Assembly: GCF_947305105.1 (NCBI RefSeq)
Contig: NZ_CAMZCS010000001.1
Location: 62,001 to 126,000 of the forward strand
Direction of reading: 5' to 3'
DNA: 64,000 nucleotides
DNA from: an uncultured Fibrobacter sp.
Lineage (GTDB): Bacteria; Fibrobacterota; Fibrobacteria; Fibrobacterales; Fibrobacteraceae
Shown here one piece after another: positions 1 to 64,000 of the stretch (positions are counted from its first letter, which is position 1; each line of letters starts with the position of its first letter). The translations under genes were made by a program, and so were the position numbers. The notes below the pieces were generated by a model. It searched no databases, was not told where the DNA came from, and was given only the letters and a program-made list of their open reading frames with translations.

Positions 1-26
1 CTAAAATGCGCGTTAAATTGGGCCAT
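1..26 (-). CDS. 5' end of a gene running off the left edge
   Basis: Eight codons beginning ATG GCC CAA lie inside the window, reading leftward. The call rests on the start signals. An AGAGGA Shine-Dalgarno sequence sits at 31-36, four bases ahead of the ATG, and a TATCTT -10-like element lies at 54-59. The product cannot be identified from eight residues. Confidence 0.5.
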
Positions 27-69
27 AGTTTCCTCTTGATTTTTACGAGGGTAAAGATAGTATTTTAGG

Positions 70-96
70 GGCTAGAGACTAGGGGCTAGAGGCTAG
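70..96. repeat. Short degenerate tandem repeat (ctag-rich)
   Basis: About three units of the type ctagaggctagggg lie between the left-edge gene and the stop of the lipoprotein at 107. It is the same style of short degenerate intergenic repeat seen at 21697-21880 and 54711-54771, with a different unit. Confidence 0.5.
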
Positions 97-106
97 TTTT
101 TAGAGC

Positions 107-1117
107 CTATGCCGGGGTATTTGTCGTGTCTGCTGGTGTGCTGGTGGAGTCTGCCGGAGCCGCTGTGCTGTCCGCCGGTGTTTTTGTGCTGTCGGCCTGG
201 ACTTCGGCGGCTTTGCAGTCCTTGATGGCCTTGTCGACTTCTTCGCGGATGGAGTCCAGCTTTGTCTGGTAACGCGGGTTTACGGTCGTGTCACCGTCGC
301 AAATCTGGGTCATCGCGTATTTCCCCTCGTTGTTGTACGGGAACGAACGTTTTACACAGTTTCGCAGGTTGCTGGTAAGGGTTTCACCTGCTGCCACAAG
401 GCTGTCCAGTTTCTCTTCCTTGCTGCGCAGAATCACTCTGTTCTTGGATATGAAATCTGTTTTTTGACAAAGCGGAGAGGGCGCCGCTGAACTGCTGGAT
501 GCCTCGCTGGAACTGCTATTGAATAAACTGTCGTACTCGTCGTTTGTATAAACTAACCCGTCCTTTGTCTTTAAATTTATATAACTATTGCCGTTGGAAC
601 ACTCATATGTATATTCGTAATCTGGCCAGTAGTTCACACAGGAATAACCAATTCCGTAAAGGGGAGCAAAGGCAACATCTGTGCAATAGTCCAGAGTGTC
701 TTCGATTTGAATCAGTTCTTCGATTGACAGTGTTGTGTTGGATTGCAACTTGGTTTCTTGGGAGGAGCACAAGATGTCTGTGGACTTGGGCTTGTCCACG
801 CAATGGGTGCCGAGAAATCTTTGTTCTCTCGTACAGGTTACGCTTGTGTCGCTGGCGAGCTTGAATTGCTCGCCGCTGCTGCTGGAAACGTCCCCAGTCG
901 GAGCCGAGGATGACGATTCGGGAGAACTGCTAGATATCCCTTTGGCAGGGTCGGAACCGTTTGTGCTGCTCGATTGTAGCAGGGCGTCTCTGGAACTGCT
1001 TGATTCCGAGGCGGGTTCGTTGATGTTGATGGGTTGCGTGTTGTCTTCGCCGCAGCTGGCCCAGAAGAATCCCGTGATAATCAAAATGGATTTTCTTAAG
1101 AAAGATCTGAATTTCAT
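107..1117 (-). CDS. Ser-rich-linker lipoprotein, function unknown
   Basis: A 336-residue predicted lipoprotein. An N-terminal hydrophobic segment ends in a lipobox (WASC, Cys22), so signal peptidase II processing and membrane anchoring are expected. It is followed by Ser-rich linkers (about residues 38-85) typical of Fibrobacter surface proteins, then a Cys-containing region (about 90-200), a second Ser-rich stretch, and a tail of four near-identical PADST-type repeats (about 312-336). The Cys pattern suggests a disulfide-rich extracytoplasmic domain. I recognise no catalytic family. It is divergent from the lipoprotein at 1326, with about 200 bases between them. Confidence 0.8.
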   Translation of the reverse strand: MKFRSFLRKSILIITGFFWASCGEDNTQPININEPASESSSSRDALLQSSSTNGSDPAKGISSSSPESSSSAPTGDVSSSSGEQFKLASDTSVTCTREQRFLGTHCVDKPKSTDILCSSQETKLQSNTTLSIEELIQIEDTLDYCTDVAFAPLYGIGYSCVNYWPDYEYTYECSNGNSYINLKTKDGLVYTNDEYDSLFNSSSSEASSSSAAPSPLCQKTDFISKNRVILRSKEEKLDSLVAAGETLTSNLRNCVKRSFPYNNEGKYAMTQICDGDTTVNPRYQTKLDSIREEVDKAIKDCKAAEVQADSTKTPADSTAAPADSTSTPADTTNTPA

Positions 1118-1325
1118 GGCGGCCTCGGGATGTTGTTGATTGTCTATGGTTAATATATGTTTTTGTGTTTTGAATGATTTTTATTGATAAATCTTTCGGT
1201 TGATTTTTTGTCTATGGACGGCCTGCCTCGGTATGGCTCCATTTTTTGGATGCTATTTGGGTTAGAATAGGGGGGATTTTCTATATTATAGCTCGAAAAA
1301 AGTTCAACACGATTCGGAGAACTGT
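1118..1325. promoter_or_regulatory. Divergent intergenic region with a TATATT element
   Basis: AT-rich region between two divergent lipoprotein genes. On the plus strand a TATATT element at about 1282-1287 lies some 38 bases ahead of the GTG at 1326 and is a likely -10. No clear -35 and no ORF are seen. Confidence 0.4.
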
Positions 1326-2807
1326 GTGAAGAAAAAATTTGTTTTATTGTCTTTTTTGCTCATAGGTGCTTTGGCCCTTTCTGCTTGCCTATTCGATTCC
1401 GATGAGGATGGTCTCGGTAACTGGCTTTCGGACCAAGGGCTGCCGAATAGCTACAAGGTTCAGACGGTAAGCATCAATGGTCTTGTCCCGTCGGAGGTGG
1501 GGGCCTATAGGGATTCTACTCCGCTTATCATGAATAGCCGTATTGCCTTTGGTAATTCTGCCAACATGTCGCATGAGATGGCTCTTGAATTCCTTTATGT
1601 GGCAGATACCTCTTTTTTGAACCGCTTCAAAAATGCCGACACGATTGGCGCATATATTTCTTTCAATATGTACGCCCCGTTCTATAAGGATAAGAACATC
1701 CCTGTTGAACGTTTGCCTATTAAGGAAAAACTGAAGGTCCAAGTTAGCTGGACGCTCCGTAAAGGCAAAAGCAAGGCTTTTGTGGATAGTCTTGCTTCTG
1801 TTTCTGATTCTGCATGGCAGAGAGGAATGCAAAACTGGGAGCCGGATCTCGTCGTCGACACGACCTATTCCATCAAGGTGAAGAAGGCGGACACGTTGGT
1901 CTATTTTGATATGCCGGAAGCCTTCTTGGATAGTATCAAGACTTGCGATAAGGCTTGCCACCTGGAAGTGCGTTTCGCTGCTCCTGAGACCGAAAATTTG
2001 TATCGCTTCTATGCAAAAGAAAATAAGAAAGACCCCGTGTTCCGTATGAGGGCGGTGAAAGAGGGCGATACCCTTAATTATTTCAAGCAGTATCCTCCCT
2101 GCCGTATGGCGAACGTCGTTATCAGTAACGATTGCTCGGATTGTCTTGTCTTGCATGGTGGTGTCAAGGATTCGATTGTCTTTGAGTATCCTGCAGAACC
2201 GGTTCTTAATGCTTTGGCTGAATTTTATGGGGACGAGTTCCCGTATAAGGAAGGAGATGGCTACGATGTACGCCAGGCGGTCGTCCTTGCGCAGTTGACT
2301 TTTGCTCGCGACGATTCCGAGAGCGAGAATTATCTTGGTTTGCCGATTTTGGTTGCGGCCAGTTCCTTTGCCGATAGTGCTTCGGGTAAGGAATATCGCA
2401 TCTCGGAACCTTATACCCGATTTGACAAGAAATATGTCGTAGCGAACGGCCACCAGAACATTGTGTTTTATGGTGGGGATTCTCTGACGCTCCAGGTTAC
2501 GCAGGGCTTGCGTAATTTCCTCAATCGTGCAAGCAATGGTGCAAAACTGAAGTTCATGATAAATCTGTCCTACCCACAATTGCTAGATAATGATTCCTCT
2601 TTCCAGACAAGGATTGTCGAAGAAGAATTGATCAAGAAGAGAGTCTTTAATGGGGACACGATTGAAATGAAATATGCTAAAGGCGATACCGTTTATAAGT
2701 TCCTCAGCTATTACGATTACGCCCGCTATGATTTCTCCACCATGATGCAGAAACCGGCGACACTCAAGTTGTGGCTTGCCACCAAGCGTGGAGGTGATGA
2801 TGAATAG
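1326..2807 (+). CDS. Lipoprotein, function unknown
   Basis: A 493-residue protein starting at GTG 1326. It has a Lys-rich N-terminus, a hydrophobic core and a lipobox (LSAC, Cys21), so it is probably anchored in the outer membrane. The rest is a long extracytoplasmic region with scattered Cys pairs (CDKAC near 208, CSDC near 270) and no family I can name. It overlaps the barrel-protein gene by a few bases (its TAG is at 2805-2807 and the next ATG at 2800), so the two are almost certainly translationally coupled and may act together at the outer membrane. Confidence 0.8.
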   Translation: MKKKFVLLSFLLIGALALSACLFDSDEDGLGNWLSDQGLPNSYKVQTVSINGLVPSEVGAYRDSTPLIMNSRIAFGNSANMSHEMALEFLYVADTSFLNRFKNADTIGAYISFNMYAPFYKDKNIPVERLPIKEKLKVQVSWTLRKGKSKAFVDSLASVSDSAWQRGMQNWEPDLVVDTTYSIKVKKADTLVYFDMPEAFLDSIKTCDKACHLEVRFAAPETENLYRFYAKENKKDPVFRMRAVKEGDTLNYFKQYPPCRMANVVISNDCSDCLVLHGGVKDSIVFEYPAEPVLNALAEFYGDEFPYKEGDGYDVRQAVVLAQLTFARDDSESENYLGLPILVAASSFADSASGKEYRISEPYTRFDKKYVVANGHQNIVFYGGDSLTLQVTQGLRNFLNRASNGAKLKFMINLSYPQLLDNDSSFQTRIVEEELIKKRVFNGDTIEMKYAKGDTVYKFLSYYDYARYDFSTMMQKPATLKLWLATKRGGDDE

Positions 2808-4044
2808 GCTGTTGTGTCTTATCCTTTTTGCTGCATGCTTTGCCTCGGCTTCTATATTGGGTATAGAAGCTCTTGGGGAAGAAAATTCACTTGGTGGAAT
2901 GGCGAATACTGCGGGTCGTGGCTTTGCGGGTGGTGCTAAGACAGGTGATGCCGAAGGCGTGTCCGTCGTGAACCCGGCGCGTATGGCTTTTGATACTAAG
3001 GTCGTGTTCAACTTGAATTTCTTCATTGACATGACGACTGCGGAAAACGATAATTCCACGTATTCTACGACGAATATCTCTTTGCCGTCGTTCAATTTCT
3101 CGTTCCCGATGGGGTCGTTCGGTGCAATGGGACTTTCCCTTTGGCAGCACTATGCATCCAATATGGACGAGGATATTCAAGATTCCGCGTTGAAAATGGA
3201 TGCAGAGGTCAAGTACCAGGGCAGTGTCTACGAAATCGTCCCGGCTTATGCGGTGCGCCTGCCGTTCTTCCGCATGATGTCGTTGGGTGCATCGGCTCAT
3301 TTTGTGATGGGCAATGTGGAACGCAGCTTGACTTTGGGCCCGGATAAAAGTGAAGTCAGTGAACGCGATTATTGGGCGACAAATGAATCCAAGGTGAACG
3401 ACTTTGTAAGTGGAACCTGGGAAATCAAGAACCATCCGGCCTACTATACGTTGTCTACGCAGTTCCGTGGTCGCCAGTCGTCGTACTACTTCTCTTATAC
3501 GACTCCGTATACGTTGCAGAACGATTTGACCTACAATTTGCGTTTTAGCCAACTGGATACTTTGATTCCTACTCGCAGTAGTCGCGAAATCGAGATTCCG
3601 GCCCTTTTGGCAACGGGCGTGAACTATCGCCTGTACAAACGCCATAACGTGATGATGGATTTGCAATGGCGCGCTTGGGACAGCGATGTCGAAAATATCG
3701 CAGGTGGCTGGGAAATGTCCAAGGTGACCGAAACACAGAACGATTTCATGGTTTCTCTGGGTTATCAGCGTGATGGCAGCCCGTTGTTCTATGATTCGTA
3801 TTTGGAAAGGACGACATTCCGTTTTGGCGGCTGGATGAAAAGCTGGTACGTGAAGGATGTCTATGAATATGGTGGCTCTATCGGAGCCGGGCTCCCCATG
3901 GGTAAAAAGGGAACAACAATTGATTTGGCCTTGCAAGGGGGAAAACGCACTACAGGTGGGCATGGAGACTGGGAAGAATTGTTCTTCGGAATTCGTGTTG
4001 GCCTGATGGGCGTTGGCACTTGGGGACAGTCCCGCGCAAGGTAA
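2800..4044 (+). CDS. Outer-membrane beta-barrel protein
   Basis: A 414-residue secreted protein. I chose ATG 2800 because GGAGG at 2790-2794 is correctly spaced. A longer frame from TTG 2776 would place eight polar residues before the signal peptide. The signal peptide (MNRLLCLILFAACFASA) is followed by alternating polar/hydrophobic segments rich in aromatic and Gly residues, as in outer-membrane barrels. The early GGMANTAGRGFAGG segment recalls PorV/FadL-like barrels of the Bacteroidota/Fibrobacterota. Substrate unknown. It probably functions with the lipoprotein encoded just upstream. Confidence 0.75.
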   Translation: MNRLLCLILFAACFASASILGIEALGEENSLGGMANTAGRGFAGGAKTGDAEGVSVVNPARMAFDTKVVFNLNFFIDMTTAENDNSTYSTTNISLPSFNFSFPMGSFGAMGLSLWQHYASNMDEDIQDSALKMDAEVKYQGSVYEIVPAYAVRLPFFRMMSLGASAHFVMGNVERSLTLGPDKSEVSERDYWATNESKVNDFVSGTWEIKNHPAYYTLSTQFRGRQSSYYFSYTTPYTLQNDLTYNLRFSQLDTLIPTRSSREIEIPALLATGVNYRLYKRHNVMMDLQWRAWDSDVENIAGGWEMSKVTETQNDFMVSLGYQRDGSPLFYDSYLERTTFRFGGWMKSWYVKDVYEYGGSIGAGLPMGKKGTTIDLALQGGKRTTGGHGDWEELFFGIRVGLMGVGTWGQSRAR

Positions 4045-4083
4045 CCGCGAATCTGGATGATTTAAAGAGAAGGAGGTTCGAAA

Positions 4084-5340
4084 ATGGCTGTTAAGAAGAA
4101 TGCTAAGGATACGAAAACAGAGACAAAGAGTGTGAAAAAGGTTGCTGCCAAGCCGGCTGCTAAACCTGCGCCGAAGCCGGCGGCCAAGCCCGCCGCCAAG
4201 CCTGCTGTGAAGGCTCCTGCGAAGGCCGCTGCTAAACCTGTTGCCAAGGCTCCCGCCAAGGTTGCCGCTAAGGCTCCTGCCAAACCTGCGACGAAACCCG
4301 TTGCAAAGGCCGTTGTTGCCAAACCGGCCGCCAAGCCGGCTGCTAAACCTGCACCGAAGCCTGTTGCCAAGCCCGCCGCAAAGCCTGCTGCCAAGGTTGC
4401 AGTCAAGGCTCCCGCCAAGCCAGCAGTGAAACCTGTTGCAAAGGCTGTTGTTGCCAAACCGGCCGCCAAGCCGGTTGTTAAACCCGCACCGAAGCCTGTT
4501 GCGAAGCCCGTCGCTAAACCTGTAACAAAACCTGCAGCAAAGACTCCGGCTGCCAAGCTGGATCAGCCCTTCGACGCCGAATACCTTGTGCTCATGCAGA
4601 AAGATCCGAACTGGCTGCATGCCTTCTGGGAAGTTTCTGAAGAGAGAGTGAAACGCTCCAAGAATGGCAAGGGCAAGCTTGTGTTGCGCTTGTTCGACAT
4701 CACGGACGACTTGACCGTACAGCGTAGCAAAAAGCGCAAGTTCCACGATGTGGAAGTCCCTGCCGACGCTCGCAGCTGGTATGTCGAGAATCCTGTCGGT
4801 AATAGCTGCATGGCTGTCCTCGGTTCCGTTGACGGGAATCAGTTCATGCCGATTCTTGAATCGTCCCCGGTGCTCACGTTCGACAAGAATGCTACAGTCC
4901 CGTCTTTCGACGACGAATTTGTCCGCGCTTCCTTGGGTGGCAGCGTGCAAGGGAACTTCATGAGTTCAGGCTTCTCCAGCACGACGGCCGAATCCTGGCT
5001 CAACAGCCTGCGTTTGGGCAGTTCCTCCGAATCCATGTTCTCCGGCGCACTTTCCAGTGCGGCGCTCAAGAGCAACGAAATTGCCGCTCCGAAGGATTCT
5101 GTCAACTATGGCAAGGATTTCTTCTTGTGGGTCAAGACGCGCTTGATTGTGTACGGCGGAACCCGTCCCGATGCCCATTTGCAGGTGCGCGGTGAACCGT
5201 TCCCGTTGAACCCGGATGGCACGTTCAGCTTCGAAGAAGATCTCCCGGATTCCACGAAGATTATCCCCGTGTTCGCCACCGACAAGGATGGCGATTTCCC
5301 GACGACAATCGTTCCTATCGTTGTCAAGCGCACGGAATAA
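4084..5340 (+). CDS. DUF4912 protein with Lys/Ala/Pro-repeat N-terminus
   Basis: A 418-residue protein with a strong AGGAGG at 4071-4076. Residues about 15-158 are a low-complexity tract of AAKPA/PKPVAKP-type repeats, similar in composition to histone H1 tails. Residues about 160-280 match DUF4912, with the diagnostic QKDPNWLHAFWEV segment. The C-terminal part holds a DFFLWVKTRLIVYGGT segment resembling a small beta domain. DUF4912 proteins are often encoded next to GH57 enzymes, as here, which suggests a role around storage glucan. The repeat tract could bind a polyanion or act as a flexible linker. No signal peptide is seen. Confidence 0.85.
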   Translation: MAVKKNAKDTKTETKSVKKVAAKPAAKPAPKPAAKPAAKPAVKAPAKAAAKPVAKAPAKVAAKAPAKPATKPVAKAVVAKPAAKPAAKPAPKPVAKPAAKPAAKVAVKAPAKPAVKPVAKAVVAKPAAKPVVKPAPKPVAKPVAKPVTKPAAKTPAAKLDQPFDAEYLVLMQKDPNWLHAFWEVSEERVKRSKNGKGKLVLRLFDITDDLTVQRSKKRKFHDVEVPADARSWYVENPVGNSCMAVLGSVDGNQFMPILESSPVLTFDKNATVPSFDDEFVRASLGGSVQGNFMSSGFSSTTAESWLNSLRLGSSSESMFSGALSSAALKSNEIAAPKDSVNYGKDFFLWVKTRLIVYGGTRPDAHLQVRGEPFPLNPDGTFSFEEDLPDSTKIIPVFATDKDGDFPTTIVPIVVKRTE

Positions 5341-5364
5341 TTCAGTTTTTCGGGTGTTGTTAGC

Positions 5365-6975
5365 TTGTCTGCACCAGGCCAAATCCTTTTTCTGTTGCAT
5401 GCGCACTTGCCTTTTGTGCGTCATCCAGAATGTGAACGCTTTTTTGAGGAAAACTGGCTTTTTGAGGCGGTTACGGAATCGTACCTGCCTCTGGTGCAGT
5501 CCATGCGGCGCCTGCTCGAAAAGGGCGTGCCGGGCAAACTCAATTTGAGCGTGTCCCCGCCGCTGATCGAGATGCTCCGCGACGAGAGCCTGATTTCAAA
5601 GATATCCGGCCATCTGCAGCGCCAACTTGAACTTGCCGAAAAAGAGGTCGCCCGTTTCAAGGACGGCCCTCAGGCGCATCTTGCCCGTTTTTACTTGGAC
5701 CGTCAGCGTGCGCTGATTGATACGTGGGAAAACCGGATTGGCCGGGATTTGTTAAAGGAATTCAAGGCCCTGGAAGTTGCAGGGAAACTGAACTTGCTCA
5801 CGTGTGTCGGGACGCACCCCTTCTTGCCTGCATACCAGAGCGACCCTGCTTCTATCCGTATGCACCTGGCCGCGACGGTATCTTGTTTTGAGCAGGCATT
5901 CGGGCGCAGGCCCAAAGGCGTTTGGCTCCCGGAATGTGGCTATTTCCCTGGGCTGGAACGTTATTTGGCCGAATTTGGCCTGAAGTATTTTTTCCTGGAA
6001 ACGCACGGAATCCTGTTGGCGTCTCCGCCGCCCAAGTACGGCGTGTTCACGCCGCTCCTTACGCCGTCGGGGCTCTATTGCATGGGCCGCGAGCAGGCCA
6101 GTTCCATGGAAGTGTGGAGCCGCCGCACGGGTTATCCGGGGCATCCTGAATACCGTGAATTCTTCAAGGATATCGCAAGGGAGCGCGAACGCTCTTACCT
6201 AGGCGAGTATTTCTTCTCGGGCGATACTCCGATCGATTCTGGTTTCAAGTATTACCGTATTACGGGGAGCGAGCAGAAGGAATTCTATCGCCCGTGGAAT
6301 GCGATGCGCCTTGTTCAAGACCATGCGCGACTGTTCGTGGCGAACAGGGAGGCGACCCTTTCGGATATCATTCCCAAGATGGGCGGAAACAAGGCCGCAC
6401 TCCTTTGCCCATACGATGCCGAACTTTTTGGGCATTGGTGGTTCGAAGGCCCGCTTTTCTTGGAAGCGTTGTTGGAACGTGCCGCAGCGAGCTCTATCTT
6501 GGACTTCACGGGTGCCGACGATGTGATGGTATCCTCTGCCGACCCGGATGCCCATGAACCGGCTTTCTCTTCGTGGGGCGAGGGGGGATTTGCTTCGGTG
6601 TGGATCAATCCCGAGACAGAGAAATATTACCCGCTATCGTACCGTATTCGGGCGAGGATAGATTCCCTGAAACGCACGTCTTCTAAGGTGGATGATGCCG
6701 AAGTCGCGGCGCTGATGCAGCGCTTTGTCCACCAGATGGAACGCGAACTGATGCTGTTCCAGTCGTCGGACTGGGCGTTCATGATTCACAACCATTCTAC
6801 AGAAGAGTATGCGAAACACCGGCTGGAATCGCATTACCTGCGGGCCGAATCGCTGTATGGTGAAGCCTGCATGGTGTTAGACGATTTCAAGGATTGCAAG
6901 AGCCTTGACCAGTTCGATACTTCTGTCTTGACGAAACTCGAATCCGAAGATTGCATTTTCAAGGATTGTCTCTAG
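5365..6975 (+). CDS. GH57 1,4-alpha-glucan branching enzyme
   Basis: A 536-residue cytoplasmic enzyme of glycoside hydrolase family 57, the thermostable-type branching enzyme family, which makes alpha-1,6 branches in glycogen-like glucans. The GH57 hallmarks are all present: HAHLPFVRH at the N-terminus, the nucleophile Glu190 in WLPECGYFPG, and the acid/base Asp351 in YDAELFGHWWFEG. The only in-frame start after the preceding stop is TTG 5365. It lies 24 bases after the DUF4912 gene, so the two probably form one operon. Confidence 0.9.
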   Translation: MSAPGQILFLLHAHLPFVRHPECERFFEENWLFEAVTESYLPLVQSMRRLLEKGVPGKLNLSVSPPLIEMLRDESLISKISGHLQRQLELAEKEVARFKDGPQAHLARFYLDRQRALIDTWENRIGRDLLKEFKALEVAGKLNLLTCVGTHPFLPAYQSDPASIRMHLAATVSCFEQAFGRRPKGVWLPECGYFPGLERYLAEFGLKYFFLETHGILLASPPPKYGVFTPLLTPSGLYCMGREQASSMEVWSRRTGYPGHPEYREFFKDIARERERSYLGEYFFSGDTPIDSGFKYYRITGSEQKEFYRPWNAMRLVQDHARLFVANREATLSDIIPKMGGNKAALLCPYDAELFGHWWFEGPLFLEALLERAAASSILDFTGADDVMVSSADPDAHEPAFSSWGEGGFASVWINPETEKYYPLSYRIRARIDSLKRTSSKVDDAEVAALMQRFVHQMERELMLFQSSDWAFMIHNHSTEEYAKHRLESHYLRAESLYGEACMVLDDFKDCKSLDQFDTSVLTKLESEDCIFKDCL

Positions 6976-6984
6976 TAGACAATC
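6964..6984. terminator. Inverted repeat across overlapping convergent stop codons
   Basis: GATTGTCT-CTAGT-AGACAATC is an 8-bp perfect inverted repeat with a 5-base loop. The loop contains most of the two overlapping stop codons of the convergent genes (TAG at 6973-6975, reverse TAG at 6972-6974). It may serve as a bidirectional transcript end, but there is no U-tract. Confidence 0.4.
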
Positions 6985-8606
6985 ATGAACTTTTCGGCTT
7001 TGCCGCTGTTGCCCGCACGGAACCAGTAGACTCCAGGGGCCATTTTTTCACGGACTTTGTTTTCTTCGATGCAGAGAAGCGTGCCTTGGTATTTTTCGTG
7101 CATGACGATGGCTCCACGGCGGTTGCGGATTTCAACGTAGTCCTTGTCTCGCGGGAGCGGCGTAAAGCAGAGAGAGCCTTCGCGCCAGGGGGTAGGGTAT
7201 GCCCTGAGCTTGCCGTTGGTGTAAAGCGTCTTGACAAAGTCGCTTTCTCCAAGCCTGCTGAAAATCCAGATTGTGGAATCTGCGCTAGACATGGTGCTGT
7301 AGATGGAGTCTGCCGTGTTTGTCGATTTGATGGGAACGATGCTTGCTTTGCCTTTGCGGTAGATGGCCGCACTTGCATCCCCTTTGTAGCGGGTGAAGTC
7401 AGGATACCCTCCGGCATAGTACGAAAACAGGAACCTTGTAGTATCGGGCTCAAAGGAGGGAACGTTTGCGTAGCGGATAGTTGTCCAGTTGCCCTCGTCG
7501 GCGTAGACCCAATCCGTTTTGTTGATTGCGGAACTGCGGCTGCCCGAGAAAGAAAGGCGTACAGCGTAATCATGGAATACGGAGTCGGCATTGAGCTTTT
7601 TCTTGCTCAAGTACTTTGCGAGATGGATGTCGAAACTTTGCTCGTGATTTTGCTTGAACCCGTTCCAGATTTCTTTGTCGAATTTTTTCTCGACATTGTT
7701 GAAAAGGTAAAGGTAGAGGGTGCTCATTCCGTAAGCGTCTGAATCGGCAAGGGAATTGATGGGGGTGCCTATCTGTTTGAATGTGTTGGCGATATATCCA
7801 AAATAGTCGTTTACGTTGGGGTCGCCCAATTCTTCGACCCCTGTGGCCGAGGCTTCGAACCAGAATGTCCAATAATTAAACATGTTCAGGTAGCGGAGTT
7901 GGCTTGCATGGTACATCTCGTGGAATGTGGTTATTCGAATGGCCTTGTCCCAGTTCTTGCTGAAATCTTCACCTGTTGTTTGCTGCGTGAGCGGAATGGA
8001 TGCTTCGATGTAGGTACACTCGGGATTGTTCGCCATGCTTTTTCGGTTACCTATTGAGCTTATGTATTTGAAGTCGTTGTCAATGAATAGCTGGGTCGTG
8101 TCTGTCGTTATCTTGTTTTTGGGAAGGGTGAGCCCGAAGCAACCTCCGCAAGTTTGTCCGAGAAATATGGAAGACGCGTCACGGATTAGATCGACGTCAA
8201 TGATTTCGACGGGATAGAGTCCCTTGTCGACGTCTTCGTTGAAATGGTGTGTCTTTGTCGAGCCAATCGGTTGGCTCATGCCTAGTTCTTTGGTGTGCAT
8301 CGTGTATGCACGTTCCAGGTTTACAGCTACACTGTCGACGAATGCTTTCTTTGTGGCGTGGGGGCCTTCTAACGTGTAGAATATCTGGAAATGCTCCGTC
8401 TTTTGCGAAAGCACTTTGTTGTAATAGTTTTCGGCAGGACAGTTTGCAATTTTGAACAGGTCCGCTTTTTGTGTGTGTGCCTGTAGCGGGCCCCTGTTGT
8501 ACTGCTTATGGTGGAACAGGTTTGCCGTTGCGCAGTTTCTGCCGTGAGCGAATGCTCCGGTACAAGCGATGAGTATGCCAAGAATTAATGCTGTCAGACG
8601 CGTCAT
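6972..8606 (-). CDS. Secreted metalloprotease-like protein
   Basis: A 544-residue protein with a signal peptide (cleavage near residue 20, after CTGAFA). The central segment FHEMYHASQLRYL contains a zincin HExxH motif, and WFEASATGVEE about 20 residues on could supply the third zinc-ligand Glu, as in gluzincins. This matches the broad MXAN_6640-like putative metalloprotease group. The C-terminus (GVYWFRAGNSGK...FMIVY) resembles type IX secretion sorting tails, so export to the surface is possible. Its start overlaps the end of the UbiD gene by 4 bases, suggesting co-transcription. Peptidase activity is inferred. Confidence 0.7.
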   Translation of the reverse strand: MTRLTALILGILIACTGAFAHGRNCATANLFHHKQYNRGPLQAHTQKADLFKIANCPAENYYNKVLSQKTEHFQIFYTLEGPHATKKAFVDSVAVNLERAYTMHTKELGMSQPIGSTKTHHFNEDVDKGLYPVEIIDVDLIRDASSIFLGQTCGGCFGLTLPKNKITTDTTQLFIDNDFKYISSIGNRKSMANNPECTYIEASIPLTQQTTGEDFSKNWDKAIRITTFHEMYHASQLRYLNMFNYWTFWFEASATGVEELGDPNVNDYFGYIANTFKQIGTPINSLADSDAYGMSTLYLYLFNNVEKKFDKEIWNGFKQNHEQSFDIHLAKYLSKKKLNADSVFHDYAVRLSFSGSRSSAINKTDWVYADEGNWTTIRYANVPSFEPDTTRFLFSYYAGGYPDFTRYKGDASAAIYRKGKASIVPIKSTNTADSIYSTMSSADSTIWIFSRLGESDFVKTLYTNGKLRAYPTPWREGSLCFTPLPRDKDYVEIRNRRGAIVMHEKYQGTLLCIEENKVREKMAPGVYWFRAGNSGKAEKFMIVY

Positions 8607-10393
8607 TTTGCCCTGTCGAGAATTGCCCTTGCGCGGTTCGTGATGGCGTCCGGGACGGTGAGGGGTTTCTGGTGGTGCGGCTTGGTTCGTGCGTCGACGA
8701 TGAAGGGCGGCTGGATGCTCCAGTGCTTATCGCGGAATTCCTCGTTCAGGCCGTGTGCATCCTGCGCCGGGTCGGAGCGAGTGAATGTCATCCAGAGGAA
8801 ATCTCTCAGGTCGATGTTTTCCGTCGTGTCGACAAGGCTCACCCAGGGATAGTTTTCGCGGTAGCCCCAGTTTTCGATGCCCTTGCGGAACGCGTCCAGG
8901 TCGGCATCCGCATTTGCGTGGATGGCGATGGTTCCGGGCAGAATGACCTTCGGGCTGTCGAAACCGTCCGCTAGGGGGAGCGAATCTAAATCGTGCGCGT
9001 TGTTGCGGAGAATCCGTCGGGGTTCGCCGACAGCGACAATGACGAGTTTGGATCCGTGATTCAGCTTGGTGCCCGTGTAGTCCAGCGTGTCAATGGTCGT
9101 GGATGTCTGGAAATGCAAGTCGCGACCGAAGTCGATGCGCTCGAGAACATGCGTGAAAAATTCAGGAATGTTGTTTACGTCCAGTTCGGGATTGTCCTGC
9201 TTGGCCGCAAGAATCAGGTATTTGGAAAGGCTCACCTGGTTAAAGCCAAGGAGCGCGTTTGCAATCTTCAGGATTCCCAGGGGTTCCCTGCCGCTGTTGT
9301 ATGGGCATTCCTTTTCGCTTGCGATGGCAAGGCATAGGGAATGGACTCCGGCATCGTCGACCGCGTTGATGGCGTGGACGCCGGGCACCGAGGCGGGCAC
9401 CATCGGCCTTGTCACCTGGTGGATGAACTTGCCGAACAGGGTGTCTTCTTGCGGGGGGCGACCGACGACAGTGAAGGGGAAGATGGCATTCTTTTTGCAG
9501 AGCACCTTCTTCACGTTGATGTAGGGGAAGGGGTGCGTAGCGGAGTAATAGCCGATGTGGTCGCCGAAGGGGCCCTCCGGCTTAAGTTGCGGAGCAACTT
9601 CGCCGAGGATGCAGAAATCTGCATCCGCGGACACGATATAGCCATCATGGATAAAGTAGCGGAACCGCTTGCCACCGAGCATGCCGGCAAACACCAGTTC
9701 CGAGAGGTTCTCGGGCATAGGCATGATGGCGGCTATCGTGTGAGCCGGAGGCCCGCCCACGAAAATGCTCACCTTGAGTGGCTTGCCTGCTTCTATGGCG
9801 GCTTGGTGGTGCCTTGCAATGTCCCTGCCCAACTGGTAGTGCAGTCCGCATTCGTTTACCATGTAGCTGTTGCCCGAAATCTGGATACGGTACATGCCCA
9901 CGTTTGTCTGCAATATGCGTGCCTTGGGCGATGGCCGCGTGGCGACCTGCGGTAGCGTGATGAACGCACCGCCGTCTTCGGGCCAGCACTGGATTTGCGG
10001 CAGGTCCGCGAGACTGCATTCCTCGAAATCGTGGATGCTCCCGGCTTTGAGGGGGAGGCTCGCCTTGCCGGCCTTGGCCGCGCGGTACCAGCGGAACGGG
10101 TTGAGGCTCCTGAAAAAGCCTGCCGGGTTGGCCTTGAACGCCACGGCATCCGTTACCGATTTCACCTCTTTGCGGAACAGGTATTGCATGCGCTCTTGGG
10201 TGCCGAAGATGTTGCATGCGGCGCGGAACCGGGAACCCTTGACCTTCTCGAACAGAATAGCCTTGTCGCCCCGTGCGAACGCTTCGCGGGCGATGGCTGC
10301 CATTTCGAGATTGGGGTCTACCTCTTCCTTGATTCTTTTCAGCATCCCCGCTTTTTCAAGATCCAGCAGGGCCTGTTCGAGGGAGGTGTACAT
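8603..10393 (-). CDS. UbiD-family decarboxylase
   Basis: A 596-residue protein of the UbiD family, prenylated-FMN-dependent decarboxylases acting on aromatic or alpha,beta-unsaturated acids. The family segment EGPFGDHIGYYS and the surrounding layout are conserved, and length is at the upper end for the family. In bacteria these enzymes serve ubiquinone or menaquinone synthesis or degrade aromatics. A role in menaquinone synthesis is plausible here but not shown by the neighbours. It starts 4 bases after the SRPBCC-like gene, so they are probably co-transcribed. Confidence 0.85.
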   Translation of the reverse strand: MYTSLEQALLDLEKAGMLKRIKEEVDPNLEMAAIAREAFARGDKAILFEKVKGSRFRAACNIFGTQERMQYLFRKEVKSVTDAVAFKANPAGFFRSLNPFRWYRAAKAGKASLPLKAGSIHDFEECSLADLPQIQCWPEDGGAFITLPQVATRPSPKARILQTNVGMYRIQISGNSYMVNECGLHYQLGRDIARHHQAAIEAGKPLKVSIFVGGPPAHTIAAIMPMPENLSELVFAGMLGGKRFRYFIHDGYIVSADADFCILGEVAPQLKPEGPFGDHIGYYSATHPFPYINVKKVLCKKNAIFPFTVVGRPPQEDTLFGKFIHQVTRPMVPASVPGVHAINAVDDAGVHSLCLAIASEKECPYNSGREPLGILKIANALLGFNQVSLSKYLILAAKQDNPELDVNNIPEFFTHVLERIDFGRDLHFQTSTTIDTLDYTGTKLNHGSKLVIVAVGEPRRILRNNAHDLDSLPLADGFDSPKVILPGTIAIHANADADLDAFRKGIENWGYRENYPWVSLVDTTENIDLRDFLWMTFTRSDPAQDAHGLNEEFRDKHWSIQPPFIVDARTKPHHQKPLTVPDAITNRARAILDRAK

Positions 10394-10397
10394 GGGC

Positions 10398-10892
10398 CTA
10401 CCCCGCGGTTGCGCTGGAATCTAGGCTTTCGAAAGACTGGGTCTGCTTTTTCGCTTCGACAGCGAGTTCGATTTCTTGGGCTGCCTTGCGGGACCTCAGT
10501 GCGTAGATGACGTGCGTCTTGTCGATCAGGTCCTTGAATTCGCTTTCCGAAATGTCGGTAAAACCCTGGAACGTGAACTCGTCGCAGCAGGCAGTGAAGC
10601 CGCCTTCGGCTTCGAACCAGTGCGTTGCCGTGAAGCCGCGGAACGGGCCTTTTTCGAGACGGACCATCAGCTTATTGCCGGTGACGGCACCGATGATGCC
10701 TGTCCAAGAAATAATCTTGAACCCGGCGACAATGGTGTACTTGATTTTTTCGCCAGCGACAAGTTCTTTGGGGAGGGTGTAGTGTAAAACGGGGTTGGCA
10801 CCGATAGCCAGGTTCAGGGGGGCGAATGTGAGGATTTCCTTAACGTCTGCCAGGGAAAAGTCTTGCCACGATGTCTGACTCATTTGTACCAT
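10398..10892 (-). CDS. SRPBCC (START-like) fold protein
   Basis: A 164-residue protein resembling SRPBCC/polyketide-cyclase-type ligand-binding proteins. It shows a beta-rich sequence with a central GFTATHWFEAEGGFTACCDEFTF stretch and a C-terminal amphipathic helix, as in coenzyme Q-binding COQ10-type proteins. I chose ATG 10892 because a TATCTT element ends at 10901, giving an 8-base gap. The frame extends to TTG 10901, and ATG 10883 is another option. The adjacent UbiD gene is consistent with quinone-related chemistry, but that link is inference. Confidence 0.6.
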   Translation of the reverse strand: MVQMSQTSWQDFSLADVKEILTFAPLNLAIGANPVLHYTLPKELVAGEKIKYTIVAGFKIISWTGIIGAVTGNKLMVRLEKGPFRGFTATHWFEAEGGFTACCDEFTFQGFTDISESEFKDLIDKTHVIYALRSRKAAQEIELAVEAKKQTQSFESLDSSATAG

Positions 10893-10900
10893 ACATGACA

Positions 10901-10906
10901 AAGATA
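10901..10906 (-). promoter_or_regulatory. -10-like element TATCTT, leaderless configuration
   Basis: TATCTT followed by TG and then an ATG eight bases after the hexamer. It is one of about ten similar arrangements in the window. The -35 region is weak. Confidence 0.45.
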
Positions 10907-11005
10907 ATAAAAAAAGCCCTTAAAAACGAAGAAAATGGCATCTAAAATACCTTTTGCTTGCGCTGGTTGCCTTAACGGCTTGATGGACAATGAGTTGACG
11001 AAATG

Positions 11006-11038
11006 AAAAAAAAGCCGCGGGGCGATAACCCCGGCGGC
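11006..11038 (-). terminator. Rho-independent terminator of the topoisomerase gene
   Basis: The stem GCCGCGGGG (11014-11022) pairs with the CCCCGGCGGC segment (11029-11038). On the minus strand it is followed by eight U. It lies about 25 bases past the topoisomerase stop. Confidence 0.85.
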
Positions 11039-11061
11039 GGATAATATCGGGAAATGATTTG

Positions 11062-12906
11062 TTAGAGTTCTTCCACGGCGTTCGCGTGGAGGTTCTGCAC
11101 AATGTGTTCCTGACGAGCGGGCGTGTTGTTGCCCATGTAATATTCGAGCATCTTGCCGAGGCTTGCGTCGGGCGGAATGTTCACGGTTTCGAGACGCATG
11201 TCTTCGCCGATGAACTGGCCGAACTCTTCGGGGCTGATTTCACCGAGACCTTTGAATCGGGTAATCTCGAGGTCCGTCTTGCCGATGTCGCTTGCGGCCT
11301 TGTCCCTTTCCGATTCGTCGTAGCAGTAGCGGGTCTCCTTCTTGTTCCTCACGCGGAATAGCGGGGTCTGCAAGATATAGAGGTGCTTCTGTTCCACGAG
11401 TTCCGGGAAGAACTGCAGGAAGAAGGTCATCAGGAGCAGGCGGATGTGCATACCGTCCACATCGGCATCGGTCGCGATAATCACCTTGTCGTAGCGCAGA
11501 TTCTCGAGCCCGTTTTCGAGGTCGAGCGCGTGCTGCAACAGGTTGAATTCCTCGTTCTCGTACACGACCTTCTTTGTCATGCCGAAACTGTTGAGAGGCT
11601 TACCGCGCAGGCTGAATACGGCCTGGGTCTGCACGTTCCTTGCCTTGGTGATGGAACCGGATGCAGAGTCACCCTCGGTAATGAAGATCATGGATTCGCG
11701 GTTGAGCGCGTTCTTGGTGTCGGTGAGGTGGACCTTGCAGTCGCGGAGCTTGCGGTTGTGCAGGTTCGCCTTCTTGGCGCGTTCGTTCGCGAGTTTCTTG
11801 ATGCCTGCGATTTCCTTGCGTTCGCGCTCGTTCTGGTTGATGCGGTTGAGAAGCGCTTTCTCGGTTTCGGGGTTCTTGTGCAGGTAGTTGTCGAATTGGC
11901 TTGCGACGTAGTCAACGACCCAGGTACGCAGCTGCGCGCCGCCGGGGGCGACCGTCGTGGAGCCGAGCTTGGTCTTGGTCTGGGATTCGAAAACCGGTTC
12001 CTGGATGCGCACGGAAATGGCACCGATGATGCAGTTGCGAACGTCGGAGGGGTCCAGGTCTTTCTTGAAGTGGTCACGCGCACCCTTGACGATGCCTTCG
12101 CGGAATGCCTGCTGGTGGGTACCGCCCTGGGTGGTGTGCTGGCCGTTCACGAAACTGTAGTAGTGTTCTCCGTACTGGTTACCGTGCGTGAACGCGCATT
12201 CGATATCCTTGTCCTTGAAGTGGATGACGGGGTAGCGGATGGAATCGTCCACGTGCTTCTGGAGCAGGTCCAGAAGGCCGTTCGGGCTCGTGTAGGGCTT
12301 GCCGTTCATGACGAGCGTGAGCCCGTTGTTCAGGTAGGCGTAGTTCCAGACCTTCTCTTCCATGTAGGCCGGGAGGTAGCGGTAGTTCTTGAAGATATCC
12401 GCATCCGGCTCAAAATAGATTTCGGTGCCGTTCTTCTCGTTGGTGGCGCATTCCCTGTATTCCTTGATCAGGACGCCGCGGCAGAACTCGGCCTGCTTCA
12501 TGCGGCCGTCGCGGAAGCTCTTTACGATAAACTTGGTCGAAAGTGCGTTCACGGCCTTGGTACCTACGCCGTTCAAGCCGACGGATTTCTGGAACGCCTC
12601 GGAATCGTACTTACCGCCGGTGTTAATCTTGGAAACGCAGTCGATAACCTTGCCCAGAGGGATGCCGCGCCCGTAGTCGCGGACCCTGGCGGAGCGGTCT
12701 TCGATGTCGATTTCGATTTTCTTGCCGGCACCCATCACGAATTCGTCGATGGAGTTGTCGATAATTTCCTTGACCAGAACGTAAATACCGTCGTCGGGGC
12801 TGTTGCCGTCGCCCAGTTTGCCGATGTACATACCCGGGCGGAGCCGGATGTGTTCGTGCCATTCGAGGGATTTGATACTTTCTTCGGTATAGTTGTTCGC
12901 TACCAT
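11062..12906 (-). CDS. parE: DNA topoisomerase IV subunit B-like (ParE/GyrB)
   Basis: A 614-residue type IIA topoisomerase ATPase/TOPRIM subunit. The GHKL ATPase is clear: the RLRPGMYIG segment, IDNSIDEF with the ATP-binding Asn, the DYGRGIP glycine motif, and [14 protein letters not shown]. The TOPRIM metal site shows ITEGDSASG and [10 protein letters not shown]. Length and the short C-terminus fit the ParE type found in Bacteroidota/Fibrobacterota rather than the long GyrB. An AAAGGA precedes ATG 12906, with a TATATT element about 60 bases upstream. The partner ParC/GyrA is not in the window. A second GyrB assignment cannot be excluded without comparison. Confidence 0.85.
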
Positions 12907-12966
12907 GGGAATCCTTTAAACTTTTTGCGGGGAGGGCCCTGTCGGCAATTTCCCCGGACAGGGAAC

Positions 12967-12972
12967 AATATA
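12967..12972 (-). promoter_or_regulatory. -10-like element of the topoisomerase gene
   Basis: TATATT on the minus strand, 60 bases ahead of the ATG at 12906, in an AT-rich stretch. The -35 is not obvious. Confidence 0.35.
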
Positions 12973-13016
12973 GAAAATTTTCAGCTAGTGCACTTACGTT
13001 CACTGATTTTTAACAT

Positions 13017-13045
13017 AAAAAAGACTGTGTCTTGCGAACACAGCC
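13017..13045 (-). terminator. Rho-independent terminator of the barrel-protein gene
   Basis: The stem GACTGTGT/ACACAGCC (13023-13030 and 13038-13045) is followed on the minus strand by six U (13017-13022). It lies downstream of the gene ending at 13072. Confidence 0.85.
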
Positions 13046-13071
13046 TAGAAAATGCCTTTTTGGGAGTAGAA

Positions 13072-13833
13072 TTAGAAGTTGATGTTCAGATGGAGGTCGT
13101 AATACATCTGGACGTCGTCGTAACCATAGAAGTCTTCGCCGAACTGGAACTTGCCAGAGAAGTCAAGAGAGAACATTTTGCTGAACGTAAAGACAATGCC
13201 GAGGTACGGGGCCACAGAGAGGTCGCCAGTCCTGTTTTCGCCGACGTTGTCGCCGTCAATGGTTTTCTTGCCGAGGTACATAAGCAGATCGATACCAATA
13301 TACGGGGTCAGCAATTGGGTCACTTCGAAATCGCCTTCCACACCGAGGTTAAGGGTCCAGGGCGGAGTCGTCTTGTCGTCGCCTCTGGTTTCCATCAGAA
13401 GGCCGAGTTCGGAGCCGAAGTTCAAGATGCCGAATTTCTGGGAGAACTGGGCGCCAAAGTGGAAGCCGAAACCGTCACTCTGGCCAATAGATTCTTCGCC
13501 GATGGGGAGGCTCACATCCAAGAAGGCGTTCATAATGGGCATGAACTGGTAGCGGACCATAATCGGGAGGTTGTAGATGCCGTCGGGGCCGTCAACTCCG
13601 TTGTTGTCGGTGAAAACCCTGTATTTGAAGATTGTTCCCAATTCCAAGTTCTGGATGATGGTAAAGCGTACGCCAGCGTAAATGTCGTCCATGCTGTCGT
13701 CATCGCTCGGCATGCCGTAGACTTCGCCGATTTTGACCTGTCCATTGTGGGTGTTGAGGACCGGGAATTTGTCCCAGGTTGCGAAGGATGCGGTTGCCAC
13801 GAGAGCGGTGGCGAGGATGATTTTCTTTAGCAT
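13072..13833 (-). CDS. Secreted outer-membrane barrel-like protein
   Basis: A 253-residue protein with a signal peptide (MLKKIILATALVATASFA). The mature sequence consists of short alternating strands with Asp/Gly turns (IYAGVRFTIIQNLELGTIFKY, repeated NLGVEGDFEV-like strands), consistent with a transmembrane beta-barrel of roughly ten strands. No specific porin family is recognisable. It is monocistronic: a terminator follows it, and the divergent secretion cluster lies upstream. Confidence 0.7.
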   Translation of the reverse strand: MLKKIILATALVATASFATWDKFPVLNTHNGQVKIGEVYGMPSDDDSMDDIYAGVRFTIIQNLELGTIFKYRVFTDNNGVDGPDGIYNLPIMVRYQFMPIMNAFLDVSLPIGEESIGQSDGFGFHFGAQFSQKFGILNFGSELGLLMETRGDDKTTPPWTLNLGVEGDFEVTQLLTPYIGIDLLMYLGKKTIDGDNVGENRTGDLSVAPYLGIVFTFSKMFSLDFSGKFQFGEDFYGYDDVQMYYDLHLNINF

Positions 13834-13951
13834 AGTGTCTCTTTTGGTTGTTGTTTATAACTAAAATCTAACAAAAATGAATGTTTTTTGGAAGATTTGA
13901 AAAGATGGGTGTGATATAGCGCAAATAGTGGAACTTTCTCGCCGTTTTTTG

Positions 13952-14070
13952 TATATTAATCGCCAATCAGGCGAATGTCCTGTGCACTTTCGGGTGCATT
14001 TGTACATCCCGGGCAGGGGCTGCCGGCCTCCAACGGTCACGGCGGGTATGCTTTTTCTAGGAGGCCCCTT
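13952..14070 (+). promoter_or_regulatory. Promoter and structured leader of the secretion cluster
   Basis: A TATATT -10-like element at 13952-13957 precedes about 110 bases of untranslated leader with several short inverted repeats (CGCC-AATCA-GGCG near 13962-13974, GTGCAC/GTGCAT near 13981-13998) before the AGGAGG at 14059-14064. The length and pairing potential leave room for post-transcriptional control. I could not match it to a known riboswitch. Confidence 0.35.
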
Positions 14071-15858
14071 GTGTGTTCTGGGTGTACGCCGCCGCTTGCT
14101 GCGGCTTGTTTTCTATTAGTGGTTCTTTTCCTATGTATCTTCGGCCCCGTCGGGGGCTGGTGTGCACCGTCGCGCGATGTTCCTGCGCGTACTGGCACCG
14201 TATCGCTTGATTTTGTCGATGCCACGCTTTCGGACGTGGCGCGCAGCCTCTCGCTGGCGTACGATACGCCCATCGTCGTTGACGAGGGGGCCGAGGTGCC
14301 GGTGACGCTGCACCTCGACAGCGTGGGGCTGCTGGAGGGGCTTTCCGCGATTTGCGGGGCGCACGGCCTCGAGGTGGTCAAGGACGGCCGTGTGTTGTAT
14401 ATCCGCCGCGTCCGAGAGCGTGGCGAATCTGAGTTCGCGGTGTCGGATTCCGGTGTTTCGCTGACCGTGAAGGAGAAGGACGTGGTTGAGTTTACGTCGG
14501 AGTATGCCGCGAATACGGGGCTCAATATCCTTGTGGAACCTGATGTGCAGGGCAAGGTGTCGGGGCGGCTGAGGAACATGCCCGCCGTGGCGGCGTTCCG
14601 GGCGCTGATGGAGTCGCAGGGGTTTGCTGTGCGCTCCGAGGGTGGTTGCTTGCGGGTGTCGGTACGCCGCGACCGGGCGGGTCCAGAAAGCGCGTCCGTG
14701 TTCCGCGACGATTCCCTGTATTCCGTTGACCTAGCCGCAGTCCCCTTGGCGAGCGTCCTGCGCGAGATCGCGGCGGCTGCCGGGTTGAACCTCGCGATGT
14801 ACGGCGACATGCAGGAGCCGGTGCGCCTCAAGTTTGACCGCGTTCCGCTGCGGGATCTCGTCGGGGCGGTATTCCGGGGGAGTCGCTACGCCTATGTGCT
14901 GGATTCTGCAAATTTGTTCGTAGCCGAAACGGGGGTGCGCAATGCGCTTTCGCAGACGCGCCTTTATCCGCTGAAGTATATCGATTCGGAGAAGGCGCTT
15001 GCGCATCTCTCGAAGTTTATGCCTGGGAATAGTTTCGTTGCCGCCGAGGTCAAGGAACAGAACGCGCTGCTCCTGGGTGGCGTGCCAGAAGAAATCGCGA
15101 TGGCCGAATCGCTCCTGGTGCAGGTGGACCTGCCGGCGCTCCAGGTGACGCTCTCGTGCATCATCGTGGAGATCAAGCGCAGCAAGAATTTCGAGATTGG
15201 CTTGCGAGGTGGGAACGCTCGGAAGACCGCTGCGGGGGATATCGGGTTCCGGGGTTTCTTTGATTTTTTGGGGAAGGACTTGTCGAAGTCGGGGGCGTTT
15301 GGGAAGGTCGGATTCTTGCCGGACCGCTTCGAGATGGAACTTGCGAGCCTTGAGGAAAACAACATGGCCGAGGTGCTGGCGCGTCCGAGGCTTACGACGC
15401 TGAACGGGAGCAAGGCGGAGCTGAACGTGACGAATACGGTCTATTACTTGGTGAGCCAAGTCTCGGCGGACGGTTATCCGATTACGGATTACCGCTCGTT
15501 CAACGACGGGATTTCGTTGGAGCTCACGCCTGTCGTGACGCGGGAGGGGAGTATCACGCTGGAGGTGTCGCCCGAAATCAAGACGGCCGGGCGGAGCTCC
15601 GGTGACGGCCCGCGCGACATCAGTACGCGGAACCTCAAGACATCCGTGGTGTTGCGCAACGGGGAGACGCTCTGCCTCGGCGGTCTGATGCGCAAGAACA
15701 AGTCGGAAGTGCGCACGGCCGTGCCGTTCTTGGGGAGTCTCCCGCTGGTGGGGCGGCTTTTCAGTTATACGTCCACGCAAGACGAACTGAGCGAACTGGC
15801 TATCTTCATAACGCCTGAAGTGGAGCTCTCACCTGCGGGAGGCTCCGATGTTCCGTAG
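14071..15858 (+). CDS. Secretin (GspD/PilQ family) with three STN-like domains
   Basis: A 595-residue outer-membrane secretin, the gated ring of type II secretion/type IV pilus systems. I chose GTG 14071 because AGGAGG at 14059-14064 is six bases upstream and the product then opens directly with a signal peptide ending near GGWCA. Three successive STN/N0-like modules follow (starting near mature residues 10, 100 and 195), then an N1-like domain and the secretin beta-domain. The latter has LARPRLTTLNGSKAEL and the conserved end VPFLGSLPLVGRLF. The triple STN arrangement is unusual. It overlaps the next gene by 11 bases. Confidence 0.88.
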   Translation: MCSGCTPPLAAACFLLVVLFLCIFGPVGGWCAPSRDVPARTGTVSLDFVDATLSDVARSLSLAYDTPIVVDEGAEVPVTLHLDSVGLLEGLSAICGAHGLEVVKDGRVLYIRRVRERGESEFAVSDSGVSLTVKEKDVVEFTSEYAANTGLNILVEPDVQGKVSGRLRNMPAVAAFRALMESQGFAVRSEGGCLRVSVRRDRAGPESASVFRDDSLYSVDLAAVPLASVLREIAAAAGLNLAMYGDMQEPVRLKFDRVPLRDLVGAVFRGSRYAYVLDSANLFVAETGVRNALSQTRLYPLKYIDSEKALAHLSKFMPGNSFVAAEVKEQNALLLGGVPEEIAMAESLLVQVDLPALQVTLSCIIVEIKRSKNFEIGLRGGNARKTAAGDIGFRGFFDFLGKDLSKSGAFGKVGFLPDRFEMELASLEENNMAEVLARPRLTTLNGSKAELNVTNTVYYLVSQVSADGYPITDYRSFNDGISLELTPVVTREGSITLEVSPEIKTAGRSSGDGPRDISTRNLKTSVVLRNGETLCLGGLMRKNKSEVRTAVPFLGSLPLVGRLFSYTSTQDELSELAIFITPEVELSPAGGSDVP

Positions 15859-16939
15859 GCTGGTCGTTGCGCTGGAGCGCGTGGGCGGTGTCGGGGCTTC
15901 CTTGTTTACTTGGGAAGTGTCGGTGCCGTTCAACGATGAACCCGGGGAGGCCCGACTCCGCGAAGAGTTTGCGCGGGAATTTCCGGAGTCGTCTGGCCGC
16001 GGCCGCCCCTGCTTTTGGAAAATGGTCGCCTTCAACGGGGATTCGGGAAGGAAGGTGCGTTACCTTGTTGCGGTGGCGGCTGCGCCTGTCGACGGAATGC
16101 GTCGGAAGTTCGACCGCGTATTGCCCGAGGGAATCGCCCTGTACGGAATGGCCGACCGCATTATCCGCAGTAGCGATGCCACGCACGGGAATGCGCTATT
16201 TTCGTTCTTGTGTGGAAGTCGCTTGGTGTTACTCGTGCTTTGCGAGGGGAGGCTTTGCCATTGGTCCGAAGAGGAAGGCTATGAAGATGGCTTCGGCGGT
16301 AGAGCCTATGCCGAGCGAATGGAGCGGTTCCGGCAATTCCTAGCCCGTGACGAGTATTTGGCCCGGGGTTGCCCGTACAGTGAATTCCGGGAGCGGGTGG
16401 ACCCGGCAACGATGCAGGGGGAGTTCCGCAGGGCCGCGCGGGATCCGTTCTGGCGGGGGCTGGACTTGGACAATGCCCCGAGGGTGCGCCCGCTTGCCCG
16501 GCGGGCCGCACTCGCATTTTTGATTGTGGCGGTGATTTCTTGTACGCTGGGCTCTTTTGCGGCCTTGTTTTGCAATGGTCCTTTTGCAGAGGGCTATGAC
16601 CAAAATGAGCCTTATGATATCGCGCTGGCAGACCCGCCCGCGCTTGTGCCTGCCGCAGATGAAGTCCGGGATACATTGTATCGGGCTCGCTTGCACAAAA
16701 TATCCCGCTTTCATCGTGGGCCGCACTATAAATCTGATTTCAAAGCGAAGTGTGCCGCTCCGCCGCTCAAGTTGCGCAGCGTCGTACAGGGCGTCCTTTT
16801 CCAGGGAGATGTCGGGGGAATGTTGGGTTGGTACCGCCCCGGCGATTCTGTCGGGGCGTTCATCGTGGATTCCGTCGGTCGCGATGGAGTGTTCCTCAAA
16901 TGCGGTGGGAAAAGGGTGGTTGTGTCACATGAGGAGTAA
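15848..16939 (+). CDS. Secretion-assembly protein, GspL/GspC-like (tentative)
   Basis: A 363-residue protein translationally coupled to the secretin. The N-terminal ~220 residues are cytoplasmic in character with no clear family. One transmembrane segment follows (about 222-243, RRAALAFLIVAVISCTLGSF). The C-terminal periplasmic part ends in a segment (LKLRSVVQGVLFQGDVGGML...VGAFIVDSV) resembling the homology region of GspC/PilP, which contacts the secretin N0 domain. Layout and position suggest an inner-membrane clamp combining a GspL/PilM-like cytoplasmic half with a GspC-like periplasmic half. This is an inference from architecture. Confidence 0.5.
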   Translation: MFRRLVVALERVGGVGASLFTWEVSVPFNDEPGEARLREEFAREFPESSGRGRPCFWKMVAFNGDSGRKVRYLVAVAAAPVDGMRRKFDRVLPEGIALYGMADRIIRSSDATHGNALFSFLCGSRLVLLVLCEGRLCHWSEEEGYEDGFGGRAYAERMERFRQFLARDEYLARGCPYSEFRERVDPATMQGEFRRAARDPFWRGLDLDNAPRVRPLARRAALAFLIVAVISCTLGSFAALFCNGPFAEGYDQNEPYDIALADPPALVPAADEVRDTLYRARLHKISRFHRGPHYKSDFKAKCAAPPLKLRSVVQGVLFQGDVGGMLGWYRPGDSVGAFIVDSVGRDGVFLKCGGKRVVVSHEE

Positions 16940-17846
16940 GCGGGGAATGGTGCTTTCGGTAGTCCTCGGGGTCGCGCTGGTGGTTACGCTGATGCTGTCG
17001 GGGCTTCTGCGCATGCCGTTTGCTGTTTCGCGGTATGCGCACCGCAAGGCGGAAAGCGTCGCCGAGGTCTACCGGGCGGAATCAGCCCTGCTGGCGAGCC
17101 TCGCAGGGTTCCCGTCGGGGTATTTCGATAGCCTGCCACCCGTATCGCAAGGGGAACTGGGACCGTGGGGAATGTGGTCTACTCCAGTAGAGAATGGGCG
17201 CATGACGCTCCTTGTCGGGATGTCGCGTGCGAAGGCTCCGTGGCCCCGCTATGCGGAATGGGCCGACGGTGCCGAGCTGTACCGGCAGGGATTGCGTGAA
17301 CGCATTGAATCACATGCTCGGCGGCTCTCGGGTAACCGACGCTTCTTTAGGCCGGAGGTGAACATGGAATACAGAATCGAGGCGGGGGACCTTACGTTCG
17401 ATGCGGATGGGCATGTTGGGCGGGCCGCATTTTACGTGGAGGGCTCCGCCTTGTTCAAGGGCAAACTCCACGTGGATACGCTGCTTGTGTATGCGGAAGG
17501 GCCTGTTACCGTGAGTGGACTCTTTAATTCCGACTGGGTCGAAATCTACAGCGGGGAGATTGTGCGGGTGGAGGGTTCTGCAACGTTGCACGGGCATGTC
17601 TGGGGTCGCATGGGTGTGACTTTTTCCGGGAAGGCGACAGCATCGTTCCCTAGTGTAATCCTTGCTATGGGTTCTTCTATTTCAGATGTGTTGGTACAAG
17701 GCCATGCGAAAATCGAGGGCGTCTTGGCCGCTCCCAACGGGCACATGGATGTAGAATCTACGGCGCGGTGGGATTCTGCGGGTGCCCTTTTCCCTATTTA
17801 CGTGCAGGGGGTTCCCGTTGCGTTTGAACAGAAAATGTCGAGATAG
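16929..17846 (+). CDS. GspK/PilX-like minor pilin fused to a beta-helical domain
   Basis: A 305-residue protein starting at ATG 16929, inside the end of the previous gene. The N-terminus MRSKRG|MVLSVVLGVALVVTLML is a prepilin-type leader and helix. The pilin Glu5 is absent, as in GspK/PilX minor pilins that cap the filament. From about residue 150 the sequence shows short Val/Gly repeats (VEGSALFKGKLHVDTLLVY, VTVSGLF, VRVEGSATLHGHVWG) typical of a bactofilin-like right-handed beta-helix. That combination is unusual for this position. Start alternatives inside the leader (ATG 16947) would remove the basic residues and are less likely. Confidence 0.6.
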   Translation: MRSKRGMVLSVVLGVALVVTLMLSGLLRMPFAVSRYAHRKAESVAEVYRAESALLASLAGFPSGYFDSLPPVSQGELGPWGMWSTPVENGRMTLLVGMSRAKAPWPRYAEWADGAELYRQGLRERIESHARRLSGNRRFFRPEVNMEYRIEAGDLTFDADGHVGRAAFYVEGSALFKGKLHVDTLLVYAEGPVTVSGLFNSDWVEIYSGEIVRVEGSATLHGHVWGRMGVTFSGKATASFPSVILAMGSSISDVLVQGHAKIEGVLAAPNGHMDVESTARWDSAGALFPIYVQGVPVAFEQKMSR

Positions 17847-18195
17847 AGGCTTTACGTTGGTCGAAGTCCTTGTCGCCTTGTGTGTGTTCTCTTTTTTCGT
17901 TGCCTCTACAGGGCAATTTTTCCGTGCGTTCCATGCAATGCGGGCTCGGGAACGGGCCGCGGCAATGGCGCTTGTCGCCGCTACGGGCTACGTGGAAATG
18001 GCTGTTGCAAAGCCCCCTCGGTGCCTAGATACGAACTTTGTGGTTGCCCGGGAACAGAATGTTATTTTATCTGTGGGGCAGACCGTGCTGCCAGGAAGGG
18101 TGGGGATGCTGTGGCTGTCTGTGGAGGCCGCCTCGGTTCCGGTGAGTCTGTTGCCCGGCCCTGTCCGGCTGAGGAGGCTTGTCTATTGTCGTTGA
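17818..18195 (+). CDS. Type II pseudopilin (GspI-like)
   Basis: About 125 residues with a textbook prepilin N-terminus: a basic leader, cleavage at RG|FTLVEVLVALCVF, Glu5 present and a long hydrophobic helix. Size and the short globular domain fit minor pseudopilins of the GspI class. The start is TTG 17818, with GGGGG at 17806-17811, or TTG 17824. Both overlap the previous gene. Processing needs a prepilin peptidase encoded elsewhere. Confidence 0.75.
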   Translation: MRLNRKCRDRGFTLVEVLVALCVFSFFVASTGQFFRAFHAMRARERAAAMALVAATGYVEMAVAKPPRCLDTNFVVAREQNVILSVGQTVLPGRVGMLWLSVEAASVPVSLLPGPVRLRRLVYCR

Positions 18196-18428
18196 AGTCG
18201 GGCTTTACGTTAATCGAGATGATGGTCGCCATGGCTGCGGCATCCATCGTCGTCTTGTCCGCCTATGCGTTTTTGGGGGCGAGCGCTCGTACGTTCAATC
18301 TATCGGTGAAGGCTTACGGCGAAGAATCGGTTGCGCTTGTCCGGAGCATACAGCAGTCTCAACAGGGAATTCGCTTGATCAAAACCGGGAAAAATAAAAG
18401 GGCGAGCCGGATGACTCGCCCGAACTGA
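18186..18428 (+). pseudogene. Truncated pseudopilin (GspJ-like)
   Basis: TTG 18186 follows AGGAGG at 18172-18177 and encodes MSLKSG|FTLIEMMVAMAAASIVVLSAY, a perfect prepilin leader with Glu5. The frame then stops after only 80 residues, while GspJ proteins are about 200. The last ~13 residues (KNKRASRMTRPN) are read from the terminator hairpin at 18400-18421 and look non-native. The simplest reading is a 3' deletion that joined the pilin gene to the terminator of the convergent synthase gene. It may be non-functional, or may still make a short pilin. Confidence 0.65.
18391..18421 (-). terminator. Rho-independent terminator of the GT2 synthase gene
   Basis: GGGCGAG (18400-18406) pairs with CTCGCCC (18415-18421) around an 8-base loop. 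On the minus strand a U-rich run follows. It lies inside the 3' end of the truncated pseudopilin frame. Confidence 0.85.
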
Positions 18429-18446
18429 CCCTCTTGGTCCGACCTA

Positions 18447-20018
18447 TTAGAGGACGGTTACCTCTTCGGTCGAAATCTTGGCGGACTTTTTCTTGGCCTC
18501 GATACGGGCCTTGTGCATCTCGACCAAGTTGCTCACGAAGTGCATGAAACTCAGCACGCCCACAGAAAGGAAGCCGACAGAATACAGGGCGAGGAACGGG
18601 CCGATGATGAACTTCTGGGCGCCGATGTATTCGAGAAGACCGAAGATGCAGTACACGCCCACGCCCAATTCGACAATCGCTTGCCACGGGAACTTCTGGG
18701 CATAGTGGCTCTTGGCCTTCTTCTTGGATCCGCCGCTCTTTGGGGTGCGGACGAAACTACCTTTGGTACCGATAACTGCCGAGAACACGGCGCGGGAGTT
18801 GCTCACTGCAATGCCGACACCCAGAGCCATGAGGATGGGGAGGCTCAAGAGGCGAATCTTCCAACCGGTGTAACCGGAGCAGCGCTGGGCAACAAAGTAA
18901 AGAACAGAAGGAGCGATAGCGGCGAGGAAAATGAAACTGAACCCGATGGTGTAGCCCCAGCCCGGGATGTGTGCGACCGGTTCAAAGAAGGCAAGCAACG
19001 GCCATGCGCAAAGGGCGGTAAACAACATGCAGGGGTGAATCGAATAGTGCGTCGTGTGGAGGATGGCGCCAATCTTGACACGGAGAGGAACCTTGGCCTT
19101 GAGCACGCGCGGCAAAATCTTGATGGCTGTCTGAATGGAGCCTTTTGCCCAGCGGAACTGCTGAGCCTTGAACGCGTTGATGTCGTTGGGGAGTTCGGCC
19201 GGGACGATCACGTCGAAGACGAACTTCATGCGCCAACCGGCAAGCTGGGAACGGTAAGAAAGGTCCATGTCTTCGGTGAGCGTGTCGCCTTCCCAACCAC
19301 CGCCGTCGTAGATGGCCTGCTTGCGCCATACGCCTGCGGTACCGTTGAAGTTCATGAAGAGCTTGCCCCAGCTACGGGCGGACTGTTCCACCACGAAGTG
19401 TCCGTCGATACCGATGGACTGGGCGAGCGTCAAACCGGATTCGGTGCGGTTCAAGTGGCCCCAGCGGCCCTGGACCAAACCAATCTTTTCGTCCATCACC
19501 AGGTAGGGGATGGTCTTGAGGAGGAAGTCCTTCTCGGGGACGAAGTCCGCATCGAAAATAGCGAGGAATTCGCCCTTTGCGATAGCCATGGCTTCTTTGA
19601 GGGCACCGGCCTTGAATTCGGCGCGGTTCGTGCGGTGAATGAGCTTGATGTCGTAGCCCTTGGCTGCCAGTTCGGCGACCTTCTTCTTGGCTACTTCGTA
19701 ACATTCGTCGGTAGAGTCATCCAGCACCTGGATTTCGTGCTTGTCTTTGGGGTAGTCGATGGCGCACACGGCGTCCAGAAGGCGCTCGACGCAGTTGGCT
19801 TCGTTGAATACCGGGAGCTGGGTAGTGACTTGCGGAAGTTCGTTGATGGAGTGTTCGCGGTAGAACTTGAGAATGGCCTTCTTGTCGCTGAGTCGTGTAT
19901 GACGGCTATTCTTCAGGAAGAGATAAATGCTGTAGTAACAGCTGAACCCGTATATGACCAAGCCTACGCCCGCGATAACGTAGACGACAAACATTGCGTA
20001 TAGAAGAACAGTACTCAT
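18447..20018 (-). CDS. Processive family 2 glycosyltransferase (cellulose/mannan synthase-like)
   Basis: A 523-residue membrane glycosyltransferase. It has an N-terminal transmembrane segment, then a GT2 domain with all processive-synthase motifs: DDSTDE, DADFVPEKD, TEDMDLSYRSQLAGW and QQFRWAKGS (QxxRW). A cluster of four or so transmembrane helices and a Lys-rich cytoplasmic tail follow. These enzymes polymerise and export beta-glucans or mannans, or add a sugar to lipid. CslA-like mannan synthases are the closest in layout. ATG 20018 is chosen, as a longer frame would run through the promoter region. The product sugar cannot be told from sequence. Confidence 0.85.
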   Translation of the reverse strand: MSTVLLYAMFVVYVIAGVGLVIYGFSCYYSIYLFLKNSRHTRLSDKKAILKFYREHSINELPQVTTQLPVFNEANCVERLLDAVCAIDYPKDKHEIQVLDDSTDECYEVAKKKVAELAAKGYDIKLIHRTNRAEFKAGALKEAMAIAKGEFLAIFDADFVPEKDFLLKTIPYLVMDEKIGLVQGRWGHLNRTESGLTLAQSIGIDGHFVVEQSARSWGKLFMNFNGTAGVWRKQAIYDGGGWEGDTLTEDMDLSYRSQLAGWRMKFVFDVIVPAELPNDINAFKAQQFRWAKGSIQTAIKILPRVLKAKVPLRVKIGAILHTTHYSIHPCMLFTALCAWPLLAFFEPVAHIPGWGYTIGFSFIFLAAIAPSVLYFVAQRCSGYTGWKIRLLSLPILMALGVGIAVSNSRAVFSAVIGTKGSFVRTPKSGGSKKKAKSHYAQKFPWQAIVELGVGVYCIFGLLEYIGAQKFIIGPFLALYSVGFLSVGVLSFMHFVSNLVEMHKARIEAKKKSAKISTEEVTVL

Positions 20019-20057
20019 TCTATAAAAAACCTTTGCACATTTGTATGCTTGGGGCCA

Positions 20058-20063
20058 AATATA
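20058..20063 (-). promoter_or_regulatory. -10-like TATATT upstream of the GT2 synthase
   Basis: TATATTTGG on the minus strand, 39 bases ahead of ATG 20018. The -35 region is not clear. Confidence 0.4.
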
Positions 20064-20185
20064 GAAACCATTGTCAAACTTTGCTACATTCGGGATGTAA
20101 TTTTTGTACAAATAATAATGATGCAATAAAAATGCTTAAAGTGCCTTTATTTTTTTACAAATTAAACCCTTGACAAAACGAGAAA

Positions 20186-20701
20186 ATGATGTCGAAAACG
20201 CCTTTGCTCAACTGGATTGAATCGAATAGAGGAAAAAATGGTTTTGGTGAGTCCTTGGTCGACCTTTTAGGCTTTGCCTGTGCCGAATGGTTGCGCCGGT
20301 GCCGGGGGCGTGTGCTCTCGAAGGAGGCTGCGTTTTACATTTTCTTGTCGTCGCATTGCGGTTACGACGTGGGGGAGTGGGCGACCCATCCCGAGGATTA
20401 TGCCGAAAAAATTGCCGATTTTTGTGAAAAATCTAAAGAATTACCCCTGCCCGAGGCTATTTCGGTGGATTTTCCGGAGTACTTGGACCTGAGGGGCGTG
20501 GTTTGCCCGGGCAATGCGGTGAGGGCGCGTCTTGCTCTCGCGGGGTTGCCGGAGGGGTTCCGCATCAAGATTGCGCTCGACGAAGGTTCCCCCATCGAGA
20601 ATGTGCCGCAGGCACTGGTCGCGGATGGGCACAATGTCGTTTTTCGAGAAAAAAAAGCAAATTTTTGGGAAATTACGGTGGTCAAACGCGGTTCCATGTA
20701 G
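20186..20701 (+). CDS. Protein with C-terminal TusA-like domain
   Basis: A 171-residue protein. The C-terminal ~75 residues match the TusA/SirA-like fold, with the signature YLDLRGVVCPGNAVRARLAL, in which the Cys of the CPxx motif would carry a persulfide. The N-terminal ~95 residues are helical and unfamiliar (KEAAFYIFLSSHCGYDVGEW). TusA proteins relay sulfur for tRNA thiolation or other sulfur transfer. A fused N-terminal domain is uncommon. The next gene begins 12 bases on, so an operon with the genes at 20714 and 21309 is likely. Confidence 0.7.
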   Translation: MMSKTPLLNWIESNRGKNGFGESLVDLLGFACAEWLRRCRGRVLSKEAAFYIFLSSHCGYDVGEWATHPEDYAEKIADFCEKSKELPLPEAISVDFPEYLDLRGVVCPGNAVRARLALAGLPEGFRIKIALDEGSPIENVPQALVADGHNVVFREKKANFWEITVVKRGSM

Positions 20702-20713
20702 TAGATTTTCAGT

Positions 20714-21304
20714 GTGGAAAATAGGATTTTAATTATAGGTGACGAACTGATGGGCGAACAGGGCGAGGCGGCGAACCATGCTGCCGAGATAATCCTGTGC
20801 CGCGAGGCGAATCTCCCGATCCAGTTCTATATCAATGCTCCGGCCCCGCAGTCGATTCCGCTGTTCCTGGCGCGGCTTGCCTCTGATATCATCGGCAAGA
20901 AGGCTGGCCGCCTTGTCATGGGGCTCGGGCTCCGTGAACTCCGCCGTGCCGGTGGTAATGGGGAGGCTGTGGCCAAGACTTATGGGGCGCTCGTGGAGCG
21001 GCTCGTGAACAAGACGCAGGGGAGTCTCCATTTTTTGACTATCCCGGAAGACATGTTCCCGGAGGCCCGTTTTGAGGTCGCTTACTTGAACGATGTCGTG
21101 CGGGGCTTTGCTTCGCTTTCTCCGCAGCGCGTCTCGGTATGGGATTTTGCTCGGCATGCCGCCGAATTTAGGGAAAAACAGGCCGAAAGAGGCAAATTTG
21201 CCCGTTCCCTTTACAATGAGGACGGTTCTTCGACCTCTTTGGGCAATATGCTGATGGCATTGTTCCTGCAAGAATGTATATTAAAGGAAGTAAAAAGAGG
21301 ATAA
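20714..21304 (+). CDS. Possible SGNH/GDSL-like hydrolase
   Basis: A 196-residue protein from GTG 20714. The N-terminus ENRILIIGDELMGEQ resembles block I of SGNH hydrolases (GDxx), with an Asp or Glu where Ser is expected. The middle (RLVMGLGLRELRRAGGNGEAV) could be the Gly/Asn region, and VAYLNDVVRGFAS lies near the end. The nucleophile Ser is not visible, so the catalytic assignment is weak. It sits between the TusA-like gene and a zinc-ribbon gene, in a short operon. Confidence 0.4.
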   Translation: MENRILIIGDELMGEQGEAANHAAEIILCREANLPIQFYINAPAPQSIPLFLARLASDIIGKKAGRLVMGLGLRELRRAGGNGEAVAKTYGALVERLVNKTQGSLHFLTIPEDMFPEARFEVAYLNDVVRGFASLSPQRVSVWDFARHAAEFREKQAERGKFARSLYNEDGSSTSLGNMLMALFLQECILKEVKRG

Positions 21305-21308
21305 CCCC

Positions 21309-21659
21309 ATGAGCTTATTTGACGATCGTTTTGCATCCAAGAACGCTGCCCAGGCTAGGGCTTGGGCCATGAATTCGGAAGAACGCGCCCGCGACAATTC
21401 TTCATCCCAGCGTCGCCACGAACCGGCGGCCCCGAAGATGGGAATTTGTGACAAGTGCCATAAGGAGGCGCTGCTCAGGTCGTATCGTTCCCGCCAGACC
21501 GATGTCGTCGATGGCGCAGCAAGCTTTGGCGTGGTTATCAAGCACCTTTGCGAAGATTGCGCCCCCAAGTCCCGCCGTGAACGCGATGCCGATGTACCGC
21601 AGCTTAGCAACAAGCAGGTGAAGAACCTCATGCGCTCCGCCAAGAAGGGACTGCTGTAG
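21309..21659 (+). CDS. Small zinc-ribbon protein, unknown function
   Basis: A 116-residue basic protein. The N-terminal half is Arg/Ala/Ser-rich and probably disordered. The second half has two CxxC knuckles (ICDKCHKEALL and HLCEDCAPKSRRERD, about 35 residues apart), as in small zinc ribbons. The C-terminus is Lys-rich (KQVKNLMRSAKKGLL) and could bind nucleic acid. It lies 4 bases after the preceding gene. I recognise no family. Confidence 0.65.
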   Translation: MSLFDDRFASKNAAQARAWAMNSEERARDNSSSQRRHEPAAPKMGICDKCHKEALLRSYRSRQTDVVDGAASFGVVIKHLCEDCAPKSRRERDADVPQLSNKQVKNLMRSAKKGLL

Positions 21660-21696
21660 CGGCTTCGCCGTGATGTGCAATGTGTGGAAAGTCATC

Positions 21697-21763
21697 AGTT
21701 GTGAGTTGTCAGTTGTCAGTTGCCAGTTGTCAGTTGCCAGTTGTCAGTTGTGAGTTGTGAGTA
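21697..21763. repeat. Degenerate tandem repeat, left arm (agttgtc units)
   Basis: Nine or so 7-8-base units of the type agttgtc/agttgcc/agttgtg. It forms the left arm of a composite inverted structure with 21815-21880. Confidence 0.8.
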
Positions 21764-21814
21764 TATAATTTGGTGCTGAGGGCGAGATTATTGAAACTCA
21801 AAGGTGTGTAGCAC

Positions 21815-21880
21815 CGACTCGTTACTCAAAACTCATAACTCAAAACTCAAAACTCATAACTCATAACTCATAACTCATTC
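21815..21880. repeat. Degenerate tandem repeat, right arm (aactcat units)
   Basis: About nine units of aactcat/aactcaa. Their reverse complement (tgagttatgagtt) pairs with the left arm at 21697-21763 if G-U pairs are allowed. A 6-bp inner inverted repeat, GGTGCT (21772-21777) and AGCACC (21810-21815), closes the middle. Confidence 0.8.
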
Positions 21881-21963
21881 CACATTACTTTTTTCTTCCT
21901 CCCCCTTAACGGGGTTTGTAAAGTTTTCTAAATTTGGGCGCGCTTGATTGAAGGAGTGTCTAA

Positions 21964-23871
21964 ATGCAGAATATCCATGCCAAGGAATCGTTCAAGAGTT
22001 TCCTCGCTGGCGTAAAAGCGACTGTTACCCCGGAACTGTTCCGCACAGTCCGCAAGGGTTACACCAAGAAAAATCTCGTGAGCGACCTCATGTCGGGCCT
22101 TATCGTGGGTATCCTCGCGCTCCCGCTCGCCATCGCTTTCGCCATCGCTTCGGGCGTGGGTCCGGAACAGGGCCTTTACACCGCGATTATCGCGGGCTTC
22201 ACAATTTCCCTTTTGGGCGGTTCCCGCTTCCAGATTGGTGGCCCCACGGGCGCCTTCATCGTGATTGTCTACGGCATCGTGAGCCAGTACGGTTACGACG
22301 GCCTTGCCTCGGCGACCCTCTTGGCGGGCATCTTGCTCATTATCTTCGGCATCGCGAAGTTCGGTGCTATCATCAAGTTCATCCCGTATCCGGTGACCGT
22401 CGGCTTTACCGCGGGTATCGCCATCATCATTGCGCTTGGCCAGGTCCCGAATTTCTTCGGTCTCCGTTTCTTGGCAAAGGACCCTGCCGATGCGGTCGGT
22501 AAAATCAAGCTTTATGTGACCTCCTTTGATACCATTAATATATATGCTGTCATTGTCGGCCTTGTGGCGCTTGCCGTTTGCATCCTGTGGCCGAAAGTCA
22601 CCACGAAGGTGCCCGGCTCGCTGATTGCGATTGTCGTTGCGACCGTGCTCGTGAAGGTGCTCGGCTGGGACGATCCGGTGACGGGTCATGGCGTGGTGAC
22701 GATTGGCATGAAAAACCACATCCCGAGTGGTTTTCCGGTGCCGCACCTGCCGAACATCAGCCTCGAAATGATGCAGAAGGTTTTCCAGCCCGCTTTGACG
22801 ATTGCGATTCTCGGTGCAATTGAATCTTTGCTTTCGGCTGTGGTGGCCGACGGTATGACCTCTACCAAGCACCGCTCCAATACCGAACTCTTTGGCCAAG
22901 GTGTGGCAAACGTGCTTTCGCCCATGTTCGGTGGCATTCCTGCTACGGGCGCCATTGCCCGTACCGCGACCAATATCCGTAACGGTGCCGTGAGTCCGAT
23001 TTCGGGCCTTGTTCATGCGATTGTGCTCTTGCTCATCATGCTTGTGCTCGGCAAGTATGCTGAAATGATTCCGATGGCAGCCCTTGCCGCCGTGCTGTTC
23101 CAGGTGGCCTTCAATATGTGTGGCTACCGCAGCTTCATCAAGATGTTCAAGGCCCCCAAGAGCGACGTGATTGTGATGCTCGTCGCATTCTTCCTCACGG
23201 TCATTATCGATCTTACTATTGCAATCGAAGTGGGCGTGCTTTTGGCTGCTGTGCTGTTCATCAAACGCATGAGCGACGTGTCCGAAATGGAAACGGTGAC
23301 ATCGGCCCTCAAGGAAGACGACGAAGAAGCAGCCCACAACGAACTCAGCCGTCAAGTGCCGAAGGGCGTGGTGGTTTACGAACTTGCTGGCTCGCTGTTC
23401 TTCGGTGCGGTCGACAAGTTCAAGGATACGATGGCGCGCATCTCCGACAAGCCGAAGATTCTCATTTTGCGCATGCGCAGTGTCTCGAGTATCGATGCTG
23501 CCGGTATCCAGATGATTGAAGACTTGCTCAACCGCTGCAACCGCGAAGGCACGCAGCTGCTGCTTTCCGGCGTGCATGCCCAGCCCGTGGTGGCGCTGAC
23601 TCGCGCTGGTGTTTTGAAACAGCTCGGCGAAGAGAATGCTCTTGGTAATATTGATGCGGCTCTCAACCGTGCTCGCGAACTCTTGGGCCTCCCCATTGTT
23701 GATACTTCGCACGAAGTGCAGCAAGCGCCTACAGTCTCTTGGGAAAAGAGCCTTGACAAGCCGTGGATGCCCGAAGAATCGAACGCCGCGATTGCCGAAG
23801 AAACTCCTGAAGTCATCGCCGAACGCATGCTCGATGAACCTGTACGTAAGATTGAAGAAGAGAAAAAGTGA
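21964..23871 (+). CDS. SulP-family anion transporter with STAS domain
   Basis: A 635-residue SLC26/SulP permease. About 12 hydrophobic segments carry family motifs (LVSDLMSGLIVGILALPLAI, GGPTGAF, and SLLSAVVADG followed by NTELFGQGVANVLSPMFGG). A C-terminal STAS domain follows from about residue 455 (VVYELAGSLFFGAVDKF...SIDAAGIQMIEDL). SulP proteins take up sulfate, bicarbonate or other anions, and the substrate cannot be read from sequence. The last 60 residues form an acidic tail. GAAGGAG precedes the ATG, and a TAAATTTG element lies about 35 bases upstream. Confidence 0.9.
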   Translation: MQNIHAKESFKSFLAGVKATVTPELFRTVRKGYTKKNLVSDLMSGLIVGILALPLAIAFAIASGVGPEQGLYTAIIAGFTISLLGGSRFQIGGPTGAFIVIVYGIVSQYGYDGLASATLLAGILLIIFGIAKFGAIIKFIPYPVTVGFTAGIAIIIALGQVPNFFGLRFLAKDPADAVGKIKLYVTSFDTINIYAVIVGLVALAVCILWPKVTTKVPGSLIAIVVATVLVKVLGWDDPVTGHGVVTIGMKNHIPSGFPVPHLPNISLEMMQKVFQPALTIAILGAIESLLSAVVADGMTSTKHRSNTELFGQGVANVLSPMFGGIPATGAIARTATNIRNGAVSPISGLVHAIVLLLIMLVLGKYAEMIPMAALAAVLFQVAFNMCGYRSFIKMFKAPKSDVIVMLVAFFLTVIIDLTIAIEVGVLLAAVLFIKRMSDVSEMETVTSALKEDDEEAAHNELSRQVPKGVVVYELAGSLFFGAVDKFKDTMARISDKPKILILRMRSVSSIDAAGIQMIEDLLNRCNREGTQLLLSGVHAQPVVALTRAGVLKQLGEENALGNIDAALNRARELLGLPIVDTSHEVQQAPTVSWEKSLDKPWMPEESNAAIAEETPEVIAERMLDEPVRKIEEEKK

Positions 23872-23913
23872 TATTTCTCAAATTAGTTTCTTACAAATTT
23901 ATGTCATGAGGTA

Positions 23914-23938
23914 AGAAGGGCGCATCCCGCGCCCTTTC
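23914..23938 (+). terminator. Terminator-like hairpin after the SulP gene
   Basis: AGAAGGGCGC-ATCCC-GCGCCCTTTCT, a 10-bp GC-rich stem about 45 bases after the stop. The U-tract is short. Confidence 0.65.
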
Positions 23939-23984
23939 TGCTATACAGCGCGTGTGACTTAAATCTCATTGTGATTTCGCTTAC

Positions 23985-24013
23985 TTGGATTGTCCCTCGA
24001 TAGTTTATATCTT
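23985..24013 (+). promoter_or_regulatory. Promoter of the 34-codon mini-gene
   Basis: TTGGAT (23985-23990), 17 bases, TATCTT (24008-24013). A 28-base leader with GGAGG at 24029-24033 follows. Confidence 0.55.
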
Positions 24014-24041
24014 ATGTAACGTAAGGATGGAGGGTATAACT

Positions 24042-24146
24042 ATGAAACTCAACAATGAAACGGTGTATGTCTCGGATTACTTTATTGTGAAGTTTATAGT
24101 TGTGTGCTCCGGGGTCACGCTGCTCCTCTTATCTACGATTTCCTAA
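24042..24146 (+). CDS. 34-residue single-span membrane mini-protein
   Basis: ATG 24042 to TAA 24144-24146 encodes MKLNNETVYVSDYF followed by a hydrophobic span rich in Ile/Val/Leu and a short STIS end. A short polar N-terminus plus one transmembrane helix is the usual shape of bacterial small membrane proteins. Support comes from context. A promoter with 17-base spacing, a GGAGG 8 bases upstream, and a strong Rho-independent terminator 33 bases after the stop make it a self-contained transcription unit. No family is recognised. Confidence 0.6.
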   Translation: MKLNNETVYVSDYFIVKFIVVCSGVTLLLLSTIS

Positions 24147-24178
24147 AGAGAAGCATAGGCTTTCTTTATGGGGAGGTT

Positions 24179-24214
24179 CGGCATAGGCGGCAACGCCTAT
24201 GCCGATTTTTTTTG
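24179..24214 (+). terminator. Strong Rho-independent terminator
   Basis: An 11-bp perfect stem, CGGCATAGGCG (24179-24189) and CGCCTATGCCG (24194-24204), has a GCAA loop and is followed by eight T. The only plus-strand gene it can serve is the mini-gene at 24042. Confidence 0.92.
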
Positions 24215-24230
24215 TACCACACGCACCCTT

Positions 24231-24257
24231 GTCATCCCCGCGTAGGCGGGGATCTCC
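24231..24257. repeat. Dispersed palindromic repeat, 'gtcatccccgc' family
   Basis: A GTCATCCCCGC half and a GCGGGGATCTCC half flank a short centre. A shorter copy is at 40111-40131. It is a REP-like extragenic element. Confidence 0.7.
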
Positions 24258-24310
24258 TTTTAAAAAGGGCCGCATAATGCAGAAAACAATATTGCAACCT
24301 CGGTGAAGGC

Positions 24311-24395
24311 AATGTTCGAGACGTGTGCCCTGCAGGTTGGCACCTGCCCAGCATGTTTGAATGAGAAGCCCTGTTCTTTGCAGTAGGGCGACAAG
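24311..24395 (+). other. Non-coding stretch with hairpins, possible small RNA
   Basis: No ORF covers 24258-24439. It contains a perfect hairpin GCAGGT-TGGC-ACCTGC (24332-24347) and a second one, GCCCT/AGGGC (24368-24372 with 24385-24389). No promoter or terminator frames it convincingly, and it may simply be leader or spacer. Confidence 0.2.
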
Positions 24396-24439
24396 CTATT
24401 TGAGTGTAGTTACAAACTGTTTTTTATATATTATAGGCA

Positions 24440-24655
24440 ATGATCCAAGAATCTTTTGAATTTGTAGTGTATATGATTCACGCTTGCGCGAACAAGTGGA
24501 ACCGTTTCCCGTCTTTTGTCTATCAAAAGCTGGCTGCTTCCGGCTGCATTCAAAAGTTCCTTGTGCCCAATTACGAGATTCTGCATACGCAAAGCACTGA
24601 TTTTGTTGTCAACGACATTGAAGAATACCTGAAAGTACGCAAGGTGGCAATATGA
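24440..24655 (+). CDS. DUF3791 protein, possible antitoxin
   Basis: A 71-residue protein. Its layout fits DUF3791, a family of small proteins encoded directly before DUF3990 genes: helical N-terminus, a Tyr-Gln-Lys-Leu-Ala-containing centre, and LHTQSTDFVVNDIEEYLKVR at the end. A TATATT element at 24427-24432 is only seven bases before the ATG, suggesting a leaderless transcript. Its stop overlaps the next start (ATGA). By analogy with two-gene modules it may neutralise the DUF3990 partner. Confidence 0.75.
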   Translation: MIQESFEFVVYMIHACANKWNRFPSFVYQKLAASGCIQKFLVPNYEILHTQSTDFVVNDIEEYLKVRKVAI

Positions 24656-25131
24656 TTGTCTATCATGGATCAACAATTGTCGTTGATAAACCGGATGTGG
24701 AGCATTCGTTCCGGCCGCTGGATTTTGGCAAGGGCTTTTATGTGACGACTGTGCGGGAACAGGCGGTTCGCTGGGCTCACAGGAAGGCCGACGTTCTTGA
24801 GGGGGCAAAACCGGTACTGAATATCTATGACATGGCTGAAATTCCGGTTTCGCTTTCTACAAAAACATTTCCAGATGATTTGGAAGAATGGATAAATTTC
24901 GTCTGTGAATGCCGAGATGGTTCCATAGAATATGCCAAATACGACATCGTTATGGGCAAGGTCGCAAATGACAAGGTTTTCCGTGTCGTTGACATGTATC
25001 ATTCCGGTATCTGGGATATGCCGCGGACGTTGAAAGAAATAAAGGCTTATCCGACTTACGACCAGATCGCCTTTATCACGCAAAAGTCTATTGATGCCGT
25101 CCTGAAATACAAGGGTTGCGAAGAGGTATAA
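24652..25131 (+). CDS. DUF3990 protein, ADP-ribosyltransferase-like possible toxin
   Basis: A 159-residue protein of the DUF3990 family, which belongs to the ADP-ribosyltransferase superfamily. The N-terminal IVYHGSTIVVDKPD supplies the first motif (strand plus His-Gly-Ser). DFGKGFYVTTVREQAVRWA is the second motif region, and the C-terminal YDQIAFITQKSIDAVLKY holds the conserved Asp-Gln-Ile segment where the third motif lies. It is flanked by two small partners in an overlapping operon. That arrangement is typical of toxin-antitoxin loci. Toxicity is inferred. Confidence 0.75.
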   Translation: MIVYHGSTIVVDKPDVEHSFRPLDFGKGFYVTTVREQAVRWAHRKADVLEGAKPVLNIYDMAEIPVSLSTKTFPDDLEEWINFVCECRDGSIEYAKYDIVMGKVANDKVFRVVDMYHSGIWDMPRTLKEIKAYPTYDQIAFITQKSIDAVLKYKGCEEV

Positions 25132-25132
25132 A

Positions 25133-25351
25133 ATGGTAGACGAAGATGTCTTGGAAAAAGTCTATCAGGAACGCCTGGAAGAGCGCATTATAGCGCACCT
25201 TGCGCAGGTGAAGAATTGTTCGCTGGAACAGGCAATGGACTTGTATTATCGCAGCAAGTTGGCAGACAAGGTCCACCAGGGGAAAGATGGCATCCAGTAT
25301 CTGGATTACAAGGTCTTGGTGCAGATTCTTGTTGATACGGAAATAAACTAA
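25133..25351 (+). CDS. Second DUF3791-like small protein
   Basis: A 72-residue acidic protein beginning one base after the DUF3990 stop. The C-terminal DGIQYLDYKVLVQILVDTEIN and the helix LEQAMDLYYRSKLADKV resemble DUF3791-type proteins, so the DUF3990 gene is flanked on both sides by small partner-like genes. It ends six bases before the stop of the convergent sufD gene, with no terminator hairpin visible between them. Confidence 0.6.
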   Translation: MVDEDVLEKVYQERLEERIIAHLAQVKNCSLEQAMDLYYRSKLADKVHQGKDGIQYLDYKVLVQILVDTEIN

Positions 25352-25356
25352 CCTTT

Positions 25357-26394
25357 TTAAACAGAAAGTGTCTGCAACAGACGCTTCTTGGCCGGAGTTT
25401 CGGGCAGTGGCAAGAAAGTCTCTTGTGCGAACGCCTTCATGAGCATCTTTTTCGCGGTCTCTTTCGGGATGCCGCGGCTCACGAGGTAGAACATCTGTTC
25501 CGCGTCGAGTTCGCCCACGGTGTTGCCGTGCGTACATTCCACGTCGTCGTGATAAATCTTTAGGACGGGCTTTACCGAAACGCTTGCATCTTCCGAAAGG
25601 AGAATCGTGTTCACGAGCTGGCCGGAGTTCACCTTGGTGCATTTTTCCCCGACAATGACCATGCCGTCGTAGCTGGCGTAGGCGCTGCCGGAAAGCAGGT
25701 TGCGCGCGAGCTGCGTGCTTACCGTGTTCGGGGCGTTGTGCCGTATCGTAAGGCGTTGGTGCATGCTGGCCGTGTTGTCCAGTATGGAAAGGCTCCTGTA
25801 GTCAAACGTCGCACCTTCTCCGTTCAGGTCGCAGTCCATGCTGATGCGCCCGATGCCCGAATCCGTCAGGATGTTCGAGAAGCGCACCATGCTGTTTGCC
25901 GCCTGCGTGATGCGGAAATGGCGGAAGCGGAGCGGCAGGGCGCTGGCCGGGTTCGCGAAGAAGATTTCCACGTCGGCGCCTTCGCCCACGCTGATATCGA
26001 ATCGCTCGGCGACAATTTCGTGCTGGACTTTGTTGTCAAGGATTTCCAGGCTCACGTGTGCGCCTTTCCCGATGTCCAGTACCGTGTGCCCGAAGTCGTC
26101 GTTGCACTTGAGCATGGCCATTTCGTTTGCGCCTTCGGGAATCGTCCGCACCATGGTGCGCGCATTCTTTGCGAGCGGGAGAAGCGCCGCGAAGTCGTTT
26201 TCTTTTGAAAAGTCTAATGATTCCTGTTTGTCATTGCGAGGAGCGTTAGCGGAGCCTGCCACGAGCGAAGCGTGGTGGCGGCAATCTCCATCAGCGTTCA
26301 GTACGTTCGGAATCTTTGCCACGGGGAAGAATGTCCACAACTCGTTGTTGCGGCGGGGCATGCCTATTTGCTGTATGCGGGTGACTGCGTCCAT
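25357..26394 (-). CDS. sufD: Fe-S cluster assembly protein SufD
   Basis: A 345-residue SufD-type protein, the beta-helical partner of SufB/SufC in the SufBCD scaffold. The C-terminal half has the family pattern (LAQNL-like segment QLARNLLSGSAYASYDGMVIV and the DDVECTHGNTVGELDAEQMFYLVSRGI region). It follows sufC by two bases. Residues 35-55 (from DGDCRHHAS to NAPRND) are not part of the family. They are the translation of a dispersed repeat inserted in frame (26229-26289). SufB is not in the window. Confidence 0.9.
   Translation of the reverse strand: MDAVTRIQQIGMPRRNNELWTFFPVAKIPNVLNADGDCRHHASLVAGSANAPRNDKQESLDFSKENDFAALLPLAKNARTMVRTIPEGANEMAMLKCNDDFGHTVLDIGKGAHVSLEILDNKVQHEIVAERFDISVGEGADVEIFFANPASALPLRFRHFRITQAANSMVRFSNILTDSGIGRISMDCDLNGEGATFDYRSLSILDNTASMHQRLTIRHNAPNTVSTQLARNLLSGSAYASYDGMVIVGEKCTKVNSGQLVNTILLSEDASVSVKPVLKIYHDDVECTHGNTVGELDAEQMFYLVSRGIPKETAKKMLMKAFAQETFLPLPETPAKKRLLQTLSV
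26229..26289. repeat. Dispersed repeat inserted inside sufD
   Basis: The element runs from TGTCATTGCGAG to GGCAATCTCC, with an inner CCACG-AGCGAAG-CGTGG hairpin. The ends match the copy at 50559-50596 (ATTGCTTCGGGG ... CCTCGCAATGACA). It adds 21 codons to sufD without a frameshift. Confidence 0.85.
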
Positions 26395-26396
26395 CT

Positions 26397-27140
26397 TTAT
26401 TCCTCGATCCAGTCGTAGCCCTGTTCTTCCAGTTTCAGCGCCAGTTCCGGGCCTCCGCTCAGGATAATCTTGCCGTGGCGCAGCACGTGTACGTAGGTGG
26501 GCTTGATGTAGTCCAGCAGGCGCTGGTAATGCGTCACGAGAATGACTGCCTTTTCGGGGCTCATGATGTGGTTGATGCCGTTGGCGACGATGCGGAGCGC
26601 GTCAATATCCAGGCCGGAGTCCGTCTCGTCGAGGAAACTCACTTTCGGGTCGAGGATGGCCATCTGGAGAATTTCGTTGCGCTTCTTTTCGCCGCCGCTC
26701 ATGCCGTCGTTCACGCCGCGCTCGCGGTAACGTTCGTCCATTTCGAGCAGCTGCATTTTTTCTTCGCAGAGTTTCTTGAATTCGTCTTCGCCGATTTCGG
26801 GGAGGCCGAGGTAGGCACGCTTGCTGTTGAGCGCCATCTTCAGGAATTCCACGTTGTTCACGCCCGGGATTTCGGTGGGGTACTGCGTGCTGATGAACAG
26901 GCCCGAGTTCGCGCGTTCGTTGATTTCCATTGCAAGCAGGTTCTTGCCGTCAAGTTCGACGGAGCCTCCGTCCACCTTGTAGGCGGGGTGCCCGGCGATG
27001 ACCTTGGAAAGGGTGCTTTTGCCCGATCCGTTCGGGCCCATGATGGCGTGGACTTCGCCCGGTTTGACCTCCAGGTTGATGCCTTTGAGGATTTGGGTCC
27101 CGTCTTCGATGCTTGCTTTTAGGTCTTTAATGGATAGCAT
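26397..27140 (-). CDS. sufC: Fe-S assembly ATPase SufC
   Basis: A 247-residue ABC ATPase without membrane segments. Walker A is GPNGSGKS, the signature MSGGEKKRNE, and Walker B VSFLDETDSGLD, with the SufC-typical ETDSGLDIDAL sequence. It powers the SufBCD scaffold. GGGAGAAACC precedes the ATG. It lies between dnaG (13 bases upstream) and sufD (2 bases downstream), so dnaG, sufC and sufD appear to be co-transcribed. Confidence 0.95.
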   Translation of the reverse strand: MLSIKDLKASIEDGTQILKGINLEVKPGEVHAIMGPNGSGKSTLSKVIAGHPAYKVDGGSVELDGKNLLAMEINERANSGLFISTQYPTEIPGVNNVEFLKMALNSKRAYLGLPEIGEDEFKKLCEEKMQLLEMDERYRERGVNDGMSGGEKKRNEILQMAILDPKVSFLDETDSGLDIDALRIVANGINHIMSPEKAVILVTHYQRLLDYIKPTYVHVLRHGKIILSGGPELALKLEEQGYDWIEE

Positions 27141-27152
27141 AAGGTTTCTCCC

Positions 27153-29093
27153 TTACATGGGCATGGATGCCTGCAGTTGGATTAAACTTGATTTGCTGCG
27201 GATGATTTGGTCCGCAAAAGTGTCGATGGTGATGAACCCCGATTTGTAATCGCGGTTGATTTTTTCCATTTCGTTTGTAAAACCGTTCAGTTTCAGGCGC
27301 TGCTGTACGCCTTCGTCGCTGTCCAGCGGAATCGCCTTCTTGTAGCGGTTGCACAGGCTGAGCGTGAAAAACATCAATGAATCGTAGAACTCGTAAATCT
27401 CGTTGGGCGGAGTCCAATTTTCTTCGGGGAGCCCTTCGATGAACAGCTTGAGTTCGGGCGAGACGCTGTCGTAGAGGACCTGCGGCGAAAAGTACCCGGT
27501 CTCGGCGTACTGGGAAAGTATCGTACCGACAAATTCGTCTACGATGGAGGATTCGAGGAGCCTGATGCCGCTCGCGGCATATTCCATGTCGAAGTATTCG
27601 CTGGCGCGGTCGAGCAGGGTGGGGTTCCTGAAAAGCAGGTTGGCGAAGCGCACCTCGATGGGCGGGAGCGCATACCAGGGAATGCTGACTTCGGGGGCGG
27701 CTTGTTCTGCGGCTCCCATCGGGTCGCCGTCGGCCGGGGGCGGGGCGTCCATGTTGTTGGGCTGCGGCAGGGGTTGTTTAGCTTGTACCCTGTGCTTGGG
27801 CTGGATGCTCTTGATTTGGTCGAGCGAACGGCTCGTGTTGAACCTTTCCGAGACGAGCTTGAGGTATTCGTTCTTGAGCTCGGGATTGTTGATGCTCTTG
27901 ATGATGGATTTCGCGTAGGTGATGAAGTTCGCGCGGTCTTCCAGGCTCGTCGTGGGCATCTCGTGGCTCAAGTAGCTGAGCCAGTCCTCGGCCTTGGAAA
28001 GTTCGGCTCGGAAGGCGTCGGCGCCGCGTTCGTTCACGAAGTTGTCCGGGTCGATCTTGGTGCCGTCCGGGCGGGAAAGTGCGAAGATGCGCGGGGCGAT
28101 TCCCTTGGGAAGCACGATTTCGAGGCTGCGGAGCGTGGCTTTGCGGCCGGCGGCGTCGCCGTCGAATACGAGGTAGGCCGTCTTGGCGTAGCGCGAAAGG
28201 ATGCTTGCGTGCGTCTCGGTGAGGGCGGTGCCCGATGCCGCCACGACATTCGTGACGCCACCTTGGTAAAGGCTGATGAGGTCGAAGTACCCTTCGACGA
28301 TGATGACCGCGTTTTCCTTGGCTATGGAGGCGCGGCTGTGGTTCAGGCCGAACAGGATGTCGCTCTTGTTGTAGAGCGCCGTGTCCGGGCTGTTCATGTA
28401 TTTGGGCCGCTCGAAGCCTTCCTGCTTGGGGGCCAAATCGCGCCCGCCGAACGCGACGACGATTCCCGACTGGTTCTGGATGGCAATCATGAGGCGGTCG
28501 CGGAACTTGTCTGCGATGCCCCCGTTCTTCTTTTCGGTGGCAAGGCCCGCCTTGACGCAGTCCCTAGGCGAGAACCCGTTGCGCGCGGCATACCCGATAA
28601 AGCCTTCGCGTCCGTCGGGCGCGTAGCCGATGTGGAATTCCCGTCGCGTGCTCTCGCTGATGTTGCGCTTGGCCAGGTATTCGAGTGCCTTGGGGCTCAG
28701 GGCGAGCTGCTGCTCGAACCATTCGCAGGCCAGTTCGTTCAGCTTGCGGACCATGGTGCGTTCTTCGGTGACTTCGGCGCTTTCTTTGCTTGCAAAGTTC
28801 GGGAGAGGGAACCCTACAAAATTGGCGACCCATTCCACGGCTCCGTTGAAGTCGATTTTCTCGTGCTCCTGGACAAACTTGAACACGTCCCCACCGGCAC
28901 CACAGGCAAAGCACTTGTAAATTCCGAGCGTCGGGTTTACGCTCATGCTGGGCGAGTGGTCGTCGTGGAAGGGACACATCCCCACGAAGCGTCCGTTCCC
29001 GCTTTTCTTGAGCGGGATAAACTGCTGGATGACAAGCGAAATGTCCGCTTGCGCCTTCAGCTGTTGGATGACTTCGTTAGGGTAGAATGGCAT
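27153..29093 (-). CDS. dnaG: DNA primase DnaG
   Basis: A 646-residue replication primase. The N-terminal zinc finger (CPFHDDHSPS ... CFACGAGG) is followed by the catalytic core with EGYFDLISLYQGGVTN and DGDAAGRKATLRS (TOPRIM), then a C-terminal helicase-interaction region. A Pro/Gln-rich linker (about 447-480, QPKHRVQAKQPLPQPNN) separates the two. Length is normal. It starts 7 bases after slyD ends. Confidence 0.95.
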   Translation of the reverse strand: MPFYPNEVIQQLKAQADISLVIQQFIPLKKSGNGRFVGMCPFHDDHSPSMSVNPTLGIYKCFACGAGGDVFKFVQEHEKIDFNGAVEWVANFVGFPLPNFASKESAEVTEERTMVRKLNELACEWFEQQLALSPKALEYLAKRNISESTRREFHIGYAPDGREGFIGYAARNGFSPRDCVKAGLATEKKNGGIADKFRDRLMIAIQNQSGIVVAFGGRDLAPKQEGFERPKYMNSPDTALYNKSDILFGLNHSRASIAKENAVIIVEGYFDLISLYQGGVTNVVAASGTALTETHASILSRYAKTAYLVFDGDAAGRKATLRSLEIVLPKGIAPRIFALSRPDGTKIDPDNFVNERGADAFRAELSKAEDWLSYLSHEMPTTSLEDRANFITYAKSIIKSINNPELKNEYLKLVSERFNTSRSLDQIKSIQPKHRVQAKQPLPQPNNMDAPPPADGDPMGAAEQAAPEVSIPWYALPPIEVRFANLLFRNPTLLDRASEYFDMEYAASGIRLLESSIVDEFVGTILSQYAETGYFSPQVLYDSVSPELKLFIEGLPEENWTPPNEIYEFYDSLMFFTLSLCNRYKKAIPLDSDEGVQQRLKLNGFTNEMEKINRDYKSGFITIDTFADQIIRSKSSLIQLQASMPM

Positions 29094-29099
29094 AGGTTT

Positions 29100-29717
29100 T
29101 TATGCGTTGTGGTGCTTGTCGTGGTTGGGGCAGCCGCAGCCACCCTTGCCGTCGCAATTTTCTTTTTTACCGGTCCCTGAGCCTGTCGAAGGGTCGCCGC
29201 CACATTCGCATTCGTGGCCTTCTTCGCCGCACTTGCATTCACCGTCGCCGCCACAGCAGCAGTGACCCTGCGGGTTCAGTTCTTCTTCGGTCGCTTCGCG
29301 GACATCCACGACTTCGATGGCGAAGTTCAGGTTCTGGCCAGCCAGTTCGTGGTTCGCGTCAATCACGGCCTTGTCGCCCGAGACGGACTTCACGCGGATG
29401 GGCATCGGGCCCATGGGCGTCTGGGCGTAGAACATCATGCCGGCTTCGACATTCTGGACATCCTGGAAAACGTCCAGCGGAACTTCCTGGGTCATGCGCT
29501 CGTCGTATTCCCCGTAACCTTCGGCGGGGATGACCTTCACGTCGAACTTGTCGCCGACTTCATGGCCGACCATGGCCTTTTCGAGGCCGACCACGATCAT
29601 GTGGGCTCCTTGGATGTACTGTAGGGGCTCGCGTCCTTCGGATGAATCGATGACCTTTCCTTCGTCGGAGGTGAGGGTGTAGTGCATCTGGACGACGGTC
29701 TTGTCGGCTATTTTCAT
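29100..29717 (-). CDS. slyD: SlyD-type peptidyl-prolyl isomerase
   Basis: A 205-residue FKBP-type isomerase of the SlyD class. The first ~150 residues form the FKBP core with its inserted IF domain (LKxVPLDVFQDVQ-like region). The C-terminal ~55 residues are a Cys/His-rich metal-binding tail (GHCCCGGDGECKCGEEGHECECG ... CGCPNHDKHH). SlyD binds nickel and acts in folding and metallocentre assembly. The tail is interrupted by DPSTGSGTG, encoded by a dispersed repeat (29172-29193). A hairpin (29735-29755) and a TATATT element precede it. Confidence 0.9.
   Translation of the reverse strand: MKIADKTVVQMHYTLTSDEGKVIDSSEGREPLQYIQGAHMIVVGLEKAMVGHEVGDKFDVKVIPAEGYGEYDERMTQEVPLDVFQDVQNVEAGMMFYAQTPMGPMPIRVKSVSGDKAVIDANHELAGQNLNFAIEVVDVREATEEELNPQGHCCCGGDGECKCGEEGHECECGGDPSTGSGTGKKENCDGKGGCGCPNHDKHHNA
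29172..29193. repeat. Dispersed repeat inside the slyD tail
   Basis: GGTCCCTGAGCCTGTCGAAGGG, matching the widespread TTCGACAGGCTCAGG-type extragenic repeat. In the reading direction of slyD it encodes DPSTGSGTG in frame within a Cys-rich tail that otherwise lacks such residues. Confidence 0.7.
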
Positions 29718-29734
29718 AAGAATCCTTTTTTTGG

Positions 29735-29755
29735 CATGCGGGAGCGGCCCGCATG
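29735..29755 (-). promoter_or_regulatory. Leader hairpin upstream of slyD
   Basis: CATGCGGG-AGCGG-CCCGCATG, a perfect 8-bp inverted repeat 18 bases before the slyD start. It would fold in the slyD leader. It has no U-tract in that direction, so it is not a standard terminator. Confidence 0.5.
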
Positions 29756-29774
29756 AGAATGGGGGTTGGAGCCT

Positions 29775-29780
29775 AAATAT
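29775..29780 (-). promoter_or_regulatory. -10-like TATATT of slyD
   Basis: TATATTTAGG on the minus strand, 57 bases ahead of the slyD start codon, between nadE and slyD. Confidence 0.4.
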
Positions 29781-29807
29781 AGAATTTTAGCGATTCGCTT
29801 GTAGAAT

Positions 29808-31367
29808 TTACGCTTGGGCTTCGTAGTACTCGCCGCCGAAGGGATGGCTCGAGATGGTGAGCGTGGGCGGGAACTGCAGGCGCTTGGCGAGTGCGATTCC
29901 CCTGTAGCGGCGGTGCCATGCGGCCATGTCTTCGGAGGCGGCTCCGTCTGTCGGGAAATGCTTGCGGAAAAGAGCCTCGTCGACACCGAGTTCGCGGCAG
30001 AAACTGGACGCCCCGCGGCCGAGGAGTTCGAGGGAATCTTCCAGGGACTTGTTGCGTTCCACCCAGTAGGCAAAGAGCCTGTCGTGGTAGGGGTAGATTA
30101 TTGGATCTCCCTTGCCCTCGTCCACGTTCATGGCTTCGCTCAGTTCGGCACTCGCAGGGATTTCGATGCTTGCCCTCGGGATGATTTCCTTGTCCTTGTT
30201 GATCTCGTGGGCGAGGGCGTACACTTGCGTTTTCCAGAGGTCGCCCAGGGCGCACATCACGCCGCAGGTATCGCCGTAGAGCGTGCAGTAGCCGACCATG
30301 GCTTCGCTCTTGTTCCCGTTGCAGGTGACTCCTGCACCAAGGACGGAGGCGACCGTCGAGAGCACGGAAGAAGAACGGGTGCGGGCTTGCAAGTTCTCGT
30401 AGTTGATGCCTTCCACCTTCATCGGGGTGTCGTTGCGGACAAAAGAACATTTGCCGAGGCTTTCGCGGACGGAATCGAGCATGTCGGATATGGGGACAAC
30501 CATGTAGGGGGTACCCAGGTTCTCGGCCAAGTCACGTGCCGCATTCTTTGTCGTGTCCGAATTGAACTTTGTCGGCATGTTCACCAGGAACACGTTTTCG
30601 CTGCCGAGGGCTTCGGTATAGAGAGCCGCAGAAACAGCGCTGTCGATGCCGCCGCTCGCGCCGATGACCATGCGCTTGATTCCCATGCGCTTCAGGTTCT
30701 CGCGGATCATGTAGACCAGTGCTGTGCGGATTTTGGCAATGCTCGAAAGTTGTTGCGGCATGCCGAGCGCGATGCCGAAATCGGTCTCGGCGGTGACTTT
30801 GTTCGCCTGGACGTCGACGAGGGCAGAGAATGCTTCGAAGGCGGGAAACTGGTAGGCGATGGAACCGTCGGCGTTGATGGCGGCGCTGCATCCGTCAAAG
30901 GCGAATATGCGCTTGCCCGTGTTTTCGGTGCCGACGGCGTTTACAAAGAGAATCGGCTTGGCGGTGCGTTTCGCATCGGAACCAAGCGAAGAAAGGCGCG
31001 TCTCGGATAGCCCGACGGCGAAGGGACTACAGTCAATGCGGATTGTGCATTGCGTCAGGGGCTTCTCGGCGAGTTTGCCTGCGCTTGCGTGGATGACCTT
31101 GTTGCGGTTTTCGCGGTCGATGTTGCCGAAGATGATGTCGATATTCTTCGAAAGCGCGATGATTTTTTCACCGTACTTGTTGCACTTTTCCCGGAAGGAC
31201 TGTTGCAAGAAAAGGTCTCCTGCCATGGCCCCGGAGAGGCAGAACGACGGAAAAACGACGAGCTCGGCGTGCTTGGCGACGGCCTCGGCTACGGATGCCT
31301 TGATTGTTTCGAAGTTAGTTTCCGGCTTTCCCGGGACGACGTTCATTTGGCACAGGAATATTTTCAT
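29808..31367 (-). CDS. nadE: NAD+ synthase with degenerate glutaminase domain
   Basis: A 519-residue two-domain NadE. The C-terminal synthetase domain is intact, with the P-loop GASGGIDSAVSAALYTEAL and the later family segments. The N-terminal nitrilase-fold domain is recognisable (FPSFCLSG; the FAFDGCSAAINADG strand) but lacks the catalytic signature. The Glu of the usual FPELxLTGY is Ser, and the region that normally holds the Lys and the ICED Cys is shortened and altered. This suggests use of free ammonia or a partner rather than glutamine. It runs opposite the AlgX-like gene. Confidence 0.85.
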   Translation of the reverse strand: MKIFLCQMNVVPGKPETNFETIKASVAEAVAKHAELVVFPSFCLSGAMAGDLFLQQSFREKCNKYGEKIIALSKNIDIIFGNIDRENRNKVIHASAGKLAEKPLTQCTIRIDCSPFAVGLSETRLSSLGSDAKRTAKPILFVNAVGTENTGKRIFAFDGCSAAINADGSIAYQFPAFEAFSALVDVQANKVTAETDFGIALGMPQQLSSIAKIRTALVYMIRENLKRMGIKRMVIGASGGIDSAVSAALYTEALGSENVFLVNMPTKFNSDTTKNAARDLAENLGTPYMVVPISDMLDSVRESLGKCSFVRNDTPMKVEGINYENLQARTRSSSVLSTVASVLGAGVTCNGNKSEAMVGYCTLYGDTCGVMCALGDLWKTQVYALAHEINKDKEIIPRASIEIPASAELSEAMNVDEGKGDPIIYPYHDRLFAYWVERNKSLEDSLELLGRGASSFCRELGVDEALFRKHFPTDGAASEDMAAWHRRYRGIALAKRLQFPPTLTISSHPFGGEYYEAQA

Positions 31368-31434
31368 AGGAAATTCTCGTTTCAGTCTATAGACTTCCTT
31401 TGTGCCAAAAATAATAATATTCTATCTTTCAAAT

Positions 31435-32994
31435 GTGCAGAAAAAGTACGTCATTTTAGTTGTTTTTTTTGGAATTTTGCTTTTGACACCTTTTGGTGTG
31501 CAGGCAATTGACGATATTCGTGGCGAAAAACGATTCGTTTCCCTCGATATTTTCAAGGATGTTGTTTATACCCCGTTTGTCCGTGAATCAAATATCGCCG
31601 CTGGTGCTCTCAAATTGGATAGTGCCTGGCGTGTGGCTCGGGAATCCATTGCGGGTGGGGCGGAAACTTCCGAAGCTCTTGAACCGGTTGTCGGTGCGCT
31701 TTCTGATTTAGAAGCCTCGGTGCTCACGGTCAATGCCTATGCGGCGTTGGATACAGGTGAAGCCGATTACAAGTTGCTCAAGCGTGCGGATACATTGCTC
31801 TCGACGCTCGAGGATGAACCCGAAAACTTCAAGGCGGCCGATTCCACGCTCAAGGCGGTGGTCGGCGAGTTCGGGCATTTTTCGCTGTGGCGTGCATTCC
31901 TCGGGGTCAAGCATTACGGCGTGTGGACGAGCCGCTATTTGCGAGCCTTCGAAAAGAAGGTGGAAGACGAGAATGCTCTTGTGCTCGCGGTTAGGCCGCA
32001 GTACCAGCTTGCTGTGTGGAATATCTTTAACGACCCAGGCGAAAAGGTCGTACTCGGCTCTGGCGAAGGGCGCTGGCTCTTTTATAGACAAGACGTTGAA
32101 TTTTTGGTGCAACCATCGCCGCTCGATGTGCGTAGCGCAAAGCTCGACAACCCGATTCAGGCGATTCTCCGCTTCCGTGACCAGCTCAAGGCGAAGGGAG
32201 TGGAACTCCTTGTGGTGATTACTCCGGGCAAGCCGAGCGTGTATCCGGAACGCTTGACCGGTGCTGCTATAAACAGTGCGAGCCACGGCAAGAAGATTCT
32301 TGATTCGCTGGCATCGCTTGGGCTCAATACGGTGGATTTGTACACGCCTTTGTTGGCTGCGAAGGCGGATGATTCAAACCTTGGAGCACTGTACCTCAAC
32401 GACGATACGCACTGGACTCCCCGAGGTGCCGAACTTGCCGCTAGCGTGATTGCAAAGAAGGTTCGCGAAATGGCGGAGGCAGGTGTTGTGGACATTGGCG
32501 AAGCCTCCATCAACTTCGTGGCAAGCGATTCCTTGGCCGACCGCATGGGCGATATCGGCGAGATGAGCGGGCTCAATAAGTTCAATGTGTTCAAGGTGCA
32601 ACAGGTAACCGGTCATGTGGTTTCGCAACAGGAAGTTTCGGAACGCATGGAAGCACCGGCGGATTCCCTTTCAGATTCGACTGTCGTGCGCGACACGACA
32701 AAGATTCCGTTTAAGGATGACTTCCGCAAGGCAAAGATCTTGATTCTCGGTGATAGCTTCAGCCGCATCTACCAGACGGATGCTCCGGTGAACGCAGGTT
32801 GGATTGCGCATTTCGCAAAGGAAATGGGCAGGCCTGTTGCAAGTATCGTGAGCGATGGTGGCGCCTCGACCTTGGTGCGCGAAAAACTCGCCCGCAAGGC
32901 CGGCGTGCTCAAGGGCAAGAAACTTTTGATTTGGGAATTTGTCGAACGCGACCTCCGCTTCGGTGCGGAAGGTTGGAAAGAGGTTGCGTTCTAG
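31435..32994 (+). CDS. AlgX/AlgJ-like SGNH protein, probable O-acetylation factor
   Basis: A 519-residue exported protein. I start it at GTG 31435 because TATCTT at 31423-31428 (with TTGTGC 17 bases upstream) overlaps the longer frame, and because the signal peptide then begins with QKKYVILVVFFG. The C-terminal half has DTHWTPRG and GDSFSRIYQTDAP, the motif pair of AlgX/AlgJ-type polysaccharide O-acetyltransferases. The N-terminal half carries unfamiliar helical repeats. A partner MBOAT acyltransferase is not in the window. The product probably modifies a cell-surface glycan. Confidence 0.75.
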   Translation: MQKKYVILVVFFGILLLTPFGVQAIDDIRGEKRFVSLDIFKDVVYTPFVRESNIAAGALKLDSAWRVARESIAGGAETSEALEPVVGALSDLEASVLTVNAYAALDTGEADYKLLKRADTLLSTLEDEPENFKAADSTLKAVVGEFGHFSLWRAFLGVKHYGVWTSRYLRAFEKKVEDENALVLAVRPQYQLAVWNIFNDPGEKVVLGSGEGRWLFYRQDVEFLVQPSPLDVRSAKLDNPIQAILRFRDQLKAKGVELLVVITPGKPSVYPERLTGAAINSASHGKKILDSLASLGLNTVDLYTPLLAAKADDSNLGALYLNDDTHWTPRGAELAASVIAKKVREMAEAGVVDIGEASINFVASDSLADRMGDIGEMSGLNKFNVFKVQQVTGHVVSQQEVSERMEAPADSLSDSTVVRDTTKIPFKDDFRKAKILILGDSFSRIYQTDAPVNAGWIAHFAKEMGRPVASIVSDGGASTLVREKLARKAGVLKGKKLLIWEFVERDLRFGAEGWKEVAF

Positions 32995-33017
32995 ACGAGA
33001 CGAAAAAGGATAATGCA

Positions 33018-33257
33018 ATGGCAAGACACGGAACTCCTACGCCGGGACAGGCGATTCTCGAAGGCCTCGAATGGCTCAAGATGGACAAGGCTGAATTTGC
33101 CCGCCGTATCGGTGTTTCGATGGAAACGCTCGAAGGTTTGATTGATGGCTCCGTTGAAATCACTCGTGAACTTGCTGAATCCCTTGAATCTGTGACCGGC
33201 AGCCCCGCCGCCTACTGGCGCATGCTCGCCAGCAAAGCAAAGAGGAGTGAGCCTTAA
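33018..33257 (+). CDS. HigA-like helix-turn-helix protein
   Basis: A 79-residue XRE-type regulator with the HigA layout: PGQAILEGLEWLKMDKAEFARRIGVSMETLEGLIDG, then SPAAYWRMLAS, which matches the conserved SPxxWxxLQ end. HigA proteins are usually antitoxins, but no HigB toxin is beside it, so this is an orphan. GGATAATGCA precedes ATG 33018. It sits between the AlgX-like gene and pmbA. Confidence 0.75.
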   Translation: MARHGTPTPGQAILEGLEWLKMDKAEFARRIGVSMETLEGLIDGSVEITRELAESLESVTGSPAAYWRMLASKAKRSEP

Positions 33258-33259
33258 TT

Positions 33260-34588
33260 ATGAACATTACCGAAGCCGTTTCTTGTATGTGTGACCTCGC
33301 GAAGGGCGAGGCTGAACAGTTTGACATTATTGCCTCTACCGACCACACCGAAGGCCTCTCCGTTTTCCAGGGGCAGGTGCAGAATACAGAAATTTCTGAT
33401 TCCGTGGGGCTCGGCATCCGTGTCATCAAGGACGGTCACCCAGGTTATGCGCATACGGAACGGCTTACGAAGGACGCTCTCGGGCAGACGCTGAAGGATG
33501 CGCTTTGCCATACGCAGTGGACCGAGAAAATAGACATTGAACTGCCTAGCGCTGCGCAGATTCCTACGGACGAACCGAATTACGACCCTTCCCTGGAATC
33601 GCTGGACTTGGCCCAGATGAGGGATTTCTGCATCCAGTTGGAAAAGGAAACGTTCGCGAAGTGCAACGAAATCGTGAATATTCCCTATCTCGGGGGCGAT
33701 ATCGAATCGAGCCTTTCCATCGTGGCGAACCATACGGGGCTGATGTATTCCGCGAAGTCGAATTCTGTGTCGGCGGGCGTGGGTGCCGTAGCCGCTCGTG
33801 GCGAGACCAAGAAACTCGGACACTTTGTCAAGAACGGCCGCCGTTGGGATGAATTCGATGTCAACGAAATTGCGACGAAGGCTGCTGGCTATGCGGTGGA
33901 GCTTTTCGGCGCCAAGAAAATTGATGGTGGTGTCGTTCCGGTGGTGTTCTCGGAGCGCATTTCTTCGCGCCTTGTCGGAATGTACACCCAGCCGTTCATT
34001 GCCGAGGCCATGCAGAAGGGAATGTCCCGCCTGGCCGGCAAAGAAGGGGAGACCATCGCATCCAAGGAATTTTCGCTGTGGAACGACCCGACGGGTGATT
34101 TGTTCCAGCATCGCTTTTACTTTGATTCCGAAGGCTGCCTGACCCGCCGCGTGAAAGTGGTGGACGGGGGCGTGTTCAACGAGGCCCTGTACAATCTGGA
34201 AAGTGCTTCGAAGGCGGGTCGCAAGACAACTGGCAACGGGGCCCGCGATTTCGGCGGCAAGATGGGAACCTCGTTCTACAATCTTTGCGTACCTCCCGGA
34301 ACGATGTCGACCTCGGAACTCCTGAAGCTTTTCCCCAAGTGCTTGCTGGTTGTCCGGCTGGAGGGCAACTCCGGCTGCAATGCCGTCTCGGGTGAACTCA
34401 GCATTGGCGCTCACGGGTTCTGGTGCGAAAACGGCGTGATTCAACACCCCGTCGATGGTGTTACCTTGTCTGGAAACTTCTTCGATATCATCAAGAATGT
34501 CGTCGGAGTCGGCAACGAATACTACAATCCGTTCGCAAGCTACAAAGTCCCTGCCCTCGCCATAAGCGAACTCGCGGTGAGTTGCTAA
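33260..34588 (+). CDS. pmbA: TldE/PmbA-family metalloprotease
   Basis: A 442-residue cytoplasmic protein of the TldD/PmbA family. Together TldD and TldE trim peptides, including the leaders of modified peptides. The family pattern is visible: the N-terminal AEQFDIIASTDHTEGLSVFQGQVQNTEIS, the central FSLWNDPTGDLFQHRFYFDSEG, and a C-terminal SGELSIGAHGFWCENG. TldE lacks the zinc site of TldD, and none is seen here. TldD is not in the window. It starts 3 bases after the HTH gene. Confidence 0.9.
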   Translation: MNITEAVSCMCDLAKGEAEQFDIIASTDHTEGLSVFQGQVQNTEISDSVGLGIRVIKDGHPGYAHTERLTKDALGQTLKDALCHTQWTEKIDIELPSAAQIPTDEPNYDPSLESLDLAQMRDFCIQLEKETFAKCNEIVNIPYLGGDIESSLSIVANHTGLMYSAKSNSVSAGVGAVAARGETKKLGHFVKNGRRWDEFDVNEIATKAAGYAVELFGAKKIDGGVVPVVFSERISSRLVGMYTQPFIAEAMQKGMSRLAGKEGETIASKEFSLWNDPTGDLFQHRFYFDSEGCLTRRVKVVDGGVFNEALYNLESASKAGRKTTGNGARDFGGKMGTSFYNLCVPPGTMSTSELLKLFPKCLLVVRLEGNSGCNAVSGELSIGAHGFWCENGVIQHPVDGVTLSGNFFDIIKNVVGVGNEYYNPFASYKVPALAISELAVSC

Positions 34589-34674
34589 AGGTTTGAGCTA
34601 TGAGGCTCCAGGCCCGAGTTTGAATGAAACGTTCATAAATCTAACATAAAAGGGTGTAAACGTTTCTATAAGGC

Positions 34675-34699
34675 AAAAGCCCTGTCTTTGGGACAGGGC
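34675..34699 (-). terminator. Terminator of the Rpn-family gene
   Basis: GCCCTGTC (34679-34686) pairs with GACAGGGC (34692-34699). On the minus strand U-rich bases follow. The same hairpin, with a longer U-tract, ends the truncated copy at 40233-40258. Confidence 0.75.
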
Positions 34700-34713
34700 C
34701 GTGAACATACAAA

Positions 34714-34875
34714 TTACAGCTCGCGGATAGTCTTTTCCGAGAGACCTGTATAAGAGGCTATTTTCTGTATCGGTTCGTTTTGATCGCGCATTTTCTTCGC
34801 GATTTCTTCCGATTTTTTCATCGCTCCTACATACCTTGCCACAGCTTCGTCAAAGTCACTCATGTCTACTGTCAT
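34714..34875 (-). CDS. Internal 53-codon ORF at the 3' end of the Rpn gene
   Basis: In the same frame as the Rpn gene, ATG 34875 is preceded by GAGG (34882-34885) with a six-base spacer. Translation from it would give MTVDMSDFDEAVARYVG through to GLSEKTIREL. A TTGCAA-17-TAATTT pair (34915-34920 and 34892-34897) could be an internal promoter. The truncated copy at 40273 keeps this start region exactly. In E. coli, Rpn nucleases are described as being inhibited by a C-terminal product made inside the gene. A similar role here is inference. Confidence 0.35.
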   Translation of the reverse strand: MTVDMSDFDEAVARYVGAMKKSEEIAKKMRDQNEPIQKIASYTGLSEKTIREL

Positions 34876-35628
34876 AAGATACCTCGAACTGAAATTACAT
34901 AATTTCACCTCGTTTTGCAATAGCCTGAAGATGGGGTCGTTTGCAAATTCGCTGAAATCAGCATCGCGGTTCAAGGTGTCAATGGCACGGAGCCACTGGG
35001 CGAGGCGACTACTGTCCCCAACGAACCTTTGTGCTTTCTTGAAGAACTTTTCCACCTCAATCAGCGTGACTGTCTGCTTGTCAAAATACACCTGCTGTTC
35101 CTGGTTGCGTAGCTGCACCGTGTGGCGATAGTTCGCCGACTCAGGAAACGCGTCAAAGAACAGAAAGCTAATCACATTCAGGTTTTCAAGACGGGGCGTT
35201 TTCCCCTTCCTAGCCATGTTGCTTGTGAGGCGTGCCACGTAGAGGACCAGACGGTCTTTGAACAAGGATTTGTTATCCTCGTGCTGGACCTCGATGGAAA
35301 TGCGGTCCCGAGGCACATCGCCATCGCGGTCATTCGTCAAAAGGATGTCCGGTTCTACGTTGCGGTAGCCCAATTCCCCTGGGATGAACGGGTTGACAAG
35401 TTTTGGGTTCTCGATGCGTTCGGAGCCGATGAGGCCCAGGGCTGCGTTCACCAGGTCCGTCGTGAGCATGAGGTTCTTCTCGCTCGCGAGAATCTTCTTG
35501 ATGCAGCCGTCATTGTAGAAGTACACATTCCTATGCTCGTGTTTCTTGACGAATGTGTCTATATCTCCTCCGTTGTCGTTTATTTTCCTGAGTTCCTTGA
35601 GAAATTCGGCAAATTCTTCTCGAATCAT
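34714..35628 (-). CDS. Rpn/PD-(D/E)XK family nuclease
   Basis: A 304-residue protein of the Rpn (recombination-promoting nuclease)/PD-(D/E)XK transposase-like family. The N-terminal part has the nuclease layout: YNDGCIKKILASEKNLMLT, then EPDILLTNDRDGDV and ISIEVQHE, whose Asp and Glu-x-Gln fit the PD-(D/E)XK core. The C-terminal part is helical and ends in a GLSEKTIREL turn like a small HTH. ATG 35628 is the first good start. An earlier frame from 35673 reads through the inverted repeat. The last 53 codons form a separate internal ORF (34714-34875). Confidence 0.8.
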   Translation of the reverse strand: MIREEFAEFLKELRKINDNGGDIDTFVKKHEHRNVYFYNDGCIKKILASEKNLMLTTDLVNAALGLIGSERIENPKLVNPFIPGELGYRNVEPDILLTNDRDGDVPRDRISIEVQHEDNKSLFKDRLVLYVARLTSNMARKGKTPRLENLNVISFLFFDAFPESANYRHTVQLRNQEQQVYFDKQTVTLIEVEKFFKKAQRFVGDSSRLAQWLRAIDTLNRDADFSEFANDPIFRLLQNEVKLCNFSSRYLMTVDMSDFDEAVARYVGAMKKSEEIAKKMRDQNEPIQKIASYTGLSEKTIREL

Positions 35629-35660
35629 GTGTTTTTCCCTTGCCGGAACGCGCCGGTTCG

Positions 35661-35682
35661 CAGACGGGCTCATGCCCGTCTG
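35661..35682. repeat. Perfect 9-bp inverted repeat between rpn and lgt
   Basis: CAGACGGGC-TCAT-GCCCGTCTG. It lies between lgt (ending 35791) and the Rpn start, with no U-tract on either strand. The 35683-35790 remainder holds nothing recognisable. Confidence 0.6.
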
Positions 35683-35790
35683 TTCCTATAGACGTTTTTA
35701 CGGCGGTTTTTGTCCAGGGGAATGAAGAATTTTACTTGTCCGCGTTGCGGATGACGTCAATCATGTCCCTTACGGTGCGGCCCACGCCTC

Positions 35791-36672
35791 TTAACTTTCT
35801 TTCTTCTTCTTGTTCCTATAAACAATCACGAGCAGCCAAATCACTCCGGCCAGGATCATTAGGCTGCAGAGCGTTTGCCCGCGGCTCATGCCGAACAGGT
35901 CCACGCGTCCGAGGTGCGCATCGGGCCTGCGGAAGAATTCAATGAAGAAGCGGAACAATCCGTAGCCCATCAGGTACAGGCACGGCATCTTGTCGCGTAG
36001 GAGAGGTATCTTGCGGAGGTTCCACAGCAGTACGAACAAGATAATGCCTTCGAAGCACATTTCGTAGAGCTGGCTCGGGTGGTGCAGAATCGGATTCGTG
36101 ATGGGGCTGTCGTGGGCGAGCGGGAACCACATGCCGATGGGGCTCGTCGTCACTTCGCCAAAAAGTTCGCCGTTGATGAAGTTGCCGAAGCGTCCCCAAG
36201 TGTAGGCGAGCGGTGCCGCCAAGAAACTCAGGTTGAGCGTTTTCCACACATCCATCTTGTTGCGCTTCATCCCGATGACGGCAAAGATTGTGCCGAGAAT
36301 CATGCCTCCGTGGTAGCTCATGCCCGAAATGCCGGTGAAGTGGTAGCCGAGCGCGTCATGCGAGAGTGGCAGGATAATCTCGGTCGGGTTCGCGAAATAA
36401 TAGCCGGGCTTGTAGAAGAAAACGTAGCCGAGGCGCGCACCGATGAGGATGCCGGCGATGGCCCAGGTGAACAGGCTGTCGAACTGTTCCTTGGTATAAC
36501 CCAGGTTCTCTTTTTTGTTGATTTGCGTCATGACGAGGTAGGCCGTGACAAACGCGAAAATGTACATCACGCCGTACCAGTGGACGGGGAAGTTGCCGAT
36601 GGTGATGGCAATCCCGTCAAAGTAGCTCGGGATGAGGTTCCACCAGGAGGGGTTGGTTATGTTTTGAGTCAT
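35791..36672 (-). CDS. lgt: Prolipoprotein diacylglyceryl transferase
   Basis: A 293-residue inner-membrane enzyme that attaches diacylglycerol to the lipobox Cys, the first step of lipoprotein maturation. About seven transmembrane segments are present, along with the Lgt signature GRFGNFINGELFGE (Arg/Asn/Glu) and the nearby ISGMSYHGGMIL segment. It is relevant here because the window is rich in lipoprotein genes. GAGGA precedes ATG 36672. It is 7 bases after the PBP gene, so an operon is likely. Confidence 0.95.
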   Translation of the reverse strand: MTQNITNPSWWNLIPSYFDGIAITIGNFPVHWYGVMYIFAFVTAYLVMTQINKKENLGYTKEQFDSLFTWAIAGILIGARLGYVFFYKPGYYFANPTEIILPLSHDALGYHFTGISGMSYHGGMILGTIFAVIGMKRNKMDVWKTLNLSFLAAPLAYTWGRFGNFINGELFGEVTTSPIGMWFPLAHDSPITNPILHHPSQLYEMCFEGIILFVLLWNLRKIPLLRDKMPCLYLMGYGLFRFFIEFFRRPDAHLGRVDLFGMSRGQTLCSLMILAGVIWLLVIVYRNKKKKES

Positions 36673-36679
36673 GTTGTCC

Positions 36680-38005
36680 TCACTTCTCTAAATTCTGGTG
36701 TGCCCAGTGGTTGATGACGACGGCGGCCACTTGGGTTGCCGGCTGCGAACGGATTTCTTTGTGGACCTGCATCACGACGACCACGATAGCCTTGCTCGGG
36801 TCGTCCTTGGCTTGGGCGAATCCCATGAACCAGTCGTAGCGTCCGGCGGGGTCCTTTCCGTCGAGGGAGCCAGTCTTTCCGCCGAGATAGAGCGCTTCGA
36901 AATTCTTGCGGGCGATGTTCTTGCGCGACATGTGCTTGCGGGCAGTGCCTTTTTCGACGGCGCGGATCATGGCCTGGCGGAGCCCGTAGTAGGTGTTGTC
37001 ACTGAATTTGCCCACGTCGAGCGCAATGCGGTTTGTCGGGGCGTAGGGGGCGAGGTTGTCTGCCCAGGGAATTTCTAGGGGTTGCTTCATGAGAATGGCG
37101 CGGACCTGGGCTGCGGCGAGGAGCGGCGGGAGCGTGATGTCTTCGGTGAAGCCGCAACTTGTTTCGGCGAGCCCGTAGCCGGTGTCGGGCGGGTTGTAGG
37201 TGGCTCGCCCGGGGATGCCTCCCGGGAAGTTCATGTTGTAGCCCAGGTTTTTCGCGCTGCTGCGGAGCTTGTTTGCACCGACATTCATGCCGATGATGCC
37301 GAGCGGGGCGTTGCTCGACTTGGCGTAGGCGTCTTGCAGTTCGATGGTCGTGCCGGTGTAGTCTTCGGGCACGCGGAGCTGGCTCTTGTAGAGCGTGTGG
37401 CTTGCCCCGCGCATGGGGATGGGCGTGTCGAGCGAGTAGCGTCCGGATTCCATGGCTGCGGCGATGGTGACCGTCTTCGCGAGCGAAGCGGCGGGGAAGG
37501 AATTCTTGACGAAGTAATCCGGCTGGTTCTGCACCTTGTCGTCGCGGCGTTCGCCCCAGGCGATGATTTCGTTTGTCTTGGCGTTCACGACGAGGACCAC
37601 GCCGTAATCGGGCTTGTAGCGGCGCAGCATCTGGTCGATTTTTTCGGCGAGGAACACGTTCCTCTGCGATTTGATGTGTGCGCTGTCGACAATTTCGGGC
37701 TCGGGCGCGTTTTCGGGGACAATTTCGGCAACGAGCGTGGCCTGTGTGTTGCTCAGGTCTTCTTGGTGTTCCTGCTCCCTTTCGATAGAATCGGCTTTCT
37801 TGAGCTCGGCAATTTTCTGCTGGATTTCCTGCGATTCTTGTGTCGCCACTTCTTTTTTGGGGGTGTCCTGGGGTCTAGTATCTTCGTGGAGGATGGCGGC
37901 ACCGACTCCGAAGGCGATGAGGACAAGGAGGGCTATGGCTATAATGCGGTTGCGGAGCCTCTTACGATAGGGGAGGCGGTTTGTCGTGCTGTAATAATGT
38001 TTCAT
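36680..38005 (-). CDS. Penicillin-binding transpeptidase (class B-like)
   Basis: A 441-residue cell-wall transpeptidase with one N-terminal transmembrane helix (about 20-39), a Glu/Gln-rich coiled-coil-like region (about 55-90) and a C-terminal penicillin-binding domain. The active-site motifs are complete: SLAK (174-177), SSN (230-232) and KTGS (377-380). No glycosyltransferase or dimerisation domain is seen, so it is shorter than FtsI/PBP2 and closer to stand-alone MrdA-like transpeptidases. It starts 3 bases after orn ends. Confidence 0.88.
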   Translation of the reverse strand: MKHYYSTTNRLPYRKRLRNRIIAIALLVLIAFGVGAAILHEDTRPQDTPKKEVATQESQEIQQKIAELKKADSIEREQEHQEDLSNTQATLVAEIVPENAPEPEIVDSAHIKSQRNVFLAEKIDQMLRRYKPDYGVVLVVNAKTNEIIAWGERRDDKVQNQPDYFVKNSFPAASLAKTVTIAAAMESGRYSLDTPIPMRGASHTLYKSQLRVPEDYTGTTIELQDAYAKSSNAPLGIIGMNVGANKLRSSAKNLGYNMNFPGGIPGRATYNPPDTGYGLAETSCGFTEDITLPPLLAAAQVRAILMKQPLEIPWADNLAPYAPTNRIALDVGKFSDNTYYGLRQAMIRAVEKGTARKHMSRKNIARKNFEALYLGGKTGSLDGKDPAGRYDWFMGFAQAKDDPSKAIVVVVMQVHKEIRSQPATQVAAVVINHWAHQNLEK

Positions 38006-38008
38006 TGG

Positions 38009-38554
38009 CTACTTGAAAATGGTTTTACGGTAGTAGGCGAGCTCGGCGATGCTTTCGCGGATGTCGTTCAGGGCTTCGTGGCGTTTTTCCTTCTGGAATT
38101 CCTCCAGTTTCGGGTACCAGCGGTAGGTGAGCTCCTTGATTGAACTGACATCGATATTCCTGTAGCACAGCCACTCGGAAATTTCGGGCATGTATTTGTA
38201 GAGGAATCGCCTGTCCTGCGTGATGGAATTGCCGCAGAGCACGTTTTTCCCCTTTTCGGTGAACGGCTTGATGAACCGGAGCGTCTCCAGTTCGGCGTCG
38301 GCCAGGGAATATTGCGAATGTCGGCAGCGTTCCACGAGCCCGCTCTGGTTGTGGTGGCGGGTATTCCACTCGTCCATGCCCTCGAACACGTTTTCCGGCT
38401 GGTGTATCGCGATGACAGGGCCTTCGGCCAGGATTTCCAGTTCGGCGTTGGTGACGATGGTCGCAATTTCCAGGACAACGTCCTTTTCGGGTTCGAGGCC
38501 GGACATTTCCAGGTCCATCCAGACGAGATTGTGGGAACTTTTCTTTTTCGTCAT
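38009..38554 (-). CDS. orn: Oligoribonuclease
   Basis: A 181-residue DEDDh exonuclease that degrades 2-5-nucleotide RNAs and pGpG. The exonuclease motifs are present: WMDLEMSGLEPEKD (Asp/Glu), the central CGNSITQDRRFL (Asp) and YRWYPKLEEFQKEKRHEALNDIRES (His and Asp). Size matches the family. A TAAATT element (38565-38570) lies 10 bases before the ATG, so the leader is very short. Confidence 0.95.
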   Translation of the reverse strand: MTKKKSSHNLVWMDLEMSGLEPEKDVVLEIATIVTNAELEILAEGPVIAIHQPENVFEGMDEWNTRHHNQSGLVERCRHSQYSLADAELETLRFIKPFTEKGKNVLCGNSITQDRRFLYKYMPEISEWLCYRNIDVSSIKELTYRWYPKLEEFQKEKRHEALNDIRESIAELAYYRKTIFK

Positions 38555-38564
38555 GATAAGAGCA

Positions 38565-38570
38565 AATTTA
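38565..38570 (-). promoter_or_regulatory. -10-like TAAATTTG element of orn
   Basis: TAAATT followed by TG, 10 bases ahead of the orn start. Confidence 0.4.
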
Positions 38571-38830
38571 ATATTTTGCCGGTTGGAGATGGCCGTTTTG
38601 TGGGGCTCCGTCTGTAAAAAAATGGAGGGGGGACTTTTAGTACATGTAAGTATTTTGAAATTTTTTTTTATAATCGGTTCTTGTGGCGATGCAAGGTGGA
38701 ATTATGCCCGTACGGAGCCTGATTTTTGATTTTATTGTTATTTTTTTCCGTTTAATGGCAATTTTGGGCTGTTTTATCGCTTTTTTCTTTTTTAAGCCCT
38801 TTTTAGGACTTGGAAACTGTAATCTTTTTC

Positions 38831-38836
38831 TATATT
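38831..38836 (+). promoter_or_regulatory. -10-like TATATT of fabF
   Basis: TATATT, 31 bases ahead of ATG 38868, with TTGGAA at 38810-38815 as a possible -35 at a short spacing of 15. AAGGAC precedes the start codon. Confidence 0.4.
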
Positions 38837-38867
38837 GGCACCATTAATTTGTTAAAGAAGGACTAAT

Positions 38868-40100
38868 ATGGAAGAAGTAGTCATTACCGGTATGGGTTGC
38901 GTGTCGACCCTCGGCAACTCCCCTGATTTACTCTGGGACAACCTCCTGCAAGGAAAGTCGGGAATCGATATCATCGACAGGTTCGACGTATCCGCTTTCC
39001 CGATCAAGATTGCCGCTGCAGTCAAGGAATTTGATGCGTCGGAGTATTTCAGCAACCGCGACCAGTCCAGGTATTCCAAGTGCATCCAGTATGCGGTATT
39101 CTCTGCCTTCCAGGCTTTGAAAAATGCTGGAATCAATCCCGAGAACGAGGATCCTACCCGTTCCGGCGTGATTATCGGTGCCGGTATCGGCGGCATGAAC
39201 CCCTACATGGAAAACGCCGTCACGCTCGCCAACCGTGGCCCGAGCCGCGTATCCCCGTTCTTCATCCCGATGTCCATCACCAACATGCCGGCTGGCGAAG
39301 TTTCCAACCGCACCAAGTGGATGGGCCCCTGCTATGCGGTCGTTTCCGCATGTGCCACTTCTAACCATTCTATTGCCGCCGCCTACGACCAGATTCGTTT
39401 CGGTCGTGCCGACATCATGCTGGCTGGCGGTGCCGACGAGACGGTCAACCCGCTCGCCCTTGCAGGCTTTACCTCCATGCATGCCTTGAGCAAACGCAAC
39501 GACGATCCTGCCACTGCATCCCGTCCGTTCGACAAGGGCCGTGATGGTTTCGTCATCGGCGAAGGTTCCGGCATCCTCGTGCTCGAAAGCCGCACGCACG
39601 CCGAAAAGCGTGGTGCCAACATCCTCGCCCGCATTGCGGGTGTCGGTGTCAGTGCCGATGCTCACCACATGTCCGCTCCCCGCGAAGACGGTGAAGGCGT
39701 CCGCCTCGCTATTGAGATGGCCCTCCGCGAAGCCGGCATCTCCCCGAAGGACGTCGGATACGTCAATACGCACGGTACTTCCACTCCGCTGGGCGACGTC
39801 GCCGAATGCTCTGCCCTCGAGAAGGTCTTCGCCGGCTCTTTGGACAGCCTCAAGGTGAACTCCTCCAAGTGCATGATCGGCCACGCCCTCGGTGCTGCTG
39901 GTGCTCTTGAAGCCATCATCACCGTGAAGTCCCTCGTGAACCAGACCATCCATGCGACAAGGAACGTCTTCGAACAGGACGAACGCATCCACCTGGATGT
40001 CTGCGCGAACGGCAACGTGAACCATTCGTTCAAGTACGCTCTTTCCGACAGCTTCGGCTTCGGCGGACAGAACAGCGTGCTCCTGCTTGCCCGCGACTAA
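38868..40100 (+). CDS. fabF: Beta-ketoacyl-ACP synthase II
   Basis: A 410-residue condensing enzyme of type II fatty-acid synthesis. It has the thiolase-fold active site: Cys in VVSACATSNHSIAAAYD, the first His in VNTHGTSTPLGD and the second in CMIGHALGAAGALE. Length matches FabF. There is no acyl-carrier gene beside it. A terminator follows at 40145-40178. Confidence 0.95.
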   Translation: MEEVVITGMGCVSTLGNSPDLLWDNLLQGKSGIDIIDRFDVSAFPIKIAAAVKEFDASEYFSNRDQSRYSKCIQYAVFSAFQALKNAGINPENEDPTRSGVIIGAGIGGMNPYMENAVTLANRGPSRVSPFFIPMSITNMPAGEVSNRTKWMGPCYAVVSACATSNHSIAAAYDQIRFGRADIMLAGGADETVNPLALAGFTSMHALSKRNDDPATASRPFDKGRDGFVIGEGSGILVLESRTHAEKRGANILARIAGVGVSADAHHMSAPREDGEGVRLAIEMALREAGISPKDVGYVNTHGTSTPLGDVAECSALEKVFAGSLDSLKVNSSKCMIGHALGAAGALEAIITVKSLVNQTIHATRNVFEQDERIHLDVCANGNVNHSFKYALSDSFGFGGQNSVLLLARD

Positions 40101-40110
40101 TCAGTAATGT

Positions 40111-40131
40111 GTCATCCCCGCGGGGATCTCC
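40111..40131. repeat. Dispersed palindromic repeat, 'gtcatccccgc' family
   Basis: GTCATCCCCGCGGGGATCTCC, the minimal form of the element at 24231-24257 without the central TAGG, just after the fabF stop. Confidence 0.7.
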
Positions 40132-40144
40132 ACTAAGAAACTCG

Positions 40145-40178
40145 CCTCGCCGGAAAATCCCGGCGAGGTTTCTTGTTT
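40145..40178 (+). terminator. Terminator of fabF
   Basis: CCTCGCCGG (40145-40153) pairs with CCGGCGAGG (40160-40168), followed by a T-rich tract. Confidence 0.85.
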
Positions 40179-40232
40179 ATAAAGTATGTGCAATCATCTT
40201 TGAAAGATTTTAGCATCCAAAGAACGAGCAGA

Positions 40233-40258
40233 AAAAAGCCCTGTCTTTGGGACAGGGC
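40233..40258 (-). terminator. Terminator of the truncated Rpn copy
   Basis: GCCCTGTC pairs with GACAGGGC, with six U after it on the minus strand. It is a duplicate of 34675-34699. Confidence 0.85.
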
Positions 40259-40272
40259 GGTGAATATACAAA

Positions 40273-40434
40273 TTAAAGTTCGCGAATTGTCTTTTCTGAA
40301 AGGCCCGTGAACTCGATGATTTCCTCAATCGGCTTGTTCGCATCGCGCATTTTCTTCGCGATTTCTTCCGATTTTTTCATCGCCCCTACATACCTTGCCA
40401 CCGCTTCGTCATAGTCGCTCATGTCTACTGTCAT
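40273..40434 (-). CDS. Stand-alone 53-residue Rpn C-terminal ORF
   Basis: ATG 40434, preceded by GAGG six bases upstream, reads MTVDMSDYDEAVARYVG to GLSEKTIREL and ends in its own terminator. It is the same reading frame and start as the internal ORF at 34714-34875. If Rpn C-terminal products act as inhibitors, this copy would be a free-standing one. It could equally be a dead fragment. Confidence 0.4.
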   Translation of the reverse strand: MTVDMSDYDEAVARYVGAMKKSEEIAKKMRDANKPIEEIIEFTGLSEKTIREL

Positions 40435-40496
40435 AAGATACCTCGAACTGAAATTACATAATTTCACCTCGTTTTGCAATAGCTTGAAGATGGGGA
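40273..40496 (-). pseudogene. 5'-truncated copy of the Rpn-family gene
   Basis: The last ~74 codons of an Rpn gene are closely related to 34714-34937. Identity is near complete from the AAGATGGGG break (40496) down to the shared ATG, then diverges through the last 25 codons (RDANKPIEEIIEFTGL versus RDQNEPIQKIASYTGL). The nuclease domain is absent. What remains is the whole internal 53-codon ORF with 62 bases of upstream sequence and the terminator, so it may still be expressed. Confidence 0.7.
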
Positions 40497-40600
40497 AAAA
40501 ACTGTTCCAGCTGGCTACGAAGGTTGCCCGCAAGGCGGAAAAATGCTACCATTTCGAGATAGGGGACTCCGATACGAACACAAAATCAGGGTAGATTGCG
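40497..40600 (+). other. Junction sequence with a 34-codon fragment
   Basis: Right after the truncated Rpn copy, a plus-strand frame from ATG 40490 reads MGKKLFQLATKVARKAEK and ends at a TAG near 40594. It has no Shine-Dalgarno sequence and starts in Rpn sequence, so it is probably the 3' remnant of another gene brought in by rearrangement. Confidence 0.3.
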
Positions 40601-41836
40601 GTGAAGAATAAATTTGTATTTGCATTTTTTGTTTTCTTCTTCATTTCGTGTGGTGGAGACAGTTCCAGCGGTAGCTTGAGCCCAGAGGAACCTTCTTCTG
40701 AAGATTCTTCTAGCGAGACTCTGTCCTCTTCGTCGAAGGATTCGTCTTCAAGTACAACTAAAAACAAGCCTCTATCATCCTCGATAAAAATCAATTCTTC
40801 ATCATCTTTGAAAAAAGAGAGTTCTTCAAGTATGATGAAAGGCAAGTCTTCGTCATCGTCGGTAAAGAACGAATCTTCTAGTTCAAAGTCTGATGTCTCT
40901 TCCTCATCGTTAGAAACGGCAAATTCTTCAAGTGAGCCGAAGGGCAAGTCTTCATCATCTTCGACTAACAGCAGTTCTTCCAGTGAAAAAAAAGATAGTT
41001 CTTCGTCAGTCAAGAGTTCGTCGAGCATTAAGCCGGAAGAATCATCATCTTCCGAAGACAAGAGTTCATCAAGTGTGAAACCCAAAGAATCATCCTCGTC
41101 GGAATACAGTTCATCGAGTGTACAAGAAACCAGTTCCTCATCATCGGAGGAAAGTTCTTCTAGCAGCTTTGTTGGATGCATTATGGGCTCTTTATACGAT
41201 GACCGTGATGGCAAAACGTACAAGACCGTAAAAATTGGCGAACAAGAATGGATGGCTGAAAATTTGAATTACGATGTCCAAAATTATAAAAGTAGTTATC
41301 GTAGTTGGTGTTATGACAATAAGGATGGTAAAGATGGCGAGGTTGACAACTGCCAAAAGTATGGCCGTCTTTATCGTTGGTCTGTCGCAATAGATTCTTT
41401 GACTTTAGCGCAAGAACAAGGAGCAACTTGCGGGTATAATACGGCCGGAGTGGGAAATTGTTTTGTTCCAAATAATTGGAAAGGAATTTGTCCAGATGGT
41501 TGGCATTTACCAACAACAAATGAATGGAATGACTTAGCAGATTCTGTTGGTGGCTCTAGTTTCGCGGGAAAGAACTTGAAAAGTTCAGAAGGATGGGATT
41601 TGATAGGTGGTGTTAATGGTTCTGATGAATTCTGCTTTTCAGGGTTGCCTGCTGGTTATCGAAATGGGTCGGGTAAATTTGCTACAGATTACACATATTT
41701 TTGGACTGCTGATAAGTCTAAAAATCTGTCATATAGAGCTTATGCAATGGGTATTCCATATCAAAAAGATGTTTTCGTAACGGGCGATAGAGATGTTGGT
41801 GTTAATGCATATTCAATTCGATGTGTGAAAAATTAA
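40601..41836 (+). CDS. Lipoprotein with Ser-rich linker and TIGR02145 domain
   Basis: A 411-residue surface protein from GTG 40601. It has a signal peptide with lipobox (FISC, Cys17), then about 165 residues of Ser-rich linker with Lys/Glu interruptions, then the Fibrobacter major paralogous domain (TIGR02145) from about residue 205. The domain shows DRDGKTYKTVKIGEQEWMAEN, CPDGWHLPTTNEW and the closing YSIRCVKN. Such domains are thought to act at the cell surface, but their function is unknown. A smaller paralogue is at 43049. Confidence 0.85.
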   Translation: MKNKFVFAFFVFFFISCGGDSSSGSLSPEEPSSEDSSSETLSSSSKDSSSSTTKNKPLSSSIKINSSSSLKKESSSSMMKGKSSSSSVKNESSSSKSDVSSSSLETANSSSEPKGKSSSSSTNSSSSSEKKDSSSSVKSSSSIKPEESSSSEDKSSSSVKPKESSSSEYSSSSVQETSSSSSEESSSSSFVGCIMGSLYDDRDGKTYKTVKIGEQEWMAENLNYDVQNYKSSYRSWCYDNKDGKDGEVDNCQKYGRLYRWSVAIDSLTLAQEQGATCGYNTAGVGNCFVPNNWKGICPDGWHLPTTNEWNDLADSVGGSSFAGKNLKSSEGWDLIGGVNGSDEFCFSGLPAGYRNGSGKFATDYTYFWTADKSKNLSYRAYAMGIPYQKDVFVTGDRDVGVNAYSIRCVKN

Positions 41837-41911
41837 TTGTATAAGGATGCTGTGCTATGCCTAAAGCCCTGCCTTCTCTGGTCTGATGTTTAATGTGCAG
41901 AGGAAAAGTTC

Positions 41912-42025
41912 GTGCCGAAATATTTGATACTGATGCTTCTTCCTTTACTAATGCTTGTCTCTTGTGGAGATGACGATTCTGGAAAATCTCCGGTTCAATT
42001 TTCGCTGCGTAAAGGACTTCGATAA
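41912..42025 (+). CDS. 37-residue lipoprotein, probably truncated
   Basis: GTG 41912, with GAGGAAAAG just upstream, encodes MPKYLILMLLPLLMLVSCGDDDSG and ends after 37 residues. The lipobox (LVSC) and the CGDDDSGK start are typical of Fibrobacter lipoproteins, but no domain follows. It could be a genuine small lipoprotein or the 5' remnant of a longer one. Confidence 0.45.
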   Translation: MPKYLILMLLPLLMLVSCGDDDSGKSPVQFSLRKGLR

Positions 42026-42073
42026 AATCCATTAAAAAATCGCCTCGTAGTTCAAATTTCGGCGAGACTTATC

Positions 42074-42079
42074 TATCTT
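42074..42079 (+). promoter_or_regulatory. -10-like TATCTT, seven bases before the DUF2279 start
   Basis: TATCTT (42074-42079) and then GTG 42087, a leaderless configuration. The -35 is weak (TTCAAA, 42051-42056, 17-base spacing). Confidence 0.45.
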
Positions 42080-42086
42080 TACGCGT

Positions 42087-43016
42087 GTGAAATTGGCTGG
42101 TTCGAAAATAATCGCTTTTTTTGTGTTGGTGCTGCTTGCTGGAGCTGCTGTGGCGGCTCCTGGAGACCCGTACACCTGGCGTGATTCCACGTGGGATTAC
42201 CGCAGCGAAGATTCGACGGACATTGCAGCGGAGGTCTCTGTCCCAAAGACGGTCGGTGTTGCGTCCATGACTCTCATCGCCTACGGTGCCGCCTATTGGC
42301 TTGTTTTCCAAAAAGGCTGGTGGGATGACGGAAGGGGCCATTTCCGTTTCGAGAACGATTTCGATTATGCAATGAATCTCGACAAGTTTGGCCATTTTTT
42401 GGGTGGCGTCTTTTTGGGAGAATCGTTCTACGAAGGCTACCGCTGGGCCGGAACGAGCGAGTTCAACGCTTACCTGTTTGCGGGCCTTTCTGCGATGATG
42501 ACCCATGTCGCGATTGACGTGAAGGATGGTTATTCCCCGGAATGGGGCTTTAGCATTTTCGATGTGCTTTCGGGAACGCTCGGTGGTTTCTATCCGATGG
42601 CAGAACGCTACATTCCCGCATTCAAGTACATTGATTTCAAGTGGAGTTATTGGATCAATACCAAGGCTTACTACAGGCAGAGCAAAACAGGCATCTTTAC
42701 CGACGACTACGTGAACCAGACTTTTTGGCTTTCGGTCAAGCCGTATCGCTTGTTGCCGTCTGGTGCGAGGGCGTATTACCCGAGCTGGCTTGCCTTCGCG
42801 GCCGGTTTGAGTATCGACGAGAAGGTGTTTACCAAGGAACCGCACCCGCGTCGTGAAGTTTATCTGGCGTTCGACTACGATTTGGAGGCGTTCCGCCCGC
42901 AAAGCCGCATGGCCCGTACCATTATCAAGTATTTGAACTATTTCAAGTTGCCGGCACCGACAATTCAAGTTTATCCTGAATTCCACTGGTACTTGCTGTA
43001 TCCGATAAAGTTCTAG
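42087..43016 (+). CDS. DUF2279-family exported protein
   Basis: A 309-residue protein with a signal peptide (VLVLLAGAAVAA). The mature part matches DUF2279 (YfiM-like): WWDDGRGHFRFENDFDYAMNLDKFGHFLGGVF, with membrane-like segments and Trp/Tyr-rich strands, then GWGFSIFDVLSGTLGG-type sequence. DUF2279 proteins are envelope proteins of unknown role. It starts at GTG 42087. The reverse strand has a long open frame here, but it is a shadow. Confidence 0.75.
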   Translation: MKLAGSKIIAFFVLVLLAGAAVAAPGDPYTWRDSTWDYRSEDSTDIAAEVSVPKTVGVASMTLIAYGAAYWLVFQKGWWDDGRGHFRFENDFDYAMNLDKFGHFLGGVFLGESFYEGYRWAGTSEFNAYLFAGLSAMMTHVAIDVKDGYSPEWGFSIFDVLSGTLGGFYPMAERYIPAFKYIDFKWSYWINTKAYYRQSKTGIFTDDYVNQTFWLSVKPYRLLPSGARAYYPSWLAFAAGLSIDEKVFTKEPHPRREVYLAFDYDLEAFRPQSRMARTIIKYLNYFKLPAPTIQVYPEFHWYLLYPIKF

Positions 43017-43048
43017 CTTTTTATACGTTTTTTCGTTTAGGGGATTTT

Positions 43049-43627
43049 ATGAAGAATGTCTTTGGAAAAATGATGGTCCTCGTGGCTCTTGTCCCGCTTG
43101 TGTGTACCGCCGCTCCGCAGACAGGGAATTTTCGCGATACCCGCGATGGCAAAACCTACAGGACGGTTGTTGTTGGGAGCCGCACATGGATGGCGGAGAA
43201 CCTTGCTTATAACGTGAAGGGAAGCGCCTGTTACGATAACAAGCCCGAGAACTGCACAAAGTATGGCCGCCTCTACAATTACGAGATGGCGACAAAGGCT
43301 TGCCCTTCGGGATGGCACCTGCCCGATAACGACGAGTGGAAACGTTTCCGCACTTTTATCGAAGATAGCGACGGCAAGGAAGCCGCATGGGTGAGCCTAA
43401 AGTCCCGTGATAAGTGGGACGGCAGCGACCGCTACGGGTTCGATGTCGTGCCGGCAGGCAAGGCGACCGACGAGTTCGTAGAACTGGGCGTGTCGGCGCA
43501 TTTCTGGAGTGCCACAAGCGAAGACGGCGATGCCTACGGTTGGCACCTCGCGCCTCCGGGCGATTTCGGTGTGGATTTCGACATCAGCAGCAACATGTAT
43601 TCCGTGCGCTGCCTCAAGAATTACTAA
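43049..43627 (+). CDS. TIGR02145-domain exported protein
   Basis: A 192-residue protein: a signal peptide (MVLVALVPLVCTA) followed almost at once by a Fibrobacter major paralogous domain with DGKTYRTVVVGSRTWMAENLAY, CPSGWHLPDNDEW and YSVRCLKNY. There is no Ser-rich linker, so the domain lies directly after the signal. It is a short relative of the protein at 40601. Its stop overlaps the convergent symporter gene by 4 bases. Confidence 0.85.
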   Translation: MKNVFGKMMVLVALVPLVCTAAPQTGNFRDTRDGKTYRTVVVGSRTWMAENLAYNVKGSACYDNKPENCTKYGRLYNYEMATKACPSGWHLPDNDEWKRFRTFIEDSDGKEAAWVSLKSRDKWDGSDRYGFDVVPAGKATDEFVELGVSAHFWSATSEDGDAYGWHLAPPGDFGVDFDISSNMYSVRCLKNY

Positions 43628-44619
43628 ACAGAAGATTTCTTGTCTCGCCAGCCGAAGTAGTTGGCAAGGACGGTCCCGCTAATAGAGTGGTACGCGCAGC
43701 TAAGTGCGCAGGGCACGACGCAGAGCACAGCTTCGGGGTGTGCCGCCACGTTTTCGGGATTGGCGAAGAACCCTGCGGCAAGGACTGTGGCCATGCCGGC
43801 GTTCTGCACGCCGACTTCAATTGCGATGGTGCGTTTTTTGGCGGTGCTGAACTTGAATAGCCTGCCCACGCTGTAGCCCAGGATGTACCCGAGCGCGTTA
43901 TGGCAAAATACAACGGCAAGCACGAGGAAGATAAGGCCGATTCCGTTTGTCAAAAGTTGCGGGCGCACAGTCACGACAACTCCGCCCACGATCAGCATGA
44001 GCCCGATGACGCTGACGGCCGGCATGTCTGCCTGGATTTCCTTGAATATGGGGCGTTTCCCTAAGAAATAATTGAGCAGGAAGCCGATAGTTACCGGGAG
44101 GATGGTGACATAGAGAATGTTCAGGAACATCCCGATGGCGTTCACGTTGATGCTCGTGTCGGCAAGCCAAAGTACCAAAAGCGGAGTCATGATGGGGGCG
44201 AGCAAGGTCGATACGGTTGTCATGCCCACGGAGTAAGCGACATCGCCCTTGGCGAGGAAACTCATGATGTTGCTCGAAACTCCGCCCGGGCAGCACCCGA
44301 CCAGAATGATGCCTACGGCAAGGTATGGGTCAAGGCCGAATACCTTGGTAAGCGTAAAGGCGACGAGCGGCATGATGGTGTATTGCGCGGCGGCCCCGAG
44401 CAATATGTCGAGCGGGCGCCTAAAGAGAATGCGGAAATCCTCGACCGAAAGCGTGAGCCCCATGCTGAGCATGATGATGCCGAGAATGACGGATGAAACG
44501 TTGCCGTGGACCCAGCCGAAGGCGATGGGGAGGAAGAATGCGACGATGGCGCTTGCGATGACGAATGGGGAAGCGTAAGAAGAGAGAACGTGGCAGAAAG
44601 CCCTAACTATCTTAAACAT
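43624..44619 (-). CDS. Bile acid:sodium symporter family transporter
   Basis: A 331-residue membrane protein of the BASS family (bile-acid:Na+ symporter, YocS-like), with about ten transmembrane segments. VGCCPGGVSSNIMSFLAKGDVAYSVGMTT is the characteristic sodium-site region, and EVGVQNAGMATVLA is the second. The substrate is unknown, probably an organic acid. TATATT at 44626-44631 lies six bases before the ATG, so the mRNA is probably leaderless. Confidence 0.88.
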   Translation of the reverse strand: MFKIVRAFCHVLSSYASPFVIASAIVAFFLPIAFGWVHGNVSSVILGIIMLSMGLTLSVEDFRILFRRPLDILLGAAAQYTIMPLVAFTLTKVFGLDPYLAVGIILVGCCPGGVSSNIMSFLAKGDVAYSVGMTTVSTLLAPIMTPLLVLWLADTSINVNAIGMFLNILYVTILPVTIGFLLNYFLGKRPIFKEIQADMPAVSVIGLMLIVGGVVVTVRPQLLTNGIGLIFLVLAVVFCHNALGYILGYSVGRLFKFSTAKKRTIAIEVGVQNAGMATVLAAGFFANPENVAAHPEAVLCVVPCALSCAYHSISGTVLANYFGWRDKKSSV

Positions 44620-44625
44620 GCCTTA

Positions 44626-44631
44626 AATATA
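44626..44631 (-). promoter_or_regulatory. -10-like TATATT, six bases before the BASS gene
   Basis: TATATTTAAGG then ATG on the minus strand, a leaderless configuration. It lies between the AGCS gene stop and this start. Confidence 0.45.
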
Positions 44632-44642
44632 GATAATCCGCT

Positions 44643-46070
44643 TTATCTTTGCTTTACCCAGTAGTCGGTGGGTTGCTTCACTCCGCATTCCTCGGCGATG
44701 TAAACCGGTTCGACACCTTTCTTCTTTTGCTCGGTGTAGTTCTTGAGTGCCTTGAAGGCAATGGGCGAAAGAATCAGGATGACGGGGATGTTCACGAGGA
44801 CCATGAGTCCTTGGCAAAGGTCGGCGCTGTCCCAGGCAAACGAGGCGCTGGAAATCGCTCCCGCAAAGACGATGACCGTGGCAATCGCCTTGAAAATATT
44901 GCGAGTGACGTTATTCGGGCGCTTGTTCAAGATGAATCGCAAGCAACCTTCGGTGTAGTAATAGTTGCCGATGAGCGTGGTATAGCCGAAAAGGCACATG
45001 GAGAACGTGATGAACAAGGCTCCATGAGTGCCCAAGACGGATGTCAGCGATTTCTGGACGTAGAGAATGCCGGAAATTTCCTTGGTCGGTTCCACGTCGC
45101 ACGAAAGGCACATCAATGCGGTAGCCGAACAGATAAGCAATGTGTCGATGAATACGGAGAGCGACTGCACGAGACCTTGCTTGACCGGGTGCGACACGCT
45201 TGCGCTTGCACTCGCGTTCGGTGCAGAGCCCATGCCCGCTTCGTTGGAGTAGAGCCCGCGCTTGATGCCGTACATGATGCAGCTTCCGGCGAATCCGCCG
45301 AAGCCGGCGTTGAACGAGAAGGCGCTCTTGAAAATTGTCGCAAACATTGCCGGGACGTTTGAAATGTTGTATATGATAATGCCTAGGGCTACAAGAACGT
45401 ATATAGTGCCCATGAGCGGGACGAGATAACTCGTAATCGTGGTAATTTTCTTTGCTCCGCCCCAGATGCACACAGCGAAAAGTACAGCAAGGATGATACC
45501 GGTGATGACCGGCGTGGAACTCTTGTCGTAGAATTCGTAGTTAGAAAGGGAATCCTGGATGTTGTAAGAGGCGAGCAGGTTATAGCCGATGATATAGGTG
45601 ATGAGCACGAAGACGGAGAAGAGTATGCCCAACCAGCGCATGCCAAGTGCTGTCTGGATATAATACGAAGGACCGCCATAGGAATGCCCCGTGATATTGT
45701 CGTGGCGCTTGTAAATCTGTGCGAGCGTAGATTCAACGAAAGCGGATGCCGCCCCGATGACTGTAATGAACCACATCCAGAAAATGGCGCCTGCGCCGCC
45801 GAGGCAGATGGCGGTTGACACGCCGACGATGTTTCCTGTCCCCACGCGCGATGCGGTTGAAACCATCAATGCACCGAACGATGAAATGCCGTGTTCGTGC
45901 AGCGGTTTTTCGCGGGTGACGCGGAGCATTTCGAAGAGGTGCCGAATTTGCGGAAAGCCCAAGCGGATCGAAAGGAAAATGCCTGCCACTATCAGGAATA
46001 GCGGGATGATGTAGAAATCGTATAGTACAGTATTTAATGTCGAAACGACGGGATGCAGTATCTCAAACAT
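44643..46070 (-). CDS. Sodium:alanine/glycine symporter (AGCS family)
   Basis: A 475-residue amino-acid symporter of the AGCS family. About eleven transmembrane segments are present with the family motifs GTGNIVGVSTAICLGGAGAIFWMW and SNEAGMGSAPNASASA. It imports alanine or glycine with Na+. CGGAG precedes the ATG. Confidence 0.92.
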   Translation of the reverse strand: MFEILHPVVSTLNTVLYDFYIIPLFLIVAGIFLSIRLGFPQIRHLFEMLRVTREKPLHEHGISSFGALMVSTASRVGTGNIVGVSTAICLGGAGAIFWMWFITVIGAASAFVESTLAQIYKRHDNITGHSYGGPSYYIQTALGMRWLGILFSVFVLITYIIGYNLLASYNIQDSLSNYEFYDKSSTPVITGIILAVLFAVCIWGGAKKITTITSYLVPLMGTIYVLVALGIIIYNISNVPAMFATIFKSAFSFNAGFGGFAGSCIMYGIKRGLYSNEAGMGSAPNASASASVSHPVKQGLVQSLSVFIDTLLICSATALMCLSCDVEPTKEISGILYVQKSLTSVLGTHGALFITFSMCLFGYTTLIGNYYYTEGCLRFILNKRPNNVTRNIFKAIATVIVFAGAISSASFAWDSADLCQGLMVLVNIPVILILSPIAFKALKNYTEQKKKGVEPVYIAEECGVKQPTDYWVKQR

Positions 46071-46176
46071 GTATTTACTCCGTTTTTTTAAAGTTAATAA
46101 ATGCTTGAAAAAAGTTTTGTCCTGCTTAAGTCAATAACTTGTGATTTTAAACATCAAAAAGAAGTATTTCTACTAA

Positions 46177-46245
46177 ATGAATTCTGCGTGGCTTATTTTA
46201 GCTTATATTAAAAGTAACGAAAAGTCCATTTTGTGCTCCTTGTAA
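46177..46245 (+). CDS. 22-codon candidate ORF before an orphan terminator
   Basis: ATG 46177 to TAA 46245 encodes MNSAWLILAYIKSNEKSILCSL, followed eight bases later by a good hairpin terminator. There is no clear Shine-Dalgarno sequence and the sequence is AT-rich, so this could be chance or the site of a small RNA. Confidence 0.2.
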   Translation: MNSAWLILAYIKSNEKSILCSL

Positions 46246-46252
46246 AAACGGT

Positions 46253-46280
46253 CCTGTCCTTTTGGACAGGGCTGTTTCTT
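46253..46280 (+). terminator. Orphan terminator between two divergent genes
   Basis: CCTGTCC-TTTT-GGACAGG, with a T-rich tract on the plus side and A's on the other. No known gene upstream on either strand would use it, because the flanking genes diverge from it. Confidence 0.6.
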
Positions 46281-46440
46281 TTTATATCAAGATTTCCAGA
46301 GATATATTGCGCCCGTTTTATTTTTTGTGCTGTATTATATTATACTATACGATGTGTATAATATACGTTTAAAGTGTGATGCTTATTACAATTTTTATGT
46401 CAATTTTTACGTAAAAAGGCAATTTTTGTATAATATGTTA

Positions 46441-46469
46441 TTGACGGACGTGTGAAATGAATATACATT
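46441..46469 (+). promoter_or_regulatory. Promoter of the TIGR02147 gene
   Basis: TTGACG (46441-46446), 17 bases, TACATT (46464-46469), then ATG 46477 after seven bases. Confidence 0.5.
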
Positions 46470-46476
46470 TATGTAT

Positions 46477-47310
46477 ATGAAATCGGTACTTGAATACAAA
46501 GACTATCACCTCTTTATGCAGGATTATTACGACGAACGCAAGCGTCTCGGTGCGTTCTCGTGGCGCGAATTCTGCAAGAGTGCCGGCTTTACGTCTCCGA
46601 ATTTTTTGAAACTCGTGTGCATGGGCCAGAGCAAACTTTCCAAGATCAAGGCACGTGCTGTGGCGCAGGCCATGAAACTCGTCGATTACGAGGAAGATTA
46701 CTTTTGCGAACTCGTCACGTTCTGCAATGCCGAGAAGGATTCCGTCAAGAAGGATGCTCTCCTTGAAATGCAGAAAATCGCTCTGGAACACAAAGTGCGC
46801 GTCGTCGACGGCGAGGCCTTCCAGTATTATGAATCTTGGAAGTATCCGGTGTTGAGGGAACTTGTCCCGATGATGCCGGGGGCAACAGCCCGCGATATCG
46901 CCGAAGAATGCAAGGAGCACGTGTCGGCAGAAGAAGTTCACGACATCCTGAGTTTCTTGGTCAAGGCCGGATTCCTGAAAAAGGACGGCGAGAAGGTCTA
47001 TTCGCAGACGGAACAGACTGTCATCGGCTCGAAGGAAGCATTGCCCATCGCGATCCGTTCTATGCACAGGGAAATGGCGAACATGGCGGTACGTGCTGTA
47101 GATCGCTATTCTCCGAACGAACGCTTTTTTACCGGGGTCACGCTCAGCGTAAACCAAGAAGCGAGCAACAGAATTGTCGAAGAAATCAACGCTTGCTGCA
47201 AAAAAGTGCTATCTATTGCAAATGAATACAAGGACCTGGACCAGGTCTGCCGAATCAATTTTCAGTTTTTCCCGGTAACGGAAAAGATCAAGGAGGTACG
47301 CCATGCTTAA
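46477..47310 (+). CDS. TIGR02147-family regulator
   Basis: A 277-residue cytoplasmic protein of the Fibrobacter-specific TIGR02147/DUF4423 family, probably DNA-binding (the N-terminal helices MKSVLEYKDYHLFMQDYYDERK and FCKSAGFTSPNFLKLVCMGQSKLS look like an HTH). ATG 46477 gives the family-typical start MKSVLEY. An ATG six bases earlier would sit only three bases from the -10. It overlaps the following lipoprotein gene by 8 bases, suggesting it controls that gene set. Confidence 0.82.
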   Translation: MKSVLEYKDYHLFMQDYYDERKRLGAFSWREFCKSAGFTSPNFLKLVCMGQSKLSKIKARAVAQAMKLVDYEEDYFCELVTFCNAEKDSVKKDALLEMQKIALEHKVRVVDGEAFQYYESWKYPVLRELVPMMPGATARDIAEECKEHVSAEEVHDILSFLVKAGFLKKDGEKVYSQTEQTVIGSKEALPIAIRSMHREMANMAVRAVDRYSPNERFFTGVTLSVNQEASNRIVEEINACCKKVLSIANEYKDLDQVCRINFQFFPVTEKIKEVRHA

Positions 47311-48181
47311 TAGAATGGTTTTCTCCATTAGCGCCCTTTCTTTTATTTTCATAATGGCCTGCTCCAGCGATAACGTGGCAGGAGGAACTATCGATCCCAA
47401 CTCTATTGCGGAAATCAGCAGTTCCTCCGAAGGGGGTGGCGGAGCAAATGCGATTTCCTCCGATGTAGGGGATATCTCCAGCTCGTCCAAAAAGAATGAT
47501 AGGGTTGAATCCAGTTCGTCTAATTTGCCGAACAAGGGTGTGACCAGTTCGTCCGAAAAGGTGGAGAAGGTCGAATCGAACTCGTCGAGTAGTGGACAGT
47601 ATGACGATTCGTCGCTTGTTCCTGATCCTGTTTCGTCCAGCTCGCGTTCTCGGTCAAATAATGGTGACTTGCGGGACGGTGGGCAAAATGGCTTAGTGCC
47701 GCAACCGAATTCGTCTGATTGTTCCGAATGTGATGTCCTCGTGTCTTCGTCGGGGGGCAGCGGCCTTGTTGTCCATGCGGAAAATTTCAGTTTGCAGTGC
47801 AAAGAAGAAGCTGTCTATGGCGACGGGAATGCTCCTGATGATGCTCCACCTTCACCTTCGGCATCCTTCTATGTATATAATGAAGCCGAGGTGATTACGT
47901 TTGAAAATGTCTATTTCGATCTCCCTTGCAACAAGGAAAAACGAACCAAGTTCTTGAATGACCTTTATGAAAATGGCACAGACGTAAGCCTTGACGGTGA
48001 TACGGTATTTGTCAATTTGCCGCAGACCGAAAGCATTAATTGCGGTTGTGTGGCAGAAGGTGGCTTTAGGCTTGACAAATATTATCCTGATATAAACTAT
48101 GCAGTCTTTAATCAACAAAATGCAATTCAGTTATATGAAATGCACTATACGTTGGTCGAAGACATAGAAGGCCATAACTAA
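47303..48181 (+). CDS. Ser-rich-linker lipoprotein, one Cys/CxC domain
   Basis: A 292-residue lipoprotein (lipobox IMAC, Cys15) with a Ser-rich linker (about 20-150) and one globular domain near 165-285. The domain has the pattern shared with the next two proteins: a Cys (VYFDLPCN), then GDTVFVNLP, then a Cys-Gly-Cys pair (NCGCVAEGGF). Function unknown. It is coupled to the TIGR02147 gene. Confidence 0.8.
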   Translation: MLNRMVFSISALSFIFIMACSSDNVAGGTIDPNSIAEISSSSEGGGGANAISSDVGDISSSSKKNDRVESSSSNLPNKGVTSSSEKVEKVESNSSSSGQYDDSSLVPDPVSSSSRSRSNNGDLRDGGQNGLVPQPNSSDCSECDVLVSSSGGSGLVVHAENFSLQCKEEAVYGDGNAPDDAPPSPSASFYVYNEAEVITFENVYFDLPCNKEKRTKFLNDLYENGTDVSLDGDTVFVNLPQTESINCGCVAEGGFRLDKYYPDINYAVFNQQNAIQLYEMHYTLVEDIEGHN

Positions 48182-48192
48182 AGGAGGAAATC

Positions 48193-49317
48193 ATGAAAAA
48201 GATACTTGCTTGCTGTGCGGCTCTGTCGCTTATGCTTATGGCTTGCGGGGATGAATCGTCTTCGACGGCTCCGATTGCCCTTGGGGAAGAATTGTCTGGT
48301 ACGGAAGTCAGTTCTTCGGGGACTGAGGGCCCCGCGTCTTCGGGAGTGCCGAACTCTAGTGCAACGGCTCCGGAATCCAGTGCTGGCAAACCTGAATCTT
48401 CTAGTGCGGTTGTGCCCGAATCGGGTGCGGCAGGGAAATCTTCGTCTTCTGTTGCGGTGCCTAGCTCCGCTACGCCGGAAGCGGCGCCAATCCACCTGAT
48501 GCTCACGGATGTCTACGGGATGTGCGATACCAAGAAAACGCAGAACCGTCCTGCCATTTCGTTGGATGCCGGATTGTATGCCGAAGACTTGGTTCCAGTC
48601 GCGGACACCCAGCCTGTAGCCTACAGGCATGACGAAGCAGATTCCATAGAATATACGGTACATATTACCTTGACGTGCGGCATTGTCTTGGATAGCTTGG
48701 ATTTACTTGTAGAAGGGGATACAATCCATGCGAAAACCTTCTTTGATCGTAGCGGTGCAATGAGGTGCCTTTGCTCATCGGTCATTGAGTTCAAGGTAAA
48801 GAAAGAAGATTCGTTCCTGAATGCGCATGTACTTGTCTTGGACGACGAGAATATAATACCCATTCTTGAACGTAGCGGAGAATCCGGCACGAGCGAACCT
48901 CGGCCTCGCCAGTCAACATCGAGCGTTAAGGCCCAATGCAACCATAATGCGAATAATGCTACGAATGTCGTTTCAAATGCGGTAGAGTCTGAAGATACAT
49001 CCACCTTTGTTATCGATGTGATTGAACGTGCCGAGCCTGCGGCCCGAAAGTATGTTGGCGAAGACAGCATGACGGTTGTCCTTGACAATGTGACGATGAG
49101 TTGTGGGTCGATTGTCGAGAGCGTTGATGTTACGGCTGCTGGCGATACGCTTGTTGTCAAGATAAATTTGGACCCGAATGCGCCTTTGGCAAATTGCATT
49201 TGCCCGACGCAAGTATCCTTTACAATAAAGAATGAAGCCGAGTTTACCAAGGCGACCTATGTCAATGGAGCTTTCTTCGATCCGATTCCCTTGCTGAGTG
49301 GAACATCCGGGGAATAA
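48193..49317 (+). CDS. Lipoprotein with two Cys/CxC domains
   Basis: A 374-residue lipoprotein (lipobox LMAC, Cys18). A Ser-rich linker is followed by two copies of a ~120-residue domain. Copy one has HITLTCGIVLDSL, EGDTIHAKTFF and MRCLCSSVIEFKV. Copy two has NVTMSCGSIVESVD, GDTLVVKINL and NCICPTQVSFTI. The three Cys per copy could form a disulfide or bind metal. It begins 11 bases after the previous gene, with GGAGG upstream. Confidence 0.82.
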   Translation: MKKILACCAALSLMLMACGDESSSTAPIALGEELSGTEVSSSGTEGPASSGVPNSSATAPESSAGKPESSSAVVPESGAAGKSSSSVAVPSSATPEAAPIHLMLTDVYGMCDTKKTQNRPAISLDAGLYAEDLVPVADTQPVAYRHDEADSIEYTVHITLTCGIVLDSLDLLVEGDTIHAKTFFDRSGAMRCLCSSVIEFKVKKEDSFLNAHVLVLDDENIIPILERSGESGTSEPRPRQSTSSVKAQCNHNANNATNVVSNAVESEDTSTFVIDVIERAEPAARKYVGEDSMTVVLDNVTMSCGSIVESVDVTAAGDTLVVKINLDPNAPLANCICPTQVSFTIKNEAEFTKATYVNGAFFDPIPLLSGTSGE

Positions 49318-49351
49318 CGATAACCAGACTTTGAAAATGGAGGCTGAGAAT

Positions 49352-50497
49352 ATGAAAAAGATTTTTGCTTTTTGTACAGCATTATCATTAATGTTGATTG
49401 CTTGCGGGGACGATTCGTCCTCGACGGCGCCTGTTCCCGTTGGTGCGGAATCTTCCCCTGCAATGGGGGTATCTTCGAGTTCCGGGGACCCTGCGTCTTC
49501 TGGTTTAGAGGAATCTTCTTCGTCTGCAACGTCAGCCTTGTCTAGTGGAACCGTGCCGGAATCGAGTGCGATAAATCCTGAATCGAGTGCTGTGGGGTCG
49601 TCATCAAGTTTCAATCCTGCTTCGAGTGCAACGGAATCTTCTTCGTCTGTCTTGAACAATTCCGTTCAGGTGGTCGCAATGGAAGGTGGTACGTGCATAG
49701 AGAATAAAACATCGGGCGACCCCATGAAGGACGCTGGCGCTGTTGGAGGGGACCAGGCGCTCCCGCCGATGGCCTATATAGAAGTTGCCGAGGATTCTGA
49801 ATATGCAGCTGTTGTCGTTGAAAGAGTGAAGGTTGCTTGCAATCAGATAGGTGGCTTTGCAGGCATGATTGAACAACCTGCTCTTGACAGCCTCGAAATT
49901 TCGGTTGCGGGCGATACGCTCTACGTAAAGCCTTTGATTGGTGGTTCTGCGGGTACGGGATGTACCTGCCAGGCAAAATTCTTCTTCAGGGTGGGCGCAG
50001 AAAGTCCCTTTATGAACACAAGCCTCCTTGTTGTGAATGATCAACTGAATTTGGGCAACAGAATGCAAATCCACAATAAAACCGCTGAAAAAAAGGAAGA
50101 GCAAGAAAGAGCGGCTTTCCTGGAGAGAGGTTTTAAAGCGGGCCGTTGCGTTGCCGGCTTCGACGGTGTTCCTGTTGCAAACAAGCCTGCGCTTTTTAAA
50201 GATTCGGTGACCGTTCTGGTCAATGTGGAACTCCCCGAAGCCACCTTGTCAATCCACGATAATGGAGACAATGTCTTGATTCTCCAGAACGTAATGGACT
50301 ATTGCGGTGTTAATGCGAAAATCTCCCAGGAGATGGTTGGCGATACGCTGTATCTGGAATATACAGATGTTGTGGATGTCACCGATTGCATGTGTACTTT
50401 TGATGAGTTCCGTTTCGCCATACCGGATGAAAACGTGAATGCCCGATATGCAAAGTTCAATGGCAAATTATATATGATTGTCCGTTCAATATCTTAA
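49352..50497 (+). CDS. Lipoprotein with two Cys/CxC domains
   Basis: A 381-residue lipoprotein, starting at ATG 49352 behind GGAGG (49338). The frame opens earlier at 49298, but that would place polar residues before the signal. The first 20 residues are almost the same as in the previous gene (MKKIFAFCTALSLMLIACGDDSSSTAP), implying tandem duplication. After the linker come two domains of the same type: VACNQIGG / GDTLYVKPL / GCTCQAKFFFRV and DYCGVNAK / GDTLYLEYTD / DCMCTFDEFRF. A terminator follows at 50523. Confidence 0.82.
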   Translation: MKKIFAFCTALSLMLIACGDDSSSTAPVPVGAESSPAMGVSSSSGDPASSGLEESSSSATSALSSGTVPESSAINPESSAVGSSSSFNPASSATESSSSVLNNSVQVVAMEGGTCIENKTSGDPMKDAGAVGGDQALPPMAYIEVAEDSEYAAVVVERVKVACNQIGGFAGMIEQPALDSLEISVAGDTLYVKPLIGGSAGTGCTCQAKFFFRVGAESPFMNTSLLVVNDQLNLGNRMQIHNKTAEKKEEQERAAFLERGFKAGRCVAGFDGVPVANKPALFKDSVTVLVNVELPEATLSIHDNGDNVLILQNVMDYCGVNAKISQEMVGDTLYLEYTDVVDVTDCMCTFDEFRFAIPDENVNARYAKFNGKLYMIVRSIS

Positions 50498-50522
50498 TAA
50501 GGAATGTACACCTCTAAGAAAA

Positions 50523-50550
50523 GGGCGCTCCGTTTGGAGCGCCTGTTTTA
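50523..50550 (+). terminator. Terminator of the lipoprotein operon
   Basis: GGGCGCTCC-GTTT-GGAGCGCC with a T-rich end (TGTTTTA). Confidence 0.88.
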
Positions 50551-50558
50551 TGTTCTAT

Positions 50559-50596
50559 GGATTGCTTCGGGGCTATATGCCCCTCGCAATGACACA
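50559..50596. repeat. Dispersed repeat, same family as the sufD insert
   Basis: ATTGCTTCGGGG, a short centre and CCCCTCGCAATGACACA form an imperfect inverted repeat in the intergenic gap. The ends match those of the copy inside sufD. Confidence 0.8.
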
Positions 50597-50613
50597 CTAG
50601 GCGAGCGGTCTCA

Positions 50614-53600
50614 CTAGTACAGGAGCGCGAACACCATGCCGGGGCGGAAGTACTTACCGGCGGTGTACTTGAGCGCCGTGCTGTGGAGCAGCATGAACAG
50701 CGCGCTTGCTTCAACCTTGTTGGCCTTCGCGATGCTGCCGAATGCCTTGGTAAAGGCGGGCAGGTTGCGCGGGAGTTTCGGGCTGATGCGGCTGTCGGCA
50801 AGGAGGGCGCCCTTCTTCAGGAGTTCCTTGTGCATCTTGTCGGCGGCGGTGGCGCTGAGGTTAAATGCCTTCACGAGCGCTTCCGGGTGCAGGCGGCAGG
50901 AACCGTTGAATCCTTCCGGTGCGGCGAACGGGATGCGGGCTTCTTCGTAGAGGTTGCGGATCATGGAATCGCCCATGTCGGCAGCCTGCTTTTCGAGGCC
51001 GTGGTGCATCATGGCGCACATGATGCTGTACTGGATGCCAATCCACACGTCGTGAGCCTGGAAGTTGAATTCGTCGAGCGGAGAGCCGTCCTTGCGCACG
51101 AGGTTTGCAGCACCGATGAGCGGGCTGTTGGCCTTGTAGTTCGTGTTGAATACGCGGAGCAGGTTCGCCTTGGCCTTCTTTTCGTCGCTGATCGGCTTCA
51201 GGCCGAGGAGGCGGAGGTAGGTGTCGGCGAGCATCGTGTCGGCGAAGACGTCGTCGCAGTCGTTGGCGATCTTGGCGTTCCAGCTGGCGGTAAAGGCTTC
51301 CTTGCACTGGGCGGTGAGCCACGCCTTCTTGAGACCGCGGAGTTCGTTCTTCGAAAGTTCCACGTCGCTCGGAATTTCACCGGAGTTGAGCCATTCGTTG
51401 ATGGCCTTGAGGGCGGCCTTCACGTCGCTGCCGTCGATGGCGAGCGTTTCCTTGATGGCGTCGGCGAGTTGCGGGAGCTTGTCAGCCACAACGTCCTTCG
51501 CTTCCATCGGGGTCACGAAGAAGTGGTAGTAGCCTTCGGCTTCGTCCCACAGGGCTTCGTCGAATTCCTTGTTGGCGGCATCGGCCTTGGCGTTCCATGT
51601 GTCTGCCTGCTGCTTGTCGCCGAGGATCTCGGCAATCTTGGCGGCGGCGCGGAGGCCTGCAATCCAGAGGCTACCGCAGTACACGGAAATGCCATGGCTG
51701 GAGAGGTTGTCGAACGTGTCGTCGGTACCGTGGGTGAGCGGGAAGTTTTCGCCTTCGTTCACCATCTTTTCGAGGTACTGCATGGCGGCGTAAACGGCTT
51801 CCTTGCAATCCTTCAGGTTTTCGATATCCTGCGTCTTTACGTAGTGGCGGAGAACCATCAACACATACTTCGGAGCGAGATCCTTCCATTCCTTCACGTT
51901 GTGCCAGTCGTAGGCATCGGGTTCAGCATCGAAGGGACTTCCGAGGTCGTGAATCACGGCGCCACGCACGGCGCGCGGGCCTTCAAGTTTCGGGTCCGGA
52001 AGGTCAGCGAACGGGTGGTTCACATATTCGTGGTGACGGCGACGGTTGTCGTTCACGGCGAGAATCGCATCGCCGAAGCGCTTCATGACCACGCCGTCGA
52101 GGCGCGGCATCAGAGCCATCAGGCTGAAGCTGCCGTAGAAGTAAACGTCGAGGGAGTTGAAGAACGGATAGTCGGCGCATTCGCGGACGAGGAAGCGGTC
52201 ATCCTTGTCCCACACGGTGGCTTCGGCGAGGAAGCTGAGCGTGTTGATGGCGAGGCTCTTGAATTCGTCCTGCTTGGCAGCCGTCTTGTAAAGCTTGGCC
52301 ACGGCCTTCTTCGGGACTAGAGCTTCGAATGCCTTGAGGCGTGCGTCCATGTTTTTGTCGGCGGCGAGGGCTTCTTCGAGGATAGCGCCCACGCGGCCAT
52401 AGGCTTCGGGGAAGAACGTGGTGTACTTCTTGGCGGAAGTAAGCTTGTTCAGCTTGATTTCGGGGAAGTCGAGTACCAGGTTGAACTGGAAGCTGACCTT
52501 CTGCTTCGGCTTGAGAACCGCAGTAACGGCGACGGCACCGGCCATCGTTTCGCGGCCGCTGTAAACGTTCTTGACCCAGGCTTCGCAAACGCGACCGCTG
52601 CGGAGGGCGCCCTTCAGCACGGAGGCGGCGTCATCCTGGTAGAACATCGGCTTCACGGAAACGTTCAGGTTATCCTTCTTGTTCCAAGCGACAGACACGC
52701 CCATGCAACCATTGAAATCGCTTTCGGCGAGCGGCTTTTCGTTGTAGAATTCGAGACCGCGGACTTCGCGACCGTCCTTGGCCTGCTTGCTGAACTTCAC
52801 GCCCTTCGGGAAACGTGCAGACGGAACGAGCACGAAGCTAGAATCCTGAACGCCTTGGCGGTCCTTCTTGGCCATGTAACCGGCGATGCAGTCCTGCACC
52901 TGCACGATCGTGATTTCGCGGGTTTCCTTGGTGGTATTTTCGAGAGTGAACACGGTAGCGTTCACCGGGAGGCTGGAGAGGCGTTCGTCACCCGGAGTCA
53001 CGTAGCTGGACTGGGTCTTGGTAATCTGAACACCCTTGCCTTCGTACTTGGTTTCGCTCACGGGGTAGAGGGCGGCGTACTGCATCTTGGCGGCATCGTA
53101 ACCGGCTTGGCCCAGGAATACATTGTCGTTTGCCCAAGCGGCGGTGAGGGCGCCCTGACGCACAACCTTTTCGCCCACGACACCGTTGAAGAAGTCGATG
53201 ACGGCGCTGCGGTTGAGTTCGGCACCGGCCTTGTTCAGGAGGGCGGCGGTGCGGTCGCTCCATTCGATGTGCCAGCGTTCAAACGCGGCGGCATTGTTCT
53301 TGAAGAAATCCTTCTCGGCGATAGCCTTGTTGAGCTTGGCCTCGGCCTTCTTCTGGTTGGCCAGTTCGGCGGCGCTGAAGAGTGCTTCGCCCTTCGCGTC
53401 CACGAGCGGGTACTTGGCGAGCATCTGCGTGAAGCCGGCGAAGTCGCCGATTTCGAGCGCTGCCTTCGCGCCAATCACGGATTCGCGGAAGAAGAAGTTG
53501 TTGAAGCGGAGGTCAGAAGGCTTTTCGGTGCGGACCTGCACGCCCGGCATCACGTTCATCACGGGAGTGGTGCCCGCAGGCGTGGCGGTGAATGTCGAGC

Positions 53601-53751
53601 CGATACCGCCGACAGCAATACCCGTGGTAGAGGGAGTCGTAGAAAGCGGGGTGTACCAGGGCTGGATAAATTCCACGGCGAGGCCCGGGGTCATCAGCTT
53701 CTGGACGGAACCGGCCTGTTTGGCGCCGGCGAGGTATTCTTTAATGCTCAT
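50614..53751 (-). CDS. GH116-family glycosidase
   Basis: A 1045-residue enzyme of glycoside hydrolase family 116 (beta-glucosidase/glucosylceramidase type). The N-terminal GIAVGGIGSTFTATPAG is the family's start of the beta-sandwich domain. The (alpha/alpha)6 domain has VRECADYPFFNSLDVYFYGS, where the nucleophile Glu is expected, and HGTDDTFDNLSSHGISVYCGSLW, where the acid/base Asp is expected. It ends with FNFQAHDVWIGIQYSIM. No signal peptide is seen, so it is probably cytoplasmic. It is longer than typical family members because of an insert near 130-250. The start is ATG 53751, or ATG 53763. Confidence 0.88.
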   Translation of the reverse strand: MSIKEYLAGAKQAGSVQKLMTPGLAVEFIQPWYTPLSTTPSTTGIAVGGIGSTFTATPAGTTPVMNVMPGVQVRTEKPSDLRFNNFFFRESVIGAKAALEIGDFAGFTQMLAKYPLVDAKGEALFSAAELANQKKAEAKLNKAIAEKDFFKNNAAAFERWHIEWSDRTAALLNKAGAELNRSAVIDFFNGVVGEKVVRQGALTAAWANDNVFLGQAGYDAAKMQYAALYPVSETKYEGKGVQITKTQSSYVTPGDERLSSLPVNATVFTLENTTKETREITIVQVQDCIAGYMAKKDRQGVQDSSFVLVPSARFPKGVKFSKQAKDGREVRGLEFYNEKPLAESDFNGCMGVSVAWNKKDNLNVSVKPMFYQDDAASVLKGALRSGRVCEAWVKNVYSGRETMAGAVAVTAVLKPKQKVSFQFNLVLDFPEIKLNKLTSAKKYTTFFPEAYGRVGAILEEALAADKNMDARLKAFEALVPKKAVAKLYKTAAKQDEFKSLAINTLSFLAEATVWDKDDRFLVRECADYPFFNSLDVYFYGSFSLMALMPRLDGVVMKRFGDAILAVNDNRRRHHEYVNHPFADLPDPKLEGPRAVRGAVIHDLGSPFDAEPDAYDWHNVKEWKDLAPKYVLMVLRHYVKTQDIENLKDCKEAVYAAMQYLEKMVNEGENFPLTHGTDDTFDNLSSHGISVYCGSLWIAGLRAAAKIAEILGDKQQADTWNAKADAANKEFDEALWDEAEGYYHFFVTPMEAKDVVADKLPQLADAIKETLAIDGSDVKAALKAINEWLNSGEIPSDVELSKNELRGLKKAWLTAQCKEAFTASWNAKIANDCDDVFADTMLADTYLRLLGLKPISDEKKAKANLLRVFNTNYKANSPLIGAANLVRKDGSPLDEFNFQAHDVWIGIQYSIMCAMMHHGLEKQAADMGDSMIRNLYEEARIPFAAPEGFNGSCRLHPEALVKAFNLSATAADKMHKELLKKGALLADSRISPKLPRNLPAFTKAFGSIAKANKVEASALFMLLHSTALKYTAGKYFRPGMVFALLY

Positions 53752-53881
53752 ATTGAATTCCATGAATAGGGTTAAATTTTTCGGATAGAAAGGTAGTAAA
53801 TCTAGGGGGTGCATGGCATTAAATGAGCTTTTTTTAATCTTTCTCCTGTACGCTCTGCTTGAAAAAGACTATCTTATGGGC

Positions 53882-54082
53882 ATGACGAAACTGGTTGCAC
53901 ACATGATTCCCGGACTCCTGCTCATTGTGGTGTTCGCATTCCTGAAAAGTTTTGTAATTCCCGTAGAAATCACGGTCCAAGGTTGGTTCGTGTTCCTGAC
54001 CGCTGCGGTTTTCATCTTTTCGGTTATTATTCCTTGCGTCATTTACTACCTCCGCACGCCTCCCGGAATTGACCATAAGTAA
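53882..54082 (+). CDS. Small membrane protein, two spans
   Basis: About 66 residues with two hydrophobic spans (HMIPGLLLIVVFAFLKS and GWFVFLTAAVFIFSVIIPC) and a short polar end. The frame is open from ATG 53813, but TATCTT at 53870-53875 suggests that transcription starts close to ATG 53882, so I prefer that. ATG 53876 is also possible. It lies between the divergent GH116 gene and purN. The role is unknown. Confidence 0.55.
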   Translation: MTKLVAHMIPGLLLIVVFAFLKSFVIPVEITVQGWFVFLTAAVFIFSVIIPCVIYYLRTPPGIDHK

Positions 54083-54098
54083 TTGATTTTTCTATATT
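54069..54098 (+). promoter_or_regulatory. Promoter of purN, leaderless
   Basis: TTGACC (54069-54074), an 18-base spacer, TATATT (54093-54098) and TG, then ATG 54106 after seven bases. It is the clearest -35/-10 pair in the window. Confidence 0.6.
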
Positions 54099-54105
54099 TG
54101 CGCCC

Positions 54106-54702
54106 ATGTTTAAAATAGGCGTGATGGCTTCCGGTGGTGGAAGCAACTTTAAAGCGATTATTGACCGCATTGGCGAGGGCGACCTCGATGCCCAGTGCAA
54201 ATTCCTCATTAGTAACAACGGGAACTGCGGTGCGATGGAGCATGCGCGGGCCTACGGGATTCCCGTGTACCATATTTCCGGCAAGACGCACCCGGATCCG
54301 GCTGCATACGAGTCGGCTATGCTCGACGTGTTGAACCTCTATAATGTGGATCTTTTGATTTTGGCGGGCTACATGAAGGCGCTTCCGCTTTGCATGTTGC
54401 AGAGGATGCCGAACCGCATTTTGAATATCCACCCGTCGCTGTTGCCCAAGTATGGTGGCAAGGGTTTCTGGGGCATTCACGTACACGAGGCCGTGATTGC
54501 CGCTCACGACACGGAATCAGGCGCGACGGTTCACCTGGTGAGCGAGGAAATCGACAAGGGTCGCATTCTTGCCCAGGCGAAGGTGCCCGTTTTGCCTGAC
54601 GATACGCCGGAGGTGCTTGCCGCCCGCGTTCTCGAACAGGAACATAACTTGTACTGGAAGACCGTTAAGGAATACTCGGAGAAAATTGTAGAAAGTAAAT
54701 AG
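54106..54702 (+). CDS. purN: Phosphoribosylglycinamide formyltransferase
   Basis: A 198-residue folate-dependent enzyme that formylates GAR in purine synthesis. The N-terminal MASGGGSNFKAII phosphate-binding loop, ILAGYMK, and the catalytic NIHPSLLPKYGGKGFWG with HDTESGATVHLVSEEIDKGRIL (His and Asp) are all present. Length matches the family. It is followed by a short tandem-repeat spacer and rnhB. Confidence 0.95.
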   Translation: MFKIGVMASGGGSNFKAIIDRIGEGDLDAQCKFLISNNGNCGAMEHARAYGIPVYHISGKTHPDPAAYESAMLDVLNLYNVDLLILAGYMKALPLCMLQRMPNRILNIHPSLLPKYGGKGFWGIHVHEAVIAAHDTESGATVHLVSEEIDKGRILAQAKVPVLPDDTPEVLAARVLEQEHNLYWKTVKEYSEKIVESK

Positions 54703-54710
54703 TAGGCAGT

Positions 54711-54771
54711 AACTTCCTACTTCTAACTTCCTACTTCCTACTAACCACTAACCACCAACCACTAACCACTA
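54711..54771. repeat. Degenerate tandem repeat (aacttccta/aaccact units)
   Basis: About four aacttccta-type units run into five taaccacta units between purN and rnhB. It ends six bases before the rnhB start, so the mRNA must carry it. Confidence 0.8.
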
Positions 54772-54777
54772 TTTTTC

Positions 54778-55575
54778 ATGAAATTCAAACTGCCAGCATT
54801 TCTTGAAAATGTTTCCACTCCGGTGGAGGGGGAGGTGGCTTTGCGCAAATTCGCTGCAGACCCGGCGTCGGTGGGTTGCGTGGATTCGCTTGATCTTTTT
54901 GCGTCGGCTGCTGCGGATGCTAGCAAAAACGTAATCGTGGTGGGCATTGACGAGGTGGGGCGCGGTCCGCTTGCGGGCCCTGTGGTGGCATGTGCCGCTG
55001 TGCTTAAAGCTCCGGACATCATGCCCGAACTGAACGACTCGAAAAAACTCACTCGGCCCAAACGCGAGGCGATGTTCGAAGCCGTGAAGGAGGCGTGCGC
55101 CTGTTATGCGATTGCTAGTGCAAGTGTTGCCGAAATTGACGAGATGAATATTCTGGAAGCGGACTTTTTGGCGATGCGCCGCGCCCTGCAGGCATTGGGC
55201 CTGCCCGGCCTCCATGAAACCGCCCCCGAAATTCCCGTTGAAGTGAATGGCTCCTTCGCGGAAATTCTCGGCTCACCGCTCATAGCTCATAGCTCACTGC
55301 TCATCGCCGTTGACGGTAACCTCAAAATCCACGGCATCCCGGCTGAAATTCAAATGCCCATCGTCAAGGGCGATGGTCGCATCGCGAGCATCTCGGCGGC
55401 CTCTATCTTGGCCAAGGTTTTCCGTGACCGGTACATGGACAAACTCGAAGAAAAGTACCCAGGTTACGGCTTCGACAAACACGCCGGATACGGGACAAAA
55501 GCTCATCTGGACGCCATCCGCCGTTTAGGACAAACTCCGGAGCACCGCAAGTCGTTCCATCCAAAATCCCTTTAA
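54778..55575 (+). CDS. rnhB: Ribonuclease HII
   Basis: A 265-residue RNase HII, which cuts RNA-DNA hybrids. The DExxRGP start of the core (GIDEVGRGPLAGP), the Lys/Asp-containing centre, AVDGNLKIHG and ISAASILAKVFRD are in place. It is about 50-60 residues longer than most RNase HII. The N-terminal 45 residues add to this, and an insert of about 35 residues lies between ALGLPG and VDGN. Part of the insert (SPLIAHSSLLI) is encoded by repeats of the gctcat type (55271-55304). Confidence 0.9.
   Translation: MKFKLPAFLENVSTPVEGEVALRKFAADPASVGCVDSLDLFASAAADASKNVIVVGIDEVGRGPLAGPVVACAAVLKAPDIMPELNDSKKLTRPKREAMFEAVKEACACYAIASASVAEIDEMNILEADFLAMRRALQALGLPGLHETAPEIPVEVNGSFAEILGSPLIAHSSLLIAVDGNLKIHGIPAEIQMPIVKGDGRIASISAASILAKVFRDRYMDKLEEKYPGYGFDKHAGYGTKAHLDAIRRLGQTPEHRKSFHPKSL
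55271..55304. repeat. Tandem repeat inside rnhB
   Basis: GCTCACCGCTCATAGCTCAT, AGCTCACTGCTCAT: five gctca-type units, in frame, in a segment absent from ordinary RNase HII. The unit resembles the intergenic aactcat array at 21815-21880. Confidence 0.75.
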
Positions 55576-55603
55576 GTTCTTTTGAACGGGAACTTCTTTT
55601 TTT
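55574..55603 (+). terminator. Terminator of rnhB
   Basis: AAGTTC (55574-55579) pairs with GAACTT (55590-55595), followed by seven T. It separates the purN-rnhB unit from the tol operon. The remaining 150 bases to tolQ hold only T-rich leader. Confidence 0.7.
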
Positions 55604-55751
55604 CTGTTAAATAGTTTTTACGTCCTTTGGCGGGCAGATACGCTGTAGACGTTCTTTTTTTTCTTATTTCTGGTTTACAATTTGTTTTTTTTCTATTTTC
55701 CTAAACGGTAAATGGGGTGAAAGCCCTTGGTTTTTCCTTGCGGAGGTCTTT

Positions 55752-56444
55752 TTGAACAATTCTGTCCCTCTTCTCCAAATGGTGGCGCAGTCCGACATTG
55801 CGACCATCGTTGTCCTTTGCATCCTTGCCATCATGTCCTTCGGGTCTTGGGGCATCATGATTGTCAAATACTTCGAATACAAGAAAAACCAGCGCACCAA
55901 TGCGGAATTTTTCCGCAAGTTCAGCACGGTTTCTCAGTTCGTGCAGCTCCAGGGGCTTTGCGAATCTGCCGACGATAGCGCGCTTCGCCGCCTCACCGCC
56001 GAAGTTCTTAAGGAAGCCTCCAAGTTCAGTAACTTCGTGAGTTACGACTCCATCCAGCACCGCGCTTCTCTCTTGGAAGATACCATCCAGCGCTCTATCG
56101 AAGGCCTGCGCCTCAACGAAGACAAGTACCTGAGTTTCCTCGCAACCAGTTCCAATTTGGCCCCGTTCTTCGGCCTCTTGGGTACGGTGTGGGGCATCAT
56201 GGTAGCCTTTTTCCAGATTGGCCAGCACGGCTCGGCAGACTTGACTGTCGTGGCGCCGGGTATCGCTATGGCTCTTATTACGACGGTCGGTGGCCTCGTG
56301 GTCGCCATTCCGGCCTCTGCTGCATATAACTATTTCACATCCCGCAATAGCCAGAACGAAATTTCCTACTTCAACTTCGGTTCCCAGGTCTTGAGTCTCT
56401 TCAAACGCGGCGACTTGCTTGCCCTGGAAGAAGTTGCCGGCTAG
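55752..56444 (+). CDS. tolQ: TolQ/ExbB-type proton channel protein
   Basis: A 230-residue MotA/TolQ/ExbB inner-membrane protein with three transmembrane segments (about 22-40, 138-160 and 175-195) and the family patch LAPFFGLLGTVWGIMVAFF followed by APGIAMALITTVGGLVVAIPA. With TolR it uses the proton gradient to power TolA. TTG 55752 is behind GGAGG (55741-55745). Confidence 0.92.
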   Translation: MNNSVPLLQMVAQSDIATIVVLCILAIMSFGSWGIMIVKYFEYKKNQRTNAEFFRKFSTVSQFVQLQGLCESADDSALRRLTAEVLKEASKFSNFVSYDSIQHRASLLEDTIQRSIEGLRLNEDKYLSFLATSSNLAPFFGLLGTVWGIMVAFFQIGQHGSADLTVVAPGIAMALITTVGGLVVAIPASAAYNYFTSRNSQNEISYFNFGSQVLSLFKRGDLLALEEVAG

Positions 56445-56455
56445 GAGGGCCTTAA

Positions 56456-56863
56456 GTGAAGCGCAGTCGCGGAAAAGAACTCAAGCAGGAAATGAACCTT
56501 ACGAACATGATCGATATCGTGTTCGCGATTCTCATTGTGTTCATTATCTCTGCCCCGCTCATGAGCCAGGGGGTCAAGGTGGACTTGCCCAAGGCCGAAG
56601 CCCCGACCATGGAGCAGGAAAAGCTTTTAAAGGTTTCCATTACCAAGAACGAGGAAATCTATATCGCCGATATGATGGTCGATTTTTCCAGTTTCAATAG
56701 CGTGTTCAAGTCGCTGTGGAATGGCGAGATGGCTGTAGTCATCAACTCCGACGAGGATGTTCACTATGGTCTCGTGATGAAGGTCGTGACTCAGGTCCAG
56801 AAACTTGGGGTGACCAAACTCGGGTTCCTTACGTTGAATCCTAAGGACAAACCGGGTAAATGA
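56456..56863 (+). CDS. tolR: TolR/ExbD-type protein
   Basis: A 135-residue ExbD/TolR protein. One N-terminal transmembrane helix carries the conserved Asp (NMIDIVFAILIVFII), and a periplasmic domain follows. GTG 56456 lies behind GGAGG. It works with TolQ to energise TolA. It overlaps tolA by four bases. Confidence 0.92.
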   Translation: MKRSRGKELKQEMNLTNMIDIVFAILIVFIISAPLMSQGVKVDLPKAEAPTMEQEKLLKVSITKNEEIYIADMMVDFSSFNSVFKSLWNGEMAVVINSDEDVHYGLVMKVVTQVQKLGVTKLGFLTLNPKDKPGK

Positions 56864-57588
56864 GAGAGAACAAGGAAAATATCCAGTATTTCTCCACGGG
56901 AGACGACGGGACAATCATAAAGATTGTCGTGTGTGCTGCGATATTCCATTTGGTCGTGGTGGCCATCTTTGCTGCCCTGCATTTTGTAGATTTCAAGCAG
57001 GAGCCCGAGATGATTCCTGTGTTCGAAATGGTGCAGGTACAACCGCCGACTCCGACGCCTCCCACGCCGAGGACGCAACAGCCTAAGCCCAAGCAGGAAC
57101 CGCCCAAGCCCAAGGTGAACAAGGAACTCCCGCCCGAAATCAAACCTGAACCGGAGCAGAAGCCCGAGGAAGTACACGAGGAGGTGCCACCCGAGCCGGA
57201 ACCAGAACCAGAGCCGGAGCCGGTGGACGATTTCCCGGTGGACGATTTGGACTTGCCGAAATCGATCGAAGCGCCGAGTTTGAATCCGGTCGGTTCTGTC
57301 GACATGGATCCTCTGATGCAGGTCTACCTGGAGAGGTTAAAGCAGATTATTATGAGCAATTTCAACCCGCCGAGCAATTTGAACATCCCGAGGGATGCAA
57401 AGACAACGGTGCAGTTCACTGTGGACCGTTTCGGTGGAATATCCGCTGTCGTGCTCAAGAAGTCGTCGGGTTACAAGACGTGGGATCATTTGTCCATGCG
57501 CGCGGTCCGTATTTCCAAGGTGCCGGAACTGCCGCCTAACTACCGTGCTCCGAGCCTGGTTCTCCATTTTAACTTTACCCCGAATTAG
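56860..57588 (+). CDS. tolA: TolA/TonB-type energy transducer
   Basis: A 242-residue protein: one transmembrane helix (about 21-43), a Pro/Glu/Lys-rich periplasmic linker (about 60-130) and a C-terminal TonB/TolA-like domain (TTVQFTVDRFGGISAVVLKKSSGYKTWDHLSMRAV). The domain resembles TonB-C, but the context (tolQR before, tolB and pal after) makes a TolA role likely. TolA is usually longer and alanine-rich, so this is a compact form. Confidence 0.85.
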   Translation: MRENKENIQYFSTGDDGTIIKIVVCAAIFHLVVVAIFAALHFVDFKQEPEMIPVFEMVQVQPPTPTPPTPRTQQPKPKQEPPKPKVNKELPPEIKPEPEQKPEEVHEEVPPEPEPEPEPEPVDDFPVDDLDLPKSIEAPSLNPVGSVDMDPLMQVYLERLKQIIMSNFNPPSNLNIPRDAKTTVQFTVDRFGGISAVVLKKSSGYKTWDHLSMRAVRISKVPELPPNYRAPSLVLHFNFTPN

Positions 57589-57615
57589 TGCCGAGGAGTG
57601 AGAGTAATATTTGAT

Positions 57616-58887
57616 ATGAAAAGAATCTTTGCTTTGCTTGCTTTCTTGATGTTTGCGGTGCCGAGCGCATTCGCGTCAATCGATACGATTGCCGTGGACG
57701 TGGGTATTTCCGTCTTCAAGACGATGCCGATAGGCGTGGTCCCGTTTGCAGAACCCAAGGGCCGTATTTCTTGGAGCGAAGAAAAACCGCACGAAATTGT
57801 GACTCGCGATGCGAACCTCTCCGGCCGTTTCGATGTTGTCGCTTCGGACAAGTTTAATTTGGCCCTGTTCAGCCGTAACCGCGCCAAGCACTACATCACG
57901 GGTAAGGCGACCGTGCTTTCCGATGGACGCGTTCAGCTGGATTGCTACTTGTATGTTTCGCAGACAAAGGATTTGCTCTTGGGCGAAACCTACAAGGTTC
58001 AACAGAGGGACATGCGCCGTGCCGTACACAACTTCTTTGACAAGGTGGTGAACCGCTTGTGGGGCGACCGCGGTGTGGCCTCGACAAAGATTGCCTACGT
58101 GTCCAAGATTGAGGGCGTGAAGCAGGTCGTGGTGGCCGATTACGATGGTTTCCACCGTTCCCAAATTACGCGCGACACATCCATCAGCATGATGCCTGTG
58201 TGGATGAAGGGTAACAAGGGCCTTGTCTACGTCAATTTCAAGACGCATCGCCCGCGCCTTTATTTCAAGACTTTCGGCGGTGTCGAAAATCCGCTGTTCC
58301 CGTTCCTGGACCAGACGTATAGCCCTGCGGTCAACCCGAAGACGGGTGAACTCCTGTTCTCTTCGACGGTCGACGGCAAGACGGATTTGTATATCGGCAA
58401 CATGCAGACGGGCAAGGCCCGCAAGTTCGCCTATCTGAAGTCTAACCAGACGAGCCCTGCCTGGAGCCCGTTTGCGACAGAAGTCCTCTTTACTAGCGAC
58501 CGTGGTGGTGGCCCGCAGATTTTCGTGATGGGTAAGGATGGCAGCGACATGCGCCGTGTTACCTTCATGGGCCGCTACAACGAACGCGCGAGTTGGTCTC
58601 CGACGGGGGACCGTATTGCCTACACGTCCATGGATAACGGACTCATGAACATTTACACCTGTGCTTTGGACGGCTCCGATATCACGCAGCTTACCTCCAA
58701 TGCCGGGAATAACGAACATCCCACGTGGTCGCCTGATGGAAAGCTCATCGCTTTCAGCAGCAACCGCAACGGCAGCTACCAGATCTACATCATGCGCGCC
58801 GATGGTTCCAACGTCACCCGTATCACGAAGGGTGGCGAGAATACTGCGCCTACCTGGTCCTGGTTCTACGACGAAATTAACCCATAA
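57616..58887 (+). CDS. tolB: TolB, Tol-Pal periplasmic propeller protein
   Basis: A 423-residue periplasmic protein: a signal peptide (MKRIFALLAFLMFAVPSAFA), an N-terminal TolB domain and a six-bladed propeller with PD40-type repeats (AWSPFATEVLFTSDRGGGPQIFVM, SWSPTGDRIAYTS, TWSPDGKLIAFSS). TolB links TolA and Pal. ATG 57616 is preferred over GTG 57598 because it starts with the signal peptide. Confidence 0.93.
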   Translation: MKRIFALLAFLMFAVPSAFASIDTIAVDVGISVFKTMPIGVVPFAEPKGRISWSEEKPHEIVTRDANLSGRFDVVASDKFNLALFSRNRAKHYITGKATVLSDGRVQLDCYLYVSQTKDLLLGETYKVQQRDMRRAVHNFFDKVVNRLWGDRGVASTKIAYVSKIEGVKQVVVADYDGFHRSQITRDTSISMMPVWMKGNKGLVYVNFKTHRPRLYFKTFGGVENPLFPFLDQTYSPAVNPKTGELLFSSTVDGKTDLYIGNMQTGKARKFAYLKSNQTSPAWSPFATEVLFTSDRGGGPQIFVMGKDGSDMRRVTFMGRYNERASWSPTGDRIAYTSMDNGLMNIYTCALDGSDITQLTSNAGNNEHPTWSPDGKLIAFSSNRNGSYQIYIMRADGSNVTRITKGGENTAPTWSWFYDEINP

Positions 58888-58913
58888 ATCCCCATAAACA
58901 AAGAAGGTCAAAA

Positions 58914-59489
58914 ATGAAAAAAATGAAAATGCTCGTTCTCACCGCAAGCTTCGCTTGCCTCGCTCTTGCCGCATGCTCCAAGAATCCGCCTCCGGAGACG
59001 GAACCTGCTGCTGAAGATGCTCCGGCTGCCGAAGCCACGGCCACTGCCGCTCAGGCTAGCCCGAATGCGGACTCTCTCGCTGCAGAACAGGCTCGTCTTG
59101 AAGCTGAACGCCTTGAAGCCGAACGTGCTCGCCTCGAAGCGCTCATCAACCAGATTATGTCCGAAGACGTTTACTTCGACTTCGACCGTTCCGAACTGAC
59201 CGAAAAGGCTAGGGAACTCCTTGCCCAGGTTGGCGAACTTCTCCTCAAGGAACAGCGCTTCACCATCACTATCGAAGGCCATACAGACGCTCGCGGTACG
59301 GAAGACTATAACTTCACTCTTGGTGCCAAGCGCGCTATGAAGGTGAAGGAATTCTTGATTGCTTACGGTGTGACTGCTGACCGCATGGAATCTGTGAGCT
59401 ACGGTAAGGAAAACCCGAAGGTCGAAGGGACTACCGAGGAAGCCTATTCCCAGAACCGTCGCGCGAATTTCCGTGTGAACATTAAGTAA
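58914..59489 (+). CDS. pal: Peptidoglycan-associated lipoprotein Pal
   Basis: A 191-residue lipoprotein (lipobox LAAC, Cys21), an Ala/Glu-rich linker with a Glu/Arg coiled-coil stretch (about 55-80), and an OmpA-type peptidoglycan-binding domain: VYFDFDRSELTEKARELL, GHTDARGTEDYNFTLGAKRA, and SYGKENPKVEGTTEEAYSQNRR. It anchors the outer membrane to the wall and binds TolB. Confidence 0.95.
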   Translation: MKKMKMLVLTASFACLALAACSKNPPPETEPAAEDAPAAEATATAAQASPNADSLAAEQARLEAERLEAERARLEALINQIMSEDVYFDFDRSELTEKARELLAQVGELLLKEQRFTITIEGHTDARGTEDYNFTLGAKRAMKVKEFLIAYGVTADRMESVSYGKENPKVEGTTEEAYSQNRRANFRVNIK

Positions 59490-59507
59490 TTCGAGGTATT
59501 TTTGAAA

Positions 59508-60347
59508 ATGAAGTATTTGGCCCTAGGCCTAGTTTTCTCTGTACTTGCGCTTACGGGGTGCTCCCAGATTACGATGCTCCGTACGCAAGAAATGGAGAAC
59601 GTGGGCGCCAACGTACAGTCAAATGTCATCGGGTCGGTAGATTCTTCCATGAAGTCTCTCGAGGACTCGCTCCGTCAACGTATCGATTCCCTGGAAGCGA
59701 AGTTGGCGCAGGCTGCCCTCTTGCAGAACCGCATGCAGGCGGAAATCACGATGCTGTCGCGTCGCGTCTCGGATGAGTCCGAACGCAATGATTCCCGTCA
59801 AGAGGAAGTCCTCTACCGTTTGGACATGTTGCTCGGCAAGTCCGACAAAATCCTTGCGAAGAAGGTGGTCGTGAGCGGCGCTCCGGCACCGGTATCCATG
59901 GATAGCGTGGAACGCGAGGCGGAAAAACTCGTGGAAGCCGAAGCGATGTTCAATACGGCGCGATCCGACTACCATCGTGGCGAATACAAGTTGGCGTATT
60001 CCGGGTTCAAGCAGGTTTATGAACAAATGAAAACCGGTGGGCTTGCCGAAAACTCGCTTTACTGGATGGGCCTTTGCTTGATTGATGCAAAGCAAGAGGA
60101 TAAGGCCAAGAAGGTGTTCACAAGCCTCGCGGAAGCCTTCCCCGAAGGGGGCAAGGTATGCGCGACGATGTTCAAGTTGGCTCAGCTTTACGCTGCCGAT
60201 AACGATGTCGAAAAGCAGAAACAGTACCTCCAGAAAATCTTGAGCAGCAAGACATGCGCCTCGACGGGCGAGTTTGAACAGTCTGCCGAGATTTTGCAGG
60301 AATTGTTGGAAAAGAACCCTGCGGAAATTAAACCGCGTAGTTACTAG
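59508..60347 (+). CDS. cpoB: CpoB/YbgF-like Tol-Pal coordinator
   Basis: A 279-residue lipoprotein (lipobox LTGC, Cys18). A central coiled-coil region (DSSMKSLEDSLRQRIDSLEAKLAQ) is followed by TPR-like repeats (EAEAMFNTARSDYHRGEYKLAYSGF; SLYWMGLCLIDAKQEDKAKKVF). CpoB links wall synthesis to constriction by Tol-Pal. The protein follows pal by 18 bases. ATG 59508 is preferred to TTG 59502. Confidence 0.85.
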   Translation: MKYLALGLVFSVLALTGCSQITMLRTQEMENVGANVQSNVIGSVDSSMKSLEDSLRQRIDSLEAKLAQAALLQNRMQAEITMLSRRVSDESERNDSRQEEVLYRLDMLLGKSDKILAKKVVVSGAPAPVSMDSVEREAEKLVEAEAMFNTARSDYHRGEYKLAYSGFKQVYEQMKTGGLAENSLYWMGLCLIDAKQEDKAKKVFTSLAEAFPEGGKVCATMFKLAQLYAADNDVEKQKQYLQKILSSKTCASTGEFEQSAEILQELLEKNPAEIKPRSY

Positions 60348-60368
60348 TAAATTATTTGTGGATTTCGA

Positions 60369-61244
60369 ATGGCTGATATTTTGATTCTGGGCTATGGCCC
60401 TGCAGGAATTTCCGCAGCACTCTATGGGCTCCGTGCGGGGCTGGATGTGCTGATTGTCGGTAAAGATGTAGGGGCGCTCGCCCGCGCACACATGATAGAG
60501 AACTACTATGGCTTGGAAAAACCGCTCAGTGGTCCCGAGCTTGCTGAAGTGGGTAAAAAACAGGCACTGGCCCTTGGCGCCAAAATCGTGGACGACGAAG
60601 TTACAGACCTTTTCTTCGATGGGAACGATTTTGTGGCAGGTGGCCTAAGTGGGGAATATCGTGGCAAGGCGTGTATCATGGCTACAGGATCTGCCCGCAA
60701 AAAACAACCTCTGCCTGGGATGGCGGAACTCGAAGGGCATGGCGTGAGCTATTGCGCCGTTTGCGATGCGTTCTTCTATAGACAAAAGAAGGTCGCAGTC
60801 TTGGGTTCTGGCGAGTATGCCCTGCACGAGGTATCGGAACTCTTGCCGATGGCATCATCCGTTACGTTGCTTACAAACGGGAGCGAAACAACGGCGACGT
60901 TCCCCGAAACAGTGACTGTAGAAACCCGCAAACTTGCCGGGCTTGTCGGCGAGGGCGCTTTTAAGGGCGTCCGCTTCGAAGATGGCTCAGAAGAATCCTT
61001 CGACGGCCTGTTTGTCGCACTGGGTAGCGCAAGCGCCACCGACCTTGCTCGCAAGGCCGGCGCGGCCTTTGACGGCGCGAACCCCGTGCTCGGCCCTGAT
61101 TTCCAGACGACGGTTCCCGGGCTCTTTGCTGCGGGTGACTGCACCGGGGGTACGCTTCAGGTGGCTGTTGCCGTGGGCGAGGGCGCTGTGGCCGGGCTTG
61201 CTGCAATCAAGTACCTGCGTGAAAAGCGCAACGCCTCCGCGTAG
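60369..61244 (+). CDS. Thioredoxin reductase-like FAD/NAD(P) oxidoreductase
   Basis: A 291-residue FAD-dependent oxidoreductase of the TrxB family. An FAD-binding GYGPAGISAALYGLRAG, the redox pair CAVC (SYCAVCDAFFY), an NAD(P)-binding GSGEYALHEVSELL and a C-terminal GLFAAGDCTGGTLQVAVAVGEG are present. It could reduce thioredoxin or a related carrier. It is somewhat shorter than canonical TrxB, and its true electron partner is unknown. Confidence 0.85.
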   Translation: MADILILGYGPAGISAALYGLRAGLDVLIVGKDVGALARAHMIENYYGLEKPLSGPELAEVGKKQALALGAKIVDDEVTDLFFDGNDFVAGGLSGEYRGKACIMATGSARKKQPLPGMAELEGHGVSYCAVCDAFFYRQKKVAVLGSGEYALHEVSELLPMASSVTLLTNGSETTATFPETVTVETRKLAGLVGEGAFKGVRFEDGSEESFDGLFVALGSASATDLARKAGAAFDGANPVLGPDFQTTVPGLFAAGDCTGGTLQVAVAVGEGAVAGLAAIKYLREKRNASA

Positions 61245-61268
61245 CGCGCTCATGGCGAAGGGGCATCC

Positions 61269-62183
61269 TTGATTCGCCGACTGACACTTTTAACCAATCC
61301 GGACAAATGCAACATGCATTGTCCGCTTTGTTTTTTGGCCCAGCGCCAGGCGAAGTTTGGCCTGGGCGAAATGCCCTTCGCCACTGTGCGCGCGGCCATC
61401 GAGAACGCCTTGAAAGAGGGACTGCGCGAAGTCATCCCGAGCACGATGGGCGAGCCTCTACTTTATTCTCATTTTGCTGAACTGCTCGAACTATGCAAGG
61501 CGAGCGGAGTCCCCTTGAACCTCACGACAAACGGAAGTTTCCCTGGAGAGTGGGGGGCGGATGGGGGAATGCGCCACCTGTTGCATGCGTGCAGCGACAT
61601 CAAGGTGAGCTGCATGGGATTTGACGATGCTGTTTTTTCGGAGATGATGCCCGGCGGAAATTTTTCGAAGTGGAAATCGAACGTGGAAAGGCTCGTTTCC
61701 TTGGCCCATACAGAGCGGGCCGCTGCTGGCGCCGAACCTGTAAGCACAATTTCGTTGCAGGTCACATTGCACAAGAAATTTGCTCCCATTGCTGGTGCGG
61801 TTCATTCTATTTTATATTGGGCGCAGTCTTTAGGAATCGACCGCATTAAATGGAATCCGGCGGTGTTTTTGAGTACGGCTCCCGATGAATTGGTTCGCCA
61901 ATATGCCTTGGAACCGGACGAAATTCAAGCGTTGAAGTCTCAACTTGTACAATCGGCAAAGTCTTGCAAAGTCCGTTGCGAGGGGTCGCTCTTTTTTGAA
62001 CCTGCACAAGAACCATGTGGGGAAGATTCGATTCCCTGCCCGTTTGTCGATGAATTGTGGGTGTTGCCGGACGGGAGTGTGCAGCATTGTCCGAATCCGG
62101 AGCGCCGTTATGGTAATCCGGCATCTCCTGCGGCTCGGTGTTCTCAGTGCTTGATGCGTTGCGCTCCGCGGAGCAAGTTCTGA
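61269..62183 (+). CDS. Radical SAM protein with C-terminal Cys cluster
   Basis: A 304-residue radical SAM enzyme. The 4Fe-4S motif CNMHCPLC (CxxxCxxC) is near the N-terminus, followed by STMGEPLLYSHF and LTTNGSFPGEW, as in the common radical SAM core. A C-terminal cluster of six or so Cys (IPCPFVDELWVLPDGSVQHC, CSQCLMRC) resembles a SPASM/twitch auxiliary-cluster domain. Such enzymes modify peptides or proteins. No peptide substrate gene is visible. The start is TTG 61269. Confidence 0.8.
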   Translation: MIRRLTLLTNPDKCNMHCPLCFLAQRQAKFGLGEMPFATVRAAIENALKEGLREVIPSTMGEPLLYSHFAELLELCKASGVPLNLTTNGSFPGEWGADGGMRHLLHACSDIKVSCMGFDDAVFSEMMPGGNFSKWKSNVERLVSLAHTERAAAGAEPVSTISLQVTLHKKFAPIAGAVHSILYWAQSLGIDRIKWNPAVFLSTAPDELVRQYALEPDEIQALKSQLVQSAKSCKVRCEGSLFFEPAQEPCGEDSIPCPFVDELWVLPDGSVQHCPNPERRYGNPASPAARCSQCLMRCAPRSKF

Positions 62184-62186
62184 CGG

Positions 62187-63983
62187 CTAGCTTTGCGGCT
62201 CCTGCTCGTGGGGCTGCCCGTACATTTCCTCGATTTGTTCTGCGTACCGGGTCTCGGTGGCTTTCCTGCGGATTTTCAAGGTGGGTGTCAGGAGTCCAGA
62301 TTCTATGGTGAGTTCGTCACCGATGAGCGTCCACCTGCGAATCTGTTCCCAGTGGTTCAACTTCTTGTTGATTTTCCCGATATGGCGGTTGATGGCTTCG
62401 CGGATGCGGTCGGATTGCATGGCCTTTTCGATTTCGAAATCTTCTTTGTGGACGCGAAGCAGGCGGCGAGCCCCTTCGGGGTTCAGGAATACCAGCGCCG
62501 AGACGAACTTGCGGTCGTTCGCGATGACGAGGGCCTGTTCCACCACGGGGTGGCGGCTGATTTCCAGTTCGATGGGGTTCGGGCTCACGTATTTGCCCGT
62601 ACTCGTTTTTAAAAGTTCCTTGAGGCGGCCTGTCAGGGAGAGGAATCCGTTGTCGTCGATAAATCCCTGGTCGCCGGTGCGGAAGTATCCATCTGGCGTG
62701 AAGGCTTCGCTGTTCAGGTCAGGCCGGTTGTGGTACCCGGCAAAGACGCTGTCGCCTTTGACTAAAATTTCGTTGTTTTCCCCGATCTTGACGGAAAGGT
62801 GGTCAAGCGGCTTGCCTACGGAACCGACTGACTGGTTATTTTCGCAGTTGGCGCTTACGACGGGCGAACATTCGGTAAGGCCGTATCCTTCGTAGACCGG
62901 CAACCCGACGTTCAGCAAAAAGCGGCTGATACTCTTGTTGAGGGCGCTGCTGCCCGAAATAATCATCCTGAAATTGCCGCCGATGGCATCCCTCATCCTC
63001 TTGTACACGAGGCGGTCGTAGAAACGGCGCAACAGGCTCGGGCGCTTTTCGGGGTTCTCAATTTTGGCGATTTTCACGGCGCGCTTGATAATCCAGCTTT
63101 TGGGGCCGCGCGATTTGTCTGCTGCAATCGTGATGCTTTCGTAAACGCGTTCGAGGATTCTCGGTACGACAATCATGACCGTCGGCCGGATTTCTTTCAT
63201 CAGGACGGCCGCATTTTTGGGGCTGTCGGCGAAGTAGATGGGAATCCCGTTCAAGATATAGTAGTACACTGCCATTCGCTCGAAAACATGCGCGACCGGG
63301 AGAATGGTCAGTGCGACATCCTTCTTGCGGTTCAGCGGGAACAGCGGCAGAATGTTCTGGATTTGCGAGAGCATGTTCCTGTGCGTGAGTTCGACTCCCT
63401 TGGGCCGACCGGTGGAACCGCTCGTGTAGATGATGCTGAAAAGGTCGTCCGGCGCGATGGAGAACACCTGCGTCTTGATCCAGAGGGCAGATTCCGGCTT
63501 GTCGATAACTTTGAGCCCGTCCATGATCAGGGTGTCCCAGTAAACTCCGTTGGGCGGGAGTTCGGTGCCCGTATCTAGCTGGATGATGGCCTTGAAGCGG
63601 GGGAGCAGGGCCTGTAACGGGGCGTCAAGTTGAGCGATGTTCTCGATGATGAGAACCTGCACGTTGGCGTCGTCGCACTGGAACTGGAAATTTTCGGAAG
63701 AAATGTTCGGGAACAGCGGCACCACCATGGCGTGGTTAATCTGTGTCGCGATGTCGGCTAGGAGCCAGTATACGGAACTGGGCGCGATGATGCCGATGCT
63801 TTCGCCAGCAATGATTCCGCGGTCCCTGAGGGCGAGCGCGATGGCGGTTGCGTCACGCCTCAGTTTAGACCTGGAAAAGTGGACCCATTGGTCGCCATTT
63901 CTCTGGAACCAGCCGCCGAAATCCGAGCGGTCGCAGTTTGTGAAAAACATCGAAGCGAGAGATGTAAACTGAAGCGGTTCCAT
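62187..63983 (-). CDS. Long-chain acyl-CoA synthetase-like protein
   Basis: A 598-residue AMP-forming synthetase of the FadD/long-chain acyl-CoA ligase group. The P-loop YTSGSTGRPKGVELTHRN, the GYGLTECSP motif, YFRTGDQGFIDDNGFLSLTGRLKELL and the closing lysine region are all present. It activates fatty acids for lipid use. The start ATG 63983 is seven bases after a TATTTT element (63991-63996). Confidence 0.92.
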   Translation of the reverse strand: MEPLQFTSLASMFFTNCDRSDFGGWFQRNGDQWVHFSRSKLRRDATAIALALRDRGIIAGESIGIIAPSSVYWLLADIATQINHAMVVPLFPNISSENFQFQCDDANVQVLIIENIAQLDAPLQALLPRFKAIIQLDTGTELPPNGVYWDTLIMDGLKVIDKPESALWIKTQVFSIAPDDLFSIIYTSGSTGRPKGVELTHRNMLSQIQNILPLFPLNRKKDVALTILPVAHVFERMAVYYYILNGIPIYFADSPKNAAVLMKEIRPTVMIVVPRILERVYESITIAADKSRGPKSWIIKRAVKIAKIENPEKRPSLLRRFYDRLVYKRMRDAIGGNFRMIISGSSALNKSISRFLLNVGLPVYEGYGLTECSPVVSANCENNQSVGSVGKPLDHLSVKIGENNEILVKGDSVFAGYHNRPDLNSEAFTPDGYFRTGDQGFIDDNGFLSLTGRLKELLKTSTGKYVSPNPIELEISRHPVVEQALVIANDRKFVSALVFLNPEGARRLLRVHKEDFEIEKAMQSDRIREAINRHIGKINKKLNHWEQIRRWTLIGDELTIESGLLTPTLKIRRKATETRYAEQIEEMYGQPHEQEPQS

Positions 63984-63990
63984 GTAAATG

Positions 63991-63996
63991 AAAATA
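63991..63996 (-). promoter_or_regulatory. -10-like TATTTT of the acyl-CoA synthetase
   Basis: TATTTT then seven bases before the ATG 63983, at the right window edge. The -35 is outside the window. Confidence 0.4.
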
Positions 63997-64000
63997 ACAT

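Follow-up and report, generated by a model that had tools for sequence, protein, structure and literature searches.

An Rpn-family nuclease gene of Fibrobacter, rpnL, probably encodes a toxin and carries within it an antitoxin gene, rpnS, and a stand-alone copy of rpnS lying 5.5 kb away is probably a functional orphan left by a deletion; we assign this reading a probability of roughly 0.78. Both copies lie within the window (the whole 64,000-nucleotide stretch of Fibrobacter DNA that was analysed) and on one 339-kb contig. We propose that the last 53 codons of rpnL would also be expressed alone as the protein RpnS, via an internal promoter and ribosome-binding site, and that RpnS would use its long first helix to pair with the corresponding domain of RpnL, blocking the nuclease. 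The deletion would have taken the leader and nuclease part of a second gene and left the internal promoter, start, reading frame and terminator, such that the orphan would still make RpnS. The features of rpnL and of the gene inside it are as follows.

34714-35628, minus strand: rpnL, coding for a full-length Rpn-family PD-(D/E)XK nuclease of 304 amino acids (PF12784, TIGR01784, start set by homology)
34678-34700, minus strand: intrinsic terminator of rpnL and rpnS, just after the stop codon
34714-34875, minus strand: putative rpnS, coding for the intragenic C-terminal product of 53 amino acids (profile match to RpnA-S, three predicted helices)
34882-34885, minus strand: GAGG, Shine-Dalgarno-like, six bases (TATCTT) before ATG 34875
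34892-34897, minus strand: TAATTT, inferred -10 element, with TA..T retained in nearly all copies
34915-34920, minus strand: TTGCAA, inferred -35 element, with the TTG and CAA codons invariant in 26 + 13 genes

The product of rpnL matches PF12784 with E = 1.8e-23 and barely passes the cut-off of TIGR01784 (52.2 bits against 52.1), and the core residues D94 and E114 are found in the motifs DILL and IEVQ. The open reading frame extends to 35673 via an upstream ATG; homologues instead place the conserved start at ATG 35628 (MIREEF). The neighbours of rpnL are housekeeping genes, PADLOC returned a single weak match (PDC-M01A, E = 5e-4), and the literature we searched contained no report of Rpn in Fibrobacter. 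Some names given to such proteins ('PDDEXK transposase') would suggest an insertion sequence or autonomous transposon. We rejected this candidate, as the copies are without fixed ends: their upstream edges vary, and neither a target-site duplication nor a terminal inverted repeat was seen by eye in the comparison with the related Fibrobacter genome G022.

The internal start signals first noticed in rpnL were all recovered in place, comprising an ATG at 34875-34873 in the rpnL frame, GAGG at a spacing of six bases, and TTGCAA separated from TAATTT by 17 nt. A second in-frame ATG lies 12 nt downstream (34863-34861, codon 5) and would give an alternative product of 49 residues; codon 5 encodes the sole methionine conserved in 38 of 38 RpnS sequences. 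RpnS could therefore begin at the first or the second ATG and be 53 or 49 amino acids long. A scan for E. coli-type promoters, scored against the E. coli consensus, found none at either site, and the case for a promoter consequently rests on conservation.

A genus search over 80 genomes, with many of the compared genomes being metagenome assemblies, yielded 75 C-terminal matches and 64 distinct sequences around the start. Synonymous differences were measured at codons encoding the same residue, in 18-codon windows. Among 26 divergent full-length Fibrobacter genes of the rpnL clade (clade 1; 62-96% nucleotide identity), the synonymous difference was 0.146 at codons -18 to -1 relative to the internal ATG versus a gene average of 0.444, and 0 of 212 other upstream windows were as low (minimum 0.343; z = -6.9). 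Clade 2, with 13 genes, gave 0.172 versus 0.403, with no window among 212 reaching that level (z = -4.6). By this measure the trough before the internal ATG is more than chance, and it points to selection on the putative inner promoter and start of rpnS. Five codons are without variation in clade 1, namely TTG (-15), CAA (-14), AAA (-10), AGT (-5) and AGG (-3), and the codons between them do vary. TTG and CAA also show no variation in clade 2, and across the 64 distinct copies the TTG-CAA pair is invariant except in two with CGC for CAA and in one tandem duplicate (at locus L045). The expectation that ATG and GAGG would be conserved beyond their flanking codons held in the clade of the window gene and for the upstream pair, but not for GAGG in the SARYM clade (clade 2), where the ATG is shifted upstream by one codon, AGA or GGA often takes the place of AGG, and the Shine-Dalgarno sequence is often lost. 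GAGG is fixed only in the SSRYLM clade; a TTGAGG variant retains it, and one TCTAGG sequence loses its first G. On the promoter reading, transcription would begin some 10 nt ahead of the ATG, which could allow near-leaderless initiation in clade 2.

One may postulate that the conservation before ATG 34875 instead marks a zone of recombination or gene conversion for the exchange of C-terminal modules, or a DNA-binding site, in either case without a promoter. C-terminal modules have been swapped between nuclease domains and exchange could homogenise the flank; moreover, a 16-bp palindrome, GAAATTATGTAATTTC, lies in the conserved region. Homogenisation is, however, at odds with the pattern of invariant codons adjoining codons with 0.2-0.5 synonymous difference in the same 18-codon stretch. 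Several copies have a disrupted palindrome but intact TTGCAA and TA..T, for which reason we rejected the palindrome as an operator, and in two species a near-identical sequence occurs between genes, ahead of a lipoprotein gene. We consider this alternative unlikely, and an inner promoter under selection remains our preferred reading of the conserved stretch.

The protein itself is homologous to a known antitoxin. A profile built from 38 RpnS sequences of Fibrobacter has E. coli RpnA-S (PDB 7TH0_A) as its top match in the PDB (E = 1.1e-8). The predicted RpnS model (pLDDT 71) has helices at residues 6-31, 36-43 and 47-52, the first of them long, and 7TH0 is its best whole-length fold match (TM 0.72/0.82), at a Foldseek E value that is not significant. 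Four residues at RpnS positions 17-20 are present or absent among the 38 sequences; this indel is of the kind and in the place described for four-residue repeats, which are reported to start 8-20 residues after the RpnS start and of which an added one abolishes recognition (Zhong et al. 2023, PMC10327210). The initial suggestion that this locus is a Fibrobacter version of the E. coli Rpn system is thus supported by homology of the 53-residue product to RpnA-S, with the inhibitor role presumably carried over from the work on E. coli and C. difficile (PMC10327210). RpnS might alternatively be made yet act as a DNA-binding subunit or autoregulator with a helix-turn-helix, comparable to Cas11d inside cas10d. 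The 53-residue sequence does give weak helix-turn-helix matches, and its last 25 residues, the part concerned, are the swapped and variable module; against this, the homologous E. coli RpnA-S directly inhibits RpnA-L both in vitro and in cells (PMC10327210), and the two functions may in any case coexist. We regard regulation of this kind as quite improbable and favour an inhibitor that would act on RpnL.

The stand-alone copy and its surroundings comprise the following.

40273-40434, minus strand: stand-alone rpnS (putative orphan antitoxin gene), 53 amino acids, with a C-terminal module of type DANKPIEEIIEFTGLSEKTIREL
40441-40444, minus strand: GAGG of the stand-alone rpnS
40451-40456, minus strand: TAATTT, inferred -10 element of the stand-alone rpnS
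40474-40479, minus strand: TTGCAA, inferred -35 element of the stand-alone rpnS
40238-40258, minus strand: intrinsic terminator of the stand-alone rpnS, just after the stop
40495-40498: deletion scar; about 793 bp (leader and nuclease part) lie between the joined sequences in G022

The first-pass annotation had described a stand-alone reading frame with a terminator and a start region identical to that in rpnL; frame and terminator are both there, and the start region is nearly rather than fully identical, with 2 of 62 nt differing upstream of the ATGs. The close match over the start region, with differences mainly in the last 25 codons, was confirmed: codons 1-28 of the two copies differ at 4 nt and one amino acid (F8Y), versus 24 of 78 nt over the last 25 codons and stop.

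The neighbourhood in G022 is colinear with the window and has, where the window carries the stand-alone copy, a full-length rpn gene whose RpnS and terminator are the same. This site, the fabF site, carries full-length rpn in two other species (G022 and G013), the orphan in the window, and no rpn in G052, G021 and G012; the lgt-pmbA site, where rpnL lies in the window, is empty in G022, G013 and G012. Positions 128-760 of the G022 locus (L083) match 41130-40498 and position 1554 onward matches 40495 downward, with a short shared CCCC(A)TC at the junction. Given a full-length gene at the fabF site and an empty lgt-pmbA site, the stand-alone copy is most simply read as an internal deletion of a resident full-length gene, and rpnL at 34714 as a later arrival than the gene at the fabF site.

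Truncated copies of this kind are not confined to the window. Three further N-truncated pieces occur in the same genome (C1:23887, C34:21587 and a short remnant at C23:47940), and N-truncated rpn copies are numerous in the genus. In the shortest orphans, homology to rpn sets in 50-72 nt ahead of the ATG, immediately upstream of the -35 box, and none of these truncations cuts into the promoter apart from the L045 tandem duplicate; several of the listed junctions are orthologous or shared, and the independent events are fewer than the list. Three groups of orphans lie at orthologous places in two to three species, with flanks 82-96% identical. Pooled, they show 7 synonymous changes at 119 sites versus 2 nonsynonymous at 469 (Fisher p = 3e-4; pN/pS of about 0.07, from a test that rests on 9 changes), and 0-1 change per 50 promoter bases. 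These sister orphans therefore appear to be under purifying selection, which answers an early concern that stand-alone copies might be variably decayed: promoter and frame are retained. The comparisons suggest that the toxin part can be lost and that the antitoxin part is retained; with toxin and antitoxin arranged in this way, loss would have to remove the toxin first, and an orphan rpnS may guard against sister or incoming Rpn genes.

It could nevertheless be that the stand-alone copy in the window is an inert relic, that is, a deletion chanced to leave the end of a gene that is neither needed nor kept. The copy did arise by deletion, no orthologous stand-alone copy was found for its site among the compared genomes, three related genomes are without rpn there, and some remnants elsewhere are broken, such as a frameshifted fragment at L085. 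Truncated copies nonetheless nearly always retain the RpnS frame and promoter, and the three sister groups show purifying selection; the order of loss, toxin first, would account for the direction of the deletion but not for the low pN/pS. We consider a relic possible though doubtful, and continue to favour a functional orphan.

Several loci show further arrangements of these pieces. At L085 (3832-5318; G078:C8) a full-length rpn is flanked by several C-terminal fragments, some frameshifted, forming an array of RpnS remnants that begin at the same promoter. At L045 (1261-1665; G069:C12) a second RpnS frame directly follows rpn and begins 17 nt before the internal ATG; this tandem antitoxin duplicate is without a -35 box and would need co-transcription. 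Just upstream of the orphan rpnS at L093, L095, L098, L097 and L103, two sites have the same junction, in which an interspersed repeat (GTCATCCCCGCGGAGGCGGGGATCTCCTTA...) joins the orphan 5 nt ahead of the -35 box, a sign that cassette and repeat may have moved together. The sequence closely resembling the rpnS promoter ahead of a lipoprotein gene (L276, about 1219, and L277, about 1199; G013:C11 and G022:C93) stands without RpnS coding sequence and may be either a re-used relic or a product of convergence.

The last 26 residues of RpnS fall into few types that are freely combined with nuclease domains. Agreement between L085 and L089 is 94% in the nuclease part and 54% in the tail, between L083 and L100 it is 78% and 96%, respectively, and the overall rank correlation between nuclease and tail similarity is 0.29. 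The window's rpnL and its orphan likewise have different tails and nearly the same first helix. RpnS proteins of E. coli are specific to their own RpnL, with RpnA-S failing to block RpnB (PMC10327210), and the orphan might on that account not recognise the window's RpnL. The first helices are the same but for F8Y, however, and the number of four-residue units is equal; if the first helix sets pairing as in E. coli, the orphan should neutralise the RpnL of the window.

Upstream of rpnL lies a conserved element with two hairpins.

35624-35695, minus strand: putative structured 5′ leader of rpnL (covariation; covariance model E = 4.7e-12)
35690-35685, minus strand: TATA box of the leader
35682-35661, minus strand: hairpin 1
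35656-35643, minus strand: hairpin 2

A purine-rich stretch lies between the hairpins and ATG 35628. Across 32 sequences, 88.6% of cells pair, compared with 80.6% in shuffles and 32-59% in slid controls, and 42 cells changed on both sides versus 14.9 expected. G-U pairs are frequent, which favours an RNA over a DNA palindrome; a DNA operator is less likely. With the covariance model, 67 of 80 genomes from the genus have a match to the leader; in a phylum-wide search at E<=0.001, 2 of 41 genera do. An Rfam scan of 31-43 kb of the window gave chance-level matches only, and the literature we searched contained no Fibrobacter structured RNA. We rejected the idea that the leader is specific to rpn: the genes after 39 leader matches outside the window's subfamily, other Rpn subfamilies among them, are PDDEXK_2 (17), Transposase_31 (9), the toxin BrnT (7) and unassigned (6), and single cases precede genes for the nuclease YhcG and the antitoxin RelB. 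We treat it as a candidate new structured RNA, and our guess is that it could provide shared translational control of toxin genes. At one locus (L168, L173 and L174; G000:C8:41376-42948) three leaders occur in succession; a divergent Rpn gene follows the first, and Rpn-like frames that are shorter or truncated follow the other two.

The gene-within-gene principle and the separate rpnS are already described: in E. coli the internal start, internal transcription start site, inhibition and separate rpnS were shown experimentally, and the known RpnL/RpnS pairs comprise E. coli rpnA-E, plasmid rpnP2 and one rpn gene of C. difficile (Zhong et al. 2023, PMC10327210). The Fibrobacter genes resemble those of E. 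coli and C. difficile in their PD-(D/E)XK nuclease, internal start, C-terminal three-helix domain, four-residue variation of the first helix, extra separate rpnS genes, and their gain or loss from strain to strain with no defined ends. They differ in sequence, RpnL barely reaching the TIGR01784 cut-off, and in that the orphans are scattered at unrelated sites, not just downstream of the parent, and add module swapping, the two-hairpin leader and measured synonymous constraint. E. coli YpaA (a separate RpnE-S) and stand-alone DUF4351 proteins are alike in being a free-standing RpnS outside the toxin gene; ypaA, however, lies directly downstream of rpnE, whereas the Fibrobacter orphan is 5.5 kb off, at an older insertion site from which the parent part was deleted. 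Orphan immunity genes of polymorphic toxins (CdiI, Rhs orphan modules) are left behind as toxin tips are exchanged and protect against sister toxins. Fibrobacter rpn differs from these in that a single coding sequence serves as toxin tip and as antitoxin, and in that the orphan has brought along its putative promoter from within the toxin gene. New here are the constraint on the putative internal promoter, the repeated antitoxin-only truncation, the module swapping and the shared leader.

A broader proposal, which we advance tentatively and think somewhat doubtful, is that Fibrobacter holds a repertoire of orphan rpnS genes, repeatedly made by deletion down to the inner promoter, that would protect against resident and incoming Rpn toxins with swapped C-terminal modules, and that in Fibrobacter and one related genus a single class of leader would set RpnL synthesis and co-control many toxin and nuclease genes including BrnT, RelB and YhcG. 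The findings extend gene-within-gene toxin-antitoxin systems to another phylum and add evolutionary evidence for selection acting on the putative inner promoter. The leader common to Rpn, BrnT, RelB and YhcG genes, with no match in Rfam, is a candidate new structured RNA, and the orphans make it testable how orphan antitoxins arise, with the toxin lost first and the cut falling near the inner promoter, and what maintains them.
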